Shown here piece after piece: positions 1 to 64,000 of a stretch of DNA of 64,000 nucleotides. The DNA lies in the NCBI RefSeq assembly GCF_947503465.1, contig NZ_CANNDN010000001.1, forward strand, positions 1,798,001-1,862,000, written 5' to 3'. A program made the translations under genes and the position numbers. Below the pieces are notes generated by a model, which worked only from the letters and a program-made list of their open reading frames with translations, searched no databases and was not told the origin of the DNA. Positions within the stretch are counted from its first letter, which is position 1. Each line of letters starts with the position of its first letter. This DNA comes from an uncultured Tateyamaria sp. (GTDB lineage Bacteria; Pseudomonadota; Alphaproteobacteria; Rhodobacterales; Rhodobacteraceae).

Positions 1-1
1 C

Positions 2-919
2 GACTCCGCCGCCTACTTTGCAGACTCCGCCGCCCGCTTCACTGCTCACTCCGCCGCCGCAGCTGACGCTGATCTTTCAGAAAAGCAGTTGCTTGAGCGC
101 CCGGTCTGGTCAGGTGTGGATATTCCATCGGCACTGATTTCGGCACACGACATCTGGCTGACCTTTCTGAGCAGCGATGCCGATTGGGCGTTCTGGCACC
201 GCTGGTACAGTCAGATGTGGGAGGGCACGTTCCGCGACTGGGACCTTGCGATTGAAGTGGCGAAGCTGCCGGATGAGCTTTGGGAGGGCGAAGGTGCGTT
301 GGCGAAGGTTGCCGAGGCGATCCGGGAGATTGAGGCGCGCCAAGCCGAAAACATGTCTGACATCGAACCAGAACACGTACCGGTCGACAATGTTCTTCCA
401 CTCTTCGACCGCGCGCGTTTTGTTCAAGCGAGTATGACCGCAATGTCCGAAGCGGTTTCCCTGCGTCTTGAGGCATTTTCGTCGATGGCTCGACCGAACG
501 AGCGTATTCAGTTCGTTGAATCACTCAGCAACATGCCTGAAACGGCACAACGTATTTATGACATCCTCGAAAAGGGGCCATCAGTTCCAAATGCTGATAC
601 CGCCCTCGCGTTGGAAGTTGGACGGCTTCGGGCAGAAAACGAACAGCTTAAGCGGGATTTGAAATCGGCCCTCGCAAACATAGAGGAACTTCGCAAGAAG
701 CCTTGGTATGGAAAATCAGGCGCATTGTTCGCCGGGGGTATTTTGTCCGCAATCGGTTTGGCGCTGATGACGGTTTCCGATGACGAATTCAGTTTGGAGC
801 AGCGCTGGAAGGACAGCGTTGAAGAGTTGGAGTTCTTGGTGTCTCAGTTTCAGGGTGATGATCAAGTGATTGTCCCTGACGAGTTCCGTTTACGTTTTCC
901 AGACCTTGAAGATGAATAA
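2..919 (+). CDS. Unknown membrane-anchored protein with Ala-rich N-terminal repeats (5' end outside window)
   Basis: The frame is open to the left edge, so the true start lies outside. The first visible residues are an Ala/Ser-rich imperfect repeat (DSAAYFADSAARFTAHSAAA). Then comes a Trp-rich block (WYSQMWEGTFRDW, LPDELWEG) of a kind seen in other alphaproteobacterial hypothetical proteins, where a degenerate A/Y repeat region precedes a W-x-G-x-x-x-D-W segment; that comparison is from memory. A short coiled coil (about visible residues 200-232) leads to a single likely membrane helix (GGILSAIGLALMTV) and an acidic tail. No enzymatic motif is visible. A TTG at 89 could serve as an internal start but has no convincing ribosome site. 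I do not know its function. Confidence 0.7.
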   Translation, partial: DSAAYFADSAARFTAHSAAAADADLSEKQLLERPVWSGVDIPSALISAHDIWLTFLSSDADWAFWHRWYSQMWEGTFRDWDLAIEVAKLPDELWEGEGALAKVAEAIREIEARQAENMSDIEPEHVPVDNVLPLFDRARFVQASMTAMSEAVSLRLEAFSSMARPNERIQFVESLSNMPETAQRIYDILEKGPSVPNADTALALEVGRLRAENEQLKRDLKSALANIEELRKKPWYGKSGALFAGGILSAIGLALMTVSDDEFSLEQRWKDSVEELEFLVSQFQGDDQVIVPDEFRLRFPDLEDE

Positions 920-1170
920 ATCGAGTGAAGACGCCTCAAATGGTCTTCATATTGACTAGCCGCGCATCGGCAGGCCCTAGGCTGTCGATCCAACCTTTGT
1001 GCAGCAGCGCTTTATGGCTGCCAAGTACATCTTCCGTTTCACCTGTGTGCCAGGATCGGCCAAATCGACAGGCCGCGGGAGGGCCTGTCGATGCGCGGCG
1101 GCCTGCGGCCTTGATTCCGCGCCGGGGTGTGTAGAATGGCGGTTGGATCGGGTTATCGAATTTACACGGC

Positions 1171-1190
1171 GGGGTGGAACCCCACCCTAC
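1171..1190 (-). repeat. REP-like hairpin with GTAG head
   Basis: Read on the minus strand this is GTAG followed by a palindrome, GGTGGGG-TTC-CACCCC with slight imperfection. It has the same layout as the element 50 bp downstream and the one at 56385. A GTAG head followed by a palindrome is the described form of REP elements served by RAYT transposases; assignment to that class is inferred. Confidence 0.55.
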
Positions 1191-1241
1191 GGTCACATCT
1201 GCCGCGCGGGTCAGCGTTTCGGCGTTGATTGACAGCATTGC

Positions 1242-1266
1242 GGTGCGCAGTGAATGCGCACCCTAC
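1242..1266 (-). repeat. REP-like hairpin with GTAG head
   Basis: On the minus strand: GTAG, then arms GGTGCGCA and TGCGCACC around a 5-nt loop. The arms pair perfectly over 8 bp. The GTAG head is in the same orientation as in the copy at 1171-1190. Confidence 0.6.
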
Positions 1267-1322
1267 GGCCTGGGCGTTGGGGCGCGCGCCTTGACCAGGG
1301 CGGCGGGGGAACCTGCGCCTTT

Positions 1323-1389
1323 CCCTCTCGTGCATCGGCTGCGCCGATACCCTGTCGGGGGGGACGCGCGCCGCCTATGGCGGCACGCT
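1323..1389. repeat. GC-rich double-hairpin repeat, copy A
   Basis: It contains an ATCGGC/GCCGAT hairpin, then GACGCGCG followed by a second hairpin (GCCGCC-TAT-GGCGGC) and CACGCT. A closely similar stretch lies at 1617-1687, so the two copies bracket the entericidin-like gene; the second half alone recurs at 8191 and 8308. It ends at the stop codon of the minus-strand gene 1389-1514 and could act as its terminator, though no T-tract is present. Confidence 0.55.
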
Positions 1390-1514
1390 CAGATCGCCCG
1401 ATCCACCGCGTCTGCGGCGCGGGTGATGTCGCGGCCGAAGCCTTTGGCCGTTTCGCAAGCGGTCAGAGCCGTGGCGGCAAGGACGGCCATCAAGATCAGG
1501 CGGGTGCGGGTCAT
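1389..1514 (-). CDS. Entericidin A/B family small lipoprotein
   Basis: A 41-residue protein with a basic start (MTRTRLILM), a hydrophobic stretch and the lipobox LTAC at residues 17-20, then ETAKGFGRDITRAADAVDRAI. That C-terminal pattern (GxGxDI...AA..) is the hallmark of entericidin/EcnA-EcnB lipoproteins. After cleavage the mature peptide would be about 22 residues, membrane-anchored. A good ribosome site, GGAGAG, lies 6 nt before the ATG. In enterobacteria EcnA and EcnB form an antidote-toxin pair; only one such gene is seen here. It is bracketed by two copies of a GC-rich repeat. Codon use is strongly G/C-ending, which supports this strand. Confidence 0.85.
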   Translation of the reverse strand: MTRTRLILMAVLAATALTACETAKGFGRDITRAADAVDRAI

Positions 1515-1616
1515 GTCTGCTCTCCGATCATTTTGCACAAGGTCATAGCCAGACGGGCGCGACTGGTCAAATGTCGGGGCGGTGGATCGGCGGTGTAGCG
1601 CATTTTCCGACGCTGG

Positions 1617-1687
1617 CCCCTCTCGCGCATCGGCTACCCCGATACTCTGCCGGGGCGACGCGCGCAGCCCCTTTGGGGCCGCGCGCT
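1617..1687. repeat. GC-rich double-hairpin repeat, copy B
   Basis: It has the same order of parts as copy A at 1323: CTCTCGCGCATCGG, a small hairpin, CGGGGCGACGCGCG, then the hairpin GCCCC-TTT-GGGGC. It lies upstream of the lipoprotein gene at 1777. Confidence 0.55.
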
Positions 1688-1776
1688 GGTTCGTGAATTG
1701 CCCTTGTGCCCGGTTTCCGGCATATTACCTGCACATCAGAGCGGGCAAACCCGCCAGAGCAGAGGCGAGCGGAGAT

Positions 1777-2136
1777 ATGACATTCTCTAAGACATTGATT
1801 GCCGGGGCGGCGGCGCTGGGGCTGACCGCATGTGGCGGCGGGACGTCCTATTCAAGCCAGCGGGCCGTGGCGGCCGCACCGGTCCTGTTTGCGACCGGTC
1901 CCATCTATTCCGCGTGCCGCGGCGCGGGCCGGTCACAGGCCAGCCGGGCGCGCTGTGGCTGTGTGCAGGCGGTGGCGAACCAGTCGCTGACCAGCAGTGA
2001 CCAGAACCGGGGCGCAGGGTTCTTCAGCAACCCGCAGCAGGCCCAGGAGGTGCGCCAGTCCGACCGCGCCATCGACGAACGGTTCTGGACCCGCTGGAAG
2101 GACTACAGCGACAGCGCAGCCCGGCAATGCACCTGA
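1777..2136 (+). CDS. Conserved small lipoprotein
   Basis: A 119-residue protein with a lipoprotein signal: basic start, hydrophobic core and lipobox LTAC, followed by GGGTSYSS. The mature part has two cysteine sites (YSACRGAGR and ARCGCVQAVANQSL) and ends in ERFWTRWKDYSDSAARQC. From memory this pattern recurs in Rhodobacterales proteins that databases sometimes label arginine transporter, with no transporter-like feature to justify the name. The ATG at 1777 is preferred to longer upstream frames because GGAG sits 5 nt before it and the signal sequence begins there. Four cysteines remain after the lipid cysteine, so disulfides are possible in the periplasm. Function unknown. Confidence 0.8.
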   Translation: MTFSKTLIAGAAALGLTACGGGTSYSSQRAVAAAPVLFATGPIYSACRGAGRSQASRARCGCVQAVANQSLTSSDQNRGAGFFSNPQQAQEVRQSDRAIDERFWTRWKDYSDSAARQCT

Positions 2137-2137
2137 G

Positions 2138-2719
2138 CTAGAGGTCCTTGATCCAGAATTGCAGGGGCTTTTCCGTCTCGGCCCCCTGGTCGACATCCTT
2201 CCAGGAGAAATGCGCGATCACGCCCGGCATGCGTTTGTATCCGCGTCCTTCCCAGAACGGTTCGAGCGACCGGTAGGCCGTCGGGCGCATCGGATGATCC
2301 GGCGGGCGCACCACCGAGGCAAAGCACATCTGGGTGTAGCCAAGCGACCAGGCGTGCGCCTCGCGCGCGTCGAAGAAGGCGTGTCCGACCCCCTGCCCCC
2401 GGAACCGGGGCAACAGGACGCTTTCGCCGCAGTAAAAGCACGTATCGATGTTGATCGTCGTGCCCGCGAAGGCCGCAAAGAACGCATCCGCGTGTTCCGA
2501 GAGCGGCGCCGCGGTTGCGGCCCCCACCATCCAGTCGCCGTCATAGACGGCCGCGATGATGGCCCGGCTGCTTTGTTCGTAGACTTCGAGGTAGCGCCGT
2601 TCGTAGTTGAAATCGCCCTCGTACAGATAGGGCCAATCCCGAAACACCGCCAGCCGCAGCCTGGCCACATCATCCAACGCATCCGTGATGTCCGGGCCAG
2701 TCAGCAGGTCGACCTTCAT
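2138..2719 (-). CDS. GNAT family N-acetyltransferase
   Basis: A 193-residue protein with the acetyl-CoA binding motif of GNAT enzymes, LPRFRGQGVGHAFFDARE (about residues 103-120), after the strand INIDTCFYCGESVL. The substrate cannot be told from sequence. It is the last gene of a minus-strand run and overlaps the preceding NTF2-like gene by 4 nt (ATGA), so the two are probably translated together. Its stop lies 2 nt from that of the convergent lipoprotein gene. Confidence 0.85.
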   Translation of the reverse strand: MKVDLLTGPDITDALDDVARLRLAVFRDWPYLYEGDFNYERRYLEVYEQSSRAIIAAVYDGDWMVGAATAAPLSEHADAFFAAFAGTTINIDTCFYCGESVLLPRFRGQGVGHAFFDAREAHAWSLGYTQMCFASVVRPPDHPMRPTAYRSLEPFWEGRGYKRMPGVIAHFSWKDVDQGAETEKPLQFWIKDL

Positions 2720-3108
2720 CGGCGAACCTGTCTGATCCAGTCGGCGAGGTTGTAATAGGTCGTCACCCGCGCGATTTTCCCGTCCCGGATGTCAAAGAAG
2801 GAGCCGGCGGGCAGGCGGTATGTCTGCCCCGAGGCATCGGGCAATCCTGCGTCGGTTTCCAGGTAGGTGCCGTTCACGATGTATTCGGCGGCGGCGCGCT
2901 GTGCGTCCTGGGACACCAGAACAACCATATCCGTCAGCGCTTCGGCATAGCAGCGGTTCATATGCGTGCAAAAGGCCCGGAACTGGTCCTTGCCCCTGCG
3001 TATGCCGCCCTCGTTCACATGGTGGGCCACATCGTCGGTCAGGCAGGCCAGCATCCCGTCCACATCGCCGGTGTTGAAGGCCTCGAAATACGCGGTCACG
3101 ATCTGCAT
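2716..3108 (-). CDS. SnoaL/NTF2-like ketosteroid-isomerase-fold protein
   Basis: A 130-residue protein with a single NTF2-like fold: MQIVTAYFEAFNTGDVDGML at the start is the classic SnoaL-like opening, and the end carries FFDIRDGKIARVTTYYNLADW. Such proteins are isomerases, hydratases or binding modules; nothing here fixes the ligand. The ATG at 3108 overlaps the stop of the upstream phosphatase gene by one base (TGATG), which decides the start against a longer frame. It overlaps the downstream GNAT gene by 4 nt. Confidence 0.85.
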   Translation of the reverse strand: MQIVTAYFEAFNTGDVDGMLACLTDDVAHHVNEGGIRRGKDQFRAFCTHMNRCYAEALTDMVVLVSQDAQRAAAEYIVNGTYLETDAGLPDASGQTYRLPAGSFFDIRDGKIARVTTYYNLADWIRQVRR

Positions 3109-3569
3109 CAGGCGGTGTCCCTGGCGGCGCCCCACCTGTCGGTAAGGCGGGTGATGATCTGGTCGCGCGCGGCGCGGTAGCTTTCCAGCTTGGCCTCGCG
3201 GGTTTCGCCCAGCCCCGTTGGATCAAGGATGGGCCAGTATTCCACCTCAAGGTGATAATAGCGGGTCAACTCGAGCGCGCGGCGCTGGCTGGCGGGGCTG
3301 AGCGCCACCACCAGGTCAAAGGACGACAGGTCGTCCCCCCACTCCTCCATCTCGTCAAAGCTGCGCGAGCGGTGGCGGCTCAGCTCGACGCCCAGTTCCT
3401 GGCAGACCGCGATGGAAAAGCCGTCGATCTCCATGTCGTTCTTGACGCCCACGGACTGGACATAGGTGCCGGTGCCGTAGAACTTCTTCATGATCCCTTC
3501 GGCCATGGGGGACCGCACCGCGTTGTGATCGCAGCAAAACAGGATGGATTGCGGCAGCGCTTGCGTCAT
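3108..3569 (-). CDS. Low-molecular-weight protein phosphatase family
   Basis: A 153-residue protein with the CX5R phosphatase loop at residues 13-19 (FCCDHNAVRSPMAEG) and a C-terminal DPTG that would supply the general-acid aspartate. This fold includes tyrosine phosphatases and arsenate reductases. No arsenic genes are nearby and the second resolving cysteines of ArsC are not evident, so phosphatase is the likelier call. It directly abuts the UPF0262 gene upstream; this murA-hisD-UPF0262-phosphatase order is familiar in alphaproteobacteria. Confidence 0.88.
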   Translation of the reverse strand: MTQALPQSILFCCDHNAVRSPMAEGIMKKFYGTGTYVQSVGVKNDMEIDGFSIAVCQELGVELSRHRSRSFDEMEEWGDDLSSFDLVVALSPASQRRALELTRYYHLEVEYWPILDPTGLGETREAKLESYRAARDQIITRLTDRWGAARDTA

Positions 3570-4049
3570 CTATCCCCCGAAATGCAGCACACAGATCAAG
3601 GTAAAGAGGCGGCGGGCGGTGTCGGTGTCGACCTCGGCCTTGCCCTCCAGCCGCTCTTGCAGCACCCGGCTGCCCTCGTTGTGGATGCCGCGGCGGGCCA
3701 TGTCGATGGTTTCGATCTGGCTGGGCGGCAGCTTCTTGACCGCTTCGAAATAGCTTTCGCAGATCTGGAAATAGTCCTTCACCACCTGACGGAAGGGCCC
3801 AAGGGACAGATGAAACTCGGCGGCCTTTTCGTCCGCCTCGGTCGCAACATCAAACACAAGGCGCTTGTCGCGGATCGACAGGCCCACGTGATAGGGCCCC
3901 GCAGGCACGGGGCGGTCGTCGCGCGACGGCAGGACAAAGGTGTTGTCCTCAAGCAGGTCAAACATCGCCACCTTGCGCTCCTGCTCGATCTCGGGCGTGG
4001 GCGGGGGCAGGTTGGCATCGTCCAGGGTGATGCGGGCAATACGGGTCAT
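3570..4049 (-). CDS. UPF0262 family protein
   Basis: A 159-residue protein beginning MTRIARITLDDANLPPPTPE, the usual opening of UPF0262, with the family's conserved FHLSLGPFRQVVKDYFQICESYFEAV and IETIDMARRGIHNEGSRVLQERL blocks. The start is placed at 4049 because family members begin at this residue; a longer frame begins 13 codons upstream. Its biochemical role is not known. It lies between hisD and the phosphatase gene on the same strand. Confidence 0.88.
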   Translation of the reverse strand: MTRIARITLDDANLPPPTPEIEQERKVAMFDLLEDNTFVLPSRDDRPVPAGPYHVGLSIRDKRLVFDVATEADEKAAEFHLSLGPFRQVVKDYFQICESYFEAVKKLPPSQIETIDMARRGIHNEGSRVLQERLEGKAEVDTDTARRLFTLICVLHFGG

Positions 4050-4154
4050 GGCAACAAGGGCCTTTGGCAACGAAACAATGTTGCGCAATGCTTAGGGGCT
4101 GGCGCAGGGCAACACAATGCTGCGCGCCGGTTTTCTGGGCGCAGGCGCCCCCAT

Positions 4155-4200
4155 TTCTTCCGGCCGGAAATATCCCGGGGGTCCGGGGGCTGGCCCCCGG
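4155..4200 (-). repeat. Hairpin plus conserved tail after hisD (copy 1)
   Basis: Reading on the minus strand just past the hisD stop: a perfect hairpin, CCGGGGG-CCAG-CCCCCGG, then ACCCCCGGGATATTTCCGG and a GAAGAA ending. The same arrangement follows phnK at 18972. It probably acts as a terminator or 3'-end stabiliser. Confidence 0.65.
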
Positions 4201-4202
4201 TC

Positions 4203-5504
4203 CTACCCGTTCAGCTTGCGCAGACGGGCGGTCACGGACAGGCCGTGTGCCTCGAGGCTTTCGGACGCGGCCAGCCGTTCGGCCCCGGGCCCGATGGCGC
4301 GCAGGGCATCCGGGGTCATCCGGGCCAAGGTCGTGCGCTTCACGAAATCCATGACCGACAGGCCGGAGGAGAACCGGGCCGAGCGGGCGGTGGGCAGGAC
4401 ATGATTGGGGCCGCCGATATAGTCGCCAATCGCTTCGGGCGTCCACGGCCCGAGAAAGATCGCGCCCGCGTGGGTGATCCGCTCGGACAGGCGCACGGGA
4501 TCGGCGACGCACAGTTCCAGATGTTCGGGTGCGATGCGGTCCGTCAGGGTCGCGGCGACGTCCAGATCCGGCACCGTGATGATCGCACCGAAGTCACGCC
4601 AGCTGGCCCCGGCGATGGCACGCCGTTCGAGGGTTTCGAGGCGCGCCTCCACCGCCTGTGCCACGGCGCGGCCAAAGGCGGGATCGGTGGTGATCAGCAG
4701 CGATTGCGCGCTTTTGTCATGTTCGGCCTGGCTGAGCAGGTCAAGGGCGATCCAATCCGGGTCGTTGTCCGCATCGGCGATGACCAGGATTTCGGACGGA
4801 CCGGCAATCATGTCGATGCCCACCTTGCCAAAGACGCGCCGTTTCGCGGCCGCGACAAAGGCGTTGCCGGGGCCGGTGATCTTGTCCACCGGCCGGATCG
4901 TATCCGTGCCATAGGCCAGCGCCGCCACCGCTTGCGCCCCGCCGATGCGGTAGATTTCGTCGACGCCCGAGATTTGAGCCGCCAACAGCACCAGCGGGTT
5001 GATCACCCCGTCCGGGGTGGGCACGGTGATGGCAAGACGGCCAACGCCCGCGACCTTGGCTGGAATTGCATTCATCAGCACCGAGGACGGATAGCTGGCC
5101 AGCCCGCCCGGCACATAGAGCCCCGCCGCAGACACCGGCGTCCAGCGCCAGCCCAGCGTCGCGCCCGCATCATCCGTCCATTGCGCATCTTCCGGCAACT
5201 GCCGCGTGTGATAGGCGCGGATGCGCGCCGCGGCCAGTTCAAGGGCTGCGCGGTCCTCGGCGCTGACCTTGGTGGTGGCTTGCGCGACTTCGTCGGCAGT
5301 GATGCGCAACGTGTCCGGGGTCAAACTGATCCGGTCGAACCTCTTGGTCAGGTCGATGACCGCCGCGTCCCCCCGTGCCCGCACATCGGCGATGATCTCG
5401 GCCACGGCGGCATCCACATCCGGGCTGTCTTCGCGCTTGGCAGTCAGCAGGGCCGCGAATTGGGCTTCGAAATCGGCGTCGGAATGGTCGAGGAACTGGG
5501 GCAT
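4203..5504 (-). CDS. hisD: Histidinol dehydrogenase
   Basis: A 433-residue enzyme catalysing the last two NAD-dependent oxidations from L-histidinol to L-histidine in the cytoplasm. It shows the full HisD pattern: YVPGG near residue 130, the GPGNAFVAAAKR segment, the metal-site region IAGPSEILV and SQAEHD, the catalytic IAPEHLEL (Glu-His pair) and the late GPWTPEAIGDYIGGPNHVLPT. Length is normal. The start at 5504 is chosen over the ATG six bases upstream because GGAG lies 8 nt before it but only 2 nt before the other. The other his genes are not in the window. A hairpin follows its stop. Confidence 0.96.
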   Translation of the reverse strand: MPQFLDHSDADFEAQFAALLTAKREDSPDVDAAVAEIIADVRARGDAAVIDLTKRFDRISLTPDTLRITADEVAQATTKVSAEDRAALELAAARIRAYHTRQLPEDAQWTDDAGATLGWRWTPVSAAGLYVPGGLASYPSSVLMNAIPAKVAGVGRLAITVPTPDGVINPLVLLAAQISGVDEIYRIGGAQAVAALAYGTDTIRPVDKITGPGNAFVAAAKRRVFGKVGIDMIAGPSEILVIADADNDPDWIALDLLSQAEHDKSAQSLLITTDPAFGRAVAQAVEARLETLERRAIAGASWRDFGAIITVPDLDVAATLTDRIAPEHLELCVADPVRLSERITHAGAIFLGPWTPEAIGDYIGGPNHVLPTARSARFSSGLSVMDFVKRTTLARMTPDALRAIGPGAERLAASESLEAHGLSVTARLRKLNG

Positions 5505-5597
5505 TGGCATTTCTCCGTCTGTCGGGGACATAGCGGGCCGGCGAGGGGGTCTCAAGGCGGCGATGCACAAGGTGCAGTTCTGTGCGCGCCGCCTGCG

Positions 5598-6104
5598 TCA
5601 GGGCGTTGCAAGGATGCGGATCATGATCAGGTCATCCTCGAACCCGTCGGCACCGGCAATCGCGTTGGGTATCTTTCCGGCCAGTTCAAATCCGTGGCGC
5701 GTGTACAGGGCGATCGCGGGCGCGTTTTCCACGTAGACCGACAGTTCCAGTTGCCAGATGCCCAGCCCTTGCGCGGCGTCCAGAACCGCCATCAGCAGCC
5801 TGTCCGCAATCCCTTGACCGCGGGCGCCGGGCACCACGTAGAGCGGTCCGATTTCTCCGCGATGCGCGGCGCGCGGCACGCCATGGCGGTTCAGGCCGAT
5901 CAGGCCAACAGGGACGTCGTCCAGATAGGCCAGAAACCGGTCGCCATTGGACAGCCGCACGGCATCCTCTTCGACGGGCACTGCCGCCGCTTCCTCGGCC
6001 GAGACGATAAAGGCCTGCGGATGCCGCATGATCCCATCCATCCGCAAAGCGCGCCAGATATGGACATCGTCCGGCGTCGCCGCGCGGATCAGCGGGTCAG
6101 TCAT
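5598..6104 (-). CDS. GNAT family N-acetyltransferase
   Basis: A 168-residue protein with the GNAT acetyl-CoA loop GARGQGIADRLLMAVLDAA (about residues 94-112) followed by LELSVYVENAPAIALYTRHGFELAG, the usual C-terminal end of the fold. It resembles RimI/YjaB-like acetyltransferases in layout, but the substrate is unknown. It overlaps the DUF2948 gene by 8 nt and precedes hisD, so it belongs to the murA-led operon. Confidence 0.87.
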   Translation of the reverse strand: MTDPLIRAATPDDVHIWRALRMDGIMRHPQAFIVSAEEAAAVPVEEDAVRLSNGDRFLAYLDDVPVGLIGLNRHGVPRAAHRGEIGPLYVVPGARGQGIADRLLMAVLDAAQGLGIWQLELSVYVENAPAIALYTRHGFELAGKIPNAIAGADGFEDDLIMIRILATP

Positions 6105-6564
6105 CGTGCTTTGGCACGGATTTCGAAGGGGCCACGTAGGGTTTCGTCACGTCCTTGAGCGTCGCCTCGATCGCCTCGACCGACAGGCGGATCGCGCCGT
6201 CGCCTGCCAGCGTCAGCAGGATGTCCCCTGCCCCGTCCGCGCCCGCCTCGAACGTGACGGACAAGAGCGACAGGATCACGTCCCTGTCGGACCGGTCCAC
6301 GCCCTGCGTCGCGACCGCGAGCACCGTGTCAAAGGCGAGTACGGCCTGCACCCGTTCCGGCGCGTGGCGGCCCTTGCCCCCGTCTTCCCATCGAAAGCGG
6401 TTCAGCAGGAGGCCAAAGCGGCGCGCCTTGCGGTCCCAGGTCATTTCCGTGACCGGGAACACCGCATCCTGTACCAGCGACGAGATGATTTGCAGGTCAT
6501 CGCCGTCCAATGCACCCAGATTCAGCGGCGCCTCGCGCCCGTCTTCAAACCGTGCGTCTTCCAT
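6097..6564 (-). CDS. DUF2948 family protein
   Basis: A 155-residue protein matching the DUF2948 pattern: LNLGALDGDDLQIISSLVQD, then MTWDRKARRFGLLLNRFRWED, and a C-terminal IRLSVEAIEATLKDVTKPY. The family sits between murA and hisD in many alphaproteobacteria. The ATG at 6564 overlaps the murA stop by one base (TGATG), fixing the start and suggesting coupled translation. Function unknown. Confidence 0.88.
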   Translation of the reverse strand: MEDARFEDGREAPLNLGALDGDDLQIISSLVQDAVFPVTEMTWDRKARRFGLLLNRFRWEDGGKGRHAPERVQAVLAFDTVLAVATQGVDRSDRDVILSLLSVTFEAGADGAGDILLTLAGDGAIRLSVEAIEATLKDVTKPYVAPSKSVPKHDD

Positions 6565-7835
6565 CAATCCCCCGCGATCCGTTCGATATTGGCACCCACG
6601 CCCGACAGCTTGCGCACCACATGTTCATACCCGCGGTCCAGATGATAGACCCGTGCAACGCGCGTTTCGCCCGTCGCCGCCAGACCGGCAAGGATCAGGC
6701 TGACACTGGCGCGCAGGTCCGTCGCCATCACGGGCGCCCCTTTCAGCGTGTCAACACCTGTGACCGTTGCGGTACCGCCGTGCACTTCGATCTCGGCCCC
6801 CATGCGGACCAGTTCGGGCGCGTGCATGAACCGGTTTTCAAAGATTTTCTCTTCCAGCACCGAGGTGCCTTCGGCGGTGCAGAGCAGCGCCATCATCTGG
6901 GCCTGCAGGTCCGTGGGAAACCCCGGGAACGGTTCGGTTGTGACGTCCACCGCCCGGATCCGCCCGTTCTTGCGCGCGACCTTGAGGCCGTTTTCCGTTT
7001 CCGCGACGCTGATGCCGGCGGCGTCCAGCTTTTCGCAGAACGCGCCCACGAGGTCGATCCTGCCGCCCAGCAACTCGACCTCGCCGCCGCAGATGGCAGG
7101 GGCCAGCATATAGGTGCCCAATTCGATCCGGTCCGTGACCACCCGGTGGGTGGCGCCGTGCAGCCTGTCCACACCCTGGATGGTGATGGACGGCGTGCCA
7201 TCGCCCTCGATCTGTGCGCCCATGGCCCGCAGGCACGTGGCAAGGTCCACGATCTCGGGTTCGCGCGCGGCGTTGTTGATGACGGTCGTGCCCTTGGCAA
7301 GCGTCGCAGCCATCATGATGTTTTCGGTCGCCCCCACAGAGGCGAAGGGGAAATCGATCACCGCACCCTTCAGCGTGCCGCCGATCGCCCTGGCGTGCAG
7401 GTACCCGTCGCGCAGGTCGATCTCTGCCCCCATCTTGGCCAGCCCGTCGGTGTGGATATCCATGGGTCGCGCGCCGATGGCGCAGCCGCCGGGCAACGAC
7501 ACTTCGGCGTGCCCTTCGCGCGCGAGCAGGGGCCCGAGCACGAGGTTCGAGGCCCGCATCTTGCGCACAATGTCATAGTCAGCGCGGGTGTTGATGTCGC
7601 CGTGGGTCGACATCGCCAGCACCTTGCCGTCCTGCAACGACGTGACCTCGGCGCCCAGCGAGGCCAGCAGCTGTGTCATCGTCTTGATATCCGACAAACG
7701 CGGCGCATTGGTCAGCGTGAGCGGTTCATCACTGAGCAAGGTCGCCGGCATCAGCGTCAGGCACGCGTTCTTGGCCCCCGCAATCGGGATCTGTCCGTTG
7801 AGCGGTCCGCCGCCCTTGACCAGAATGCTATCCAT
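6564..7835 (-). CDS. murA: UDP-N-acetylglucosamine 1-carboxyvinyltransferase
   Basis: A 423-residue cytoplasmic enzyme that transfers enolpyruvate from PEP to UDP-GlcNAc, the first committed step of peptidoglycan synthesis and the target of fosfomycin. Lys22 and Asn23 (AGAKNACL) and the active-site cysteine in [13 protein letters not shown] are present, so the enzyme would be of the fosfomycin-sensitive type. The length is standard. Its start overlaps the end of the small upstream gene by 8 nt, and its stop overlaps the next gene's start. Confidence 0.97.
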
Positions 7836-7977
7836 CGTCCTGCCCTTTCGGTTTTTCTGCCCCTCCGCGCGCGCGGGCCTGGGCCTTGCGCTTGGCCATA
7901 TTGGCCTTCAGCGCAGCTTTCAACCGCGCCTCCCGGTCTTCGGCGGCTTTCGATTTGGATGGGGGTTTCTCTGCCAT
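7828..7977 (-). CDS. Small highly charged protein upstream of murA
   Basis: A 49-residue Lys/Arg/Ala-rich protein, [20 protein letters not shown] followed by [20 protein letters not shown] and an acidic end. Its predicted helix is strongly basic, so it might bind nucleic acid or ribosomes; that is inference. It overlaps murA by 8 nt on the same strand, and short proteins like this precede murA in related genomes. Codon choice matches its neighbours. A longer frame upstream runs through a region without coding character. Confidence 0.65.
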
Positions 7978-8061
7978 GGCGCTTCTGTAGCGCAGGGCGC
8001 ATTTGGCGTCCAGAATGGGCTTGCATGGGGGTGCATTTGGGTCTATCCCGCCGCGCACGGC

Positions 8062-8340
<279 letters not shown>

Positions 8341-8365
<25 letters not shown>

Positions 8366-8634
8366 TACATGGTCCCGTTGATGTGTCGATGCACGTTTGG
8401 TGCAGCGGACGTGCGGTGCGCCACCTGACCCGGCGCAGCACCGGCTACGCGACGTGTGGCAGCCAATTCGACGCAGCAGCGGAACAGCGTCGGGTGCCGT
8501 CCGACCGTGCGAAGCAGCAATCGCCGCCTCGGTCGGGGGCATAGTGCATCACGTCAGACCGACCGCGCACCATGCCCAGACAGACACGCGTTTTGTGTTG
8601 CACCGCAGGCACGGGGTGCTGAGCGGGTGGCGGG
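8341..8634. other. Gap without recognisable gene
   Basis: Beyond the third tRNA-tail copy up to the end of phnE, I see no start, codon bias or RNA structure that I can support. Frames open across it are products of high GC. Confidence 0.5.
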
Positions 8635-9954
8635 TTACCGACCGCCTTCGCCGCCCAGGATCAGCTTGCGCCGCAACAGGCCCGACACCCAGTCCATGAA
8701 CACCACCATGATGATGATCAGCACGATGTAATACGAGACCTCTTCCCAGTCCTTCTGGGTGATGATGGCCTGTGTCAGCAACAAGCCGATGCCGCCGCCG
8801 GTGATCGCGCCGATAACGGTGGCGGACCGGGTGTTCGATTCGAGGAAGTACAGAACCTGGGAGATCAGCACCGGGGTGATCTGCGGGATGACCCCGAAGC
8901 GGTACCTCTGCAACGGTTTGGCCCCGGTCGATTGGACTCCTTCGATCTGTTTCTTGTCGACGTTTTCCAATGCCTCGGAAAACAGTTTGCCGAACGTACC
9001 GGTGTCCGTGATCAGGATCGCCAGAGCGCCGGTCAGCGGACCAAGACCGAAGGCGCGCGACAGGATGATCGTCCAGATCAGGGCATCCACCCCGCGGATG
9101 AAATCGAACAGCCGCCGGGTCGCCATGCGCACAGCCACCAAGGGGGCAAAGTTGCGCGCGGCCAGGAAGGCCAGCGGCAACGCGACAATGGCCCCGCCCA
9201 TCGTGCCCAGAAAGGCCATCAGGATCGTTTCGAATATGGCCCAGGCCACGTCGCCGTGCCGCCACATCTTGTTGGTCCAGAAGTCCTGTGCGATGGCCTG
9301 GGCTTCGCCGCCGAATGCGCGGGCCAGCACCTCGCCAACCCCCATGCCGTGATAGGGGCTGTCGAGGGTGAAAAAGAACAGCTCCCACCCGACGAAGTAC
9401 CGAAACACCTCTGTGCGGTTCCGGGTGATCGACAGGCGACCGGCATCCGTCGTGATCGCCACACGGTTTTTCGAGGCATTGATCCATTCGGGGATCTCGT
9501 CGCTAGGGTAGTTCTGGATGACGCCTTGACTGCGCGACACCTCGAAGGTCATCAGCCCATAGCCCGGCACGTCATAGGTCACGCCATTGTTGTCGGGCAG
9601 GTAGGTCACGACGTGCCCATCCCCCAGATCGATGACCGTCCGGTCGCCCAGGGTGACCCAGTCCGGGCTTTCCCCGTCGGGATAGCTGCCCTTGTTCTCG
9701 CCTTCGATGGCGACGCTGACGTCGCCCGAGCGGTTGTCGCGCGTCACGTGCACCTTGTGGCTGTACGTGTCGGCCACAAGGGCGCGCGCGTTGTCGCCGC
9801 TGGCCTTTTGCAGCAGTTCGGGCACGCCGAACGCAAAGAACACGTATGTCAGGTAGGCGAGCACGAGGGCGGGCAGGACAAAGCTCATCATCCGCTTGCG
9901 CGACATGATCCGGTCGGCGCTGCCCTTGAGGTCGGCGGTGTCGAGCATGGTCAT
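8635..9954 (-). CDS. phnE: Phosphonate ABC transporter permease, long form
   Basis: A 439-residue inner-membrane permease of the PhnCDE phosphonate importer. The C-terminal half (from about residue 210) is the usual PhnE core with helices and the EAA-type loop region SEALENVDKKQIEGVQSTGA that contacts the PhnC ATPase. Unlike the usual 260-290-residue PhnE, it has one helix at about 24-45 followed by about 150 mainly hydrophilic, beta-rich residues likely to be periplasmic. It overlaps the other phnE gene by 4 nt. The pair probably forms a heterodimeric channel. Confidence 0.92.
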   Translation of the reverse strand: MTMLDTADLKGSADRIMSRKRMMSFVLPALVLAYLTYVFFAFGVPELLQKASGDNARALVADTYSHKVHVTRDNRSGDVSVAIEGENKGSYPDGESPDWVTLGDRTVIDLGDGHVVTYLPDNNGVTYDVPGYGLMTFEVSRSQGVIQNYPSDEIPEWINASKNRVAITTDAGRLSITRNRTEVFRYFVGWELFFFTLDSPYHGMGVGEVLARAFGGEAQAIAQDFWTNKMWRHGDVAWAIFETILMAFLGTMGGAIVALPLAFLAARNFAPLVAVRMATRRLFDFIRGVDALIWTIILSRAFGLGPLTGALAILITDTGTFGKLFSEALENVDKKQIEGVQSTGAKPLQRYRFGVIPQITPVLISQVLYFLESNTRSATVIGAITGGGIGLLLTQAIITQKDWEEVSYYIVLIIIMVVFMDWVSGLLRRKLILGGEGGR

Positions 9955-10832
9955 TGGCGGCGCTCCGATTTGGACCCGTGGGTCAGGCGATCGCGGTAAT
10001 GGCTTGAGGTCTGGTCGATCACCACGATGGTGATGAAGAGCAGAAGGAAGATCGCCGCCGCCTCGTCATAGCGGCCCTGGCCCCAACTGATGGCGTTCTT
10101 GAGTTCGTAGCCCAGGCCGCCCGCGCCGACGAAGCCGAGGATGGCCGAGGCGCGCACGTTGATCTCGAACCTGAGCAGCGCGTAGCTGAGCCAGTTGGGC
10201 GCGACCTGCGGCACGATGCCAAGGGCCATTTTCTGCCCCCACGTGGCCCCGACAGACGCAAGGCCGTCGAGCGGTTTGAGGTCTGCGTTCTCGTTCACTT
10301 CCGAAAACAGCTTGCCCAGGGCACCGGCGGTGTGGATGGCGATGGCGATCATTGCGGGCACCGGGCCACCGCCGAGTATGAAGATCAGAACCAGCGCCAC
10401 GACGATTTCGGGAATCGCGCGGCTGATGTCCATGAGGCGGCGAAAGACGGGGATCAGGGCCGGGAACCGCGCCATCCCGCGCGTCGACAGCAGGGACAGG
10501 AAAATCGCGGCCAGAGCGCCCAGCAACGTCGCCGCGGCGGCGATGTTCACCGTCTCGATCAAGGCGGGAAAGAAGCTTACGAAATGGCCGGGAAACTCGG
10601 CCAGCTTGCCGCTGGCTTCGATCACCAGTTCCGACGGGTAGTCAAAGAAATTGTCGATCCCGCTCCAGAACGAGCCGGCGTTGCGGTCACCCGCAACGGA
10701 AAAGCCGGCCACCATAAGCGCGATGAAAAGGATGAGAAGCACAAGGGAATACAGCCGCTTTTGCCGTGTCAGCGCCATGTATTCTTCGTGAATACCGCCC
10801 AGATCGCGCGGACCCGCCGTTGTTTCTGCCAT
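9951..10832 (-). CDS. phnE: Phosphonate ABC transporter permease
   Basis: A 293-residue permease of normal PhnE length, with an N-terminal helix (LYSLVLLILFIALMVAGFSV), an outer segment with the FFPALIETVNIAAAATLLGA motif and the cytoplasmic EAA-like loop SEVNENADLKPLDGLASVGA. It is the first of two tandem permease genes; the second begins inside its stop. A strong hairpin separates it from phnD upstream. Confidence 0.94.
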   Translation of the reverse strand: MAETTAGPRDLGGIHEEYMALTRQKRLYSLVLLILFIALMVAGFSVAGDRNAGSFWSGIDNFFDYPSELVIEASGKLAEFPGHFVSFFPALIETVNIAAAATLLGALAAIFLSLLSTRGMARFPALIPVFRRLMDISRAIPEIVVALVLIFILGGGPVPAMIAIAIHTAGALGKLFSEVNENADLKPLDGLASVGATWGQKMALGIVPQVAPNWLSYALLRFEINVRASAILGFVGAGGLGYELKNAISWGQGRYDEAAAIFLLLFITIVVIDQTSSHYRDRLTHGSKSERRQ

Positions 10833-10853
10833 GCCCCTACCCCCAATAAATGA

Positions 10854-10880
10854 CCGGGCCCCCTGAGACAGGGGACCCGG
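10854..10880 (-). promoter_or_regulatory. Intercistronic hairpin between phnD and phnE
   Basis: Arms CCGGG...CCCGG and CCCCTG/CAGGGG around an AGA loop, with one mismatched pair. It lies in the 64-nt gap after the phnD stop. Such hairpins commonly stabilise the upstream binding-protein mRNA or lower read-through into the permeases; no T-tract follows. Confidence 0.65.
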
Positions 10881-10896
10881 CAGATGCGTGCTGAAA

Positions 10897-11808
10897 TCAG
10901 TTGGATTTGGCTTTGCGCGCTTCGATCACGGACACGTACGCCTCGTGGGTGATCGGGTCGAAGCCCAGCGATTCACCGGCCGAGATGGAGTAGGTGCAGT
11001 CCTTGTCGGTGTCGAACATGTTGTCGACCAGCGCGATCATGGTGTCCTTGACGTCCTGCGGCAGGTCCTTGCGCAGCACGATGGGGCCTTCGGGGATGGG
11101 CTTGGATTTCCAGATCTGGACCAGGTCGTTCATGTCCACCAGGCCCGCATCCACGGCCTTGCGCAGTGCGCCCGAGTTGTAGCCGTCTTCCCAGTTGCCC
11201 TGGCCGTCGGCCCAGGTCACACCGGCGTCGATGTCGCCGTTATTGACCGCGACGATGGTTTGTTCGTGGCCGCCGGTGAATTTCACTTCGCCGAAATAGT
11301 CACCGGAGTCCATGGTGATCTCGTCCGATTCCTGCGGGATCTCGATGGAGGGGATCAGGTAGCCGGATGTCGAGTTCGGGTCACCGAAGCCGAACACCTT
11401 GCCTTCCATCTCGTCGAGGTTGGTGATGCCGCTGTCGGCGCGGGCAAAGCCGATCGAGTGGTAGCCGTAGGAGCCATCGAGGTTGATCTTGACCAGAACG
11501 GGCTCGACCGCGTCGGGGTTCTGCAGGTAGGTCGCCGCGTAGGACGAGGCACCCAGCCACGCCATGTCCAGCGTGCCGCCCACGAGGCCCTGGATCACAC
11601 CGGCATAGTCGGCGGGGGCGAACAGCTTGGTTTCAACACCCAGCGCTTCCTCGGTATAGGCGCGCAGGCACTCGTTCGAGTTCAGGCGGTCCTGGGCGTT
11701 TTCGCCGCCCAGCAGGCCGATGCGGAACTCGGTGATCGCGTGGCCGTCCGCCATGGCGGCAGTGGTGAGCGCGGTTGTTGCCAAAGCGGCAGCGATGATC
11801 TTTTTCAT
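10897..11808 (-). CDS. phnD: Phosphonate ABC transporter substrate-binding protein
   Basis: A 303-residue periplasmic binding protein. Signal peptide MKKIIAAALATTALTTAAMA is followed by DGHAITEFRIGLLGGENAQD, the typical PhnD opening. The middle carries AWLGASSYAATYLQNPDAVEPV, FGFGDPNSTSGYLIP (phosphonate-pocket Ser-Thr-Ser) and AGVTWADGQG. It captures phosphonate or phosphate-ester ligands for PhnE/PhnC. The ATG at 11808 is chosen because the signal peptide begins there and GGAGAG lies 5 nt upstream. It is encoded between phnC and the two phnE genes. Confidence 0.95.
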   Translation of the reverse strand: MKKIIAAALATTALTTAAMADGHAITEFRIGLLGGENAQDRLNSNECLRAYTEEALGVETKLFAPADYAGVIQGLVGGTLDMAWLGASSYAATYLQNPDAVEPVLVKINLDGSYGYHSIGFARADSGITNLDEMEGKVFGFGDPNSTSGYLIPSIEIPQESDEITMDSGDYFGEVKFTGGHEQTIVAVNNGDIDAGVTWADGQGNWEDGYNSGALRKAVDAGLVDMNDLVQIWKSKPIPEGPIVLRKDLPQDVKDTMIALVDNMFDTDKDCTYSISAGESLGFDPITHEAYVSVIEARKAKSN

Positions 11809-11833
11809 GTGTCTCTCCGTTGGAACGAAAGAA

Positions 11834-11854
11834 CCCCGCCTCGATCGGACGGGG
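11834..11854 (-). promoter_or_regulatory. Small hairpin between phnC and phnD
   Basis: CCCCG and CGGGG arms enclose an 11-nt loop in the 55-nt gap upstream of phnD. It is possibly an mRNA-stability element; no terminator T-run is seen. Confidence 0.4.
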
Positions 11855-11863
11855 CGTGAAAGG

Positions 11864-12685
11864 TCAGACGTAGGCCTCGGCCTCCATCTTGGCTTTTTCC
11901 TGGGCGTCCAGTGTCTCGATCTCGGTCGAGGTGGCGCTTTCGGAAAACTCTTCGCCCGCGCCATAGATCTCGCGGGCCATGTCTGTCGTGAGCTTGTCGG
12001 GGGTCGCGTCGAACACGATGCGCCCCGCGCGCATGCCGATCACCCGGTCGCAATAGCGGCGCGCGGTGTCGAGCGTGTGCAGGTTGCAGATGACCATGCG
12101 GCCATCTTCCTCGTGGATGCGGCGCAGCGCCTGCATCACCACTTGGGCGTTCATCGGGTCAAGCGATGCGATGGGTTCATCCGCCAGGATGATCTTGGGA
12201 TCCTGCATCAGGGCGCGCGCGATGGCGACGCGCTGCTGCTGTCCGCCCGACAGCGCCTCGGCCCGTTTGGGGGCGTGTTCGGCGATGCCGAGCCGGTCCA
12301 GGATGTCGATGGCGCGGTGGATGTCGTCGGTCGGGTACAGGTTGAACAGCGTCGCCAAGGTCGACCGGCGATTGAGGGTGCCGTGCAGCACGTTGCTGAC
12401 AACATCCATGCGCGGCACCAGGTTGAATTGCTGGAAAATCATGGCGCATTGGCTTTGCCACGCGCGCTTGTCGGCCCCTTTCAGCGCCGTGATCTCCTGC
12501 CCTTCGAAATGGATGGCGCCCGAACTGTGATCGGTCAGCCGGTTCAGCATGCGCAACAGCGTCGACTTGCCTGCGCCAGAGCGTCCGATAATGCCGATCA
12601 TCTGCGGCTTTTCGATGTCCAGCGTTGCCGCGTCCACGGCAACGTTCTGGCCAAACGCTTTGGTCAGCTTATCGATCCTGAGCAT
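11864..12685 (-). CDS. phnC: Phosphonate ABC transporter ATP-binding protein
   Basis: A 273-residue ATPase with Walker [10 protein letters not shown], the Q-loop [12 protein letters not shown], signature [15 protein letters not shown], Walker [13 protein letters not shown] and the switch histidine in NLHTLDTA. It powers PhnE. The start at 12685 ([11 protein letters not shown]) is preferred to an ATG five codons earlier because GGGGGA lies just before it. A PhoB-like site lies about 64 bp upstream, so this is probably the first gene of the phnCDEE transcript. Confidence 0.95.
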
Positions 12686-12748
12686 CCTGTCCCCCGGCAT
12701 GTTCGGGCGTTGTATGCGCAGCGCAGGAATCGGAAATGTATCATTCTG

Positions 12749-12766
12749 GCGAAGGTTTTGTGACGG
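12749..12766 (-). promoter_or_regulatory. Candidate Pho box upstream of phnC
   Basis: On the minus strand CCGTCAC-AAAA-CCTTCGC lies 64 bp before the phnC start. The first half and the A-rich spacer fit the PhoB pattern CTGTCAT-A/T4-CTGTCAT well; the second half fits only partly (4 of 7). Confidence 0.45.
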
Positions 12767-12896
12767 TCCGGCATGGCGGCCGCCGCGCGTGGTAGGACCG
12801 TCTCTTCACCATCCCGCATCTTCGGAACTGTTCAGTCAGGTCAGACACTTGGCCAAAGAGGCAGCGATGAAACCGCCTGTTCGCGGCCCGGCACCG

Positions 12897-14078
12897 TTAC
12901 TCTGCAGCCACCGACATCGGTGTGCGCAGGTCGCACACACGGCTGGCAAGCGTGCCGCACAGATGGGTCCAACACCCCGCCACCATCGTGCCTTCGACCT
13001 GACGCGTGTCTGCATTGATGATCGCCAGGTCCGCGCGCTTTCCGATATCAAGGCTGCCCCGGTCGCCCAGCCCCATGATCTGTGCGGGTCGGGTCGAGAT
13101 AATCTGCCACGCGGCCGGCAAATCCATCAGCCTTTTGTCCGACAGGGCAAAGGCCGCTTCGGCCAGCGCCGGATAGTAGTAGTCCGAGACCAGTGCATCG
13201 CAGGCCCCTTCGGCAATCAGGACCAGCGCCGAGACATTGCCCGACTGGCTGCCGCCCCGGACCACATTGGGCGCGCCCATCAGGATCGGATCACCCCAGG
13301 TCCGTGCCACAACCGCGGCCTTCATCGAGGTCGGGAATTCACACACCTTTGCGCCGATCATCGAATACCGTTCACGCGTGGCCGCATCGTGGTCGTCGTG
13401 ACTGCCGTAGGTCACGCCCAATCTGTCAAAGGTCGAGGCCAGGTTGCACAGATAGCGCGGCACGTCCTTGTCGCGCGCCTTGGCCGCCTGCACGCGCGCC
13501 ATATGTTCGTCCGCGCTGCGTCCCGATTTCTGCGCCCAGAACACGAACTGTTCCGGACGTTCCGCCGCCAGTTCAGCGGCCTCGTCCAGGTGGTTGTTGA
13601 AGATCACATAGTCGATTCCATACGCACGGATGGCAGCGATCAGACGCTCCTCAAGGTCGCTGGTATGGGTCTCGCACCGGATCTGAACACGCAGGTCCGT
13701 CTGCATCCGGGGGCGGAACGCCGCATGGGCCGCCAGAAACCCTTCGGCATAGTCGGGACCGCGATGCCCACCTTCCCAGCTCCAGCTTTGCGCCATCCAG
13801 GCGGTTGTCACGCCGTTGGCGGCTGCATCCCGATCGGTGCCGACAAGGCCTGTCAGGAAGGGAAACGGAGCCGACGGGCGGGGCGCCATGTGATGTTCGA
13901 ACGCGTCGCCATGCAGGTCGATGATCCCCGGCATGACCAGGTACCCCGACAGATCAAGCTGGGTTGCGGCCGCATCCACGATCTTGCCGTTTGCCACGGA
14001 CAGGGGGCTGCCTGTCATCGCCCCGTCTTGCAATGTGCGGGCGCCAATCATGCAGAGTTCAGGTATGGGTGATGCCAT
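12897..14078 (-). CDS. PhnM-like amidohydrolase (second paralogue)
   Basis: A 393-residue amidohydrolase of the PhnM type. It has MPGIIDLHGDAFEHH (metal-binding HxD region), a Gly-His-Asp-Asp-His motif (YGSHDDHDA), EFPTSMKAA and the PhnM signature ILMGAPNVVRGGSQSGN, ending with a typical GDRGSLDIGKRADLAII strip. Canonical PhnM removes pyrophosphate from alpha-D-ribose 1-methylphosphonate 5-triphosphate; this paralogue differs around the first metal site (HGDAFEHH against HTDNLERH in the other copy). It lies alone between phnF and phnC, and may act on a different intermediate. The start at 14078 avoids an upstream stretch lacking coding bias. Confidence 0.85.
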   Translation of the reverse strand: MASPIPELCMIGARTLQDGAMTGSPLSVANGKIVDAAATQLDLSGYLVMPGIIDLHGDAFEHHMAPRPSAPFPFLTGLVGTDRDAAANGVTTAWMAQSWSWEGGHRGPDYAEGFLAAHAAFRPRMQTDLRVQIRCETHTSDLEERLIAAIRAYGIDYVIFNNHLDEAAELAAERPEQFVFWAQKSGRSADEHMARVQAAKARDKDVPRYLCNLASTFDRLGVTYGSHDDHDAATRERYSMIGAKVCEFPTSMKAAVVARTWGDPILMGAPNVVRGGSQSGNVSALVLIAEGACDALVSDYYYPALAEAAFALSDKRLMDLPAAWQIISTRPAQIMGLGDRGSLDIGKRADLAIINADTRQVEGTMVAGCWTHLCGTLASRVCDLRTPMSVAAE

Positions 14079-14138
14079 CTGTGTGCTCGAACCAGTACGC
14101 GCCAAAGTTGTTTTGTTTGGTGACGGTAGCCTGTGGAT

Positions 14139-14156
14139 ATGTCACCGCCGTGACAT
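14139..14156. promoter_or_regulatory. Palindrome between phnF and the PhnM-like gene
   Basis: ATGTCAC-CGCC-GTGACAT, with perfect 7-bp arms, sits 11 nt past the phnF stop. TGTCA is also the PhoB half-site core, here in opposing orientation. It may be a protein-binding site or part of an mRNA hairpin; it lies about 60 bp upstream of the PhnM-like start. Confidence 0.5.
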
Positions 14157-14166
14157 CACAAATGTT

Positions 14167-14880
14167 TCACACATCTTCGGCCAGGGTCAGGGTCACGCGG
14201 TCGCCGGCAAACCATGTCCGTCCCAGTTCTACGGGCCGCCCGTCGGCATCCACATTCAGGCCCACGCTGCGCAATATCGGCGCGCCTTCGGCAATGCGCA
14301 GGTGCAGCGCTTGTGTCGCGGTGGCAGACTTGGCCGTCAACCGGGTCCAGGCCCGCGTATAATCGGACACGCCCTCGGCCCGCAGCGCGGCGGTGACGGA
14401 CGCGGACGCTGCCAGCGCGGCGGGCAGCGTCGGAAAGGGCTCCGCCGGAAAGACCGAGCGAAAGAGCGCGATGGGGTATTCGTCGGCTAAGCTGAGCCCG
14501 TCATAGGCATGGACCTGTGCGGTGGCATCGAGCGCCAGCGCGTCACGTTCGTCGGGGCTGGCCAGGCGGGTCGTGACCGACAGTACCTGTTTGGCTGGCG
14601 TGCGCCCCGCCGCGCGCAGGTTCTGGTGAAACCGCACACGCTTGCCAATTGGATAGTCGGTGGGGGTTTGCGCCACAAAGGCCCCCGCCCCGCGCCGCGT
14701 GTGAATGGTGCCCGTTTCGACCAGTGCCGACAGCGCGTGTCGGACGGTGTGGCGATTGACGCCAAAGCGCGCGGCCAACTGCGCCTCGGTCGGCAGCTTG
14801 TCACCGGGGCGATAATGGCCGTCGGCAATCTCTCCCGACAGCGTGTCGGCTATGGACCTCCAGATCGGCGTGCGTGCCAT
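14167..14880 (-). CDS. phnF: GntR-family regulator of phosphonate genes
   Basis: A 237-residue cytoplasmic regulator. Residues 1-70 are a winged helix-turn-helix (GDKLPTEAQLAARFGVNRHTVRHALSALVETGTIHTRRGAGAFV) and the rest is a UTRA-type ligand domain, the HutC/PhnF subgroup. It is encoded divergently from phnG, across a 113-bp region carrying GTnTAG repeats. ATG 14880 is preferred to an upstream start because GGAGG lies 8 nt before it. PhnF proteins usually repress phn genes. Confidence 0.9.
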   Translation of the reverse strand: MARTPIWRSIADTLSGEIADGHYRPGDKLPTEAQLAARFGVNRHTVRHALSALVETGTIHTRRGAGAFVAQTPTDYPIGKRVRFHQNLRAAGRTPAKQVLSVTTRLASPDERDALALDATAQVHAYDGLSLADEYPIALFRSVFPAEPFPTLPAALAASASVTAALRAEGVSDYTRAWTRLTAKSATATQALHLRIAEGAPILRSVGLNVDADGRPVELGRTWFAGDRVTLTLAEDV

Positions 14881-14891
14881 GATGCTGGCCT

Positions 14892-14909
14892 CCGTCACGA
14901 AACTTTCAC
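14892..14909 (+). promoter_or_regulatory. Candidate Pho box upstream of phnG
   Basis: CCGTCAC-GAAA-CTTTCAC: two 7-base half-sites separated by 4 bases, 11 bp apart, each one base from the CTGTCAY consensus. It is placed about 85 bp before the phnG start, a normal position for PhoB activation. Confidence 0.65.
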
Positions 14910-14950
14910 AACACACAGATGGACGCGCCGCACCGACTCGCCTATTATTT

Positions 14951-14993
14951 GTCTAGTTGTATAGTAATCTCGACAACTTCACAAGGTGTATAG
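14951..14993. promoter_or_regulatory. Triple GTnTAG motif, likely PhnF operator
   Basis: GTCTAG (14951-14956), GTATAG (14959-14964) and GTATAG (14988-14993). HutC-subfamily GntR regulators bind sequences like GTMTAKAC; the third copy fits at seven of eight positions and ends one base before the phnG ATG. The region therefore could be bound by PhnF. Confidence 0.55.
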
Positions 14994-15449
14994 ATGGACG
15001 GATCAACAGACCCGAATGCGGCGCGCAAGGCCTGGCTGTCGGTGCTGGCAAAGGCACCCGCCGACGCTGTTGCCGACCTGTGGACACGGGCCGGTTATGC
15101 CCCGGATCACACTGTGCTGCGCGCACCCGAAATCGGGGCCGTCATGGTGCGGGGGCGCGCCGGGGCCGTCGGCGCGCCGTTCAATCTGGGGGAAATGACG
15201 GTCACGCGCTGTTCTGTTCGCCTGACATCGGGCGAGGTCGGGCACGGGTATGTGCAAGGCCGGAGCAAGGATCATGCCCTGCACGCGGCGTTGACCGATG
15301 CGCTGATGCAGACCGACCGGGCAGCGGCCGTCAATGACGCCATCATTGCCCCGCTGCGGGATGCCCACGACACCCGCAAGGCCGTGCGCGCCGCCAAGGC
15401 GGCCGCGACAAAAGTCGACTTTTTCACCATGGTACGCGGAGAGGACTGA
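14994..15449 (+). CDS. phnG: C-P lyase core subunit PhnG
   Basis: A 151-residue subunit of the PhnGHIJ complex that, with PhnI, attaches the phosphonate to ribose from ATP. It shows the PhnG pattern: RKAWLSVLAKAP, GAVMVRGRAGAVGAPFNLGE, TVTRCSVRL, VGHGYVQGRSKDHALHAALTDALMQ. It is the first gene of the plus-strand phn operon, and its stop overlaps the phnH start by one base. The ribosome site AAGG is weak, and the last GTATAG operator touches the ATG. Confidence 0.95.
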   Translation: MDGSTDPNAARKAWLSVLAKAPADAVADLWTRAGYAPDHTVLRAPEIGAVMVRGRAGAVGAPFNLGEMTVTRCSVRLTSGEVGHGYVQGRSKDHALHAALTDALMQTDRAAAVNDAIIAPLRDAHDTRKAVRAAKAAATKVDFFTMVRGED

Positions 15450-16009
15450 TGGATCACACACCCCTGGGCGGTGGATTTGCAGATCCGCCCCATCAAAGTG
15501 CCGAAGCGTTCCGCAGCATCATGCAGGCGATGGCGCGGCCCGGGCGCATCCTCGAAACCGGTGGCGCCATCGCCCCCGCACCGCTGTCGGTCGCGGCCAG
15601 CACGGTGATTGCCACCCTGTGCGACCCCGATACGGGCATTCACCTCGCTGGCGGGCATGACACCGACGCCGTGCGCGACTGGATCGCCTTCCATACCGGT
15701 GCCCGGCTGGTCGGGGCGGGTGACGCCCATTTCGTTCTGGGCCCATGGGACGCCATCGACCTTGCCCCCTTGCCGCTGGGAACGGCCGAATATCCCGACC
15801 GTTCGGCCACCGTGATTGTCGAAATGGAGACCCTGCACACCGCGGGCGCAACCCTGACCGGCCCCGGGATCAAGGACACCGCCGCGCTTAACCTGCCGGA
15901 CCGAGTGCTGTTTCAGCGCAACGCCGCGCGGTTTCCGCTTGGCCTTGATTTTCTGTTCACATGCGGGACGCGGATTGCGGCCCTGCCCCGCAGCACAAAG
16001 GTGACCTGA
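15449..16009 (+). CDS. phnH: C-P lyase core subunit PhnH
   Basis: A 186-residue PhnH, the dimer-forming structural subunit that binds PhnG/PhnI in the core complex. Its features are the N-terminal AFRSIMQAMARPGRILETGG, the central FHTGARLVGAGDAHFVLG and C-terminal LTGPGIKD and FPLGLDFLFTCG. It is joined to phnG by TGATG and followed by phnI after one base. Confidence 0.95.
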   Translation: MDHTPLGGGFADPPHQSAEAFRSIMQAMARPGRILETGGAIAPAPLSVAASTVIATLCDPDTGIHLAGGHDTDAVRDWIAFHTGARLVGAGDAHFVLGPWDAIDLAPLPLGTAEYPDRSATVIVEMETLHTAGATLTGPGIKDTAALNLPDRVLFQRNAARFPLGLDFLFTCGTRIAALPRSTKVT

Positions 16010-16010
16010 G

Positions 16011-17099
16011 ATGTATGTAGCGGTGAAAGGTGGGGAAAAGGCCATTGATGCGGCCCATGCCTGGCTGGCCGAGGAACGGCGCGGACCCACGGATGTGGCA
16101 GAGATGTCGGTGGATCAGATCAAGGGGCAGTTGACGCTGGCGGTGAACCGCGTGATGGCGGAAGGGTCGCTCTATGATCCGGATCTGGCGGCGCTTGCCA
16201 TCAAGCAGGCGCGTGGTGATCTGATCGAGGCCGTCTTTCTGGTGCGGGCCTATCGCACCACGCTGCCGCGTTTTGGCGGATCGAGGCCGCTTGACACCGG
16301 TGCCATGGCCTGTGACAGGCGCGTTTCGGCAACGTTCAAGGACGCCCCGGGCGGTCAGGTTCTGGGGCCCACATTCGACTACACGCACCGTCTTCTGGAC
16401 TTCAAACTGGCCGCCGATGGCGAGGTGCCCGCCGCGCCCTCACGCGATGATGCGCCGGCCCCCAAACCGCATATCATGTCGTTTCTGGACCGCGAGGACC
16501 TGATCCAGCCCGAACCCGAAGGCGCGGATGTACCGCCGGATCTGACCCGCGAACCGCTTGAATTGCCGGCGGAACGGTCCCTGCGCCTGCAATCGCTGAC
16601 ACGCGGGGACGAGGGGTTCATACTTGGCATGGCTTATTCGACCCAGCGCGGGTACGCGCGCAACCACGCCTTTGTTGCCGAGTTGCGCATCGGGACCTGT
16701 GCGGTCGAGATGGATATTCCCGAGCTTGGTTTCGCCATCGACCTGGGCGAGGTCGAGCTGACGGAGTGCGAAACCGTGAACCAGTTCCAGGGCTCGAAAA
16801 CCGAACCGCCGCAATTCACGCGGGGCTATGGTCTGGTGTTTGGCATGTCGGAGCGCAAGGCGATTTCGATGGCGCTGGTTGATCGGGCGCTGCGCTGGGA
16901 AGAACTGGGCGAAGACAATGTGGGCGCACCGGCGCAGGACGCGGAATTTGTACTGTATCACGCGGACAACATCCAGGCGACAGGCTTCCTCGAACATATC
17001 AAACTGCCGCACTATGTCGATTTCCAGTCGGAACTGGAACTGATCCGCAAGCTGCGCCGCGAGGCGATGGGACATGCGCAACAGGAGGCAGCGGAATGA
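16011..17099 (+). CDS. phnI: C-P lyase core subunit PhnI (nucleosidase)
   Basis: A 362-residue subunit that carries out the nucleosidase chemistry joining phosphonate to the ribosyl triphosphate. It has the conserved opening MYVAVKGGEKAIDAAHAWLAE, FLVRAYRTTLPRFG, LLDFKLAAD, and near the end YHADNIQATGFLEHIKLPHYVDFQSELEL. Length is normal. The usual next gene phnJ begins 232 nt later; the gap holds a gene on the other strand. Confidence 0.96.
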   Translation: MYVAVKGGEKAIDAAHAWLAEERRGPTDVAEMSVDQIKGQLTLAVNRVMAEGSLYDPDLAALAIKQARGDLIEAVFLVRAYRTTLPRFGGSRPLDTGAMACDRRVSATFKDAPGGQVLGPTFDYTHRLLDFKLAADGEVPAAPSRDDAPAPKPHIMSFLDREDLIQPEPEGADVPPDLTREPLELPAERSLRLQSLTRGDEGFILGMAYSTQRGYARNHAFVAELRIGTCAVEMDIPELGFAIDLGEVELTECETVNQFQGSKTEPPQFTRGYGLVFGMSERKAISMALVDRALRWEELGEDNVGAPAQDAEFVLYHADNIQATGFLEHIKLPHYVDFQSELELIRKLRREAMGHAQQEAAE

Positions 17100-17101
17100 C
17101 C

Positions 17102-17296
17102 TTAGTCGCCACCATCGCCGTCGCAGTCCCAGAAGCCGCCGTCGCCACTGCCACCGGAGCCGCCGTCTTTGCTGTGCAGGACCTGGTTGATCCAGTGCGA
17201 TGCGGGCAGGCACGTGGCGGCCATTTCCCGCAGGACGGCAAAGACGACGATCGCGCCGATGATGGAATACGTCAGGATTTGGTTCGCGTCGCTCAT
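17102..17296 (-). CDS. Small membrane protein with Gly/Asp-rich tail, antisense within the phn operon
   Basis: A 64-residue protein: MSDANQILTYSIIGAIVVFA starts a single membrane helix, followed by a cysteine-containing loop (REMAATCLPASHWINQVLH) and a C-terminal GGSGGSGDGGFWDCDGDGGD. Almost every codon ends in G or C, as in the surrounding genes, whereas the opposite frame does not; this argues strongly that the minus strand is coding. It fills the phnI-phnJ gap and is transcribed against the operon. No clear ribosome site is seen. Gly/Asp-rich tails after one helix occur in other small alphaproteobacterial membrane proteins. Function unknown. Confidence 0.7.
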   Translation of the reverse strand: MSDANQILTYSIIGAIVVFAVLREMAATCLPASHWINQVLHSKDGGSGGSGDGGFWDCDGDGGD

Positions 17297-17331
17297 GGTC
17301 GCGACCGTTACGCAAACAATGGGGCAAGAGC

Positions 17332-18201
17332 ATGACCGACTACAACTTTGCCTATCTGGATGAACAGACCAAGAGGATGATCCGCCGCGCGATCCTGAAA
17401 GGGTTGGCCATTCCGGGCTACCAGGTGCCCTTTGCCAGCCGCGAGATGCCGATGCCTTATGGCTGGGGGACAGGTGGCGTCCAGGTGTCGGCGGCGGTGA
17501 TGACCGCGGATGACGTGTTCAAGGTGATTGACCAGGGCGCGGATGATACCACCAACGCGGTGTCCATCCGCCGCTTTTTCGAGCGCACCGCGGGGGTCGA
17601 GACAACCGAGGCAACCAGCGCGGCGACGGTGATCCAGACCCGCCACCGCATCCCCGAGGAACCGCTGACGGACGATCAGATCCTTGTCTATCAGGTGCCG
17701 ATCCCCGAACCGCTGCGCTTTCTTGAACCGTCCGAGGTCGAGACCCGCAAGATGCACGCGCTGGAAGACTATGGGCTGATGCATGTGAAACTGTACGAAG
17801 ACATCAGCGCACATGGGGCGATCGCGACATCCTACGCCTATCCGGTCAAGGTCGAGGGGCGCTATGTCATGGACCCGTCCCCGATCCCGAAATTCGACAA
17901 CCCCAAGCTGGGAATGGCCGCCATCCAGCTGTTTGGTGCCGGGCGCGAACAGCGCATCTATGCGTTGCCGCCCTACACGCAGGTCGTCAGCCTGGATTTC
18001 GAGGATTATCCTTTCGAGGCCACCAAGGCCGACCACGCCTGCGGGCTGTGTGGCGCCACGGACAGTTACCTGGACGAATTGATCGTCGATGACGCGGGCG
18101 GGCGCATGTTCATGTGTTCGGACACCGATTACTGCCAGTCCCGGCGCGCGGCAGGTCACGTGGGCGCGCAAGGAACCCCATCGGAGGAGGACGCGGCATG
18201 A
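17332..18201 (+). CDS. phnJ: Alpha-D-ribose 1-methylphosphonate 5-phosphate C-P lyase
   Basis: A 289-residue radical-SAM enzyme that breaks the carbon-phosphorus bond. The unusual iron-sulfur motif CX2CX21CX5C is present at Cys237, 240, 262 and 268, including the cysteine needed for catalysis. The N-terminal NFAYLDEQTKRMIRRAILKG and the GWGTGG segment fit the family. The ATG is preceded by GGGGCAAGAG. The stop overlaps phnK by 4 nt. Confidence 0.97.
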   Translation: MTDYNFAYLDEQTKRMIRRAILKGLAIPGYQVPFASREMPMPYGWGTGGVQVSAAVMTADDVFKVIDQGADDTTNAVSIRRFFERTAGVETTEATSAATVIQTRHRIPEEPLTDDQILVYQVPIPEPLRFLEPSEVETRKMHALEDYGLMHVKLYEDISAHGAIATSYAYPVKVEGRYVMDPSPIPKFDNPKLGMAAIQLFGAGREQRIYALPPYTQVVSLDFEDYPFEATKADHACGLCGATDSYLDELIVDDAGGRMFMCSDTDYCQSRRAAGHVGAQGTPSEEDAA

Positions 18202-18968
18202 GCCCGCTGTTGAAGGTCGAGGGGCTGTCGAAGTTCTACGGGCAGCGCATCGGCTGCGCCGATGTGAGCTTTGACCTCTACCCGGGCGAGGTGATGGGCA
18301 TTGTCGGCGAAAGCGGATCGGGCAAGTCCACGTTGCTGAACTGCATGGCCGGGCACCAGCCCTGCGACACGGGCCGCGTCATGTTCAACACCCGCGCGGA
18401 TGGCCTGCGCGACACCGTCACCATGAGCGAACCGGAACGGCGCATGCTGGGACGGACCGACTGGGCCTTTGTGCACCAGCATGCACGCGACGGGCTGCGC
18501 ATGAATGTCAGCGCAGGCGGCAATGTGGGCGAACGGCTGATGGCCGTGGGCGCGCGGCGCTATGGCGATATCCGGGAACAGGCGATCACCTGGCTGGACC
18601 GCGTCGAGATCGCGGCCGACCGCATTGATGACCGCCCCAGCCAGTTTTCCGGCGGTATGCAGCAGCGTCTGCAGATTGCGCGCAACCTGGTGACGGGTCC
18701 GCGGCTTGTGTTCATGGACGAACCCACCGGCGGGCTGGACGTGTCGGTGCAGGCGCGGCTGCTTGACCTGCTGCGCGGACTGGTGCGCGAGATGGGTCTG
18801 AGTGCCATCATCGTCACCCATGATCTGGCCGTGGTGCGCCTGCTGGCGGATCGGTTGATGGTGATGAAAGATGGGTACGTGGTCGAGGCGGGTTTGACCG
18901 ATCAGGTGCTGGACGATCCGCAACACGCCTATTCCCAATTGCTGGTGTCGAGTGTGTTGCAAGCGTGA
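18198..18968 (+). CDS. phnK: C-P lyase ABC-type ATPase PhnK
   Basis: A 256-residue ATPase with Walker A GESGSGKST, the Q-loop FVHQHARDGLRMNVSAGGN, signature FSGGMQQRLQIARNL, Walker B LVFMDEPTGGLDV and switch histidine TVHD-like THDLAVV. PhnK binds the PhnJ dimer in the core complex and is not a transporter. The start overlaps phnJ by ATGA, which rules out the longer frame. A hairpin element follows before phnL. Confidence 0.95.
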   Translation: MSPLLKVEGLSKFYGQRIGCADVSFDLYPGEVMGIVGESGSGKSTLLNCMAGHQPCDTGRVMFNTRADGLRDTVTMSEPERRMLGRTDWAFVHQHARDGLRMNVSAGGNVGERLMAVGARRYGDIREQAITWLDRVEIAADRIDDRPSQFSGGMQQRLQIARNLVTGPRLVFMDEPTGGLDVSVQARLLDLLRGLVREMGLSAIIVTHDLAVVRLLADRLMVMKDGYVVEAGLTDQVLDDPQHAYSQLLVSSVLQA

Positions 18969-18971
18969 GCC

Positions 18972-19020
18972 CTGGGGGCCAGCCCCCAGACCCCCGTCGT
19001 ATTTTTGGTCAGAAGAAGAT
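18972..19020 (+). repeat. Hairpin plus conserved tail after phnK (copy 2)
   Basis: CTGGGGG-CCAG-CCCCCAG, then ACCCCCGTCGTATTTTTGG and AGAAGAAGAT. It is the same architecture as the element after hisD. It may lower expression of phnL-phnN, or end the transcript while also carrying the upstream leader of phnL. Confidence 0.65.
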
Positions 19021-19026
19021 CTGAAC

Positions 19027-19710
19027 ATGATTGAAGTCAGTGAAGTTGCAAAATCCTTTGTCCTGCACAATCAGGGCAGTGCCGTGATCCCCGTGATGCG
19101 GGGCGCGCACCTGCGCGTGGCACCGGGTGAATGCGTGGCCCTTGTGGGCGCATCGGGGGCCGGCAAGTCGACCCTGATGCGGATGATCTACGGCAATTAC
19201 ACGGCGCAGGCCGGTCGGATCCTGGTGGGCGATGTCGATGTCGCGTCGGCGGCACCGCGCGACATCCTCGGCCTGCGCCGCGACACGCTGGGATATGTCA
19301 GCCAATTCCTGCGCGTGGTGCCGCGTGTGCCGACGCTGGATGTCGTGGCAGAGCCGCTGCGCGCCATCGGGGTCGACGCCCCCCGGGCCGAGGCGCGGGC
19401 CCGTACGCTGCTGGCCGAACTGAACATTCCCGAGCGGTTGTGGACGCTGAGCCCCACGACGTTTTCCGGTGGCGAGCAACAGCGCGTGAACATCGCGCGC
19501 GGATTTGCCCATGATTATCCCGCCCTGCTGCTGGACGAACCCACTGCCAGCCTGGATGCCACCAACCGCGCGGTTGTGCTGTCCCTGATCGAGCAGGCCA
19601 AGGCCCGGGGCGCGGCGATTGTCGGCATCTTCCATGACGCCGAGGCCCGGGCACAGGTCTGCGACCGCGAGGTTGACGTCAGCGCCTTCACGCCAAGGCA
19701 TGCCGCATGA
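19027..19710 (+). CDS. phnL: C-P lyase ATPase PhnL
   Basis: A 227-residue ATPase with Walker A GASGAGKST, signature FSGGEQQRVNIARGF, Walker B LLLDEPTASLDA and IFHD. It opens IEVSEVAKSFVLHNQGSAVIPVMRGA, typical of PhnL. It takes part with PhnGHI in making the ribosyl phosphonate. The ATG at 19027 follows the hairpin element; the longer upstream frame overlaps phnK and the hairpin, so it is not used. ATGA overlap with phnN. Confidence 0.95.
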   Translation: MIEVSEVAKSFVLHNQGSAVIPVMRGAHLRVAPGECVALVGASGAGKSTLMRMIYGNYTAQAGRILVGDVDVASAAPRDILGLRRDTLGYVSQFLRVVPRVPTLDVVAEPLRAIGVDAPRAEARARTLLAELNIPERLWTLSPTTFSGGEQQRVNIARGFAHDYPALLLDEPTASLDATNRAVVLSLIEQAKARGAAIVGIFHDAEARAQVCDREVDVSAFTPRHAA

Positions 19711-20249
19711 CCGGGCGATTGATCGCGGTGGTGGGGCCGTCCGGTGTCGGCAAGGACACGGTGATGGAGGCGATGGCCGCAGCCGAGCCGCGCCTTGCCC
19801 TTGTCCGGCGGGTGATCACCCGCCCTGCGACCTCGGGCGGCGAGGTGTTTGACGCCGTCACCCCGTCCGAATTCGAAACCCTGCACCGAAACGGCGCGTT
19901 TGCGCTGTCATGGTCCGCGCATGGGCTGTCCTACGGTGTTCCCAAGGCTGTCCACACCTCGTTGGATGCGGGTCAGGACATGCTGGCCAACCTGTCGCGC
20001 AAGGTGCTGTCGCTGGCGCAGGCCCGTTTCCCGGGTATGGCCGTGATTTCCCTGACCGCGGACGCTGACATATTGGCCGGTCGGCTGACCGCGCGGGGTC
20101 GCGAAACCCGGGCCGATATCGCACGCCGCCTTGCACGCGCCGACACGGACCTGCCCCAAGGGCTTGCCGTCACGCGGATCGACAATTCCGGCGCATTGGC
20201 AGACACGGTGCACGCGGCGCTGGCTGCGCTTTACCCGGTCAGGGCATAG
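19707..20249 (+). CDS. phnN: Ribose 1,5-bisphosphate phosphokinase
   Basis: A 180-residue kinase converting ribose 1,5-bisphosphate to PRPP, linking C-P lyase products to nucleotide synthesis. P-loop GPSGVGKDT, then RRVITRPATSGGEVFDAVTPSEFE, the guanylate-kinase-like fold. It overlaps phnL by 4 nt, and its 3' end overlaps the convergent DUF1045 gene by 19 nt. Confidence 0.94.
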   Translation: MTGRLIAVVGPSGVGKDTVMEAMAAAEPRLALVRRVITRPATSGGEVFDAVTPSEFETLHRNGAFALSWSAHGLSYGVPKAVHTSLDAGQDMLANLSRKVLSLAQARFPGMAVISLTADADILAGRLTARGRETRADIARRLARADTDLPQGLAVTRIDNSGALADTVHAALAALYPVRA

Positions 20250-20911
20250 CGATGGATCTGATGGAACATGCCCGCGTGATCCTCGCCCAACAAGGTCAAA
20301 CCGGTGATCCGGTACGGCGCCAGATCAAGCCGCGCCAGCATCGGGGTCAGCGCCGTCTCTGCCTGTGCAGCGGTGCCGGGGTCCAGCTTGCCCGACAGCG
20401 TCAGGTGGAACCGGAACTGGTCGAGGACATAAGGATAGCCCCAGCGCAGCAGATGTGCGTCCTGCGCAGGCGACAAACGCGCGGCACGGCGCTTGGTCAA
20501 CTCTGCATCGGAGGGGGGCGCACGGAACCCGTCCAGCTCCTGAACCGCGCGCGCGGCGAGAGTGCCCAGCGCGCTTGGGTCGCCCGCGGGAACAAGCGCA
20601 AGAAAGCGGCCCAGCCGGGCCAGGTGCAAGCCGTCCAGCACCACGGGCGCGGACCGGGCACACAGATTCGCCAGCGCATCGTGCAACGCGTCCACGTCCT
20701 GTCCCTGTGCCAGGCGGAAGGGCGGCTTGATGGTGCCGTGAAAGCCGTATTTGCGGGGCGTCTGCGTGATTTCGCCGATCGGCAGGTCCGGCACCTCAGG
20801 GTGCGCGCAGACAGAACCGCTGGCGCTGTCCCAGCCCAGCCAGGCCGCGCCGAACCGGGCCAAGGGCGTGCCCGTTTCGGGCGTGTAGTAGACAGCGTAG
20901 CGCGTGAACAT
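20231..20911 (-). CDS. DUF1045 phosphonate-operon protein (2H phosphoesterase fold)
   Basis: A 226-residue protein of the DUF1045 family, which TIGRFAM names a putative phosphonate-metabolism protein. The two short motifs FHGTIKPPF and FHLTLSGKL are the paired His-x-Thr motifs of 2H phosphoesterases, so it probably hydrolyses a cyclic phosphodiester. C-P lyase yields 5-phosphoribosyl 1,2-cyclic phosphate, opened by PhnP in E. coli. No phnP is seen here, so this protein is the natural candidate for that step (inference). It lies divergent from phnM with a 34-nt gap, and tail to tail with phnN. Confidence 0.85.
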   Translation of the reverse strand: MFTRYAVYYTPETGTPLARFGAAWLGWDSASGSVCAHPEVPDLPIGEITQTPRKYGFHGTIKPPFRLAQGQDVDALHDALANLCARSAPVVLDGLHLARLGRFLALVPAGDPSALGTLAARAVQELDGFRAPPSDAELTKRRAARLSPAQDAHLLRWGYPYVLDQFRFHLTLSGKLDPGTAAQAETALTPMLARLDLAPYRITGLTLLGEDHAGMFHQIHRYALTG

Positions 20912-20945
20912 CGTCCACCCCTTTCCAGTCCGAGATGACAAGCAC

Positions 20946-22088
20946 ATGACACAAGACACGATCCTCGCCAACGCCCAGCTTGTCCTGCCGGATGAGGTGC
21001 GCATAGGTCACATTGTCCTGAGGGACGGGCATATCGCCGACATCGGGCACGGCCGCACGGTTCCGCCTGGTGCGCTTGATTGTGGGGGTGACTATGTCGC
21101 GCCGGGCCTGATCGAACTGCACACCGACAACCTTGAACGGCACATCTCGCCCCGACCAAAGGTGCCGTGGCCCCATGGGCCGGCGATCCTGGCGCATGAC
21201 CGCGAATTGGCGGGCACGGGGATCACGACCGTGTTCGACGCGATGCGGGTTGGATCGATCCCATCGGGCAAGGGGCGGTACGTGAAATACGCGCGCGCCC
21301 TGTCATCGGAACTGTTGGCGATGCGGGCGCAGGGTGTGCTGAAGATCAGCCATTTCCTGCACCTGCGGGCCGAAATCTGTTCGGAAACGCTTATCGAAGA
21401 GCTGGCCGAATTCACACCGGAAGACCGCGTGGGCATCGTCAGCCTGATGGATCACACGCCAGGGCAAAGACAGTTTCGGGACATTACGAAGATGAAGGCC
21501 TACGTGATGGGCAAGAACAACCTGACCGAACAGGAATTCGCGGATCACGTGGTCAAGTTGCAGGGCTTGCAGGACCGTTTGGGCGCTCGGCACGAAGCGG
21601 CCGCCGTGGCCGAGGCCGGTCGGTTGGGGGCTGTGCTGGCCAGCCATGACGACACGACCGCCCCCCAGGTGCGGGTGTCGTCCGGTCACGGGGTTGCGGT
21701 GGCCGAATTCCCGACAACGATCGAGGCAGCCGAGGTGTGCCGCGCCGAAGGTATCGCCATTATCATGGGTGCCCCCAACCTGGTGCGCGGCGGGTCGCAT
21801 TCCGGCAATGTCGCCGCGCAGGACCTGGCAGAGCGGGATCTTCTGGACATCCTGTCCTCGGACTATGTGCCTGCGGCGTTGCTGATGTCTGCGGTGCAGT
21901 TGGGCGCGCTCTGGGGCGATATGGCGCGCGGTCTTGCAACGGTCACTCGCACGCCGGCGCGGGCCGTTGGCCTTGGGGATCGGGGCGAGATCGCAGTGGG
22001 ACAGCGCGCCGATCTTGTGCGGTTTTCGCATGCTGACGGCGTTGTCGCGGCCCGCGAGGTGTTCAGCCTGGGGCGTCAGGTGGCCTGA
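20946..22088 (+). CDS. phnM: RPnTP diphosphatase PhnM
   Basis: A 380-residue amidohydrolase that removes pyrophosphate from alpha-D-ribose 1-methylphosphonate 5-triphosphate. Metal motif APGLIELHTDNLERH, then SLMDHTPGQRQFRD, SHDDTTAPQV, EFPTTIEAAE and IIMGAPNLVRGGSHSGNVAA. This is the canonical member of the two PhnM types in the window. ATG 20946 fits the family start. Confidence 0.95.
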   Translation: MTQDTILANAQLVLPDEVRIGHIVLRDGHIADIGHGRTVPPGALDCGGDYVAPGLIELHTDNLERHISPRPKVPWPHGPAILAHDRELAGTGITTVFDAMRVGSIPSGKGRYVKYARALSSELLAMRAQGVLKISHFLHLRAEICSETLIEELAEFTPEDRVGIVSLMDHTPGQRQFRDITKMKAYVMGKNNLTEQEFADHVVKLQGLQDRLGARHEAAAVAEAGRLGAVLASHDDTTAPQVRVSSGHGVAVAEFPTTIEAAEVCRAEGIAIIMGAPNLVRGGSHSGNVAAQDLAERDLLDILSSDYVPAALLMSAVQLGALWGDMARGLATVTRTPARAVGLGDRGEIAVGQRADLVRFSHADGVVAAREVFSLGRQVA

Positions 22089-22106
22089 CGGGCGGGGTCC
22101 GCGCCG

Positions 22107-23894
22107 TCACCGACCAATCGCATAGGCCTGCATCAGACGCGGCGTCGCCGCCGCCCGCATCACACCGTCCGATTGGTGTCGTGCCGCACTCAGGCGTCCG
22201 ACGGTCCAGGGTTCGGCCACTTCCAAGCCGTGCCCCTGCGCGCGCAATGCATCACGCGTGGATTTGGGGAAATGCGGCTCGACCATCAGGTGACCGGGCC
22301 GCAGGTCGCGCGGATAAAAGCTGCCTTGCAGATGCGCCGTGTGGAACAGCGGTGCGTCGATGGCCTCTTGCAGATTCAGGCCATGATGCACATGGCGCAG
22401 GAAGAAAACCAATTGCCACTGGTCCTGCTGGTCACCGCCCGGCGTGCCAAAGGCCAGCGCATCGCCGTCCGTGTGCACGGCCAGCGACGGGGAAAGCGTG
22501 GTGCGGGGACGCCGACCGGGGGCCAGCGTCGTGGGCAGGCCCTCGTCCAGCCAGAACATCTGGGCCCGCGTGTTCAGCGGCACACCCAAGTCCGGCACAA
22601 CCGGGTTGGACTGCAACCAGCCGCCGGATGGGGTGGCGGACACCATGTTGCCCCAGCGGTCCACCACATCGATGTGCACTGTATCGCCCTTGCGGTTCGC
22701 AAGATGCGCCATGGTCGGTTCGCCCCCTCCGACCCCGGCCGACGCCACGGCACCCCGCGCGATCCGCGCATGATAGGCAGCCACCTGCCCTTCGAACCCT
22801 GCAATGACACCGGGGCGGTCATTCAGCGACGCGGTTTCGCCGATATCCGCCCTGTGGGCATCGGCATGCGCCTCGGACAGCAAGCGGTCCAGCGGCACAT
22901 CGGCATGCAGCGGATCACCAAGATAGGTATCGCGATCTGCAAAGGCGCGTTTCAACGCTTCGGTGGCAAGGTGAACAAACTCGGGGCCAACCGGATCCAT
23001 CTCTGCAATCGGATCATTGCGCAGCATCTGGAGACATTGCAAAAGAACGGGCCCCTGGCTCCAGGCGCCGCATTTGAATACGTCCCATCCGTGGTGCGAT
23101 ACGGACACCGGCGGCTCGTAACTGGCGCGCCACGTTGCCATGTCATGACCGGTCAACACGCCCTTGCGGCGCGCGCCGGCCCCGTCCATCAGACAGGCGT
23201 CCGCCAGGAAACGGTCGATGGCCTCGGCCACGAATCCGCTGGAAAAGGCGCGCCGGGCGGCCTCGATCTGGGCCACGCGGCCGGTTTCGGTCTCTGCCGT
23301 CTGCAGCAGACGCGACCAGAAGTCGGCCAGCGCCGGATTGCGGAACAGGGCACCGGGCTGCGGGGCGCGCCCACCGGGGGTCCACACCGCGGCCGAGCTG
23401 GGCCATTCCTGCGCAAAAAAGGCGGCCTGGGCTGCAATTGTGGCCGCAACGCGGGGCAACAGGGGATGCCCATGGCGGGCATAGTGAATGGCCGGTTCCA
23501 ACACGGCCCGCAATGGCAGACGCCCATGGTCGCGCAACATCAGCATCCAGGCGTCGAACGCCCCCGGCACAACGGTGGCCAGCAGGCCGGAACCGGGGAT
23601 CATCTCAAGCCCCTGGTCACGGTAGTGGCTGACGGTGGCCCCTGCGGGCGCAACACCCTGCCCGCACAGGGCGGTCGGCGCCTCGCCCGCCACACGGATC
23701 AGGGCGGGCATGTCCCCCAGCGGCCCGTTCAGGTGCGGCTCGACCACATTCAGCGTAAAACCCATCCCAGCCGCGGCATCAAAGGCAGAGCCGCCCGCTT
23801 CCAGCAGCTTCATACCCACGGCGGATGCAATCCAGTGGGTCGAGGCGACCATGCCGAACGTGCCGGTCAATTCGGGACGGGTTGTGAATGTCAT
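22107..23894 (-). CDS. Gamma-glutamyltransferase family protein
   Basis: A 595-residue Ntn-hydrolase of the gamma-glutamyltransferase family. It has the family N-terminus (MVASTHWIASAVGMKLLEAGGSAFDAAAGMGFTLNVVEPHLNG), an autocleavage region with the candidate nucleophilic Thr in GDTVHIDVVDRWGNMVS, and a late ATPSGGWLQSNPV and SPSLAVHTDGDALAFGTPGGD. No signal peptide is seen, so it may act in the cytoplasm, like cephalosporin-acylase or oxamate-type relatives. The substrate may be something other than glutathione. Start 23894 is placed before the conserved N-terminus. Confidence 0.85.
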   Translation of the reverse strand: MTFTTRPELTGTFGMVASTHWIASAVGMKLLEAGGSAFDAAAGMGFTLNVVEPHLNGPLGDMPALIRVAGEAPTALCGQGVAPAGATVSHYRDQGLEMIPGSGLLATVVPGAFDAWMLMLRDHGRLPLRAVLEPAIHYARHGHPLLPRVAATIAAQAAFFAQEWPSSAAVWTPGGRAPQPGALFRNPALADFWSRLLQTAETETGRVAQIEAARRAFSSGFVAEAIDRFLADACLMDGAGARRKGVLTGHDMATWRASYEPPVSVSHHGWDVFKCGAWSQGPVLLQCLQMLRNDPIAEMDPVGPEFVHLATEALKRAFADRDTYLGDPLHADVPLDRLLSEAHADAHRADIGETASLNDRPGVIAGFEGQVAAYHARIARGAVASAGVGGGEPTMAHLANRKGDTVHIDVVDRWGNMVSATPSGGWLQSNPVVPDLGVPLNTRAQMFWLDEGLPTTLAPGRRPRTTLSPSLAVHTDGDALAFGTPGGDQQDQWQLVFFLRHVHHGLNLQEAIDAPLFHTAHLQGSFYPRDLRPGHLMVEPHFPKSTRDALRAQGHGLEVAEPWTVGRLSAARHQSDGVMRAAATPRLMQAYAIGR

Positions 23895-24056
23895 GGCTGG
23901 GCCTTTTTCTGCGATGCACCCCGCCAGCATCGCGCGCAAGGCAGCGCTTTGCAAAAGCAAACGGCGGCCCCGGTCAGAAACCGAAGCCACCGCGCCTGAT
24001 GACTCACCGTCTTGCGGAAACGGCGGATCATCAACCCTGAAAAACTGGGGGGAAGA

Positions 24057-24548
24057 TCAGGGAATAAGGACCCGATCAATCACGTGGATCACACCGTTCG
24101 ACGCCAGAATGTCGGCCTGGATCACGTTGGATTTTTCGACTTTCACACCATTGCGGCCGTCAATGTGCACATTAGCACCGTTCACGGTCGCGACGCTCAG
24201 GCGCTGGCCTGCAAGGTCCGATGACAGGGTCTGTCCGGGCAGCACGTGATAGGTCAGGATGCTGACCAGTTGATCCTTGTTTTCCGGCTTCAGCAGGTTT
24301 TCGACGGTGCCCGCAGGCAGCGCGGCAAAGGCGTCATCCGTGGGGGCGAAGACGGTGAAGGGACCCGGGCTTTTCAGCGTATCGACCAGATCGGCGGCCT
24401 GAACGGCGGCGACAAGGGTGTTGAACGACCCGGCGGCGATTGCTGTGTCGACGATGTCGGGCTGCGTGTTCATCTCGGCGCAGGCACCAAGCGTGGCAAG
24501 GGCCGCGCCGACGGCGGTCATCTTCATAAAGGAACGGCGTTTCATCAT
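24057..24548 (-). CDS. Fasciclin-domain lipoprotein with twin-arginine signal
   Basis: A 163-residue protein whose N-terminus has a twin-arginine motif (KRRSFMKM), a hydrophobic stretch and a lipobox LGAC, so it is likely a Tat-exported lipoprotein. The rest is one FAS1 domain: [48 protein letters not shown] and [15 protein letters not shown]. Such domains act in adhesion or surface binding. Two adjacent ATGs (24548, 24545) could start it; AGGAG lies upstream of both. It is divergent from the DUF6502 gene, across two palindromes. Confidence 0.88.
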
Positions 24549-24586
24549 GTGTCTCCTGAAAGTACGGCGCGGGGCCTTTTCGTTGT

Positions 24587-24603
24587 GTGGGAATATTTCC
24601 CAC
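24587..24603. promoter_or_regulatory. Palindrome GTGGGAA-N3-TTCCCAC
   Basis: Perfect 7-bp arms, 3-nt spacer, in the divergent fasciclin/DUF6502 promoter region. A related palindrome lies 60 bp away (24645-24665). Confidence 0.6.
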
Positions 24604-24644
24604 GGATGACGAAGTGACGCAGCACCGGCAAAAATCAAGGATTT

Positions 24645-24665
24645 GCGTGGAAAAAAATTCCACGC
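24645..24665. promoter_or_regulatory. Palindrome GCGTGGAA-N5-TTCCACGC
   Basis: Perfect 8-bp arms around a run of A, 17 bp before the DUF6502 ATG. It shares the GTGG-AA...TT-CCAC core with the palindrome at 24587-24603, pointing to one dimeric regulator. Confidence 0.6.
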
Positions 24666-24681
24666 GCAGTATCCTCTGAGC

Positions 24682-25533
24682 ATGGCAAGAGGCGAGCAGT
24701 CCAGCGCATCAGACGCATTTTTGCGTGTTCTCAGGGGGTTATTGCGCCCTCTGGTGCGCACGATGATCGCCCGTGGGCTGACGGCACCCGTCATCTACAG
24801 CCTGCTGAAACGGGTCTATGTCGAAGTGGCCGAAGACTTGTTTCGCCTTGATGACAAACCTTTGACTGACAGCCGCATTGCCATGTTGACGGGCGTGCAC
24901 CGCAAGGACATCCGCACCTTCCGTGCGGAAGACGACGGTTCGCGGCAGACCCGCCGGAAAAGCACCTTGCTGGCCACGGTCATCGGTCAATGGACGTCCG
25001 CGCCGGACTTCACGGATGGAACTGCGCCCATTCCACTGCCTCGGCAATCGGACACGGGGCCGGATTTCGAATCCCTCGTCCGGTCGGTCAGCCGCGATGT
25101 GCGCCCCCGCACCGTCCTTGATGAACTGCTGAATGCCGGGCTGGTGTCCGAAACATCCGATGGTGTGCTGGAACTGCGGCCCGAAGCGGTGGTGGGCACC
25201 GGCGACACTGGAGGCAAGGAGGCGTTCTTTGCCGCCAATGTGGGGGATCACCTGGCCGCGGCAACCGAAAACCTGCTGGCCGACACGCCGCCCTTCTTTG
25301 AACGCGCGGTGTTTTACAACCAACTCCCACCCGAGGCGTTGGACCAGATCGAGGCTGCAGCCCGCACCAAGGCACAAACCCTGCTTGAGGATCTGAACCG
25401 ACAGTCCAGCGCGCTGCACCGTGACAATGCGGATACGGATGGTCCTCGACAACGCTACCGGCTGGGCATCTATTTCTATCGCGAAGACACCGCTGCCGAT
25501 GCAAAGACAGAAGAAGAGGCCCCGGACACGTGA
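24682..25533 (+). CDS. DUF6502 family protein (helix-turn-helix-like N-terminus)
   Basis: A 283-residue protein matching DUF6502: [38 protein letters not shown], then [21 protein letters not shown], which reads like a helix-turn-helix. The remainder contains [21 protein letters not shown] and a C-terminal [16 protein letters not shown] coiled region. It may regulate its own divergent promoter; this is inference. The neighbouring lipoprotein gene starts inside its stop codon, so the pair is one operon. The start at 24682 skips an upstream frame that runs through a palindrome. Confidence 0.8.
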
Positions 25534-26501
25534 CACAGCTGACCAAACGGCACATGCTTGGGCTCTTGGGCGGCACCGCTTTGACGGCATGTGCCCCGGC
25601 CATTCCGTCTGCGCAACTGGGCGATGACCCGTTCGAAGGTGGAATAGGCGGGACCGGCATCGTGGGTCTGATGACCGGCAGCGGCAGCGTTCTGATCAAC
25701 GGCCTGCGGGTCGAGGTGACGCCTGCAACCCGCATCTTTGCAGCCAATAACCGGGTCAGCGACAGTGTGCTGGTGCCGGGGCGCACCCTGACCCTGTTGG
25801 CCCGCGCGCGGCTGGGCCGGTTCGAGGCGCGGCGGATCGACATCGATGATCCACTGACCGGCGTTCTTCTGCGGCAGGGGCCCGGATACTCGGTCAACAG
25901 CACGCCCGTTCCGGGCCTGTCAGATGCGGCCGCCCGCCGTGTGGGTGAACGGGTGACCGTCAGTGGCCTGTGGCAGGCGGATGGCACGGTGCGCAACAGC
26001 CTCTTGCAATCGGCGGTGTCTGATGTGGATGTCGTGTCGGGCGTTCTTGCAGGATCAAGCGCAGACGGATGGCGTGTCGGCCGGACACCGATCACGCCCC
26101 CAAATGGACAAAGCCTGATCGCAGGCCAGTTCGTGGTCGCCAAGGGGCAGTTCACCCATGGCACGTTGCAGGTCACCACATTGCGCTTCGGGCGGTTCCG
26201 CGAGGGGGGCAATACCCTGCGGCAGCTTGCGGTTGAAGGATATCTTGAAACCGTGGACACCGCACCCGGCTTCCGCCTGGCCGGTTTGGGCCACAGTTTT
26301 GACCAGCGCCTGCAACTGGGCGGTTTCGCACAGGACCGCGCCATCTATTTCGGGCCCTACACCGGACGCTTTGTGGCCCGCCGCGCCGTGCTGGTGCCCG
26401 ACGCCCAGGGCCAGCGCGCGTCGCTCTTGCGCCCGGCAGACGGGAAAAACAGCGCCGCAGCCCTGTCCGGGGATCGCGCCCGCACCGTCCCGACGCGGTA
26501 A
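25530..26501 (+). CDS. DUF5666-type lipoprotein
   Basis: A 323-residue protein starting with GTG at 25530, overlapping the previous stop (GTGA). It has a lipoprotein signal (KRHMLGLLGGTALTAC), then several OB-like repeats: GTGIVGLMTGSGSVLINGLRVEVTPATRI, and VGERVTVSGLWQADGTV, a pattern typical of DUF5666 domains. Probably sits in the envelope. Function unknown. The DUF6502-DUF5666 pairing recurs in Rhodobacterales as I recall. Confidence 0.78.
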   Translation: MTQLTKRHMLGLLGGTALTACAPAIPSAQLGDDPFEGGIGGTGIVGLMTGSGSVLINGLRVEVTPATRIFAANNRVSDSVLVPGRTLTLLARARLGRFEARRIDIDDPLTGVLLRQGPGYSVNSTPVPGLSDAAARRVGERVTVSGLWQADGTVRNSLLQSAVSDVDVVSGVLAGSSADGWRVGRTPITPPNGQSLIAGQFVVAKGQFTHGTLQVTTLRFGRFREGGNTLRQLAVEGYLETVDTAPGFRLAGLGHSFDQRLQLGGFAQDRAIYFGPYTGRFVARRAVLVPDAQGQRASLLRPADGKNSAAALSGDRARTVPTR

Positions 26502-26504
26502 CGC

Positions 26505-27374
26505 TCAGGACGTGAACATCGGCCGCCGCGCCACGATCCAGTCGCAAATGAAATCGACAAAGGCTCGCACCCGCGCGCTGTGGCGCAGATCACCGTGCAA
26601 CAAAATCCAGATGCCGCGGCCCGGCCCCACGGGCACATCGGGCACGCGCACAAGTTTCGGATGCGTGTCCGCAAGAAAGGCAGGCACCCACGCCATGCCA
26701 AGGCCCGCAGCCGCCGCTTCGGCCTGCATGAAAATCTCGGGCAGGGTGTGGCGCGGCGTGGCCTTGGGCAGGGGCGTTTGCGCAATCCAGGTGTCGTCTC
26801 CACCCCACCCGATCCAATGGGCACCCGCCCCTTGCGACGCGGTCAGATCGGGATGGTCGGCAATGTAATCCGGCGTGGCAAACGCCGCGTTGACGTAATC
26901 CACGACCCGGCGGCCCACCAGATCCTCGTCAATGCTGTTGGCCGCGCGCACGGACACATCCGCCTCCTGCCGCGACAGGTCCGAAATCCGGTTCGTCGCC
27001 ACCACATCGATGCGAATGTCTGGGTAGAGTGCCGTGAACTCCGCCAGCACCGCCACAAAGAACCGGTGCCCGAAGGACGGCGGCAGGCTGACACGCACCG
27101 TCCCGCTGGGGACAGAGTCGAGCCCCGTCAACCGGCGCTGCACCTCCAGCATCCGGCGCTCCATCTCTTCGGCATGGGGCAACAGCAGCTCGCCGGGTTG
27201 GGTCAGGGTCAACCCCCGCGCAGACCGGTCGAACAGGCGCGTGCCCAGGCTCTGCTCTGCCCCCTGTAACGCACGCGCCACTGTTGCATGGTTCACGCGC
27301 AGATCGCTGGCCGCCCCCCGCAGGCTGCCCGCCCGATGGATCGCCAACAGAATGCGCATCTGGTCCCAGTTCAT
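26505..27374 (-). CDS. LysR-family transcriptional regulator
   Basis: A 289-residue regulator: helix-turn-helix MNWDQMRILLAIHRAGSLRGAASDLRVNHATVARALQGAEQSLG, then a substrate-binding domain from about residue 90. It ends tail to tail with the DUF5666 gene and is divergent from egtB, so it may control the ergothioneine genes, but nothing shows this directly. ATG 27374 has GGGGG upstream; another ATG at 27386 is possible. Confidence 0.88.
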   Translation of the reverse strand: MNWDQMRILLAIHRAGSLRGAASDLRVNHATVARALQGAEQSLGTRLFDRSARGLTLTQPGELLLPHAEEMERRMLEVQRRLTGLDSVPSGTVRVSLPPSFGHRFFVAVLAEFTALYPDIRIDVVATNRISDLSRQEADVSVRAANSIDEDLVGRRVVDYVNAAFATPDYIADHPDLTASQGAGAHWIGWGGDDTWIAQTPLPKATPRHTLPEIFMQAEAAAAGLGMAWVPAFLADTHPKLVRVPDVPVGPGRGIWILLHGDLRHSARVRAFVDFICDWIVARRPMFTS

Positions 27375-27557
27375 CGACGCCCCCATACCACGGATCGTTT
27401 GCGATCCACCTTGTCTGACTATTCGCTGCATCGCACCAATTTTCGGCGCGCTACACTTTCGCGTGTGCCCCTGTGGTCTGACCCTGTTCCGAACCCACAT
27501 CGTTAGGGGCGCACATGCCATCTTGGTCCTCGTCCCGCCCCAAGGAGATTTCCCCCC

Positions 27558-28820
27558 ATGCCTGCCCTTTCCGCCTCCCTCGCGCCAAACGAGGCCCTGG
27601 ACCTGTTTTCACGCACCCGCGCGCGCACCAATGCGCTTGCCGCCCCGTTGTCGGCCGAAGACATGATGCTGCAAAGCATGGAAGACGCCTCGCCCGCGAA
27701 ATGGCACCTCGCGCACACCACCTGGTTTTTCGAGGAATTCATCCTGAAACCCCGTGTGCCGGACTATGCCTCCCCGGATGACAGGTTCGCGGTCCTGTTC
27801 AACTCGTATTACGTGCAAGCCGGGCCGCGGCACGCGCGGGACAAACGCGGGCTCGTATCGCGGCCCGGCGTGGATGATGTGTCTGCCTACCGCGCCCATG
27901 TCGAAGACAGCCTTGCCGATCTGCTGACCGCCAACCGCGACGACAGCGACGACATCGCAGGCCTCGTCGAACTGGGGTGCCATCACGAGATGCAGCACCA
28001 GGAACTGCTGGTCACGGACCTCCTGCACGGGCTCAGCTTCAATCCGCTGCTGCCTGTCTACAAGGACCCCGAACCGCTGCCTGTCACGGCCCAGGTCCCC
28101 CTGACCTACAGCCGCCACGACGGTGGGCTGGTCGAGATCGGGCATGATGATCCGGGCTTTGCATATGATTGCGAAGGGCCGCGGCACAAGACCTATCTCA
28201 ACCCTTTCGACATTGCCGACCGGCCCGTGACCAACCGCGACTGGATCGAATTCATGAATGACGGCGGCTATGGCGACACGCGGCTCTGGCTGATGGAAGG
28301 ACATGCCGTCGCACAGCGCGAAGACTGGGCGCATCCACTTTATTGGTGGCAACAGGACGGACAGTGGTGGACCTATACGCTGCGTGGACCGCAACCTGTC
28401 GCGCTCGATGCGCCCGTGGTGCATGTCAGCTATTACGAGGCGGACGCCTTTGCCCGCTGGGCCGGGGGCCGCCTGCCGACCGAGGCGGAACACGAGCTTG
28501 CCTTTCGGGACACGGCGATCCGTGGCAACCTGATGGGGGACGCACAGAACACCGGCGCGCTGCGTCCCCTGCCCGGCCCCGGCATCTGGGGAGACGTTTG
28601 GGAATGGACCGCGTCCGACTTTGCCCCCTATCCCGGCTTTCGCCCCCCCGAGGGGGCCTTGGGCGAATACAATGGCAAGTTCATGGTGAACCAGCGGGTG
28701 CTGCGGGGCGGATCCTGCGCAACCCCGCGCGAACAGATGCGCGCGACGTACCGAACCTTCTTCTACCCGCACCAACGCTGGCAGATGCTGGGGCTGCGCC
28801 TGGCGCGGGACGTGTCGTGA
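27558..28820 (+). CDS. egtB: Ergothioneine synthesis sulfoxide synthase EgtB
   Basis: A 420-residue non-heme iron enzyme that joins trimethylhistidine (hercynine) to a thiol using oxygen. The N-terminal DinB-like helical domain carries the iron ligands His50 (KWHLAHTTWFFEEF) and the HHEMQHQELL pair (about 139-143); the C-terminal FGE/sulfatase-type domain carries GGRLPTEAEHELAFR, WEWTASDFAPY and the closing LRGGSCATPREQMRATYRTFFYP. Its partner egtD follows with one-base overlap (TGATG). Confidence 0.95.
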   Translation: MPALSASLAPNEALDLFSRTRARTNALAAPLSAEDMMLQSMEDASPAKWHLAHTTWFFEEFILKPRVPDYASPDDRFAVLFNSYYVQAGPRHARDKRGLVSRPGVDDVSAYRAHVEDSLADLLTANRDDSDDIAGLVELGCHHEMQHQELLVTDLLHGLSFNPLLPVYKDPEPLPVTAQVPLTYSRHDGGLVEIGHDDPGFAYDCEGPRHKTYLNPFDIADRPVTNRDWIEFMNDGGYGDTRLWLMEGHAVAQREDWAHPLYWWQQDGQWWTYTLRGPQPVALDAPVVHVSYYEADAFARWAGGRLPTEAEHELAFRDTAIRGNLMGDAQNTGALRPLPGPGIWGDVWEWTASDFAPYPGFRPPEGALGEYNGKFMVNQRVLRGGSCATPREQMRATYRTFFYPHQRWQMLGLRLARDVS

Positions 28821-29788
28821 TGGATGGCACCCTGCAACTGCCCGCCACATCGCCATCGGACACCGATGCGCTGATTGCCGATGCGCTGGCGGGACTGACG
28901 CAACCGGAAAAGTCGCTCAGCCCGAAATGGCTCTATGATCATCGCGGCAGCGCCTTGTTTGAACAGATCACGACGCTGCCCGAATACTACCCCACCCGGA
29001 CCGAGGCAGGCATCCTGCGCGACAATGCAGCCGCGCTTGCCGCTTTGGTCCCGCAGGGCGGTGCCCTGGTCGAACTGGGCTCGGGCGCGTCGGTCAAGAC
29101 ACGCACGGTGCTGGACGCCGGTGCCCATTTCGGTGCGTATGTGCCCATCGACATCTCGCGCGACTTTCTGTTCGAGACGTCAGACGATTTGCGCCTGCGC
29201 TATCCGACACTCGACATCCTGCCGGTGGTGGCGGACTTCACCCGACCTGTGGACCTCCCGACCAGCCTGGAGCAGACGGCCAAGGTCGCATTTTTTCCCG
29301 GCTCGACCATTGGCAACCTCGTGCCCGAACGGGCGCAGGCGCTGCTGGCCGGGGTCCGGGCATGGACGGACACACGCGCCTTCATCCTTGGCGTCGACCT
29401 GGTCAAGGACACGCGCGATCTGGTTGCCGCCTACGACGATGCACAGGGCGTCACGGCAACCTTCATCACCAACATCCTTGAACGTCTGAACCGCGAGGCG
29501 GGGGCGGATTTCGATCTGGATGCATTCGCCTATCGGGCCAGTTGGGACCCCGATCTGGCCCGGATCGACATGCACCTTGTCTCCCGCCGCGCGCAATCCG
29601 TGTCGCTGGGCGGACAGGTGGTCGCCTTTGCAGCAGGCGAACCCATCCACATCAGTGCTGCGCGCAAATATACGGCCGACAGTCTTGCGACCATGGCGGC
29701 GCAGGCGGGCTGGTCCGTGGCGACCCGGTTCACGGATGGGCAAGAACGGTTTGCCGTTGCCGTCCTGACCCCGGATCCGGCGGCCTAG
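28820..29788 (+). CDS. egtD: Histidine N-alpha-methyltransferase EgtD
   Basis: A 322-residue SAM-dependent methyltransferase that adds three methyl groups to histidine, giving hercynine. Family features: SLSPKWLYDHRGSALFEQITTLPEYYPTRTE at the start, the SAM motif ALVELGSGASVKTR, YVPIDISRDFL and FFPGSTIGN. No egtA, egtC or egtE is present; the EgtB type that uses cysteine directly needs fewer partners. ATG 28820 overlaps the egtB stop. The 3' end overlaps the convergent LysR gene by 4 nt. Confidence 0.95.
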   Translation: MDGTLQLPATSPSDTDALIADALAGLTQPEKSLSPKWLYDHRGSALFEQITTLPEYYPTRTEAGILRDNAAALAALVPQGGALVELGSGASVKTRTVLDAGAHFGAYVPIDISRDFLFETSDDLRLRYPTLDILPVVADFTRPVDLPTSLEQTAKVAFFPGSTIGNLVPERAQALLAGVRAWTDTRAFILGVDLVKDTRDLVAAYDDAQGVTATFITNILERLNREAGADFDLDAFAYRASWDPDLARIDMHLVSRRAQSVSLGGQVVAFAAGEPIHISAARKYTADSLATMAAQAGWSVATRFTDGQERFAVAVLTPDPAA

Positions 29789-30681
29789 TTCAAGACGGAC
29801 ACCGCCCGCAACCGGTCCTTGGCGAAATCGACAAAGGCGCGCACCTTCGCGGGTGCGCGACGCCCTTCCACATGCACCAGGTGGATGGGCAGCGGGTCGG
29901 GCTCGAACTCTTCCAGGACGGTCTGCAATGTCCCGTCCACCAGGTCCGGACCCACCTGATAGGACAGCACACGCACCAGCCCCCAACCTTGCCTGGCCAC
30001 TGCGATCGCGGCGGCCACGCTGCTCATGCTCAGCCGCGGGCGCACCCGGACCGCGTGTTGCTGGTCGCGACCAAACCGCCAATCCGTGACCGGACTGACC
30101 CGACCGGCCGAAACGATGCGATGACCCTTTAGGTCCGCCGGGACCTGCGGCGTGCCTGCCCGCGCAAGATAGCCAGGCGTGGCGCACACGATCCGGCGCA
30201 CCTGCCCAACGCGCACCGCAGACAGGCCCGACGACGGCAACGCGCCCAGCCGAACAGCCACATCAAACCCTTCTTCGACCATGTTCACGATGCGGTCGAC
30301 CATCACCACATCGGCCCGCACATCCGGATAGGTATCAAGGAATTCAGTCAACACCGGCGCCACGTAGATTCGCCCGAATTCATTGGAACAGGTGATACGC
30401 AACTGTCCCACCGGGGTGATCGCTGCACCGGCCGCCGCCTCGTCCGCGGCCTGCAATTGGGCCAGCACGTGGCGCGCGTCTTCAAGATAGGTCTGCCCGA
30501 CATCGGTCAGGCGCACACGCCGTGTGGTCCGCGTGAACAGGCGCGCGCCCAGCCGGTCCTCCAGCGCATTCACACCGCGCGTTGCAGACGGCGCGCTCAG
30601 CCCCACCGCGCGCGCACCGGCGGCAAAGCTCTCGGCCTCGGCGACGGCAACGAAGACCTGCAGGCTTTGCAACCTGTCCAT
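29785..30681 (-). CDS. LysR-family transcriptional regulator
   Basis: A 298-residue regulator, with [48 protein letters not shown] and a ligand-binding domain containing [16 protein letters not shown]. It is divergent from the DUF1348-GST-oxidoreductase operon (119-bp AT-rich gap) and probably controls it, as LysR proteins often do for divergent neighbours. Confidence 0.9.
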
Positions 30682-30800
30682 CGCACCTATTACCTCCAAT
30701 TTTCAAAATAATAACTTTTACATTCAGCATATTCATTCGTTTTGCAAGGCAATCTAAGTCTTCCCTACAAGGAAAATTCGGACCGCAAGAAGGCCAAGCC
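30682..30800. promoter_or_regulatory. AT-rich divergent promoter region with LysR-type dyads
   Basis: The 119-bp gap between the LysR gene and the DUF1348 gene is clearly more AT-rich than its surroundings. It contains ATTTT-C-AAAAT (30699-30709) and an ATTCAGCATATTCAT run; several T-N11-A matches can be drawn, so the actual LysR site is not certain. Confidence 0.4.
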
Positions 30801-31277
30801 ATGACTGATACCGACCAACGCCCGCCCCTGCCGCCCTTCACCGCCGACACCGCAGCAACCAAGGTGCGTCTGGCCGAAGATGGCTGGAACAGCCGCGATC
30901 CGACGCGGGTCGCGTTGGCTTACACACCCGACAGCCGATGGCGCAACCGTGCCGAATTCATCACGGGTCGGGCCGAGATCGCGGCCTTTCTGACCCGCAA
31001 GTGGGCCCGGGAACTCGACTACCGCCTGATCAAGGACATGTGGGCCTTTGACGGTGCCCGCATCGCCGTCCGTTATGCCTATGAATACCACGACGACAGC
31101 GGCACCTGGTACCGCGCCTATGGCAACGAAAACTGGGAATTCGATGCAGACGGTCTGATGGCCCACCGCCACGCCAGCATCAACGAACACCCCATTGCCG
31201 AGGCAGACCGCAAGTTCCACTGGCCCCTGGGCCGCCGCCCCGACGATCACCCCTCGCTCAGCGACTTCGGCTTTTGA
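30801..31277 (+). CDS. DUF1348 NTF2-like protein
   Basis: A 158-residue protein with the DUF1348 pattern: [60 protein letters not shown], and RRHASIN-type [10 protein letters not shown], closing [13 protein letters not shown]. The NTF2-like fold suggests a small enzyme or binding protein. It begins the operon opposite the LysR gene. Confidence 0.88.
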
Positions 31278-31298
31278 CCTCAAGAAAGGACCACGCCA

Positions 31299-31925
31299 AT
31301 GACTGCCCCCATCAAACTTTACCGCAACCCGAAATCCGGCCACTGCCACCGGGTCGAACTCATGATGTCGTTTCTGGACGTGCCCTATGAAACAGTTGAT
31401 CTGGACATGGCGAACGGCGCGCACAAGGCCCCGGACTACCTCAAGCTCAGCCCGCTGGGCCAGGTGCCTGCCATCGACGACAACGGCACCGTTCTGTCGG
31501 ATTCGAATGGCATCCTTGCCTACCTCGTCGGCACCTATGGCGATGACGCCAAGTGGACCGGCAAGACACCGGTTGAGAAGGCGCACATCCAGCGCTGGCT
31601 GTCCATCGCCGCGGGCGAGATCGCGTCCGGCCCGGCGGCCGCGCGGCTGGTCACGGTGTTTGGCGCAGGCCTCGACCATGCAGCGGCACAGGCCCGGGCA
31701 CACGCCCTGTTCAAGGTCATGGATACCGCGTTGCAGGATCGCACATACCTGGTCGGGGAGCGCCTCACCGTCGCCGACGTCGCGGCCTACAGCTACACGG
31801 CGCACGCACCCGAAGGCGGGGTCAGCCTGGCGCCCTACCCGCGCATCCGGACCTGGATCACCCGGATCGAAGGTCAGCCGAATTTTGTCGGCATGGCTCG
31901 GTCCCCTGTCCCCGACGCCGCCTGA
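31299..31925 (+). CDS. Glutathione S-transferase family protein
   Basis: A 208-residue GST. The N-terminal thioredoxin-like domain (IKLYRNPKSGHCHRVELMMSFL...LSPLGQVPAIDDNGTVLSDSNGILAYL) contains the cis-Pro VPAI and the glutathione-binding DSN; the C-terminal helical domain has YLVGERLTVADVAAYSYTAHAP. It lies second in the DUF1348 operon, 21 nt after it. Confidence 0.92.
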   Translation: MTAPIKLYRNPKSGHCHRVELMMSFLDVPYETVDLDMANGAHKAPDYLKLSPLGQVPAIDDNGTVLSDSNGILAYLVGTYGDDAKWTGKTPVEKAHIQRWLSIAAGEIASGPAAARLVTVFGAGLDHAAAQARAHALFKVMDTALQDRTYLVGERLTVADVAAYSYTAHAPEGGVSLAPYPRIRTWITRIEGQPNFVGMARSPVPDAA

Positions 31926-31953
31926 ACCGGCCCCCACGCAAAAGGACACCCCG

Positions 31954-33585
31954 ATGCCAGACGCAGCTTCCCCCTTTCACGCAGGCGAGATTAAGGCGCA
32001 GCGGCGCGCGGGAAAGCCTGATGTGCCCACATGGGCATCGGGGTTCATTCGGCCTTTCATGCCCGACCAGCACCGCGCCTTTTTCGAACAGCTTCCCTTT
32101 CTGGTGCTGGCCGGGGCGGATGCCGATGGATGGCCATGGGCGACCCTGCTGGACGGCCCCGACGGATTTGTGCAGTCCCCGGACCCCGGCACCCTGACAG
32201 TAAGCGCGGCACCCGACGATCAGGATCCCCTGGCGGATGCCTTCGCCGCGGGAACCGACATCGGCATGCTGGGCATCGAACTGGAAACGCGCCGTCGCAA
32301 TCGCATGAACGGTTATCTCCGCAGACGCGGCGCAGGCCTTGTCATCGAGGTCAGCCAGAGCTTTGGCAATTGCCCCCAATACATCCACGAACGCACCTGG
32401 CAGCGTGTCCCCGCGGGGACAACCATGCGGGCAACACGCACGAAAACGCTGAATGATGCGCAGATCGCGCGTATTCGGGCGGCAGATACGATGTTTGTCA
32501 GCACCGGACACCATGACGGGACCAGAAACGCATCGAATGGCCATGATGCGTCACACCGGGGTGGCGCACCCGGTTTTGTACAGGTCGTGGACGCCGCCCA
32601 TCTGCGTATTCCGGATTATGCAGGCAACAATTTCTTCAACACCATCGGCAACCTGATGGAAAATCCGCGCATCGGACTTGTCTTTGTCGACTTTGACACG
32701 GGTGGCCTCTTGCATCTGACAGGACGGGCATCCATCGACTGGACGCCCATCCGTGGCGACGACCCAAATGCCTTGCGCATGATCAATGTCGCGGTCGAAG
32801 CGGTGCTGGAACGGCCCGCTGCCCTGTCCCTGCGATGGCACACGGACAAAAGTGCCGATCTGGACCTGATCGTGACGGACAAGATCGCGGAAAGCGCTGA
32901 CATCACATCATTCCACCTGGCCGCGCCCGACGGCAGGCCGCTGCCTCGGTTCGAGCCGGGCCAGCACCTGCCCGTCCTGCTGGACATTCCCGGCCAGTCT
33001 GACGTGACACGCCGCAGTTATTCGCTGTCTGGTGCACCCGGTGCGGATCACTACCGCCTCAGCATCAAGCGCGAGGGGCTGGGCCTTGCATCCCGGCACC
33101 TGCACGACACCGTCCAGGTCGGCGACAGCGTACGTGCCCGTTCGCCATCGGGCAACTTTGTCATGCCCCGCAGCACTTGCCCCCTTGTCCTCGTCAGCGC
33201 TGGCGTGGGTCTGACGCCGATGGTGGCCGCGCTGCATGCGTTGGCCACAGACGGCTCTGACCGGCCGGTCTGGTTTGTACATGGCGCACGGAATCGCGCC
33301 CAACACGCCCTGGCATCAGAGGTGAACACATTGGTGCGCAATCGCCCCAACCTGACGCGGCGCATCCTGTACAGCCAGCCCGGTCCCACGGACATACGAG
33401 GCACTGATTTTGACGGCACAGGTCGCATCACGACCGACACGCTGATGGACCTGAATGCAGGAAGCGATGCGCATTACATGCTTTGCGGGCCTGCGCCCTT
33501 TCTGTCGGATCTGCGCACAGGGTTGGAGGCCGCGGGCGTACCCGACGCACATATCCATTTCGAGACCTTCGGGCCCACGGGCTGA
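31954..33585 (+). CDS. PNPOx-like flavin protein fused to ferredoxin-NAD(P)H reductase domains
   Basis: A 543-residue two-part protein. Residues about 40-310 are a pyridoxamine-phosphate-oxidase-like FMN barrel (GADADGWPWATLLDGPDGF, NFFNTIGNLMENPRIGLVFVDF). Residues about 320-543 are an FAD/NAD(P)-binding reductase: RRSYSLSGAP, LVSAGVGLTPMVAALHAL, HYMLCGPAPFLSDL. Related fusions generally end with a 2Fe-2S ferredoxin domain; this one stops right after FETFG and the convergent gene begins 15 nt later. The start is ATG 31954, 28 nt past the GST gene. Its substrate is unknown. Confidence 0.87.
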   Translation: MPDAASPFHAGEIKAQRRAGKPDVPTWASGFIRPFMPDQHRAFFEQLPFLVLAGADADGWPWATLLDGPDGFVQSPDPGTLTVSAAPDDQDPLADAFAAGTDIGMLGIELETRRRNRMNGYLRRRGAGLVIEVSQSFGNCPQYIHERTWQRVPAGTTMRATRTKTLNDAQIARIRAADTMFVSTGHHDGTRNASNGHDASHRGGAPGFVQVVDAAHLRIPDYAGNNFFNTIGNLMENPRIGLVFVDFDTGGLLHLTGRASIDWTPIRGDDPNALRMINVAVEAVLERPAALSLRWHTDKSADLDLIVTDKIAESADITSFHLAAPDGRPLPRFEPGQHLPVLLDIPGQSDVTRRSYSLSGAPGADHYRLSIKREGLGLASRHLHDTVQVGDSVRARSPSGNFVMPRSTCPLVLVSAGVGLTPMVAALHALATDGSDRPVWFVHGARNRAQHALASEVNTLVRNRPNLTRRILYSQPGPTDIRGTDFDGTGRITTDTLMDLNAGSDAHYMLCGPAPFLSDLRTGLEAAGVPDAHIHFETFGPTG

Positions 33586-33600
33586 CCCGCGCGCACAGGG

Positions 33601-35493
33601 TCAGGGCGGGTTGGATGCGCTGAGATAGGCGTGCAGTTCCGTCAGCACTTCTGCCCCTGCAAGCGGCATCTCGGGGAACAGGCTGCGCAAGTTACGGGCG
33701 CCCCGCATCTCGGCCAACGTGAGCGCGGGCTTGTTTGCACGGCCCCGACCGCTCCAGTCCAGGCCAAGGACATGGTGCAGGACAAAGGCCAGCGGGTCAG
33801 GCGCTTGCACCGCCGCCAGTTGGGCGGGCGTGATATCGCCAAATGCGCGTTCGTACAGGGCGACAAGCGCGCCGCCTGTTGCAGGGGCGGCAACTGCGCC
33901 GCCTTCCAGTCCGAATTGCGCGCCGGAATGGGGCGTGGGAGGCGGCGGGCGTGCCTTTTGCAGGGCGGTGGCAATTTTGGGAAACGGATGGGTCACGCGG
34001 GCCCCGATGACATGCGCACGCGGGCCCGGCGTGTCGGCATCGCCCGGCGGCCCCGCAGTCAAGACAAGGCTGGGCGCGCCCGACTTCTGATCAGTTTGTA
34101 CCTGTGTTTTGACAGACTGGTGGGCCGAGCTTTTCAGGTGCACCTCGCCCATCAGGCTGGCGCTTGTCTTGCTGCCCGTTGGCACGCTTTTGGACAGGCG
34201 GCCCAGATCGCCCTTGGGGTACACAACCTGCAAGGTCACGGCCCGGCAGACCAGCAGCTTTTGCACGGTGCCGACATTGGCGCCAAGCCCGTGGCCGCCG
34301 CCCACCGGGATCTGGAAATGGTAGCCACGCGGCACGTTCAATGCCTGATTGGTCGCGGCCTGCACAATGGGATGTTCAAAATACCAGCCGGTTGTCGTGT
34401 CGGGGTCCGCCTGGGCAAACGGGGTCGCGGCAACGGTGATCTCAGCGGGGCCATGATAGATGATCTTGACCTCTGCCCTGTCGCCTGAACCGTCATGGGC
34501 AAAGAGGTCGCGCGCCGCACCCTTGTTCGGGGCCACCGACACCACCCCGGCCGGGACGGATGCCGCTGGCTTGCCTGCCATGTTCACAACCGTCTGTCCT
34601 TTCGCGGTGCGCTTGGCGGAAAAGGTCACCTCGATCGTTGCCGATGATGACAATTGACTGCGGATGTCTTCGACCGGGGGCGAGACGGCAAAGCTGTGCC
34701 GCACGACGGTGTTGCCGGTGCGGTCCACCGTGTACATGCCGCTGTGATTTGCGACATCCGGGGCTTGGGTGTTGGCCGCCGCGTCCCGGATGGACCGCGA
34801 CAGGTTCCACAGCCTGTCGATCTGGCGTGCCCAGTCCTGTTCATGGCCCAGCGCCGCCTTGAGCGTGGGCAAAAAGGTCTGCTGTGCATTGGTCGGCGCG
34901 TGCGCAAACAAGGACGCCAGCGGGCCTGACCGAATTTCCGAGGCGGTGAGTGGCGGCAGACCGGCGGCTTCGCGCCCGCTCCAGCGGAAGGCGATCTGGT
35001 AGTCAACCACGTAAGTCAGGTTGCTGACGGTCGACGCGCCCAGCGCTGTGGCCGCGGTTTGCTTGTCTGCCGGGCTAATCGGGGCGAACATCGACTGGTA
35101 GGTGTTGATCAGTTGCCCCTGCGCCATGCGGGCGGCAATCAGGTGCTTGTTCACATCGGCCTGATCCTTGTCCGTCCAAAGATACGCGGTGGCGCTGATG
35201 ATGTTGAAGTACCAGGTGGTGAACCCGGCGGTCAGCCGAATGGCCCCACGACTGGTTTTCGATGCAATGGTGTTCAGGAAATTCCACGTCTCGGCGTTGA
35301 ACGTCCCGAGGTTGTTCCACTCCCACGGAAAATCCCCGACCCCCGAGGTGTCGAGCGGCACGTAATCCACCGGATCAACCTGTGTGGTCTGGCCGGATGG
35401 CCCACTGACAGGTGCCAGTTTGCGCGCGGCCTGGGCCGACAGGCGCAAGGACGACACAAGGTCCCGCCTGAAAGCGCCATAGGGGTCTTGCAT
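33601..35493 (-). CDS. Unknown protein, paralogue of the gene at 35593
   Basis: A 630-residue protein of a family I do not recognise. The N-terminal part aligns with the 479-residue neighbour: a PWEWNNLGTFNAETWNFLNT block here against FWYWNNAAIFNTDTWNQFNN there, and later TTGWYFEHPIVQAATN against GTGWWNPSLIKAAAN. Unlike the neighbour it has an extra Pro/Ala-rich linker (KARPPPPTPHSGAQFG) and a C-terminal part of about 100 residues (ALVALYERAFGDITPAQL...LGLDWSGRGRANKPALTL). There is no signal peptide, membrane helix or catalytic motif. The start at 35493 has GAGGTGG upstream. Same strand as its paralogue, 99 nt apart. Confidence 0.75.
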   Translation of the reverse strand: MQDPYGAFRRDLVSSLRLSAQAARKLAPVSGPSGQTTQVDPVDYVPLDTSGVGDFPWEWNNLGTFNAETWNFLNTIASKTSRGAIRLTAGFTTWYFNIISATAYLWTDKDQADVNKHLIAARMAQGQLINTYQSMFAPISPADKQTAATALGASTVSNLTYVVDYQIAFRWSGREAAGLPPLTASEIRSGPLASLFAHAPTNAQQTFLPTLKAALGHEQDWARQIDRLWNLSRSIRDAAANTQAPDVANHSGMYTVDRTGNTVVRHSFAVSPPVEDIRSQLSSSATIEVTFSAKRTAKGQTVVNMAGKPAASVPAGVVSVAPNKGAARDLFAHDGSGDRAEVKIIYHGPAEITVAATPFAQADPDTTTGWYFEHPIVQAATNQALNVPRGYHFQIPVGGGHGLGANVGTVQKLLVCRAVTLQVVYPKGDLGRLSKSVPTGSKTSASLMGEVHLKSSAHQSVKTQVQTDQKSGAPSLVLTAGPPGDADTPGPRAHVIGARVTHPFPKIATALQKARPPPPTPHSGAQFGLEGGAVAAPATGGALVALYERAFGDITPAQLAAVQAPDPLAFVLHHVLGLDWSGRGRANKPALTLAEMRGARNLRSLFPEMPLAGAEVLTELHAYLSASNPP

Positions 35494-35592
35494 GTGCCCA
35501 CCTCGCGTTTTCGTCCCGTGTGCCACCCCAGCATAGCAAAACCCACCCGGCAATCACCTCAGGATCGCCGGGTGGGCCAGGTACTGGTTACC

Positions 35593-37032
35593 TTACTTGG
35601 CGCCGGGCCATGCGCAATCGGCACCGATCACATAGGCCTGGGATGTCATGATGTTGCCCGGAATGACAGCAGGCGGAGGTGTCATGGTCACCGTAACGGT
35701 GCCTGCGGTCTTGTCGTACTTGTAGACCGAGCTTTCGTAGCTTTGCGATCCACCACCCAGCGGGATGCCAAGGAAGCTGACGCTCCAGTGCGATTCCTGC
35801 GAGAAGTGGGACTGGAACGACTGTTCATCCGCGTTGTGGAACACCATGGTGATCGTCGGCAGGTCACAGATCGCCAGTACGTCCAGCACCCCAAAGTCAC
35901 CGTTTTCGGCAAAGTTGTAGTTCTGGGGTGTGGTGAAGCCCACGCCGCTGACATTCGGATCGTGGTTGGCCGCCGCCTTGATCAGCGAAGGGTTCCACCA
36001 GCCGGTGCCTGTACCGATGTCATAGGCGCTGGCCGACAGTTGCGGGGTGAACTTGGTCACGCCCTTGAAGGACAGGCTGATGTCCACCTGCGTGACGTTG
36101 CTGTCGAACGAGAACGCGTTGTAGCTGGCGCTGGCACCGGCCCCGATGTGGAACCAGTCGATCCAGCCGGACACGCCCGCGCCACCTTCGACCGACACTT
36201 TGGACGTCGATTGGTCCACCTTGGTCACGGACATCGCGATGTCGAAGCCCTGGCTGCCGTTCAGGCCGTTCTGGATGGTGCTGGTCGCCTCTGCAATATC
36301 GAGATACGGCAGGATCGACGTCGCGCCCGTCACGTCAGCGGCGGACATCCAGCCCTTTTTCACTTGTGCCGGTGTCGGGCTCAGGTTCTTGGCGCTTTGC
36401 TTGATCTGACCGTTGTAGCTGTTGACCGCGTTCTGAACCGATGCGGCGGCATCCGTTTGCGACAGGTAGGTCATGAAATCGCTGATAAGCTTGGCCGATC
36501 CAAGCGGCGCGTTGGGCAACAGCGATGTCGGGTTGGTCGAGGTGCGGAACGTGGCTAGCGTCAGGCCCTGATCACCCCAGGACATGATCTGCTCTGTCAC
36601 GTAAAGCAGCTTGGCCCCGGCGGTTCCGCTATTGGCCGCGGGGATGGCGCCAAACATCGATGTGTAGTCGCCCACAACTGTGTTCAGAATGCCCGCAGCA
36701 TTGGTGTTGGCCTTGTTCAGGGCCGCCTGATCTGCCGCGGTCAGTTCGTACGCCATGGCAAGGTACAGGTTGAACAACGCGGTATTCAGCGCAGTGCCGT
36801 CGGTTGTCTGCAAATAGCCGTCCGGATTGTACTGCATCACGTTGTTGAACTGGTTCCACGTATCCGTGTTGAAGATGGCCGCGTTGTTCCAGTACCAGAA
36901 CAGATCGCCCATGCCGGCGCTGTCGACAGGCGACCAGTTTTGGATGTTCAGTGCCTTTTGAACCGGGCCGTCCGCCTTCTTGGCAAGGCTGTCATAATAG
37001 GCCTTTTTGATTTGTGCGATGTCTTGGGTCAT
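35593..37032 (-). CDS. Unknown protein, first of a paralogous pair
   Basis: A 479-residue protein, unrecognised family. It starts with a helical region (IAQIKKAYYDSLAKKADGPV), carries the shared WYWNNAAIFNTDTWNQFNN block at about residues 46-64, and an Ala-rich middle. From about residue 240 it becomes beta-rich, with Gly-rich stretches (GGAGVSGWIDWFHIGAGASASYNAF) and WSVSFLGIPLGGGSQSYESS, ending in a C-terminal TSQAYVIGADCAWPG. The layout, helical then beta and hydrophobic-glycine rich, is compatible with a pore-forming or lectin-like protein, but that is only a guess. No signal peptide. It is first in its transcript, facing the divergent control region. Confidence 0.75.
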   Translation of the reverse strand: MTQDIAQIKKAYYDSLAKKADGPVQKALNIQNWSPVDSAGMGDLFWYWNNAAIFNTDTWNQFNNVMQYNPDGYLQTTDGTALNTALFNLYLAMAYELTAADQAALNKANTNAAGILNTVVGDYTSMFGAIPAANSGTAGAKLLYVTEQIMSWGDQGLTLATFRTSTNPTSLLPNAPLGSAKLISDFMTYLSQTDAAASVQNAVNSYNGQIKQSAKNLSPTPAQVKKGWMSAADVTGATSILPYLDIAEATSTIQNGLNGSQGFDIAMSVTKVDQSTSKVSVEGGAGVSGWIDWFHIGAGASASYNAFSFDSNVTQVDISLSFKGVTKFTPQLSASAYDIGTGTGWWNPSLIKAAANHDPNVSGVGFTTPQNYNFAENGDFGVLDVLAICDLPTITMVFHNADEQSFQSHFSQESHWSVSFLGIPLGGGSQSYESSVYKYDKTAGTVTVTMTPPPAVIPGNIMTSQAYVIGADCAWPGAK

Positions 37033-37151
37033 TTTGATGTCCTCTAAGCTCTGTCAAAAATGATGCTCGTGTCCGAGCGGTTCCCCCCAGGAAAATTCCT
37101 TTGGGTGGCAGAAGCGCCAAGGACAGGCTGGCAGGACAGGCGGATCGAAGT

Positions 37152-37225
37152 CCTGAAACATTCCCGAAATAGTTGTGATTTCTGGCTCACGCGACATTTC
37201 GGAAATATTTCGGAAAAGTTTCAGG
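37152..37225. promoter_or_regulatory. Divergent control region with three copies of a TTTCGGAAA-like palindrome
   Basis: Copies are CATTCCCGAAAT (37159-37170), CATTTCGGAAAT (37195-37206) and TATTTCGGAAAA (37206-37217); the last two are 11 bp apart, one helical turn. The whole group is enclosed by an outer inverted repeat CCTGAAAC (37152-37159) and GTTTCAGG (37218-37225). It lies in the 286-bp gap between the two unknown transcripts. Confidence 0.65.
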
Positions 37226-37318
37226 CCTTTGGCCGTGCACCTTTTGCAGACTGTATCTCGTGCGGCCCAAGTGCGGGCCCGCATGCAAGACACGTGAAAG
37301 GCTCGGAACGACGTGACC

Positions 37319-37969
37319 ATGATAACTGCGCGAAACGAGACGATCCGAGAGATCCGAGTGTTTCCATACTACCGGGGTGTACCGCTTGAAGTGGATGCGG
37401 TGGGCAAGGCCAGCTCAGGCAAATACGAGGCCGGTTTCTTTGCCGGTCAAACCTACTACACGCTCGAACTTGATGACTGGAACGAATTCCGGGAGGTGCA
37501 TGTCGGAGCAACCTATACCTGCACGGCGATTTCGAAGGACGGGCGCCCCCTGAAAACCCACTGGATGTTCTGTACGTCCGTGGCAGGCCGGCCCACGTTT
37601 TCCATCAGCCGCCACTGGACCAACCCGACCAACTTCGCCCCTGTTCTGCCGCTGTGCGATACCAGCCTCGTTCATCTTGAGGAATTGACGGACATGGTTG
37701 CGTCCCTGCCCCGTGCCGTCGGTGACGACAGCCTTGTCCAGGCACAGATCGGTACATCCGGATGGCTGGTCATGACGCGGATCGGATGCCCGCACATGAT
37801 CGGCATCATGATTGACGACGCGGTGCTGCCCAGCCATATGTGCCAGGGTGCCAGCGATCTTGTCATCACTGCCCGCTCGGTGCGCACGACCCAATCCATC
37901 ACGCTGGAAAAACTAAGCTGCGTCAGCACCAAAGACAAATCCCTGTTCTTACGGCTGCACGAGGGATGA
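37319..37969 (+). CDS. Unknown 216-residue protein
   Basis: No family recognised. The chain is beta-rich (YYTLELDDWNEFREVHVGATYTCTAI; TFSISRHWTNPTNFAPVLPL) and has six scattered cysteines, no signal peptide and no membrane helix. A GTG six bases upstream (37313) is an alternative start. It is the first plus-strand gene facing the paralogue pair, and precedes the winged-helix/TPR regulator. Confidence 0.6.
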   Translation: MITARNETIREIRVFPYYRGVPLEVDAVGKASSGKYEAGFFAGQTYYTLELDDWNEFREVHVGATYTCTAISKDGRPLKTHWMFCTSVAGRPTFSISRHWTNPTNFAPVLPLCDTSLVHLEELTDMVASLPRAVGDDSLVQAQIGTSGWLVMTRIGCPHMIGIMIDDAVLPSHMCQGASDLVITARSVRTTQSITLEKLSCVSTKDKSLFLRLHEG

Positions 37970-38172
37970 TTGTGCTATGCCGAACCTCTGTTGATCACTA
38001 CTATAGGTCGCGTAACCAGTCGTGGCCGTTGCCTCGGACGCGCGTATCGGGCGATCTTGCGCCAATGCGCGGGGTTTTGTGCGCGCATGCGGTAGGCAAG
38101 CGCACACAGGACCATACGGTGGGTGTGGGTGCGGCTGGCGACACCAGGGGGAAGGCGCCGACGGCACTGAAA

Positions 38173-39798
38173 ATGAACGGTTTTGCGGCTGCGCATATTC
38201 GATTGGGCGACGCGCTTTATGACGTGGCCACGGATCGCATTGTCACGTCATGTGGCGAAGATATCCTGTTGCGGTCCCAGTCCGCACTGGTTTTGAAGTA
38301 TCTCGTGGGGGCCCTTGGCACACTCGCAACACGAGAAGAGTTGATCGCCGAGGTCTGGCCTGACGTTTCGGTCACGGATGACAGCCTGACGCAATGTATC
38401 CTCGACATTCGGCGCGCCATTGGCGACGCGGATCGCGTCATTCTCAAGACCGTGCCCAAGCGTGGATTTGTTTTGACCGGGACCCCCGTGCCGGAGGTCA
38501 TTGAACCGGAAACGGCACGATCCGCACCGCTGCCAGCGTCACCGCTGCACCCTGACAATACGCCTGCGCAGACAGGCATCATCGTGCCCGAGCTTGACCC
38601 GCGCGACGTGCTGCCGACCCTGGCGGTGTTGCCTTTCCGAACACAGCCCGACAACGGCCATGGCACACTGATCAGCGCGTTTGTCGGAGACGAGATCGCA
38701 GCCGCCATCAGCAGGTCCGAAGACATGAACGTCATTTCGCGCCTGTCGACGCTTAACCTGTCTGGCGGCCCCAATTCGTTGCAGAACGTGGGGTCGATGC
38801 TGAACGCGGATTTCATCATCTCCGGCAGCGTGTTCGAACGCGACAACAAGGTGCTGCTGCTGATCGAATTCGCGGAAACGGACCGCCAGACTGTGCTGTG
38901 GTCGGACCGGATGGCCCTTGATTCGGTTGAATGGATGCATGACACGGACACGATCGACCGGATTGTGACCCACATCCGCCGCGCCATCATGATCAACGAA
39001 GTCCGGCGCACCCGGTCAACACCTTTGACGGACCTCAAGCTGTTCAGTGTCCTGCACGGTGCGGTTGGCCTGATGCACCGGTTTTCGCCCGGCGATTTCA
39101 ACCGGGCGCAGAACTACCTTGAATATGTGACCGAAAAAGCCCCCGAGCATCCCACACCGCTGGCGTGGCTGGCGCGCTGGCATGTGTTGCGCACCGTGCA
39201 GGGATGGGCAGAAGATCCCCGCCACGAAGCGCGCGCCGCGCTGGATTTTACCGCCCGCGCGCTGGATATCGAACCCGATCACACCATGGCCCTGGTGTGC
39301 GAAGGGCAGGTGCTGGCGCATCTGCAACATCGTCTGGACGAGGCGCAAGCCCGCTATGACGCTGCACTGGCGCTGAACCCCAATGATGCGCAGGGGCTGG
39401 CCTTGCGGGGCATGTTCTCTGCCTTTCGTGACATGGGCGCCGAAGGCAAGCGCGACACGGAACGCGCCCTGCACCTGTCACCGTTCCATCCCCATCGCTT
39501 TTTCTTTCTGGCCCAAGCAGCGGCGGCAAACATCGCCGCCAAGGACTTTGGCCGGGCCGTAACACTTGCCAAGGAATCCCGGCGTCTCAACAGAACACAT
39601 GTGTCCACGTTGCGAACACTTGCGATTGCACAGGTTGGCGCGGGTCAATTGGAAGATGCCCGCGACACCGGCAAGGAACTGTTGCGCCTGCATCCGAACA
39701 TGCGTGTCAGCAGTTGGCTCAGGAACTCGCCCAGTTCCGGCTACGAACTGGGGCGTTCGGCCGCCGAAAAACTGCGCAGCATCGGGATTCCGGATTAG
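38173..39798 (+). CDS. Winged-helix/TPR transcriptional regulator (CadC-type DNA-binding domain)
   Basis: A 541-residue protein. Residues 1-97 are an OmpR/PhoB-type winged helix (LLRSQSALVLKYLVGALGTLATREELIAEVWPDVSVTDDSLTQCILDIRRAIGD...VPKRGFVL). A central TolB-like segment (LPTLAVLPFRTQP) is followed by several TPR-like repeats from about residue 280 (ARAALDFTARALDIEPDHTMAL, AQARYDAALALNPNDAQGLAL). No membrane helix lies between, so it is cytoplasmic, unlike CadC. It probably controls the neighbouring genes. An ATG at 38065 would lengthen it by 36 residues. Confidence 0.82.
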   Translation: MNGFAAAHIRLGDALYDVATDRIVTSCGEDILLRSQSALVLKYLVGALGTLATREELIAEVWPDVSVTDDSLTQCILDIRRAIGDADRVILKTVPKRGFVLTGTPVPEVIEPETARSAPLPASPLHPDNTPAQTGIIVPELDPRDVLPTLAVLPFRTQPDNGHGTLISAFVGDEIAAAISRSEDMNVISRLSTLNLSGGPNSLQNVGSMLNADFIISGSVFERDNKVLLLIEFAETDRQTVLWSDRMALDSVEWMHDTDTIDRIVTHIRRAIMINEVRRTRSTPLTDLKLFSVLHGAVGLMHRFSPGDFNRAQNYLEYVTEKAPEHPTPLAWLARWHVLRTVQGWAEDPRHEARAALDFTARALDIEPDHTMALVCEGQVLAHLQHRLDEAQARYDAALALNPNDAQGLALRGMFSAFRDMGAEGKRDTERALHLSPFHPHRFFFLAQAAAANIAAKDFGRAVTLAKESRRLNRTHVSTLRTLAIAQVGAGQLEDARDTGKELLRLHPNMRVSSWLRNSPSSGYELGRSAAEKLRSIGIPD

Positions 39799-39830
39799 TG
39801 CCGGGACATTCATTAAAGGGAGTATGAAGA

Positions 39831-41006
39831 ATGAGCATTGGACCAGAGAACGCATTGAATGCCTTGAATGCGCTGAATGCACTCAACGCGTTAAACGCCT
39901 TGAACGCACTGGGCAGCAACAACGCGCTGGCCGCAGGCGGAAACGAGGGCCCTTTGCTGGGCGAGGCGCTGATCACCAACCGCGACGGCATTGTCGGCAC
40001 GCAGATCGACCACATCACACCGCCGGCGGCTGGTGTCGTGGACAGCCCGGAAAACCTGCCCCGCCTGGCCAAAAGCGTGCGCGCCGCCATTTTCCAGGCC
40101 GAACTGGCGCCAAGCGTGGACCTGACCGTCGATACCGACGGCACGCTGCCGGTGACGACCTTGTGGCGCCGCACATCCGAACGGGATGGCCGTCGACGCA
40201 AGGTCACCTACAGCGAAATGGTGGAAATGACCGCACCCACGGTCGAGCAACTGTCCACGCAGCTTAGTCTCGTATCCGGGTATGCGCGCATTCGCCCGGA
40301 TCGTGCGGCCGAAATCCTGTCTCAGATCGGCGTTCCCACCGCCTTCTTCGGGTCCGTGAATTTCCTGAATGCCGAGCGGACGCCGCACACGATCGAATTG
40401 CTGTACACGGCGCTGACATTCGCGTTGCCCGTTATCCAGCGCACCAAATACGCGCTGGCCGTCAAGCGGCCCATTGAATTCTCGCCGCAGGTCCAGCCCA
40501 TGATTCCAACGCCAACGCATGGAACACTGCCCAGCGGCCACGCGACCGAGGCGTTCCTGATGGCCCGCATCCTGTGGAAGCTGCTGATCGAAAGCGACGC
40601 GCCGCAATACAACGACAAGGCCTATTGGGGCAGCATGCTGATGCGGCAGGCCGCGCGCATCGCCACCAACCGCACCGTTGCCGGCGTGCATTTTCCGATC
40701 GACAGTGTGGCGGGCGCGACATTGGGCCTGACCCTGGCCGATCATGTCCACGCGATGTGCCATGGCGGTGGCTGGACGTCCGCCACGCTCGACACGCCCA
40801 ATTTCGACCCCGAGCAGGATTTCGACTGGCACCAGATCTACAGCGCTGAAGGCAACGCGATGGCGGACGAGGCTGTGTCGGATCGCGGTGTGTGGCTGCG
40901 CACCCACCATCACAGCGCCCCCGATTGCGAAGGCCCCGCGCCCGCCCTGACCTGGCTGTGGAACAAAGCGCTGGACGAGTGGCGCGACCTGGGCGGCGGG
41001 GCATAG
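39831..41006 (+). CDS. Vanadium haloperoxidase/PAP2-type protein with N-terminal Asn-Ala-Leu repeat
   Basis: A 391-residue protein. Residues 7-27 are seven tandem NAL triplets with varied codons. The catalytic part follows the haloperoxidase/PAP2 pattern: K-x6-RP (KYALAVKRP), LPSGHATEAF (His about 236), and RTVAGVHFPID (Arg 281, His 287, Asp 291). Such proteins bind vanadate or phosphate; haloperoxidases oxidise halide with hydrogen peroxide, relatives are acid phosphatases. The sequence cannot decide between them. No signal peptide is seen, although many relatives are exported. It is nine nt before the protease gene. Confidence 0.82.
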   Translation: MSIGPENALNALNALNALNALNALNALGSNNALAAGGNEGPLLGEALITNRDGIVGTQIDHITPPAAGVVDSPENLPRLAKSVRAAIFQAELAPSVDLTVDTDGTLPVTTLWRRTSERDGRRRKVTYSEMVEMTAPTVEQLSTQLSLVSGYARIRPDRAAEILSQIGVPTAFFGSVNFLNAERTPHTIELLYTALTFALPVIQRTKYALAVKRPIEFSPQVQPMIPTPTHGTLPSGHATEAFLMARILWKLLIESDAPQYNDKAYWGSMLMRQAARIATNRTVAGVHFPIDSVAGATLGLTLADHVHAMCHGGGWTSATLDTPNFDPEQDFDWHQIYSAEGNAMADEAVSDRGVWLRTHHHSAPDCEGPAPALTWLWNKALDEWRDLGGGA

Positions 41007-41015
41007 GGGCGGACC

Positions 41016-43109
41016 ATGGCACGCTGGATCCCCAACCCCGAACCGGACGCCGCGGACATCATCGATCACATCACCTATTTCCGGCTGTCGCGCGAAGGTC
41101 ACCACTTTGCCGATGACCGGGAGGACGTGTGGTGGTCGGTCCTGGTCGAGCTGGAAGGCATCAGCATCGACCAGTTCGAACTGCTGTTGCAGGCGTTCGC
41201 GGATGACCTGCTGATCCCCGCGGCCTATGATGCAACCGACCGCAGCGCGGTACGCCCGCTGCAGCCCGTGGCCATTTATGCCCGCACCCGGCTGGCCGAT
41301 CACCTCAATGACCGGGCCAGTGACCTGAACATTGCCTCGGTACTGCTGGGCGCGTCGGTGCCTGCGCGGTTTCTTGACCGGGGTGCCCGCGCCCGCGACC
41401 TGCCAGAGGTGATCGTCGACGATGATGCCGTGATCCAGGCCGTCGTCGATGACGGTATCGGAATTGCGCACGAGCTGTTCCGCAGCGGCGCAACAGCGAC
41501 CCGCATCCACCATGCACGCATCTTCGAAGCCGAACCGCTGCCCGGCGGCGGCACCAGCATCGGGCGCGACCTGACCAAGGACAAGATCGATACGCTTTTG
41601 GCCGATTGCACGTTTGACGGCGTGCTGGACGAGGATCTGTTCTATCAGAAATCCGGGCAACTCGACTTTGCCAGGGGTGTATTTTCCACCGTGGCCCTGC
41701 GCCGGTCGCATGGCACGCACGTGATGGCGCTGGCGGCGGGTCGCACCATGGCCGAAGACGCCCAGACCCATCCGATCATCTGCGCGGCCCTGCCATCGCG
41801 GATCGTGGCGGACACAACCGGACTGGACAGCGTGCCGGTGCTTTACCTTGCCTTCCATATCCTGGTGAAACAGGCGCGCCGGTTTCGCACCCGGACGGGC
41901 GCACCGGTGCCCGTGGTGTTCAACTTTTCCTATGGCAATACCGGCGGGCCGCATGATGGCACCGGCATCTTCGCATCCATGTTCAACCATTACTTTGGGC
42001 AAGAGGGCGTTCGGGACAGCGCGTTGCTGCATGAAACCGACGAAAACACGCTCCAGCGTGCGGCGTCCCTGACCGACGGTGGATCACAAAAGGCGTGGCT
42101 GATACTGCCTGCGGGCAATGCCAACCTCGAACGGCTGCACGCCATCGACGACGGCGAAACCGACCATGACGGGGCGACAACGCTTGATCTGACGGTACAG
42201 CCGGATGACCGGACGCCGACCCACACGCAGATCTGGCTGCCGGTCAGCGCACAGGACGCGCAACCGAATTTTGCCACCATCACCGTGCAGGCCCCGTTCG
42301 ACATGGACGTCGGTGTCATCGAAACCCGGCCCGGCGAACATGCGGCACTGGTCAACAAACAGGGACAGCGAATTGCATGGTTGGCCTATCAATATGTGGG
42401 CGGGCACACCCAGCGCGGGCTGGTGACACTGTCCAGCAACCCAACCGCCAACCTGTCGGAGACATCTGACCTGGCCCCCGCAGGGACATGGAAGATCACG
42501 ATCAAACGGCATGCCGAGGCACCAAGGGACCCGATCCACGTCTGGGTGCGGCGGGATGAAACCCTGCCCGGGCAGATCACCGGCGGGCGGCAGGCCTTTC
42601 TGTCGAACCCCGACTACAAGCGCTTTGATCGGTTCGGGGCGCCCTTGGCCGTTGATCCGCCCCACAGCAAAAGCCCGGTGCGCCGCGCCGGGACCCTCAG
42701 CGGGTTTGCCTGCGGCGCATCACCGGTGGTCGTCGCCGCCTATACCGAACAGGAGGCGATCGTTTCAGATTACTCTGCCGCCGGACCGCTCAACCCATCG
42801 CCGAACGGCCCGGTGCCAGCCCGGGACGGGCCGGACCTGACGGCCAAGGGTGACGACAGCCTTGTGCGCCGTGGCGTGATCTCGGCCGGGTCGCGCAGCG
42901 GGTCCTGGGTGCGTCAGGCAGGCACCAGCGTTGCGTCGCCACAGGTGGCCCGCCTGGCGGGCCAGGCGATCCATGACCAGTCGGGCACAGCACGCGATTG
43001 GACGGCGCAGGCCGTCCGGGACCACCCGTTTGCGTTGCATGGGCATCCATCCCCCACGCGCGTGGGACATGGTGCCATTCGCCTGCCAAGGGACGACGTC
43101 ATCGGCTAG
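41016..43109 (+). CDS. Subtilisin-like (S8) serine protease
   Basis: A 697-residue protease. Catalytic residues are Asp145/146 (VVDDGIGIAHE), His232 (RRSHGTHVMALAAGRTM) and Ser638 (AGTSVASPQVARLAGQAI); the oxyanion Asn probably lies in PAGNANLERL. Between His and Ser is an insertion of about 400 residues, in place of the usual 150 or so, with a possible beta-sandwich. There is no signal peptide or obvious propeptide; about 140 residues precede the first catalytic Asp. ATG 41016 has GGGGCGG upstream. It is the last gene of the regulator-haloperoxidase-protease run. Confidence 0.85.
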   Translation: MARWIPNPEPDAADIIDHITYFRLSREGHHFADDREDVWWSVLVELEGISIDQFELLLQAFADDLLIPAAYDATDRSAVRPLQPVAIYARTRLADHLNDRASDLNIASVLLGASVPARFLDRGARARDLPEVIVDDDAVIQAVVDDGIGIAHELFRSGATATRIHHARIFEAEPLPGGGTSIGRDLTKDKIDTLLADCTFDGVLDEDLFYQKSGQLDFARGVFSTVALRRSHGTHVMALAAGRTMAEDAQTHPIICAALPSRIVADTTGLDSVPVLYLAFHILVKQARRFRTRTGAPVPVVFNFSYGNTGGPHDGTGIFASMFNHYFGQEGVRDSALLHETDENTLQRAASLTDGGSQKAWLILPAGNANLERLHAIDDGETDHDGATTLDLTVQPDDRTPTHTQIWLPVSAQDAQPNFATITVQAPFDMDVGVIETRPGEHAALVNKQGQRIAWLAYQYVGGHTQRGLVTLSSNPTANLSETSDLAPAGTWKITIKRHAEAPRDPIHVWVRRDETLPGQITGGRQAFLSNPDYKRFDRFGAPLAVDPPHSKSPVRRAGTLSGFACGASPVVVAAYTEQEAIVSDYSAAGPLNPSPNGPVPARDGPDLTAKGDDSLVRRGVISAGSRSGSWVRQAGTSVASPQVARLAGQAIHDQSGTARDWTAQAVRDHPFALHGHPSPTRVGHGAIRLPRDDVIG

Positions 43110-43170
43110 TTCCGGAGGGGGGCGGCGCGAAATCGGTTGCTGCCACCCCCGTCTCAACTATTGTCAGCCC

Positions 43171-43794
43171 ATGCAGCTGCCCGGCGACATCGACACAAAG
43201 ACCCTGATCGCCTGCCCGAAATGCGATGCGCTGTATCGGGTTGGCACGGTGCGCAAGGGCGATCAGGCCCGTTGCACCCGGTGTCACACGCGCTTGTTCA
43301 CCCGGCGGCGCGATGCGGGACTGATCATCATCAGCTCTGCGCTGGCGTCCACCATCCTGGTGATCGCGGCCCTTTTTCTGCCGTTCATCGAAATCCGGCG
43401 GCTGGGGTTCAGCAACGCCGCCACCATCGTGGATGCGGCTCTGGCCTTTTACGGCGGTCCGCTGTTTGCCCTGTCGCTTGCGGTTGTTGCCCTGATCATC
43501 GCGCTGCCACTCGCCCGGCTCGTTCTGACGCTGTACACGCTGACCCCGCTGGTCCTTGATCGCCCCCCATGGCCCGGGGCCAGACACCTGTTCCGCCTGA
43601 GCGAGGCCATGCGCCCCTGGTCCATGGCCGAAATCTTTCTGGTCGGCTGTGCGGTGTCCCTGATCAAGCTGACGGACCTGGCGCGGGTCGAATTGGGCCC
43701 CGCGTTCTGGATGTTTGTCGCGGTGGTGGTGCTGATGGCGGTGCAGAACATGGTGATGTGCCGCTGGTCGGTGTGGAAGGCACTGGAACGATGA
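43171..43794 (+). CDS. pqiA: Paraquat-inducible protein A
   Basis: A 207-residue inner-membrane protein. Starts with a CxxC zinc finger (IACPKCDALY...ARCTRCHTRL) and continues with about four helices. PqiA partners the MCE protein PqiB in lipid movement between membranes. It is followed by a second pqiA with ATGA overlap; E. coli has one fused protein with two such domains. The ATG at 43171 begins the family domain. Confidence 0.9.
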   Translation: MQLPGDIDTKTLIACPKCDALYRVGTVRKGDQARCTRCHTRLFTRRRDAGLIIISSALASTILVIAALFLPFIEIRRLGFSNAATIVDAALAFYGGPLFALSLAVVALIIALPLARLVLTLYTLTPLVLDRPPWPGARHLFRLSEAMRPWSMAEIFLVGCAVSLIKLTDLARVELGPAFWMFVAVVVLMAVQNMVMCRWSVWKALER

Positions 43795-44414
43795 CCGTAA
43801 CCGCGCGGGACAAGGGGCTGGTGTGCTGCCGGGAATGCGCGCGGGTCTGGCCCTCGGGCCAGTCCCATTGCGGCACCTGCGGCAACACGCTGCGATCCCG
43901 CGATGACCAAAGCCTGCACAAGGTCTGGGCCTGGTGGGCGGCCGGTGTGATCGCCTACATCCCCGCCAACATCTATCCCATGCTGAAAACCCGCACCCTG
44001 CTGCACACCTCCGAAGACACGATCATCGCTGGCGCGCTTGAGATTGCGGCACATGGGTCATTTGGCGTGGCCCTGATCATCCTTCTGGCATCGGTCGTGA
44101 TCCCGCTGGGCAAGTTCTTTGCCATCGCGTATCTCGCGCTTGCGGTGCGGCGCCGGGCGCGCTGGCCCGCGCGGCGCCAATACATCCTCTACGAGGTTGT
44201 CGAATATATCGGGCGCTGGTCCATGATTGACGTGTTTGTGGTGGCGATCCTGTGTTCGTTGGTGCAATTGAACGTCGCGGCGTCGATCACGCCGGGTGTG
44301 GCGGCGCTGACTTTTGCGTTGTCGGTTATTTTTACGATGCTGTCGGCCCAAAGCTTTGATCCCCGTCTGATCTGGGACCGCATCGACACGCAACAGAAGG
44401 CAAGTCCGGTTTGA
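43791..44414 (+). CDS. pqiA: Paraquat-inducible protein A, second copy
   Basis: A 207-residue partner, again beginning with a double CxxC motif (LVCCRECARVW...CGTCGNTLRSR) and four helices including IPANIYPMLKTRT and GRWSMIDVFVVAIL, a PqiA signature. It overlaps the first copy by 4 nt and pqiB by 4 nt. Confidence 0.92.
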   Translation: MTVTARDKGLVCCRECARVWPSGQSHCGTCGNTLRSRDDQSLHKVWAWWAAGVIAYIPANIYPMLKTRTLLHTSEDTIIAGALEIAAHGSFGVALIILLASVVIPLGKFFAIAYLALAVRRRARWPARRQYILYEVVEYIGRWSMIDVFVVAILCSLVQLNVAASITPGVAALTFALSVIFTMLSAQSFDPRLIWDRIDTQQKASPV

Positions 44415-46798
44415 GTTCCGATATCCCCGACATTCAATCCGAACAGCACACCCCGCGCCGCCCTTGGGGTGGGGCGCAATGGGTATGGCTGGTGCCTGTG
44501 GCGGCCCTGCTCACGGCCGTTTGGGTGGGCCTTCAATCCTACAATGATCAAGGTCCCTTGGTGCAGATCGTCTTTGACGACGCGGCCGGTATCCTGCCGG
44601 ACGAAACCGAAGTCCGGTTTCGCAATGTGCCCGTGGGCCTGGTCGAGGATATCGGCTTTAACCAGGACCTGTCGCAGGTGCTGGTCGAGGTGCGGCTGGA
44701 CAAGACCGTGGCCCCCTTTGTCGATGATGGCGCCGCCTTCTGGATCGTCCGGCCCGAGGTGACCACCAGCGGCGTGACCGGCCTGGAGACCGTGCTGTCG
44801 GGCGTCTACATCGAAGGGACGTGGGACACGGATCCGGGCGGCCTTGTCACGGAACACATGGCGAGCGACCGGGCGCCGCTTGTCACCACGTACCGCGCCG
44901 GGACGCTGATCGAACTGCGGTCGACCCGGGCGGCGGGCCTGTCGGAAAACACCCCCATCCTGTTCAAGGGGATCGAGGTGGGACGGCTGGGTGCCACGAC
45001 AATCTCGGTCAACGGCCAGTGGGTCACGGCCCAGGCGATCATCTATGAACCCCATGACCAGCTGGTCACAACGGCGACCCGGTTCTGGGACACCTCCGGC
45101 TTCAGCCTGTCGGTCGGTGCCTCGGGCGCGTCGCTTGACTTCTCCTCTGTCGCCTCGCTCATTTCCGGCGGGATCACCTTTGGCACGCTGGTATCGGGCG
45201 GGCAGCCCGTGCGCGAAGGGCTTGTCTACGAAGTACACCCGGACGAGGCGGCCGCGCGCAACTCCGTCTTCGAAGGCAGCAGCGGCCAGGCCCTGCGGCT
45301 GACCATGATGTTTGACGACAATGTCAGCGGGCTGACGGCAGATGCCGACGTAGAGTGGCGCGGCGTGCGCATCGGGCGGGTCGCGAACGTGTCCGGCATC
45401 GTGGATCCCGACCGTTTCGGGGACGCCCGGGTGCGCCTGTTGTCCACGGTCGAAATCAACACATCGCGCTTTGGCCTCGACGCCGATCTCGACCGGGCGC
45501 AGGCGCTGGATTTCCTGGACGCCCGCGTGGCCGAGGGGCTGCGGGCCCGTCTTGTGACCGCATCGATCCTTGCCGGGGGCCTCAAGATCGAATTGCTGAC
45601 CGACCCGGATGCCGTGGCGGCGACGATCGACCGCACAGGCGATCCGTTCCCGATCTTTCCTGTCACCGAAGGCGAAGTGGCGGATGTGTCCGTCACTGCC
45701 GAAGGCGTGTTCGAACGCGTCAACGCCCTGCCCATCGAAGAATTGCTCGACAGTGCCATCCGCTTTCTGGACAACGCGACGCTGCTGGTCGCCAGCGAAG
45801 AGGTGCGCGAAACGCCCGCCGAAATCCTCGGCCTTCTGTCGGATGCGCGGGGCGTGATCAGTTCGGACGAGGTGCAGGCGCTGCCTGAAGACCTGCGCGC
45901 GATCATGGCCGACGTGCAGGCCGCGAGCGGCGATCTGCGCGGGCTGTTGGCGGACATACGCGACGCGCAGACCGTCGACCGGCTGTTGGCGGCTGTGGAT
46001 CAGGTGGGGGCCGCTGCGGCAGAGGCGGACGCAGCACTCGCCGGGCTGCCGGACCTGACCTCGCGCATCGCGGACTTCGTGGACCGGGCCAATGCCCTGC
46101 CCCTGGACGTTCTTGTCGATCGGGCCAGCAGCTTCGCGCGCGAGGCGGAAACGCTGCTCGCCTCGGACCAGATGCGCGCCATGCCCGCCTCTGTCACGCA
46201 GGCCTTTGACGAATTGACAACGGTCCTGACCAACCTGACCGAGGCCGACACCGCCGATCTGCTCAGCACCGCACTTGTGGACACCAGCGAGGCGGCCACC
46301 GCCGTCGAAGATGCCGTGTCGGGCCTGCCGTCCGTTGTGGAACGGCTGGACCGGATCGCCGCCCAGGCAGAGAACGTCGAGCTCGACACGCTCGCCCGTG
46401 AACTCGAAGCAGTGCTTGCCTCGGCCCGGCAGCTTCTTGGCGACACCAGCGACGCGCAATTGCCCACCGCACTCGCCAGCGCCTTGAACGAGGCAGAGGC
46501 CGCGCTGGCAGAACTGCGGGCGGGTGGCGTCATCGAGAACACGAACGCCACGCTGTCTTCGGCCCGCCAGGCGGCGGCGGCCATCGAAAGCGCGGCAGGC
46601 GAATTGCCCGCACTTGCCGACCGCCTCAACAGCACGCTGTCCCAGGCGCAAGGCACGTTGCGCGACTACGGCGAAGGTTCGGCCTTTTCCCGCGAAACCC
46701 TGACGGCCCTGCGCGAGATCGAACGGGCAGCAAAGGCACTGACCGACCTTGCCCGCACCATCGAACGCAATCCCAATTCCCTTCTGCTAGGACGATAG
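44411..46798 (+). CDS. pqiB: MCE-domain lipid transport protein PqiB
   Basis: A 795-residue protein, begun by TTG overlapping the previous stop. One N-terminal membrane helix (WVWLVPVAALLTAVWVGL) is followed by three MCE domains: GPLVQIVFDDAAGILPDETEVRFRNVPVGLV, RAGTLIELRSTRAAGLSENTPILFKG, and LTMMFDDNVSGLTADADVEWRGVRIGRV. From about residue 430 to the end it is almost entirely helical, with repeating 40-60-residue units (ALPIEELLDSAIRFLDNA; ANALPLDVLVDRASSFAREAETLL). E. coli PqiB is 546 residues, so this has about 250 extra. It likely forms a periplasmic tube or needle between membranes. Confidence 0.92.
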   Translation: MSSDIPDIQSEQHTPRRPWGGAQWVWLVPVAALLTAVWVGLQSYNDQGPLVQIVFDDAAGILPDETEVRFRNVPVGLVEDIGFNQDLSQVLVEVRLDKTVAPFVDDGAAFWIVRPEVTTSGVTGLETVLSGVYIEGTWDTDPGGLVTEHMASDRAPLVTTYRAGTLIELRSTRAAGLSENTPILFKGIEVGRLGATTISVNGQWVTAQAIIYEPHDQLVTTATRFWDTSGFSLSVGASGASLDFSSVASLISGGITFGTLVSGGQPVREGLVYEVHPDEAAARNSVFEGSSGQALRLTMMFDDNVSGLTADADVEWRGVRIGRVANVSGIVDPDRFGDARVRLLSTVEINTSRFGLDADLDRAQALDFLDARVAEGLRARLVTASILAGGLKIELLTDPDAVAATIDRTGDPFPIFPVTEGEVADVSVTAEGVFERVNALPIEELLDSAIRFLDNATLLVASEEVRETPAEILGLLSDARGVISSDEVQALPEDLRAIMADVQAASGDLRGLLADIRDAQTVDRLLAAVDQVGAAAAEADAALAGLPDLTSRIADFVDRANALPLDVLVDRASSFAREAETLLASDQMRAMPASVTQAFDELTTVLTNLTEADTADLLSTALVDTSEAATAVEDAVSGLPSVVERLDRIAAQAENVELDTLARELEAVLASARQLLGDTSDAQLPTALASALNEAEAALAELRAGGVIENTNATLSSARQAAAAIESAAGELPALADRLNSTLSQAQGTLRDYGEGSAFSRETLTALREIERAAKALTDLARTIERNPNSLLLGR

Positions 46799-46800
46799 AC

Positions 46801-47346
46801 ATGCGACACGCCCTTGGCCTTCTGGCCCTTTGCATTGCAACGGCCTGCAGCAGCCCCGACCAGTTCATCGCCTCGCCCAAACTGGTGGCGCAGGACCGTA
46901 TCCCGACCCGGTTTTCCAGCATCGAAGTGTCGGAGGTATCGCTGCCCGCCTACGCTGCCCGAAACGAGGTGACGTCATCGGACGCCGGCGTCCTGGTGCT
47001 GTCGGACACTTTGTGGGCGGACGAACCAACGCGCGCGATGACGTTGGCGCTGTCGCGGCACTTGGCCGAAATCACCGGCGCGCGGGTCGCGTCCGATCCA
47101 TGGCCATTCGACGGCTTCCCCGCCGCACGGGTCGAGGTGCGGGTCGAAGACCTGATCGTAGGCGCCGGGGCATTGCGGTTGTCGGGGCAGTATTTCGTAG
47201 TGGACCTTGACGGACGCAGACGCGATCACGCGCATCTGTTCGATCTGACCACGCCCCTGCCCGAGGGCGACCCGTCGGCGGTTGCGCAAGCGCGCGCCCA
47301 AACGGTGCTGGACCTTGCCACACTGATCGCGCGGGACGCGCTGTAG
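46801..47346 (+). CDS. pqiC: Outer-membrane lipoprotein PqiC
   Basis: A 181-residue lipoprotein, signal with lipobox ATAC, followed by a PqiC/DUF330-like domain (SSIEVSEVSLPAYAARNEV...LSDTLWADEPTRAMTLALSRHLAEITGARV). Anchors the PqiB tube at the outer membrane. Starts two nt after pqiB and ends the operon. Confidence 0.9.
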   Translation: MRHALGLLALCIATACSSPDQFIASPKLVAQDRIPTRFSSIEVSEVSLPAYAARNEVTSSDAGVLVLSDTLWADEPTRAMTLALSRHLAEITGARVASDPWPFDGFPAARVEVRVEDLIVGAGALRLSGQYFVVDLDGRRRDHAHLFDLTTPLPEGDPSAVAQARAQTVLDLATLIARDAL

Positions 47347-47406
47347 GCTGGTAGCAAGGGGCAAAGGTGCGGGCCACCCCATCACTCCAAGCGGCCCAAA
47401 CCGGCG

Positions 47407-48045
47407 TCATTCCTTTCGGCAAAGATGCAAAACGACAAACGGCGGCATGTTGTTGTGCGGCACTGCTTCGGGCGCATCCACGCCAGCATCTTCTGCAGGC
47501 AAGCGCAGCGCCCACTGCGAAATGGACGTACTTCTGATCGTTTGTTCCTTGAGCAATCGCAGCAGGCCATCGCCTGTCACTGCGTCGCTTGTGTCCGACC
47601 GCACCACCAAGGGGCCGACCGGAACCATGTCCCGGGTCAGGATCACTTGCTCGGCGCCGCCCTTTTCGGACAGTTGGCGCGCGCTTAGGAATTCTTCGTT
47701 CTCGTCAAAATTCCCTCGCCCAGACCCCACAATCACGCGCCCTGATCCCTCTCGAAAGGTGCTCCAGCCGCTGGGACATCCTCTCGGCGTATCGAAAGCT
47801 GCAACAAGACCGGTAGGCACCAGAACCGAGGCGCGACGCTGCGCCTGCACAATTTCGGTTTTCAGTTCACTGATCACCGACTGCAGAGATTGGATGGTTC
47901 GAGTCTGCCGCTCTTCGAGCGCCTGCATACACTCGATGATATCGCTTGCCCGTGACGTAGTCGCCAGATCGGATGCGCAAGTGCCCTGCGCGTGACTTGC
48001 AAATGGCAAGGCACAAAGTGTCAATGCTACCCAAAAATGTCTCAA
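47407..48045 (-). CDS. Unknown exported protein with tail-fibre-like C-terminus
   Basis: A 212-residue protein with a signal peptide (MRHFWVALTLCALPFASHA), then a short coiled coil (ALEERQTRTIQSLQSVISELKTEIVQAQRR). The last 120 residues contain VPTGLVAAFDTPRGCPSGWS, a GRVIVGSGRG segment and the end NNMPPFVVLHLCRKE. This resembles the collar-like tips of phage tail fibres and related bacterial proteins, where a product name such as tail-collar domain is common. Codon use is less GC-ending than its neighbours. Overlaps the upstream gene by 4 nt. Confidence 0.72.
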   Translation of the reverse strand: MRHFWVALTLCALPFASHAQGTCASDLATTSRASDIIECMQALEERQTRTIQSLQSVISELKTEIVQAQRRASVLVPTGLVAAFDTPRGCPSGWSTFREGSGRVIVGSGRGNFDENEEFLSARQLSEKGGAEQVILTRDMVPVGPLVVRSDTSDAVTGDGLLRLLKEQTIRSTSISQWALRLPAEDAGVDAPEAVPHNNMPPFVVLHLCRKE

Positions 48046-48635
48046 GGTTGGCCTCCACTTGGGAAGATTTCATCCAATGTGTCACCGGTTCCCGGTTGGG
48101 GTTGGGGTTGTGGCAAACTTGGTTGGATCCGCTCGGCTTGGGCAAGTTGCAATTTGATTTCCTCCAGATCCCGAACGATCTGGATCAACTGACCACCAAC
48201 ACCGACCCCGCCCTGCGTTGCGTTCACGCGGCTTAACGCTTCGTCGACTTGCGCCAGCAATGTCCGCACTTCCACGCGCGTATCGTCGACAAGCGTCGCC
48301 GAATTGCCGATCTGTTGGCGCAAATCTTCAAATTTTTCAGCCGTTTCATTGAGCTTTTGCTCTGCGGCACTCACCTTTTCGACAGCGGTTGCAACAGATG
48401 CACTTGCGGCACGGCCCGCGGTCGCTTCGATGTTTTCGTAAGCGAGACCTCCAAGCGCCAGAATGGAAACCCCACCCAACGCACCGATCAGTTGTAGGCG
48501 ACCGCGTCGCTCGGTATCGCGTTTCGCAAGCTCGGCTTCGACTTCCTCCTTTATCGCCAGCTTTTGCTGCGACACAAAGCCTTCATCGCGTCGCTCCAGA
48601 TACTTCTCTATTTCTTCGCGTGTCTGTTGATCCAA
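48042..48635 (-). CDS. Unknown coiled-coil protein with one membrane helix
   Basis: A 197-residue protein. Acidic/basic helical start (MDQQTREEIEKYLERRDEGF), one membrane helix at about 48-65 (LIGALGGVSILALGGLAY), then a long coiled coil (ATAVEKVSAAEQKLNETAEKFEDLRQQI) and a Pro/Gln tail. No family is recognised. Topology suggests the coiled coil lies outside the cytoplasm. Forms a two-gene unit with the tail-fibre-like gene, beside tRNA-Arg. Confidence 0.7.
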   Translation of the reverse strand: MDQQTREEIEKYLERRDEGFVSQQKLAIKEEVEAELAKRDTERRGRLQLIGALGGVSILALGGLAYENIEATAGRAASASVATAVEKVSAAEQKLNETAEKFEDLRQQIGNSATLVDDTRVEVRTLLAQVDEALSRVNATQGGVGVGGQLIQIVRDLEEIKLQLAQAERIQPSLPQPQPQPGTGDTLDEIFPSGGQP

Positions 48636-48736
48636 TTAAACAACCTCGCAAATGCCAAAAATTTGTCAGAAAATAATGGTGGATTGTGCAACAGGAACGT
48701 ACGCGCAGCCAGAACTTTGTGATGACTGGCAAAGCC

Positions 48737-48813
48737 TGGCGATCCCTGAAGGACTCGAACCCTCAACCTGCTGATTAGAAGTCAGCTGCTCTATCCAGTT
48801 GAGCTAAGGGACC
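48737..48813 (-). tRNA. tRNA-Arg (anticodon TCT)
   Basis: A 77-nt cloverleaf on the minus strand. Acceptor GGTCCCT/AGGGATC, anticodon stem GCTGA/TCAGC with loop CTTCTAA (anticodon TCT), T arm with GGTTCGAGTCC and encoded CCA. Its 3' end faces the two unknown genes at 47407-48635. Confidence 0.95.
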
Positions 48814-48855
48814 GCTGGCCCTGTCATGCCGCAGCGCGGGGCACAGGGCAAGGGT

Positions 48856-49323
48856 TCAGAGCGTACGGGTCATGAAAACGCTCAGCGGATCGACCGTGTA
48901 ATTCCCGAAAGGCGGGCATGTGGCAAAGCCGTGGGCCGCATAGAGCGCACGGGCCGGCGCAAAAAGGTCCGCCGTGCCCGTTTCAAGACTGAGCCGCGTC
49001 ACGCCATGATCACGCGCATGGTCCATCAGCGCCTGCAAAATGGCGCGGGCCACGCCGCGCCCCCGCGCCTCGGCGGCGGTGTGCATGGACTTCAACTCTC
49101 CATGCTGGGGTCCGATCAAGGTCAGCGCGCCAACGCCCAACAGGGTTTGCCCGTCCCGCGCGGCGTAAAGGACAGCCTCACGCTCAAGAAGCGCGCCCGG
49201 TTCCATGACATGGCAGCTTTCGGCCGGTGAAGATGACCGCATCAGTTCGAAATGACGCCCAAGCAGCGCCACGATATCCGCTTGATCAAGCGTGGCGCGG
49301 GCAACGGACAGCACAGCGCTCAC
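48856..49323 (-). CDS. GNAT family N-acetyltransferase
   Basis: A 155-residue protein with the acetyl-CoA loop AEARGRGVARAILQALMDHA (about 84-103) and SMHTAAEA before it. Closes with FAPARALYAAHGFATCPPFGNYTVDPLSVFMTRTL, like RimI/ElaA-type transferases. The start is GTG at 49323, overlapping the stop of the cupin gene by GTGA. Confidence 0.85.
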   Translation of the reverse strand: MSAVLSVARATLDQADIVALLGRHFELMRSSSPAESCHVMEPGALLEREAVLYAARDGQTLLGVGALTLIGPQHGELKSMHTAAEARGRGVARAILQALMDHARDHGVTRLSLETGTADLFAPARALYAAHGFATCPPFGNYTVDPLSVFMTRTL

Positions 49324-49766
49324 AGGGGTGGCCCCGCAAAGGTGACATCGAATTCGGCACCCAGTGCGGCTATGTCGGCAGGGTCGGACTGCGGGCCCAG
49401 ACCGCGGTCGGTCGCCGCCACGAACAGGCCTTCCCCGCCACCAGGCGACAAGGTGATCAGGGCAACCGATCCTTCGGGTGCCGCGCCCTTGAACGCGTGA
49501 ACCGTGCCCATGGGGATCACAACGGTGTCACCCGCATCGGCATGGAATTGATGCCCGTCCGCTTCGAACAGCAAACGCCCCCGCAGCACGACAAACACTT
49601 CGGCGGCGTTGGTGTGGATGTGACGCGGCGGGCCTGCGCCCTCGGGAATGTCCTCTTCCCAGACCGACGGAATGTGGGCATTGCCCTGAACATGGATGCG
49701 GCGTGACAACCCGAAGGCATCATTTGGTGCGCCGCCGCCCGCAGGCGTGTGCACCGCACCCGCCAT
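49320..49766 (-). CDS. Cupin-domain protein
   Basis: A 148-residue protein with one cupin: PPRHIHTNAAEVFVVLRGRLLFEADG supplies the first metal motif (H-x-H...E) and AGDTVVIPMGTVHAF the second. Substrate unknown. The ATG at 49766 overlaps the previous stop by one base (TGATG). Confidence 0.88.
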   Translation of the reverse strand: MAGAVHTPAGGGAPNDAFGLSRRIHVQGNAHIPSVWEEDIPEGAGPPRHIHTNAAEVFVVLRGRLLFEADGHQFHADAGDTVVIPMGTVHAFKGAAPEGSVALITLSPGGGEGLFVAATDRGLGPQSDPADIAALGAEFDVTFAGPPL

Positions 49767-50077
49767 CAGTGGGTCCACGCCCCACGGCGGTTCGTGGCAA
49801 AATTCTCGCCATACCCGCCGGCGCGGATATTGGTCTTGCGCCGGTTCGGCTCCTGGACGTGCGCGTCGATGCCGTGTTCCTTGGCATAGTCCAGCGCCGC
49901 CTCCTTGGTGTCAAAGGACATGCGGACCTGGGCCTGCGTGTCCGAGGACGACGTCCACCCCATCAGCGGATCCACCGACCGGGCCGAGGCCGGGGCAAAT
50001 TCCAGCACCCAATGCTTGGTCTTGGCGGTCCCCGACGACATCGCGGTCTTGGCAGGCTGATAGATGCGTGCACGCAT
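49766..50077 (-). CDS. NDUFS4-like complex I accessory subunit
   Basis: A 103-residue protein with the ETC complex I (NDUFS4/NDUFA4) pattern: [61 protein letters not shown], and [15 protein letters not shown]. This accessory subunit belongs to alphaproteobacterial and mitochondrial complex I. The rest of the complex is elsewhere. First of a three-gene coupled run on the minus strand. Confidence 0.92.
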
Positions 50078-50198
50078 GGCATGGCTCCTGATCTGGCTGT
50101 GCTCTGTATCGGGAATTCCGCGCGCCCTCGCAAGATGCGAATTGTCTCAACCCGGTCACAGCTTGTTTGCGCACCGGGGCCATCCTAACGTCGCGCAG

Positions 50199-51290
50199 AT
50201 GACGGATGACAGACGCACACCGGACCGCGACCGCCCGCCAAACGCCACGTTGCAGGTGTCTGGCCTGCTGATCCTTGGCGTGTTTTTCAGCACATTCCTT
50301 GTCGACAAGTCGCAGAACCTCGGTCAGTGGATCGGATGTGCGCTTGACAGCTGCGACAGCAAGACGGCCACCGCCTTTGTCACAGCCCGGGTCGGGGGGC
50401 TGGCGATTGGTGGCTTTTTCGCGATCGGGATCACCGCCTATGCGATCGGGCGGGGCACCGTGTCGCTGCGCGACGGGATGGGGGCCGCCATCGGGGTGCT
50501 GGCCGGGGCACTGTTCTCGATCCTCGAACTCAGCGTCGGCGACCGTTACGTACCGGTGCCCAAGGCCGTCCTGACCGAACTTTACATCTGGGGCGTGGTC
50601 GCGGTGCTGATGCTGGGGCCCATTCTGGCCAAGGGCAGCGCCGTATCGGCCCGCAACATCAGCATGATCTATGGGCGCATGGTGGCCATAGGCCTGACCG
50701 GTCTTGTGGCGGCCCTCGGCCTCGAGGCGGCTTATGACACCCTCAGCACGGACACAGACCCGCCCTACATTCTCAAGGCGTATTCGGTTGTGACGCTGCC
50801 GCCCATGTGGGCTGCGATGCTTGCCATCCCCTGGATGCCCGAAAGCCGCCATGCCTGGTCGCGGTTCGGGCGTATCCGGTGGGGGGCGGCCATGTGTGTC
50901 ATGACACTGCTGCTGGCGGGCGGCTACGGGTTGACCGAAAGCATTTTGGGCAAGCCCGGCGTGAACAGTGACCGTGCGACGGGTATCATGACGTCGCTCA
51001 GCCTGCTTCTGGTTCCGGTGCTGGCCTGCCTGTTCGGGGTCATCCTGGCGCTCAGGAACCAACACCGGCATTGGCCCATCCTGGCGATTGTTGCCGCATC
51101 CTGCGCGGGCGGATCGGCCTATGTGCTGACCGTGCACCACCTGTCGTGGCCCACGTCGCGCGGGCTGAACTATGCCATGGTGCATGGCATGTCGGTGGTC
51201 CTCGCCGTGGGGCTGAGCGTGTGGATCGACACGGGGCTGGACGTCTGCAAACAGCGCTGGAACCGGTTTCGCGGGCATCCGGCCACCTGA
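50199..51290 (+). CDS. Polytopic membrane protein of unknown function
   Basis: A 363-residue protein with eight to ten hydrophobic segments (VSGLLILGVFFSTFLVD, VGGLAIGGFFAIGITAYAI, MGAAIGVLAGALFSILEL and others), a soluble N-terminus of about 18 residues and a basic C-terminal tail. No known transporter motif is seen. ATG 50199 is preferred to upstream frames running through the divergent intergenic DNA. It precedes a class III cyclase gene by 52 nt; the two may work together, unproven. Confidence 0.75.
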   Translation: MTDDRRTPDRDRPPNATLQVSGLLILGVFFSTFLVDKSQNLGQWIGCALDSCDSKTATAFVTARVGGLAIGGFFAIGITAYAIGRGTVSLRDGMGAAIGVLAGALFSILELSVGDRYVPVPKAVLTELYIWGVVAVLMLGPILAKGSAVSARNISMIYGRMVAIGLTGLVAALGLEAAYDTLSTDTDPPYILKAYSVVTLPPMWAAMLAIPWMPESRHAWSRFGRIRWGAAMCVMTLLLAGGYGLTESILGKPGVNSDRATGIMTSLSLLLVPVLACLFGVILALRNQHRHWPILAIVAASCAGGSAYVLTVHHLSWPTSRGLNYAMVHGMSVVLAVGLSVWIDTGLDVCKQRWNRFRGHPAT

Positions 51291-51342
51291 AGACCCGCAC
51301 GCCCGAATTGCAACAACGCCCGACCGCGCCATATCGTGCGCT

Positions 51343-52500
51343 ATGACATGGCACGCGCAACCGCATATCGACTGGGTCCTGACCGAAGGGCGGTACATGC
51401 CGGACATCAACGCCATGTTTCAGGCCCTCGGCACGCGTCTGCACGAAGGTGGTGCACCGCTTCAGCGGGTCAGGTTCGCCATGCGCACCGTACATCCGCT
51501 GGTCACCGCCATCAGTACGATCTGGGACGCTGATCCCGACAACATCGTTGCGGTCCAGACAGCCCATGGCATGGAACAGCGCAGCGGCTATATCGGCAGC
51601 CCGCTTGCCACGATCAGAACCACGCAAGAGCCGCTGCGCCTGCGTCTGGATGGTCCGCTGGACACGGATGCGCACCGCGTCCTGCACGAGATGAAGGCCC
51701 AAGGCATCGTCGAATATTTTGGCCTGCCGATCACCTTCGCGCACGCGCCTATGGGTGGGGTCGTGGCCTATGGCACGGCACATCCCAAGGGGTTCACCGA
51801 TCACGACATTGCCCAGATGACCCGCCTTGCCGATGCCTTGGCCCCGGTCATCGAATCCTATGCCCAGCACTACAAGGCCACCGCCATTGCCAAAAGCTAT
51901 CTGGGTCCGCGCACGGGGCAACGGGTGCTGGACGGGCAAATCACCCGCGGCGACATCGAAACAATCGAGGCGGCAATCCTGTTCTCGGACATCCGCGGCT
52001 GGACGGCGCTGAATGCAACGGAACCACCGGACCAGGTGCTGGACATCGCCAACAGGTATTTCGAAGTCATGTCCGACGCCATCGACAACAATGGCGGAGA
52101 AATCCTCAAATTCCTGGGTGACGGGGTGCTGGCGCTGTTCCCCTCGGATGGCAGCCCGGACGGCAAGGTCGAAGCGTGCAGGCAGGCCATCAGCGCGGCG
52201 CATGCGGCGCTGGGGATCGCGGCACTGGCCGAATTGCAGGTCCCCTTCGGCACGGGCATTCACTATGGCGCGCTGCTTTATGGCAATGTCGGCGCGCGCG
52301 AACGGCTGGACTTCACCGTGTTGGGGCAATCGGTCAACATCGCATCGCGGGTCGAAGCCTTTTGCGGACGGCTGAACGAACCCGTCCTGATATCGGACCC
52401 GGTCGCCCGGATCGCCGGGCTGCCCACGCGCCGGGTCAGCACCGAGGTGCTAAAGGGGCTGGACACCCCCATGGACCTGCACGCACCCACAGCCATGTAA
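51343..52500 (+). CDS. Class III adenylate/guanylate cyclase
   Basis: A 385-residue soluble protein: an N-terminal GAF-like sensor part (about 30-180), then a class III cyclase domain from about residue 200. Metal-binding Asp in ILFSDIRGWT and GDG loop ILKFLGDGVLALF, and the transition-state Asn-Arg in NIASRVEAFC are all present, so it is probably active. Substrate choice cannot be settled. There are no membrane helices. Confidence 0.9.
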   Translation: MTWHAQPHIDWVLTEGRYMPDINAMFQALGTRLHEGGAPLQRVRFAMRTVHPLVTAISTIWDADPDNIVAVQTAHGMEQRSGYIGSPLATIRTTQEPLRLRLDGPLDTDAHRVLHEMKAQGIVEYFGLPITFAHAPMGGVVAYGTAHPKGFTDHDIAQMTRLADALAPVIESYAQHYKATAIAKSYLGPRTGQRVLDGQITRGDIETIEAAILFSDIRGWTALNATEPPDQVLDIANRYFEVMSDAIDNNGGEILKFLGDGVLALFPSDGSPDGKVEACRQAISAAHAALGIAALAELQVPFGTGIHYGALLYGNVGARERLDFTVLGQSVNIASRVEAFCGRLNEPVLISDPVARIAGLPTRRVSTEVLKGLDTPMDLHAPTAM

Positions 52501-52566
52501 GCGTCATGCATCCGTTACGTCCTGGGTTCACCCTATACGCGTATTTTCAGCAGAGAGGGCAGGATT

Positions 52567-53526
52567 GTGCCAGGAACATCATTCACCGCCAAAGTGGACC
52601 GCGTCGTGGACGGCGACACCGTCCGCGTTTTTCTGAACGACGGGGACGACAAAAGCGAAAGCTTGCGGATCCTCAGCCTAGACACCGAAGAGGTGAACGC
52701 CGGGACAAAGCCCGTCACGCCGCTGGGCCATGCCGCGTCGGACCGGGCAAAGGAACTGATCACGCCCGGCGACACCGTCACCGTGATCCTGCCCGGCAAC
52801 GAAGACCGGGACGACGCCATCGCCAAGTACCGTGGCAATTTCGGGCGTTTGCTGTGCTACCTCCAGCTTGAGGACGGCACCGACTTTCAGGAACTGATGA
52901 TCCGCGAAGGCCTGTCGCCCTATTTCCAGAAATACGGGTACGCGCAGTTTTCGACGCTCCACACCCGCTATGCCGCCGCCGAACGCGCGGCGCAGGCCCA
53001 CAAACTGGGGATCTGGGACCAGATCGCAAACAACGGCTCGGTCCTGCGCGATTACGCGGCCCTTGGCACGTGGTGGGACCTGCGCGCGCGCATCATCGAA
53101 GGGTACCGCGAGATCAAGCGCCGCGCGCCCGAGGTCAACCTGTTCAACACACGCCTCGACTATGATCGGCTGGTCGAAATAGCCAAGGCGCGCGGCGAAA
53201 CCACCGTGTTCATGGAATTACGCGATTTCTCGCCCGTGTCGGGCGATCACGTCGTCTTTCGCACCGGCAGTCTGGCACAGCCGTACCAGCTGTTCATTCC
53301 CAACGGGAACTCCGATCAGGCGCAGGACATCATGAACCTGATCCTGACCCGGTACCGCCCGGATGGCGAGGGCACGCCGCGCCGGTCCTATGCCTATGTC
53401 ACCGGGCCGACCAAGATGTTTCCCGACAATGACACAGGCCGCCCGGAAATCGTCGTGACGGACCCCGATCAGATCACCGACTGGCCTGCGTCGGCTTTGG
53501 AACGATCGGGCCTGATCACGGCGTAA
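52567..53526 (+). CDS. SNase-like (thermonuclease family) protein
   Basis: A 319-residue protein begun with GTG. Residues 5-150 resemble staphylococcal nuclease: AKVDRVVDGDTVRVFL, RILSLDTEEV, then GRLLCYLQLEDGTDFQELMIREGLSPYF. The catalytic Arg/Glu set is not clearly complete. Residues 150-319 have no recognised domain and contain RDYAALGTWWDLRARIIEGYREIKRR. No signal peptide, so cytoplasmic. It lies between the cyclase gene and uvrB. Confidence 0.82.
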   Translation: MPGTSFTAKVDRVVDGDTVRVFLNDGDDKSESLRILSLDTEEVNAGTKPVTPLGHAASDRAKELITPGDTVTVILPGNEDRDDAIAKYRGNFGRLLCYLQLEDGTDFQELMIREGLSPYFQKYGYAQFSTLHTRYAAAERAAQAHKLGIWDQIANNGSVLRDYAALGTWWDLRARIIEGYREIKRRAPEVNLFNTRLDYDRLVEIAKARGETTVFMELRDFSPVSGDHVVFRTGSLAQPYQLFIPNGNSDQAQDIMNLILTRYRPDGEGTPRRSYAYVTGPTKMFPDNDTGRPEIVVTDPDQITDWPASALERSGLITA

Positions 53527-53597
53527 GGCCCCGCTCCTGCCACGCACTGACAGCAGCCCCCCTTGCATCACGGGGCACACGCAACAGATAACGAGGC

Positions 53598-55802
53598 ATG
53601 GCCTACGCACATACCGATTCCTCCGAACCCGTCACCTACCTCGCCAACCCGGCCGAGGATGTCCGCACCCGGCTGAAGCTGGAAGGCGGCAAGCAACTGG
53701 TGATGAACACCGAATTCCAACCGGCGGGTGACCAGCCCACGGCGATCAGGGAACTGGCCCAGGGGGTTCTGGACGGCGATCGCGACCAGGTCCTGCTGGG
53801 CGCCACCGGCACGGGCAAGACCTACACCATGGCCAAGGTGATCGAGGAAACCCAGCGCCCGGCCATCATCCTTGCCCCCAACAAGACGCTCGCCGCGCAG
53901 CTCTATGGCGAATTCAAGGGCTTCTTCCCCGACAACGCCGTCGAATACTTCGTCAGCTACTACGACTACTACCAGCCCGAAGCCTATGTCGCCCGGTCCG
54001 ACACCTACATCGAGAAAGAAAGCCAGATCAACGAACAGATCGACCGCATGCGCCACTCCGCCACGCGGGCGCTGCTGGAACGTGACGACGTGATCATCGT
54101 CGCCTCCGTCTCGTGCATCTACGGCATCGGGTCGGTCGAAACCTACGGGGCCATGACGCAGGACCTCAAGACCGGCAAGGAATACGACCAGCGCCAGGTC
54201 ATCGCGGACCTCGTCGCCCAGCAATACAAGCGCAACGACCACGCCTTCCAGCGCGGCTCCTTCCGCGTGCGCGGCGACTCGCTCGAAATCTTCCCCGCCC
54301 ACCTCGAAGACCGCGCCTGGAAGCTGTCCTTCTTCGGCGAGGAACTGGAATCCATCACCGAATTTGACCCGCTCACGGGTGAAAAATGCGACACGCTCGA
54401 CCACATCCGCGTCTACGCCAACTCGCACTACGTCACACCCAAGCCCACGATGAACCAGGCCATCATCGGCATCAAGAAAGAGCTGAAAATCCGCCTCGAC
54501 CAACTGGTGGGCGAGGGCAAGCTGCTCGAAGCGCAACGGCTCGAACAGCGCACCAATTTCGACCTCGAAATGCTCGAAGCCACCGGCGTCTGCAACGGCA
54601 TCGAAAACTATTCCCGCTACCTCACGGGCCGCGCCCCGGGGGAGCCACCCCCCACCCTGTTCGAATTCATCCCCGACAACGCCATCGTCTTTGCGGATGA
54701 ATCCCACGTCTCCGTCCCCCAGATCGGCGGCATGTACAAGGGCGACTACCGGCGCAAGTTCACGCTGGCCGAACACGGCTTCCGGCTCCCAAGCTGCATG
54801 GACAACCGCCCCCTGAAATTCGAGGAATGGGACGCCATGCGCCCGCAATCCGTCTTCGTCTCCGCCACGCCAGCGGCATGGGAAATCGAACAGACCGGCG
54901 GCGTCTTCACCGAACAGGTCATCCGCCCCACCGGCCTTCTGGACCCGCCCGTCGAAATCCGCCCGGTCGAGATGCAGGTCGATGACCTGCTGGACGAGGT
55001 CCAAAAGGTCGCCAAACAGGGCATGCGCACGCTCTGCACCACGCTCACGAAACGGATGGCCGAAGACCTCACCGAATACATGCACGAACAGGGCATCCGC
55101 GTCCGCTACATGCACTCCGACATCGACACGCTGGAACGGATCGAAATCCTGCGCGACCTGCGCTTGGGCGCCTTCGACGTGCTGATCGGCATCAACCTGC
55201 TGCGCGAGGGGCTCGACATCCCCGAATGCGGCCTTGTCGCGATCCTCGACGCGGATAAGGAAGGGTTCCTGCGGTCCGAGACGTCCCTCGTCCAGACCAT
55301 CGGACGGGCGGCAAGAAACGCCGATGGCCGCGTGATCATGTATGCCGACAAGATCACAGGCTCCATGGAACGCGCATTGGCCGAAACCAACCGCCGCCGC
55401 GCCAAGCAGATGGCCTATAACGAGGAACACGGGATCACGCCCGAGACGGTGAAAAAGAATGTCGAGGACGTGCTGGCGGGCCTCTACAAGGGCGACGTCG
55501 ACATGAACCGCGTCACTGCCCAGATCGACGCCCCATTGGCGGGCGGCAACCTGCAAGCCGTCCTCGACGGCCTGCGCGCCGACATGCGCAAGGCGGCCGA
55601 GAACCTCGAGTTCGAGGAAGCCGCGCGGTTGCGGGATGAGGTCAAACGGCTGGAAACGGTCGATCTGGTCGTCGCGGATGATCCGCTGGCGCGGCAATAT
55701 GCGCTCGAGAAGGCCGTGGATGATGCGCAGAAGGCATCGGGGCGCTCAACGGCAGGGCGGGCCGGGCAACGCGGTGGGAATGTGAAGCGGCGGAAGCGGT
55801 AG
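53598..55802 (+). CDS. uvrB: Excinuclease ABC subunit B
   Basis: A 734-residue DNA-damage-recognition helicase of nucleotide excision repair. Features: Walker [14 protein letters not shown], beta-hairpin [52 protein letters not shown] and the C-terminal UVR motif ([24 protein letters not shown]) that binds UvrC. Slightly longer than E. coli UvrB because of an N-terminal extension of about 40 residues. Alphaproteobacterial UvrB proteins often have one. Confidence 0.97.
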
Positions 55803-55816
55803 ATGGAACGCCAACC

Positions 55817-56371
55817 CTAGACTTGCGTTAGAAAGCCTTGATAGGCCGACAAAAGACCTGCGACAAATAGAGCTAAGCCGGTGGCGGCAATCAACACAGA
55901 AAGAACGTGAAAGGCAAACCCAACTTTTTCTAACCGTTTTGAGTTCGAGTCATACAGCAATTGAGCAAGATAAGCGAAACCTGCGACTAGTGATGCAGCA
56001 ACAACTCCAAAGGCAAAAAGTAGCAATGCCTTCGTCAGAAGTCTGAATAACTCATCTCCCTGCTCAGTGTAGCTACCCAAAAAGGTAAGCACGGCAATCG
56101 CGGCAGCTCCATTTACCAATACTAAGGTTCTGATCGCTCCTTGGCCGAAGGTAATCACAGCTCGCATCATCTCCAGCCGAGCTTCTTTCCAGAGTTCCAT
56201 CCTACGATTGTATTTGCGCCATACATGCTCTTTTGAGGCGTCTGAGTTTGATACGATCCTATCTAACTCAGCGGACAACCTGAGCGGATCAATTGTAGCG
56301 TCTTTATCACTGGCCAATTCGCGCACGTCGTCACGAAGCAACTCAAGATCTTCTCTAAGCGCCATCTGCAA
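55817..56371 (-). CDS. Unknown membrane protein of low GC
   Basis: A 184-residue protein with an acidic/charged helical N-terminal part of about 75 residues and three hydrophobic segments (AIRTLVLVNGAAAIAVLTFLG; LLLFAFGVVAASLVAGFAYL; VLSVLIAATGLALFVAGLL). Its DNA is plainly more AT-rich than uvrB and uses codons such as TTT, AAA and TTA-type leucines more often, suggesting acquisition from elsewhere. No domain recognised. The REP-like cluster starts 13 bp upstream. Confidence 0.68.
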   Translation of the reverse strand: MQMALREDLELLRDDVRELASDKDATIDPLRLSAELDRIVSNSDASKEHVWRKYNRRMELWKEARLEMMRAVITFGQGAIRTLVLVNGAAAIAVLTFLGSYTEQGDELFRLLTKALLLFAFGVVAASLVAGFAYLAQLLYDSNSKRLEKVGFAFHVLSVLIAATGLALFVAGLLSAYQGFLTQV

Positions 56372-56384
56372 AACCTACATAATC

Positions 56385-56407
56385 GTAGGGTGGGCAATGT
56401 GCCCACC
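56385..56407 (+). repeat. REP-like hairpin with GTAG head
   Basis: GTAG followed by GGTGGGCA-ATG-TGCCCACC, arms perfect over 8 bp. Same design as the hairpins at 1171 and 1242. Confidence 0.65.
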
Positions 56408-56754
56408 TGTCATTCGGATCGGTCATATCCCAACGCTTGCAATCTGCCCACCCTCCCCCATAACCAATCGCGCCATACGGTGGGCAGATTGCCCACCCTG
56501 CAAAACACCTCACAACCTGTTCCGCAGCCCGGCCCACACCGTCTTTCACCGACCCCACCGCACGCACAAAGCGCACATCGCGCAACCCATCCCATGTGTG
56601 TCCCCGACCGGCCCCCACATGATCTGCCACAACTTAACCATTTGATAACAAACAAGGTTTCGCGCGCGAAACCCCGCGAAACGCAAAACGCGGCCCTCTT
56701 TCGAGCGCCGCGCCAAATCTCAAACCGTCAGGCGGGGCTCACCCCGCCACCCGC
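56408..56754. other. Gap with further hairpin remnants
   Basis: A related half-element lies at about 56440-56458 (ATCTGCCCACCCTC) and a full hairpin GGTGGGCAGATTGCCCACC at 56479-56497, inverted relative to the first. Beyond this I see no gene up to the cold-shock gene. Confidence 0.5.
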
Positions 56755-56961
56755 TCACACCAGGGCGATGTTGACCGCGCTTTCGCGCCCGTCACGACCG
56801 GCTTCCAGGTCAAACGTGACCTTCTGGTTGTCCGCCAGACCCGTCAGGCCCGAACGCTCAACGGACGAGATGTGCACAAACACGTCCTTGCTGCCGCCCT
56901 CGGGGGCGATGAAACCGAAACCTTTGGTGGCGTTGAACCATTTCACTGTGCCATTGGCCAT
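56755..56961 (-). CDS. Cold-shock protein (CspA family)
   Basis: A 68-residue OB-fold RNA/DNA-binding protein: [20 protein letters not shown] includes RNP1 (KGFGFI) and DVFVHISSV is RNP2. Such proteins melt mRNA structure under cold or stress. The ATG has AAGGAAG upstream. Monocistronic; a longer upstream frame without coding character reflects the leader. Confidence 0.95.
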
Positions 56962-57164
56962 GTGATGTCTTCCTTCAGAAAATACCGCTCGCGACATGCA
57001 GCGGTCCGGCCTAGTCGTCATGATCGAGAGACTGGTCGCCGTGAGGAAAATCAGAACATCGAGTAGAATAGCTATGCGAGGCTGGCCTGACAGCTTCCGG
57101 CACAAAGCACAAGCATATTCGCACAAGGCGTGTACCCGGACACAAACAGCACTACCATCCCGGC

Positions 57165-57584
57165 ATGCGTATTTTGACCCTTCTTGCCCTTGTCGCCGCC
57201 CCCGCCCACGCGTGGGAATTCACCCCGACCCCCGTCTGCACCCTGGCCCACAGCGAGGCCCGGGCCGAGGTCGCGGTGACCTATGACCACGCTACGGCAC
57301 TTTATGCGATTGCGATCACCAACGCCGATGGCTGGCCCAGCGCACCCGCGTTCTCGATCCGCTTTGACGGCGCGCAGCCCAACACGATCTCGACCACGCG
57401 GCACAGCATGGACGCACAAACGCTGACGGTCACAGATGCAGGGTTCGGCAACGTCCTGGACGGGATCGAATTCAACAGCACCGCCACCGCTTTCACCCAA
57501 ACCGCCGCCGTCACACTGTCGCTCGATGGCGCAGCGCCAGAGGTACAGAAGTTCCGCGCCTGCGCCACCGCCCCCATCGCATGA
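57165..57584 (+). CDS. Unknown exported protein
   Basis: A 139-residue protein with a signal peptide ending APAHA|WE, one cysteine near the start (TPVCTL) and one near the end (FRAC), possibly disulfide bonded, and a beta-rich core ([33 protein letters not shown]). From memory, similar Rhodobacterales proteins near uvrB are sometimes misnamed after uvrB. Function unknown. ATGA overlap with the next gene. Confidence 0.78.
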
Positions 57585-58051
57585 CAGACCCATTCCGGAC
57601 ACCGGATGACGACGCCCGCGCCACGGCGCGGCAGCTTGTTGATGATGCGACCTTTGCGGCGCTGGCCGTCACGGATCCGCAAACAGGTCATCCTTCGGTC
57701 ACACGCATTGCGCTGGCAACCGACACGGACGGAACACCTGTGTCGCTGATCTCCGATCTGTCGACCCATACGGCGGCACTGGTCAACCAACCCGCCTGCG
57801 CCCTGCTGGTGGGCGAGCCCGCCGACAAGGGCGATCCGCTGACCCACCCGCGGCTGACACTGCACTGCACCGCCAGGTTCATCCCACACGCACAAGACGC
57901 TCAATTGCGCGCGCACTATCTTGCCGCGCGACCCAAGGCCACGCTTTATGCCGGGTTCACCGATTTCCGTTTTGTCAGGTTCACCGTCGATACCGGCCTC
58001 TTGAACGGGGGCTTCGGCAAGGCATTCAAACTGGGGCCGGGCGACCTCTAG
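57581..58051 (+). CDS. HugZ-type pyridoxamine-oxidase-fold protein
   Basis: A 156-residue split-barrel flavin/heme-binding family protein: ATARQLVDDATFAALAV, PSVTRIALATDTDGTPVSLISDLSTHTAAL, CALLVGEPADKGDPLTHPRLTLHCTA, and ending with the FVRFTVDTGLLNGGFGKAF pattern. HugZ relatives take part in heme breakdown, but no heme genes are nearby. Overlaps the upstream gene by 4 nt. Confidence 0.85.
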   Translation: MTDPFRTPDDDARATARQLVDDATFAALAVTDPQTGHPSVTRIALATDTDGTPVSLISDLSTHTAALVNQPACALLVGEPADKGDPLTHPRLTLHCTARFIPHAQDAQLRAHYLAARPKATLYAGFTDFRFVRFTVDTGLLNGGFGKAFKLGPGDL

Positions 58052-58314
58052 AAATCAAAGATATCGCCCAGCAGATCGCCCATCCCCTTTTTCTTCTTCC
58101 GGCGTGGATCATGCCCGCGTTCATCATAGCCGCGCTGGGGTTGCGCGGTCGCTTGAGGCGGCGGGGGCGGCGGGCTGTAGGCCGCTGCACGCTCGATGAT
58201 CTTGTCCAGCTCACCCCGGTCCAGCCACACCCCGCGACATTGCGGGCAATAGTCAATCTCGACCCCGCTGCGGTCGGTGATGACAAGGGGCGTTCCGTCA
58301 ATGGGGCATTGCAT
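58048..58314 (-). CDS. TFIIB-type zinc-finger protein
   Basis: An 88-residue protein with one zinc ribbon, MQCPIDGTPL and YCPQCRGVWLDRGELDKII, the zf-TFIIB pattern with four cysteines, then a Pro-run (PPPPPP) and a basic end (RRKKKKGMGDLLGDIFDF). ATG 58314 has GGAG 8 nt upstream; an ATG six bases earlier lies too close to it. Convergent with the HugZ-like gene, 4 nt overlap. Confidence 0.85.
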   Translation of the reverse strand: MQCPIDGTPLVITDRSGVEIDYCPQCRGVWLDRGELDKIIERAAAYSPPPPPPQATAQPQRGYDERGHDPRRKKKKGMGDLLGDIFDF

Positions 58315-58473
58315 GGGCATCTCTCCGTTAATGGCTCCCCCCAGATATAGGCGTGCCATTCGCCGCCCGCAGGGGCGCGTGGCAAAAAGTCCTGCACCAC
58401 CCGCGCACTAATCAATTGTTAACCAAGATCAGCCCATGGTCATGCCTCGTTAACCCCTGTCAGGACCCGTGCG

Positions 58474-59124
58474 ATGCGCACCGCCATGATGATCGTCTGC
58501 ATGTTCTGGGCACAGGTTACCCACGCGGGGGCATGGTTGAAGCCGCACAAGGAAGGGTTCCTGTCCCAAAGCGCCGTCTATGACGACGCAGGCCAGCTCG
58601 ATGGGACGCTCTTTTTCGAATATGGCGTGCGACCGAAACTGACGCTGGGGGCCAAGGTCGATGTGGACATGACCTCCGGACAGATCGGCGACGGCACCGC
58701 ATTCGTCTTTGCCCGCAAACCCATCCCAACAAAAGATCGGGAATACAAACTGGCCTACACGTTGGGGATCGGCGGCACCTTCGGGGGCGAAATGGAGCCT
58801 CTGTTGCTGACCGGGCTCAGCTATGGGCGCGGGATCAAGGCATGGGACCGGTACGGATGGCTGGCCCTCGACGGCGCGGTCGAATGGGCCATAGATGACG
58901 GCCCCGACACCTACAAGCTGGACACAACCGTCGGCCTGACGCTGAACGATCGTTTCAAGGTGATGATGCAGGTGTTTGTCAGCGAAACGGACGGGACGGT
59001 GACAACAAAACTGGCCCCTTCGCTGATCTGGCAGCCCAAGCCCAAAGCGCCCAGCTTCCTGATCGGGATCGAGGGCGAAGATGGAACCTTCGCCCTCAAG
59101 ATTGGCGTGTGGCGGTCGTTCTAG
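58474..59124 (+). CDS. Unknown exported, beta-barrel-like protein
   Basis: A 216-residue protein with a signal peptide (MRTAMMIVCMFWAQVTHAGA). The rest alternates polar and aromatic residues in strands (LTLGAKVDVDMTSGQ; YKLDTTVGLTLNDRFKVMMQVFVSE), ending in an aromatic residue (WRSF), as outer-membrane barrels do. It is probably an outer-membrane protein; family not recognised. It ends 10 nt from the convergent beta-helix gene. Confidence 0.72.
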   Translation: MRTAMMIVCMFWAQVTHAGAWLKPHKEGFLSQSAVYDDAGQLDGTLFFEYGVRPKLTLGAKVDVDMTSGQIGDGTAFVFARKPIPTKDREYKLAYTLGIGGTFGGEMEPLLLTGLSYGRGIKAWDRYGWLALDGAVEWAIDDGPDTYKLDTTVGLTLNDRFKVMMQVFVSETDGTVTTKLAPSLIWQPKPKAPSFLIGIEGEDGTFALKIGVWRSF

Positions 59125-59134
59125 ACGCCTTGGA

Positions 59135-61420
59135 TCAATCCTTGTCCATCCGGACAAATGCCCGGACGGACCCGCGCATATCCTCGCTGAACTCCAGCGA
59201 AAATGAATCCTCGTTGGGACCAATCCGACCACGACCCACAGGGGCCTCGTACCGGCGCTGGTTCGCGTTGTTGCGCAGATCGCCCGTCAACATGACGGAA
59301 TCCACAAACTGGCAGAAGCCTTCAAAGGGCAGCTTCTTGGCGGTGCCAACGGTCCACGTGCGGGTGTTGGTCGCCTGGCTATGCTCCACCAGCAGCGGGT
59401 TCTCGGCATGCTCGCTCACATTGTGATACGAATTGCCCTTGTACCACACAGACCGGTTCCGGTTGTAATCCAGATCGGCAAAGCTGGTGTCGACGCGCTC
59501 GGCCCGGTCGATGCTGCCGTTGATGGACCGGAACCGGTTGCCGGTCACGGTGATGCCGTTCAGGAAATGGCCGGACCCGTGCGGCTTGACCACCAGATAG
59601 CTGAACCAGGGGGCCACGTCGCCCGACAGGAACACGTTGTCGGTCAGGCTGAAGGAACTGAAGGAAAACCCGGTCGTGAACTGGGGCGTGGGGTCCCGTT
59701 CGTTGGTCCATTCGACAAAGCAGTTGTCGATATAGTTCCCGGTCACCACGCTGGCGGTATAACTGTCCTGCAGGACAATGCCCGCTGTACGGAACCCGTC
59801 GGCCACACCGTCGCCCTGGAAAAAGTGATTGCCCTTGATCAGGTGGTTCTGCCCGGCCAGCAGCATGAAGTGGCGGAATTGCGTGGCACGGCAATCGCGG
59901 ATCTTGGCGTCATTCGAATTCACGTTGAACCCGATGGACGTGCGATCAGCGACGTTTTCGGCCTCTTCGGCGGACAGGAACTGACAGCGGTCGATCAGGA
60001 TACCCTGGCACCCACCACCGATGGACGTCAGACCACGATCCTTGGGACGGCTGATAAAACATTCCTGCAATTCAAAGGTCGGACCGGCCGGGGCCAGCAT
60101 GATGCCCGAACACTTGTCGTTACACTGGAACTCGATGTTCGACATGTTGAACTTCGACAACTTGGAAAAGCCGCTCAGGTCGATCAGATAGTCAAAACGG
60201 CGGAACGTGTAGGTCTGCGTGCCGTCAGCGTCGAACGGCGGGGCGTTCAATTCGATGGTGCCCGCACCCACATTCTTGCTGCGGACATAGATCTCGCGGC
60301 CCACACCATTGGCAGTGACATGCGCACCCACCGGGACGTTTGCGATGTTGGTGACATTGGTCAACGTCCGGCCATTGGACGCCGAATAGGTAGCCTGGCT
60401 GGTGACGGTCTGCGTATTCCAGTTGTCGCCCTGCGCCTCGAACTGACCATTGCGGATGACGCGGCGGGTGTTGAACTGGTCGCGGTTGGGCACGGCGGCC
60501 TGCATGTCGATGGGCTCGAACACCGCGATGCGGCGGCCACCCAGATCAAGGCTCTCGTGGTCCGAACTGTTCAGCAATGCCTGAAACGCCTTCTTGAAGG
60601 CCAGAACCTCGTCGCCAAAGGCCTCGATATAGGTCGGCAGATCATAGCTCTTGCGCAGCAGCAGCATCTTGTCGTCGGGCATGCTGATCGTGCCTTCGAA
60701 CTTCACCAGTTCCTCAAACGCGACATCCTTGTTCAGGCGGAACACGCCCTCGGGCACCAGGATGGTGCGGCCATTGGCGGCTGCATTGGCCGCGTCAAAG
60801 GCGTCGCTGTCATCGGTGGTGCCATCCCCGACTGCACCAAAGTCGCGCACATCGACAACGGCCAGCAGGTCGCGCAAAAAGACGGATGTGATGTCTTCGA
60901 TGACAATGTCATCGATACGCACGATGCCGCCATTGGGACCGGTCAGGTCCAGGCCGAAATGCGCGTATGCCGCGCCGGTTCCCCAAACCAGGTCCACACC
61001 CGACCGGTTGCCGGCACCGATGATGGCGGACACTTCGACGACGTCGCCGTAACTTGTCAGGGTCACGCTGTCCGCAGCGGTATCGACACCGGAAACGGCC
61101 TGCCCGTTTGCGCGCGCGGCAAAACCGGCAATGCGGACAGACGGAAAACTGCCGCTGATCGCCTTGATGCGCACGGTCACGCGGACATAGCAGCCAGGCA
61201 ACAGGGGTGTTTCGCCCATGTAACGGACGCGCGTCGTGTTTGACGTCTTTTGCAGCTCAAGGCAGCTACCAAAATCCTGATCCGCAAACACAACCGCTGC
61301 ATTGGGCGCGTTCTGATAGGTGTCGGACCCCGGCGTACCGTCCCCGCTTGACCAGACGTTCAAACCCTCCGCAAAGGCGGGGGGCATCAGCACAACACCT
61401 TCAGTAATTGCCTTGTTCAT
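59135..61420 (-). CDS. Right-handed beta-helix (pectate-lyase/GH28-like) protein
   Basis: A 761-residue protein. Residues 1-190 form an N-terminal beta-sandwich-like domain; from about 200 the VDVRDFGAVGDGTTDDSDAFDAANAAA motif marks the start of a pectate-lyase-superfamily beta helix (as in GH28 and phage depolymerases), with repeats such as IKGNHFFQGDGVADGFRTAGIVL and VTGNYIDNCFVEW. A polysaccharide-binding or cleaving role is likely. No signal peptide is seen, suggesting non-classical export, or type I or phage-like secretion. ATG 61420 preceded by GAAGGG. Confidence 0.8.
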   Translation of the reverse strand: MNKAITEGVVLMPPAFAEGLNVWSSGDGTPGSDTYQNAPNAAVVFADQDFGSCLELQKTSNTTRVRYMGETPLLPGCYVRVTVRIKAISGSFPSVRIAGFAARANGQAVSGVDTAADSVTLTSYGDVVEVSAIIGAGNRSGVDLVWGTGAAYAHFGLDLTGPNGGIVRIDDIVIEDITSVFLRDLLAVVDVRDFGAVGDGTTDDSDAFDAANAAANGRTILVPEGVFRLNKDVAFEELVKFEGTISMPDDKMLLLRKSYDLPTYIEAFGDEVLAFKKAFQALLNSSDHESLDLGGRRIAVFEPIDMQAAVPNRDQFNTRRVIRNGQFEAQGDNWNTQTVTSQATYSASNGRTLTNVTNIANVPVGAHVTANGVGREIYVRSKNVGAGTIELNAPPFDADGTQTYTFRRFDYLIDLSGFSKLSKFNMSNIEFQCNDKCSGIMLAPAGPTFELQECFISRPKDRGLTSIGGGCQGILIDRCQFLSAEEAENVADRTSIGFNVNSNDAKIRDCRATQFRHFMLLAGQNHLIKGNHFFQGDGVADGFRTAGIVLQDSYTASVVTGNYIDNCFVEWTNERDPTPQFTTGFSFSSFSLTDNVFLSGDVAPWFSYLVVKPHGSGHFLNGITVTGNRFRSINGSIDRAERVDTSFADLDYNRNRSVWYKGNSYHNVSEHAENPLLVEHSQATNTRTWTVGTAKKLPFEGFCQFVDSVMLTGDLRNNANQRRYEAPVGRGRIGPNEDSFSLEFSEDMRGSVRAFVRMDKD

Positions 61421-61695
61421 CCATTCATCCCTTCTCAAAGGGGCCACTTCAGCCCGTCTTTCGCAGTCAATCCGAACGGGCCCTGGGGGCCGGTCGTCGC
61501 GGGCAAGGGAAGTATCAACAAGGGGTTAACGGGGGCCGACAGGACCGTGCGGCGCACATGGCGGGGGCGCAACGGACCGCCAAATGTTACAGCCGTTCAC
61601 GTCCTTTGACCCGAATGTGGAATAATCGATGGGCCGCACCGACCTATGCTATGTGCAAACGCAGCATATCCTTTGCAACCGCAGCGAGGTCGCCC

Positions 61696-63009
<1,314 letters not shown>

Positions 63010-63012
63010 GGG

Positions 63013-64000
63013 TCAGGCGAACACGGCCTGCATGGCACGGTCCAGCTTGTCCACTAGTTCGCCCACCTGTGCGTCCTCCAGGATGAAAGGCGGGGCCAGC
63101 AACACGTGGTCGCCCTGGGTGCCGTCCACGGTTCCGCCCATCGGATAACAGATCAGCCCGGCCTCGAATGCCGCGGCCTTCAGGCGGGCATGCACCTTGT
63201 CAGCCGGGTCAAAGGGCGCTTTTGTCCCCCGGTCCCGCACCAGTTCGATGGCGCGAAACAGGCCCACGCCCCGGATGTCACCCACATGCGCATGCTGCCC
63301 GAACCGATCGGCCAGCGCATCGTGCAGCGCCTCGCCCACAGGCGTGACCCGATCCAGAACGCGATCATCCAGCAACCGCTCCAGCACGGCCAGGGCGGCC
63401 GCACAGGCCACCGGATGGCCCAGATAGGTATGCCCATGCTGGAAAAAGCCCGACCCGTCCCGGATCGTGTCGTGAATGCGCGCCGAACACATCATCGCAC
63501 CAATGGGCTGGTACCCCGCGCCCAACCCCTTCGCGATGGCACAGATGTCGGGCACGGCCCCGTAATGCTCGGCGGCAAACATTGTGCCCGTGCGGCCCAT
63601 CCCGCACATCACCTCGTCAAAGATCAGCAGGATACCATGCCGGTCACAGACCTCGCGCACCCGGGCAAAGTAATCCGCGACAGGTGGCACCGCCCCCAGC
63701 GTCGCACCCACGACAGGCTCGGCGACAAAGGCCAGAACCGTCTCCGGACCCAGCGCGTCAATCTCGGCCTCCAGCTCGGCAATCAGCCGGTCGACATAGA
63801 CCGCATCGGGCTCCCCCTCCGCCTGCCCGCGATAGGCATAACAAGGCGACACATGGCTCACCTCCATCAGCAGCGGATCAAATGGCGCACGCCGCGCCGC
63901 GTTCCCGCCGGTGGCCAACGCACCCAACGTGTTGCCGTGATAACTCTGGCGGCGGGCAATCACGCGGGTCCGTGTCGGTTGCCCACTCTCGATCACGTAT
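63013..64000 (-). CDS. Class III aminotransferase (5' end outside window)
   Basis: The last 329 residues of a PLP-dependent aminotransferase. Visible motifs: RRQSYHGNTLGALATGG, LIFDEVMCGMGRTG, the PLP lysine in CAIAKGLGAGYQPIGAMM and HTYLGHPVACAAALAVLE, then GDIRGVGLFRAIELVRDR. The substrate is not certain: related enzymes act on omega-amino acids, ornithine or diamines. The start lies to the right of the window. Confidence 0.9.
   Translation of the reverse strand, partial: YVIESGQPTRTRVIARRQSYHGNTLGALATGGNAARRAPFDPLLMEVSHVSPCYAYRGQAEGEPDAVYVDRLIAELEAEIDALGPETVLAFVAEPVVGATLGAVPPVADYFARVREVCDRHGILLIFDEVMCGMGRTGTMFAAEHYGAVPDICAIAKGLGAGYQPIGAMMCSARIHDTIRDGSGFFQHGHTYLGHPVACAAALAVLERLLDDRVLDRVTPVGEALHDALADRFGQHAHVGDIRGVGLFRAIELVRDRGTKAPFDPADKVHARLKAAAFEAGLICYPMGGTVDGTQGDHVLLAPPFILEDAQVGELVDKLDRAMQAVFA

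Follow-up and report, generated by a model that had tools for sequence, protein, structure and literature searches.

The cassette described here has as its core a three-gene operon, D-E-F, which encodes a regulator, an enzyme of the PAP2 superfamily and an S8 (subtilisin-like) serine protease, and which is widely conserved and previously undescribed. It lies in a 64,000-nucleotide stretch of DNA (the window) from a member of the Roseobacteraceae, for which these loci led to genus-mates belonging to Tateyamaria. The PAP2 enzyme, E, bears at its N-terminus an array of tripeptide repeats whose unit differs between lineages, and it is close to certain that this array is carried by a conserved module. 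We give roughly even odds (about 0.5) to the reading that D-E-F is a self-contained, regulator-switched cytoplasmic module, in which a phosphatase is multimerised by a repeat tag and accompanied by a companion protease.

In the mechanism that we propose, D, a one-component TPR regulator, would sense an intracellular cue and switch the operon on, acting in this clade probably through tandem TTTCGGAAA repeats between genes B and C. E would serve as the soluble PAP2-type phosphohydrolase of the module. Its array would be a multivalent tag, disordered and requiring each unit to agree with those beside it; with such a tag, E molecules could associate with one another and the enzyme would act in clusters. 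F would most likely process E, the tag of E or an accessory protein in the same cytoplasm.

All of the component proteins belong to known families, and the operon is judged to be novel relative to PADLOC, Pfam, NCBIfam and the open-access literature, in which no paper on the operon or its arrays was found. Public annotation treats its proteins only piecemeal, though E has at least 571 genomic relatives, those mapped being in the operon. The function of the combination of regulator, PAP2 enzyme and S8 protease becomes directly testable, and the arrays, which may furnish short tags of natural origin that are orthogonal to one another, allow a clean test of the way in which assembly or recognition is encoded in repeats.

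Conservation of the D-E-F Operon

Six open reading frames, A to F, were found at the coordinates assigned in an earlier, sequence-only reading of the window, and the intergenic distances that it reported, 32 nt between D and E and 9 nt between E and F, also hold. Genes D (about 38170–39798; 542 amino acids from the ATG nearest the winged helix), E (39831–41006; 391 amino acids) and F (41016–43109; 697 amino acids) all lie on the plus strand. As had been stated, inspection by eye revealed no obvious signal peptide in any of the six proteins.

B, E and F served as queries against 101 relatives and E against 385 members of the class; the searches also covered GTDB species genomes, in which an E profile identified at least 571 confirmed relatives of E, the best 80 of these being analysed; gene maps of the loci were built with a simple in-house gene caller. 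Since loci were picked for containing E, the resulting figures describe linkage to E rather than the frequency of solitary D or F: a TPR regulator adjoins E at all 108 non-redundant E loci (D-type at 98, a SARP-like winged-helix/TPR protein at the other 10), and an S8 gene lies no more than three genes from E at all 108, a count that includes inspection. F is directly downstream of E at 98 of these loci, with a median gap of 12 nt, and within three genes in another arrangement at 6; the remaining 4 have, beside or near E, an S8 protein that has diverged yet keeps the same catalytic residues. The order regulator-E-F is kept almost everywhere in the gene maps, which supports the earlier proposal that D, E and F form one operon. 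The hosts of the 108 loci are mostly Alphaproteobacteria.

The Regulator and Its Candidate Operator

Domain searches bore out the description of D as a winged-helix/TPR regulator, with matches to TPR domains and to the OmpR-type winged helix Trans_reg_C (PF00486, 7.3e-11, 42.4 bits against a cutoff of 26.2); the protein also contains a TolB/FlgO-like stretch, recognised by eye. The head of the protein is swapped among relatives, in which it may be a winged helix, a class III nucleotidyl cyclase (as in L139; PF00211, 7.2e-14) or SARP-like. D and its counterparts are alike in domain layout to CadC/HilA-type and SARP/AfsR-type one-component regulators and to nucleotidyl cyclase-TPR proteins, but a fixed PAP2-S8 partnership, which D has, is undescribed for those types in the literature searched.

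The divergent region between B and C contains an operator-like tandem direct repeat, TTTCGGAAA-TA-TTTCGGAAA (37197–37216), with an 11-bp period, a spacing that fits the tandem sites of OmpR-family regulators. The form TTTCGGAAA-N2-TTTCGGAAA is kept in an alignment of five loci, one of them at another genomic site. When regions were scanned against shuffled sequences, a match upstream of C with p ≤ 0.05 was obtained in 16 of the 22 regions that contain C, among them regions lacking A/B; of the 71 regions that lack C, 10 gave a match at this level. The shuffles preserved base composition only, so these p-values are approximate. D would probably bind the tandem repeats in this clade, and regulation of the module by D is likely.

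The N-Terminal Tripeptide Array of E

The sequence-only reading had remarked on an NAL repeat in E. The protein begins with MSIGPE and continues with seven perfect Asn-Ala-Leu units (39849–39911, plus strand), encoded by seven different 9-mers, and the nature of the repeat, conserved as an array but not in its unit, emerges only on comparison. When the frame was read further upstream than the called start, a period-3 N-terminal array is present in about 116 of 121 E homologues; the other five comprise two with longer units (L073, L119), two in which the repeat lies upstream of a miscalled start (L203, L124) and one truncated call (L209). Of the arrays with four or more perfect units, 94 are non-redundant, and these use 42 distinct tripeptides. 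With imperfect in-phase units allowed, the arrays have a median of 10 copies and contain 963 perfect units against 26 with one substitution, although location of the arrays through perfect runs somewhat favours the perfect count. Only 2 of 1,651 other proteins of the same loci contain four perfect units, and one of these is poly-Thr. The units seen include SSY, SAY, DAL, GAY, NAY, SGY, SGF, GAF, GGV, GGI, GNV, HAG, QGT, NAE, NAD, NGR, TAM, TGW and others. In chemistry they extend from Gly-Gly-Phe and Asn-Ala-Tyr to the charged units Asn-Ala-Glu and Asn-Gly-Arg and, among rhizobia, to repeats of Asn-Lys.

The amino acid repeat is kept while the underlying DNA repeat is removed. Identical 9-mers stand side by side in only 24 of 788 cases, and neighbouring units share a codon less often than expected at each of the three positions (192 vs. 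274, 191 vs. 264 and 255 vs. 316), with none of 500 within-array codon shuffles giving counts as low. Arrays with identical neighbours may slip and vanish, and the codon data therefore show removal of the DNA repeat by selection or by instability; on these data a recent DNA minisatellite was rejected as the sole explanation of the array. It looks as if selection acts strongly on the identity of the units to each other and not on which unit is used, with the synonymous codons kept different.

The choice of unit changes fast, as only 27 of 61 pairs of homologues with 80–95% core identity have a unit in common. In a low-powered comparison of register across changes of unit, only the most closely related pairs that use the same unit clearly share a register. 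Over shorter distances, in Phaeobacter plasmids whose E cores are about 98–99% identical, the NSF array has 4, 5 or 6 units, and the changes within it are synonymous only. Such copy number differences by whole units, the recently duplicated DNA units held by some arrays (e.g., L175 and L058) and the modelled disorder of the array would suit a functionless, passive disordered tail, in which slippage generates short repeats at a tolerant N-terminus. A neutral tail, however, should decay in amino acid sequence and disappear in some lineages, whereas the arrays are nearly always present, their units are almost all perfect and their synonymous sites are scrambled beyond chance, and we consider a passive tail quite unlikely.

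The preferred reading, a tag for self-association, is best compared with FG-nucleoporins and FUS-type low-complexity domains, in which aromatic or aliphatic stickers recur in short tandem units. The E arrays also have short tandem units, with such stickers in some homologues; unlike those domains, they are near-perfect, lineage-variable, sometimes charged and placed on a bacterial enzyme. No precedent for an array with a hypervariable unit was found in the open-access literature. A homotypic assembly tag is a tentative assignment, which we hold at somewhat below an even chance. The more elaborate proposal of a lineage-specific homotypic recognition code, with its own word in each lineage, a need for agreement among units, wholesale replacement and orthogonal tags, is unlikely. 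The wide range of unit chemistry, from Gly-Gly-Phe to charged units, would not easily be covered by one assembly chemistry. DNA coding for three consecutive NAL units occurs in the source genome only in E, so there is no partner with the same tag, which counts against the preferred reading; the idea that a partner protein bears a matching array was rejected on this ground. Nor is a unit strictly confined to one protein, since both E proteins of G015 have the unit HGG. Domain searches revealed no RiPP-type peptide-modifying enzyme among the six genes of the window; a peptide-modifying enzyme next to a repeat-bearing protein is present only in the rhizobial variant.

The S8 Protease

F had been described as subtilisin-like, and its Peptidase_S8 match and retained catalytic triad and oxyanion residues agree with this. 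Among 108 homologues, D145, H232 and the oxyanion residue N368 are conserved at 100% and S638 at 98%. The nearest solved relatives by profile are the Csp germination proteases (CspB, 4i0w; 9sj6), in which the catalytic residues are likewise kept; F differs from this type in its N-terminal region, the absence of a spore context and its fixed partnership with E. F looks like an active protease and would act in the same cytoplasm as E. Whether its target is E itself is a narrower matter, and action of F on E seems doubtful.

One form of such action would be that the array is the substrate, with F trimming the repeated sites and thereby switching E on or off. The universal linkage and close spacing of E and F and the retention of the catalytic residues are consistent with this, and subtilisins prefer bulky hydrophobic P1 residues, which x-Ala-Tyr, x-Gly-Phe and x-Ala-Leu units would provide. 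Units such as NAE, NAD, NGR, HAG and QGT would, on the other hand, need different specificities, and the F segments inspected near the active site show no visible covariation with the array unit, on which ground a protease specificity that tracks the unit was rejected. We therefore place little credence in the array as a substrate of F. The self-associating tag is not untouched by these results, as the HGG unit common to two proteins in G015 and the lack of tracking between F segments and units also count against it.

The Class of Enzyme E

E contains the motifs KX6RP, PSGH and RX5HX3D and matches Pfam PF01569 above cutoff (1.8e-11), and K206, R213, S235, H237, R281, H287 and D291 are invariant in 23 aligned E proteins; its homologues are publicly annotated as “phosphatase PAP2 family protein.” Of the earlier double label, haloperoxidase/PAP2, the superfamily name is the one to prefer, and the predicted fold appears closest to class A acid phosphatases. 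Vanadium-dependent haloperoxidases and PAP2 enzymes have the KX6RP/PSGH/RX5HX3D site in common, so the site of E would also fit a haloperoxidase, with the operon mounting an oxidative-halogenation response; in keeping with this, the profile matches include the bromoperoxidase 1qi9 (5e-9), and an animal-type haem peroxidase-like gene, recognised by eye, is added at some loci (L069, L073). Acid phosphatases nevertheless appear nearer in both sequence and fold. The profile search gave an acid phosphatase at 2e-17, and Foldseek placed class A acid phosphatases first at 1.9e-6, against 0.027 for the best haloperoxidase, for a model that was unmatched over a large part and in which most of the core had pLDDT above 85 and the array about 33. 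Moreover, many characterised vanadium-dependent haloperoxidases are exported or cell-wall bound, and E has no obvious signal peptide. A haloperoxidase operon is accordingly an improbable reading.

By its motifs and predicted fold, E is best explained as a soluble PAP2-type phosphohydrolase, for which phosphatase activity is at least as likely as haloperoxidase activity. Its catalytic motifs and core fold are those of class A non-specific acid phosphatases and the PAP2 superfamily (PDB 7f17, 1iw8; PhoN). It departs from the class A enzymes in being cytoplasmic-looking and about 170 residues larger, in bearing the tripeptide array and in its linkage to a regulator and an S8 protease. With the vanadium-dependent haloperoxidases it shares the vanadate/phosphate site motif, and the overall similarity is weaker than to phosphatases.

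Accessory Genes and Genomic Setting

Genes A (33601–35493, 630 amino acids) and B (35593–37032, 479 amino acids), both on the minus strand, are indeed paralogous, as had been noticed (about 24–27% identity, E around 1e-25); the C-terminal extension of A partly repeats its own N-terminal region, appearing as a second partial match of the B profile. Gene C (37313 or 37319 to 37969, plus strand, 216–218 amino acids) lies directly upstream of D. No convincing family match for A, B or C was found in Pfam, NCBIfam, PHROG or PADLOC. B is predicted to have a helical N-terminal part and a beta-rich C-terminal part (mean pLDDT 73), and its model gave no significant Foldseek match among PDB structures. 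In fold comparisons of A/B, structural matches, which included phage baseplate proteins and gasdermins, were at noise level; that of B to the bacterial gasdermin 7n51 (Z 5.0, 195 residues aligned, rmsd 5.4) falls within this range, and the gasdermin likeness is a lead only.

Of the six genes, D, E and F stay together; C is present in about a fifth of D-E-F loci, being directly upstream of D in 28 mapped loci (redundant loci counted), and A/B-like genes accompany about 10 of 108, where they are divergently transcribed at the next positions beyond C. Of 395 family genomes, an A/B profile detected members in only 4; in two of these, G693 and G756, the contig also bears a close E at a distance of a few kilobases. 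In G562, two B-like genes stand in tandem, and the 20-kb neighbourhood contains no D-E-F. D-E-F therefore normally works without A/B. The earlier suggestion of an operon that would make or mature A and B is not supported, and a dedicated maturation system was rejected.

The cassette is insertion-like in its setting. An egtD-like gene is followed directly by a pqiA-like gene in G003 and G005, and these genes are 13 kb apart in the window; in the sister species G008, exactly the A-F cassette, with C intact, lies between them. G001 has the arrangement of the window, and the cassettes of G014 and G018 are at other sites. This position between otherwise neighbouring genes, the conserved operon, the joining of C and the operator-like element between B and C together support the earlier view of a regulated unit. 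Conjugative Phaeobacter plasmids also bear D-E-F, annotated as winged helix protein, phosphatase PAP2 family protein and S8 family serine peptidase; for A/B, tblastn gave no match to plasmids or phages.

The distribution is patchy, plasmids carry the operon and the cassette resembles an insertion, all of which might be expected of a conflict or cell-death module, in which D would sense attack, F would cleave A/B-type proteins as possible pore-formers and E would complete the killing. The weak likeness of B to bacterial gasdermins points the same way, as does the variability of the divergent accessory genes: elsewhere, the A/B slot holds a 117–122-aa protein or a pair of 323 and 278 aa, or, in co-directional orientation, a 1257-aa protein with a 312-aa Exo_endo_phos-like protein. 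Against this, the gasdermin likeness is within noise and not significant by Foldseek, most loci are without A/B, and the six proteins lack PADLOC matches, which makes a conflict module improbable. A known anti-phage defence system was rejected, as none of the six proteins matched a PADLOC-DB 2.0 model, F giving only a weak IetS match (E 0.09). Within the preferred reading of a regulator-switched module, C and the divergent A/B pair are best explained as clade-specific accessories under the same control as D-E-F. The source genome also has a second D-E-F locus, with a TAM array.

Gene Content Around the Core Operon

The minus-strand paralogues A and B, which in the window lie divergently from C and the core operon D-E-F (winged-helix/TPR regulator, PAP2-superfamily enzyme and S8 protease), belong to a family that exists independently of this operon, since two B-like genes stand in tandem in another genome (G562; L197:8299-11163) with no D-E-F nearby. 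A gene for a Crp/Fnr-like regulator, recognized by eye, adjoins this pair. At two other loci, the divergent slot held by A/B in the window is occupied by a minus-strand gene for a protein of 117-122 aa (L060:5735-6103 and L120:6315-6668), in which conserved cysteines were seen by eye. Genes on the minus strand for proteins judged by eye to resemble animal-type haem peroxidases lie directly 3' of F at L069:5522-7276 and L073:5687-7429, and a C-D-E-F cluster is preceded on the same, plus strand by genes for a 1257-aa protein and an Exo_endo_phos-like protein (L058:2650-7382).

Variants of the Operon and of the E Repeat

The window's own genome contains a second D-E-F locus (L054:7855-12969, corresponding to about 1650854-1655968 of G000:C1), where the N-terminal array of E consists of Thr-Ala-Met units broken by SGS. 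Rhizobium and Sinorhizobium plasmids (L266, L269-L272) carry a variant operon encoding a SARP-like regulator, a PAP2 protein with an Asn-Lys repeat and an S8 protease. It is followed in all four plasmids examined by genes for a "HEXXH motif-containing putative peptide modification protein" and a ThiF adenylyltransferase, which raises the question of whether the Asn-Lys repeat is modifiable. On a Phaeobacter inhibens M647 plasmid (L263), E is annotated as 1080 nt vs. 1170 nt in sister strains, the annotated flanking genes are smaller than D and F, and the operon is possibly a decaying copy.

Elsewhere in the window, an ordinary gene run at 14167-20249 resembles, by eye, a phosphonate (phn) C-P lyase operon.

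What the first reader, a model, noticed from the sequence alone, without database searches (positions are those of the whole stretch)
33601..37032. Two paralogous proteins of unrecognised family, one with an added C-terminal part
The N-terminal W-x-W-N-N...F-N-x-x-T-W-N block is shared, and further matches (TGWY/TGWW, then a hydrophobic beta region ending in ...C[RD]..T) follow in the same order, so the genes arose by duplication. The longer one adds a Pro-rich linker and about 100 residues. Helical N-half plus beta/glycine-rich C-half would fit a soluble pore-former or a self-assembling protein, but nothing shows this.
Basis: partly seen in the sequence, partly recalled or inferred. Interest (0 to 1): 0.62.

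Follow-up and report, generated by a model that had tools for sequence, protein, structure and literature searches.

The report
Paired proteins under a shared operator
Two related proteins of a family with no name sit together in a marine bacterium, share a DNA control element with a neighbouring protease gene cluster, and may be the two parts of a membrane-acting assembly, though that last step is not shown.

Summary
A (35593-37032, 479 aa) and B (33601-35493, 630 aa from its conserved ATG, not the TTG at 35553) are paralogues over their whole shared length. B's extra C-terminal part is not new: it repeats the helical segment of A and B. No Pfam, NCBIfam, PADLOC or PDB sequence relative was found. 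The pair occurs in 4 of 20 genomes of the genus (Tateyamaria), in another genus of the family, and in a Colwellia MAG. A conserved terminator-like hairpin with compensatory changes separates A from B, so A is probably made in excess. A/B lie divergently beside a conserved set: small protein, wHTH/TPR regulator, PAP2-fold protein with a three-residue repeat, S8 subtilase. A triple 11-bp direct repeat stands between them. It occurs once in this genome, and in the genus in exactly the 12 of 20 genomes with a strong match to the set's PAP2 gene. Other genomes hold other genes there, several also tandem pairs; a profile comparison ties one such family to A/B's beta half. Best reading: A (major) and B (minor) form a two-component assembly, perhaps a pore, co-regulated with a cytoplasmic subtilase. 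Co-regulation is well supported; pore formation rests on weak fold matches and context.

The parts
35593..37032 (-). gene A, 479 aa, short paralogue, strongly conserved (78-90% in five other genomes)
33601..35493 (-). gene B, 630 aa, long paralogue, less conserved (41-58%)
33871..33975 (-). Pro-rich, length-variable linker of B (about residues 507-541)
   Evidence: alignment
33610..33867 (-). C-terminal repeat of the helical segment in B (residues 543-628)
35542..35576 (-). terminator-like hairpin between A and B, 14 pairs, then T-rich; kept in 6 of 6 pairs compared
37197..37223 (-). triple 11-bp direct repeat (YGAAA-N6-YGAAA-N6-YGAAA), the only exact match in this genome
37154..37180 (+). opposite-facing degenerate copy of the repeat (13 of 15)
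37319..37969 (+). small conserved protein, no family (ORF listed from GTG 37313)
37840..39798 (+). regulator: winged helix (Trans_reg_C) and TPR; start uncertain
39831..41006 (+). PAP2-fold protein with (NAL)7 near its N-terminus
41016..43109 (+). S8 subtilase, Asp/His/Ser motifs present, no hydrophobic N-terminus

Best explanation
A and B are the two unequal components of one heteromeric, beta-rich assembly, most likely acting on a membrane. Shown: paralogy over the whole shared length; a helical segment repeated at B's C-terminus; a conserved covarying terminator-like hairpin between the genes; an operator-like triple repeat between A and the divergent regulator/PAP2/S8 set, which tracks that set through the genus. 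Inferred: the winged-helix regulator binds the repeat and switches A/B on together with the set; the hairpin ends part of the transcripts, so A is the abundant subunit and B the scarce one; the neighbouring S8 protease, which has no evident signal peptide, processes the assembly, the linker of B being the obvious target; once processed the assembly inserts through its glycine/serine-rich beta segments.
For: Paralogy and the repeat in B. Hairpin kept in 6 of 6 pairs, 95.2% of cells paired against at most 48.8% when slid, 5 of 14 pairs with changes on both sides. Exact triple repeat: 19 sites in 12 of 20 genus genomes, against 1 for the reversed control pattern; these 12 are exactly the 12 with a strong (E below 1e-100) PAP2 match, Fisher p=8e-6. 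In loci with the winged-helix regulator the repeat (at least 14 of 15) is found in 14 of 22; with the other regulator type in 0 of 7. Three of the five sites away from the set lie upstream of tandem genes; one gene of each tandem was scanned and both hit MakCD, the G013 one above the cut-off (119.3 bits, cut-off 110), the G004 one below it (102.1); MakCD are accessory proteins of a tripartite pore-forming toxin (PMC11484084, passages). Profile match of A/B to another family found at the same place: score 48.3 against at most 18.8 for 59 shuffles and 18.0 reversed. Tandem paralogous pairs recur. B's top five structural rows are bacterial gasdermins.
Against: No pore activity is shown. Gasdermin match: Foldseek E=0.02, best Z 5.9, while models without a clear match typically reach 7-8 by the tool's note; A does not list gasdermins in its top 50. 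The beta-amphipathicity scan is hardly above shuffled expectation (A 28 of 469 windows, 23 expected; B 43 of 620, 31 expected; one related payload 10 of 578, 28 expected). Two of nine carriers (Colwellia MAG L012, G917 L083) have no set within the stretch read, and the Colwellia genome gave no PAP2 match, so the set is not indispensable. Neither A nor B has an evident signal peptide. In 8 of 22 winged-helix loci no repeat of at least 14 of 15 lies in the stretch first read; for two of these (G003, G005) it lies upstream of the adjoining genes. The profile tie to the other payload family was weak with the first, smaller alignment (probability 11.6%).
Confidence: 0.42

Rival explanations
1. A and B form a non-lytic self-assembling body (inclusion, filament or matrix); the PAP2 protein and subtilase mature or dissolve it.
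For: Extreme conservation of A (84-90% within the genus while its neighbours are at 56-75%), excess of A implied by the hairpin, no signal peptide.
Against: A structural body would not obviously need a neighbouring subtilase; other families under the same operator are MakCD-like or differ altogether.
Confidence: 0.27
2. A and B are true gasdermin or MACPF/CDC relatives too divergent for sequence search.
For: Top Foldseek and VIA rows of B are bacterial gasdermins; subtilase in the neighbourhood, as in fungal HET-Q1/HET-Q2 (PMC10989679, passages); long/short pair as in CDCLs (PMC11952106, sections).
Against: Z 5.9 is within noise; no N-terminal Cys, no MACPF signature (motif recalled); no sequence or profile hit.
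Confidence: 0.15
3. A and B are surface or released binding proteins (lectin-like or adhesive) whose link to the set is only shared regulation.
For: Glycine/serine-rich beta half with invariant G-W; members of the associated family on plasmids without the set in the stretch read.
Against: No signal peptide; no lectin family or fold hit.
Confidence: 0.13

Closest known systems
CDC-like proteins (CDCL long/short pairs)
   Same: Adjacent long and short paralogues; proteolytic activation is part of the known system, and a protease gene lies near A/B; one scarce and one abundant component is implied here by the hairpin (PMC11952106, abstract and sections 4, 10, 11).
   Different: No sequence relation found; the extra part of B repeats its own helical segment instead of adding a membrane-binding domain; protease is S8, not C11; no signal peptide.
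Bacterial and fungal gasdermins with adjacent protease (for example HET-Q1/HET-Q2)
   Same: Weak fold resemblance of B; S8 protease in the neighbourhood (PMC10989679, passages).
   Different: Twice the length, large helical N half, no N-terminal Cys; the protease is in a divergent operon with a regulator and a PAP2 protein.
Mak operon of Vibrio cholerae (MakCD with MakABE)
   Same: MakCD-like genes carry the same operator in two genomes of the genus.
   Different: A/B are not Mak proteins by the family and PDB sequence searches made here.

Membership tests
Gasdermin (bacterial) | gasdermin fold of the pore-forming domain | tested here: inconclusive
   Foldseek E=0.02, VIA Z 5.9 for B on a model of mean pLDDT 67.6; not in A's top 50
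Gasdermin (bacterial) | N-terminal Cys for palmitoylation | tested here: not met
   no Cys in the first 10 residues of A or B; feature from PMC10989679, passages
Gasdermin (bacterial) | dedicated adjacent activating protease | tested here: inconclusive
   S8 subtilase with Asp/His/Ser motifs about 4 kb away in the divergent operon; activation not testable
MACPF/CDC/CDCL | MACPF signature or profile match | tested here: not met
   no signature (recalled motif); no Pfam match
CDCL-type bicomponent system | adjacent long and short paralogues | tested here: met
Pore-forming proteins in general | membrane permeabilisation | not testable with these tools
   needs liposome or cell assays
Any Pfam/NCBIfam/PADLOC family | match at the curated cut-off | tested here: not met
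   PHROGs up to E 1 gave only weak hits

The most novel reading that the evidence does not exclude
A/B belong to a new superfamily of tandem-pair membrane-perforating proteins that serve as interchangeable payload of an undescribed cassette: a winged-helix/TPR regulator reads a triple-repeat operator and turns on both a payload and a cytoplasmic subtilase plus a PAP2-fold protein with a three-residue repeat tail, so that the protease licenses whichever payload the genome carries; a bacterial counterpart in logic, not in descent, of the HET-Q2/gasdermin pair.
Probability: 0.2. Interest if true: 0.85.

Novelty: new variant of a known kind. Interest (0 to 1): 0.6.

Why it matters
It turns two orphan ORFs into parts of a regulated module with a defined operator, a protease and swappable neighbours, so function can be approached through the regulon. 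If the payload proves to be membrane-acting, it is a further case of protease-gated two-component assemblies in bacteria.

Tried and rejected
Phage or plasmid cargo: 0 relatives in viral contigs and no plasmid match for A or B. Gasdermin membership: kept only as a rival (see evidence). Vip3, PilZ and phage tail folds: weak rows, within noise. Viral fold library: best E 0.0027 with probability 0.13, no use. Rfam: nothing in 30000-45000. Beta-hairpin prediction from amphipathicity: not far enough above chance to use. A payload of G018 (334 aa) is not detectably similar to its neighbour of 462 aa (score 40, shuffled mean 38.5), though it is to a G917 protein (77 vs 37.9). L086-type payload: profile scores against A/B (26.3, decoy maximum 22.2) and against the other family (30.5, decoy maximum 16.0) are too weak to claim. 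I took the tandem genes of G013/G004 for PixA/AidA from memory; Pfam did not support it and NCBIfam gave MakCD. Literature: searches for the cassette or for Tateyamaria pore-formers found nothing; only open-licence papers are held. Absence of MACPF or other pore-former folds from the VIA lists is not evidence.

Full report
What is there. On the minus strand lie A (35593-37032, 479 aa) and, 99 bases downstream, B (33601-35493, 630 aa). BLASTP aligns them over 473 columns at 24% identity, E=2e-27. Local alignments against 500 shuffles give 0 of 500 for the whole, the W-rich block, the helical segment, the beta half and everything outside the W block. B's start at ATG 35493 matches its relatives. 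B's last 86 or so residues repeat the helical segment (0 of 500 shuffles; two controls at chance) after a Pro-rich linker of variable length.

No known family. Pfam, NCBIfam, PADLOC and PDB sequence searches with single proteins or alignments gave nothing convincing; PHROGs gave weak hits only. AlphaFold2 models from 11 sequences are poor to middling. Foldseek ranks two bacterial gasdermins first for B (E 0.02 and 0.086) and VIA puts five gasdermin entries on top (Z 5.9 to 5.2), but the tool itself notes that Z under 8 may mean only a common arrangement, and A's lists do not show them.

Who has it. In 20 genomes of the genus (named Tateyamaria in the titles of L010 and L011), 4 have the A/B pair and a fifth, G018, one distant relative. 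Of 394 family genomes 4 match, the window's own among them: G1101 with the pair, G1041 with one relative, G917 with two tandem ones. Of 385 class and 398 phylum genomes only the window's own matches. A is far more conserved than anything around it: 84-90% in three genus genomes where B is at 50-58% and the four neighbours at 56-75%.

Between A and B. All six pairs compared keep a 14-pair hairpin, followed by T-rich sequence in most; 95.2% of cells pair, 5 of 14 pairs show changes on both sides, and sliding the partners drops pairing to at most 48.8%. I read it as a partial terminator that makes A exceed B; this is inference. The pattern scan did not list it.

Beside A. Divergent from A run a small protein, a regulator with a winged helix and TPRs, a PAP2-fold protein and an S8 subtilase. 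The PAP2 protein has the three motifs looked for and the subtilase its catalytic motifs (patterns recalled); neither has a hydrophobic N-terminus. Regulator, PAP2 and S8 were found together in all seven further genera whose S8 neighbourhood I fetched, out of 28 other genomes with an S8 match in a sample of 248, and on plasmids of Phaeobacter, Rhizobium, Roseibium, Caballeronia and others, there partly with a cyclase-type regulator. In 26 of 30 loci scanned the PAP2 protein carries at least four identical three-residue units near its N-terminus (NAL, GAY, NAY, SAY, NSF, AGI, GGY and others); of the other four, L064 has no perfect array and three gave no frame passing the filter.

Operator. A triple direct repeat with 11-bp period, YGAAA-N6-YGAAA-N6-YGAAA, lies at 37197-37223 (minus), with a degenerate opposite copy at 37154-37180. 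None appeared in five simulated windows. In 20 genus genomes there are 19 exact sites in 12 genomes against 1 for the reversed pattern; the window's genome has one. The 12 are the same 12 that have a strong (E below 1e-100) PAP2 match (Fisher p 8e-6); two further genomes have only weak PAP2 matches and no site. By position, 14 of the 19 sites lie at the set or the genes joined to it; 3 of the other 5 lie upstream of tandem MakCD-like genes, one beside a small gene of unknown family, one near a gene that I read as a glycosyltransferase. Across 22 loci with the winged-helix regulator 14 hold a copy of at least 14 of 15; in 7 loci with the other type none does. The pattern was derived from some of these same loci, so the genus-wide count and the reversed control are the fairer test.

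Other genes at the same place. G970 has five genes there, two of them of a family also found in tandem on plasmids of Neorhizobium and Rhizobium and singly in Acuticoccus. A profile of 17 A/B-type proteins matches a profile of 7 of that family in the C half, P=4.8e-5, score 48.3 against 18.0 reversed and at most 18.8 in 59 shuffles. With the earlier 11-row profile the match was weak (probability 11.6%; 2.5% when rerun in the script). G011 has another tandem pair, G003 and G005 a set of at least four genes with the operator in front. So the place next to the set is variable; several occupants are tandem paralogues (5 of 6 further pairs tested beat all 500 shuffles, the G018 pair does not).

Mechanism and rank. 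Co-regulation of A/B with the set and a two-component product with unequal amounts are the best-supported parts. Membrane action is the most likely use to my mind because of the protease, the MakCD link and the gasdermin-like rows, but each of these is indirect. A self-assembling non-lytic body is the main rival. Known systems it would resemble in logic are CDCL pairs (PMC11952106: abstract, introduction, comparison section and discussion read) and HET-Q1/HET-Q2 (PMC10989679: passages). Membership in either is not claimed.

Noticed in passing
window 39831-41006 and PAP2 genes of related loci: PAP2-fold proteins with long perfect three-residue repeats near the N-terminus whose letters differ from genome to genome (NAL, GAY, NAY, SAY, GGY, AGI, TAM) while the period is kept.
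   Followed up: partly
L091 (own genome, C1:1649000-1664000): A second, diverged regulator/PAP2 (TAM repeats)/S8 set in the same genome, without the operator and without A/B.
   Followed up: partly
L012 8001-11410: A/B pair with its hairpin in a low-GC Colwellia MAG, without the set: likely transfer between classes.
   Followed up: partly
L112 6618-7844, L113 6677-7895: MakCD-like tandem genes with the same operator, without MakABE recognised nearby.
   Followed up: partly
L064 5173-8582 (-): Three paralogous proteins of 340-394 aa with acidic or Gln/Ala-rich tails, one with a hydrophobic stretch, at the payload place.
   Followed up: no
L111 6372-6725 (-), with ORFs antisense to a likely relative in L061 and L089: Small conserved protein beside the operator in G013, apparently also in G832 and G004.
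   Followed up: no
L065 12886-14331 (-), L060, L072: Tandem paralogues of 224 and 235 aa behind the S8 gene in Phaeobacter and relatives, another pair of unknown family.
   Followed up: no
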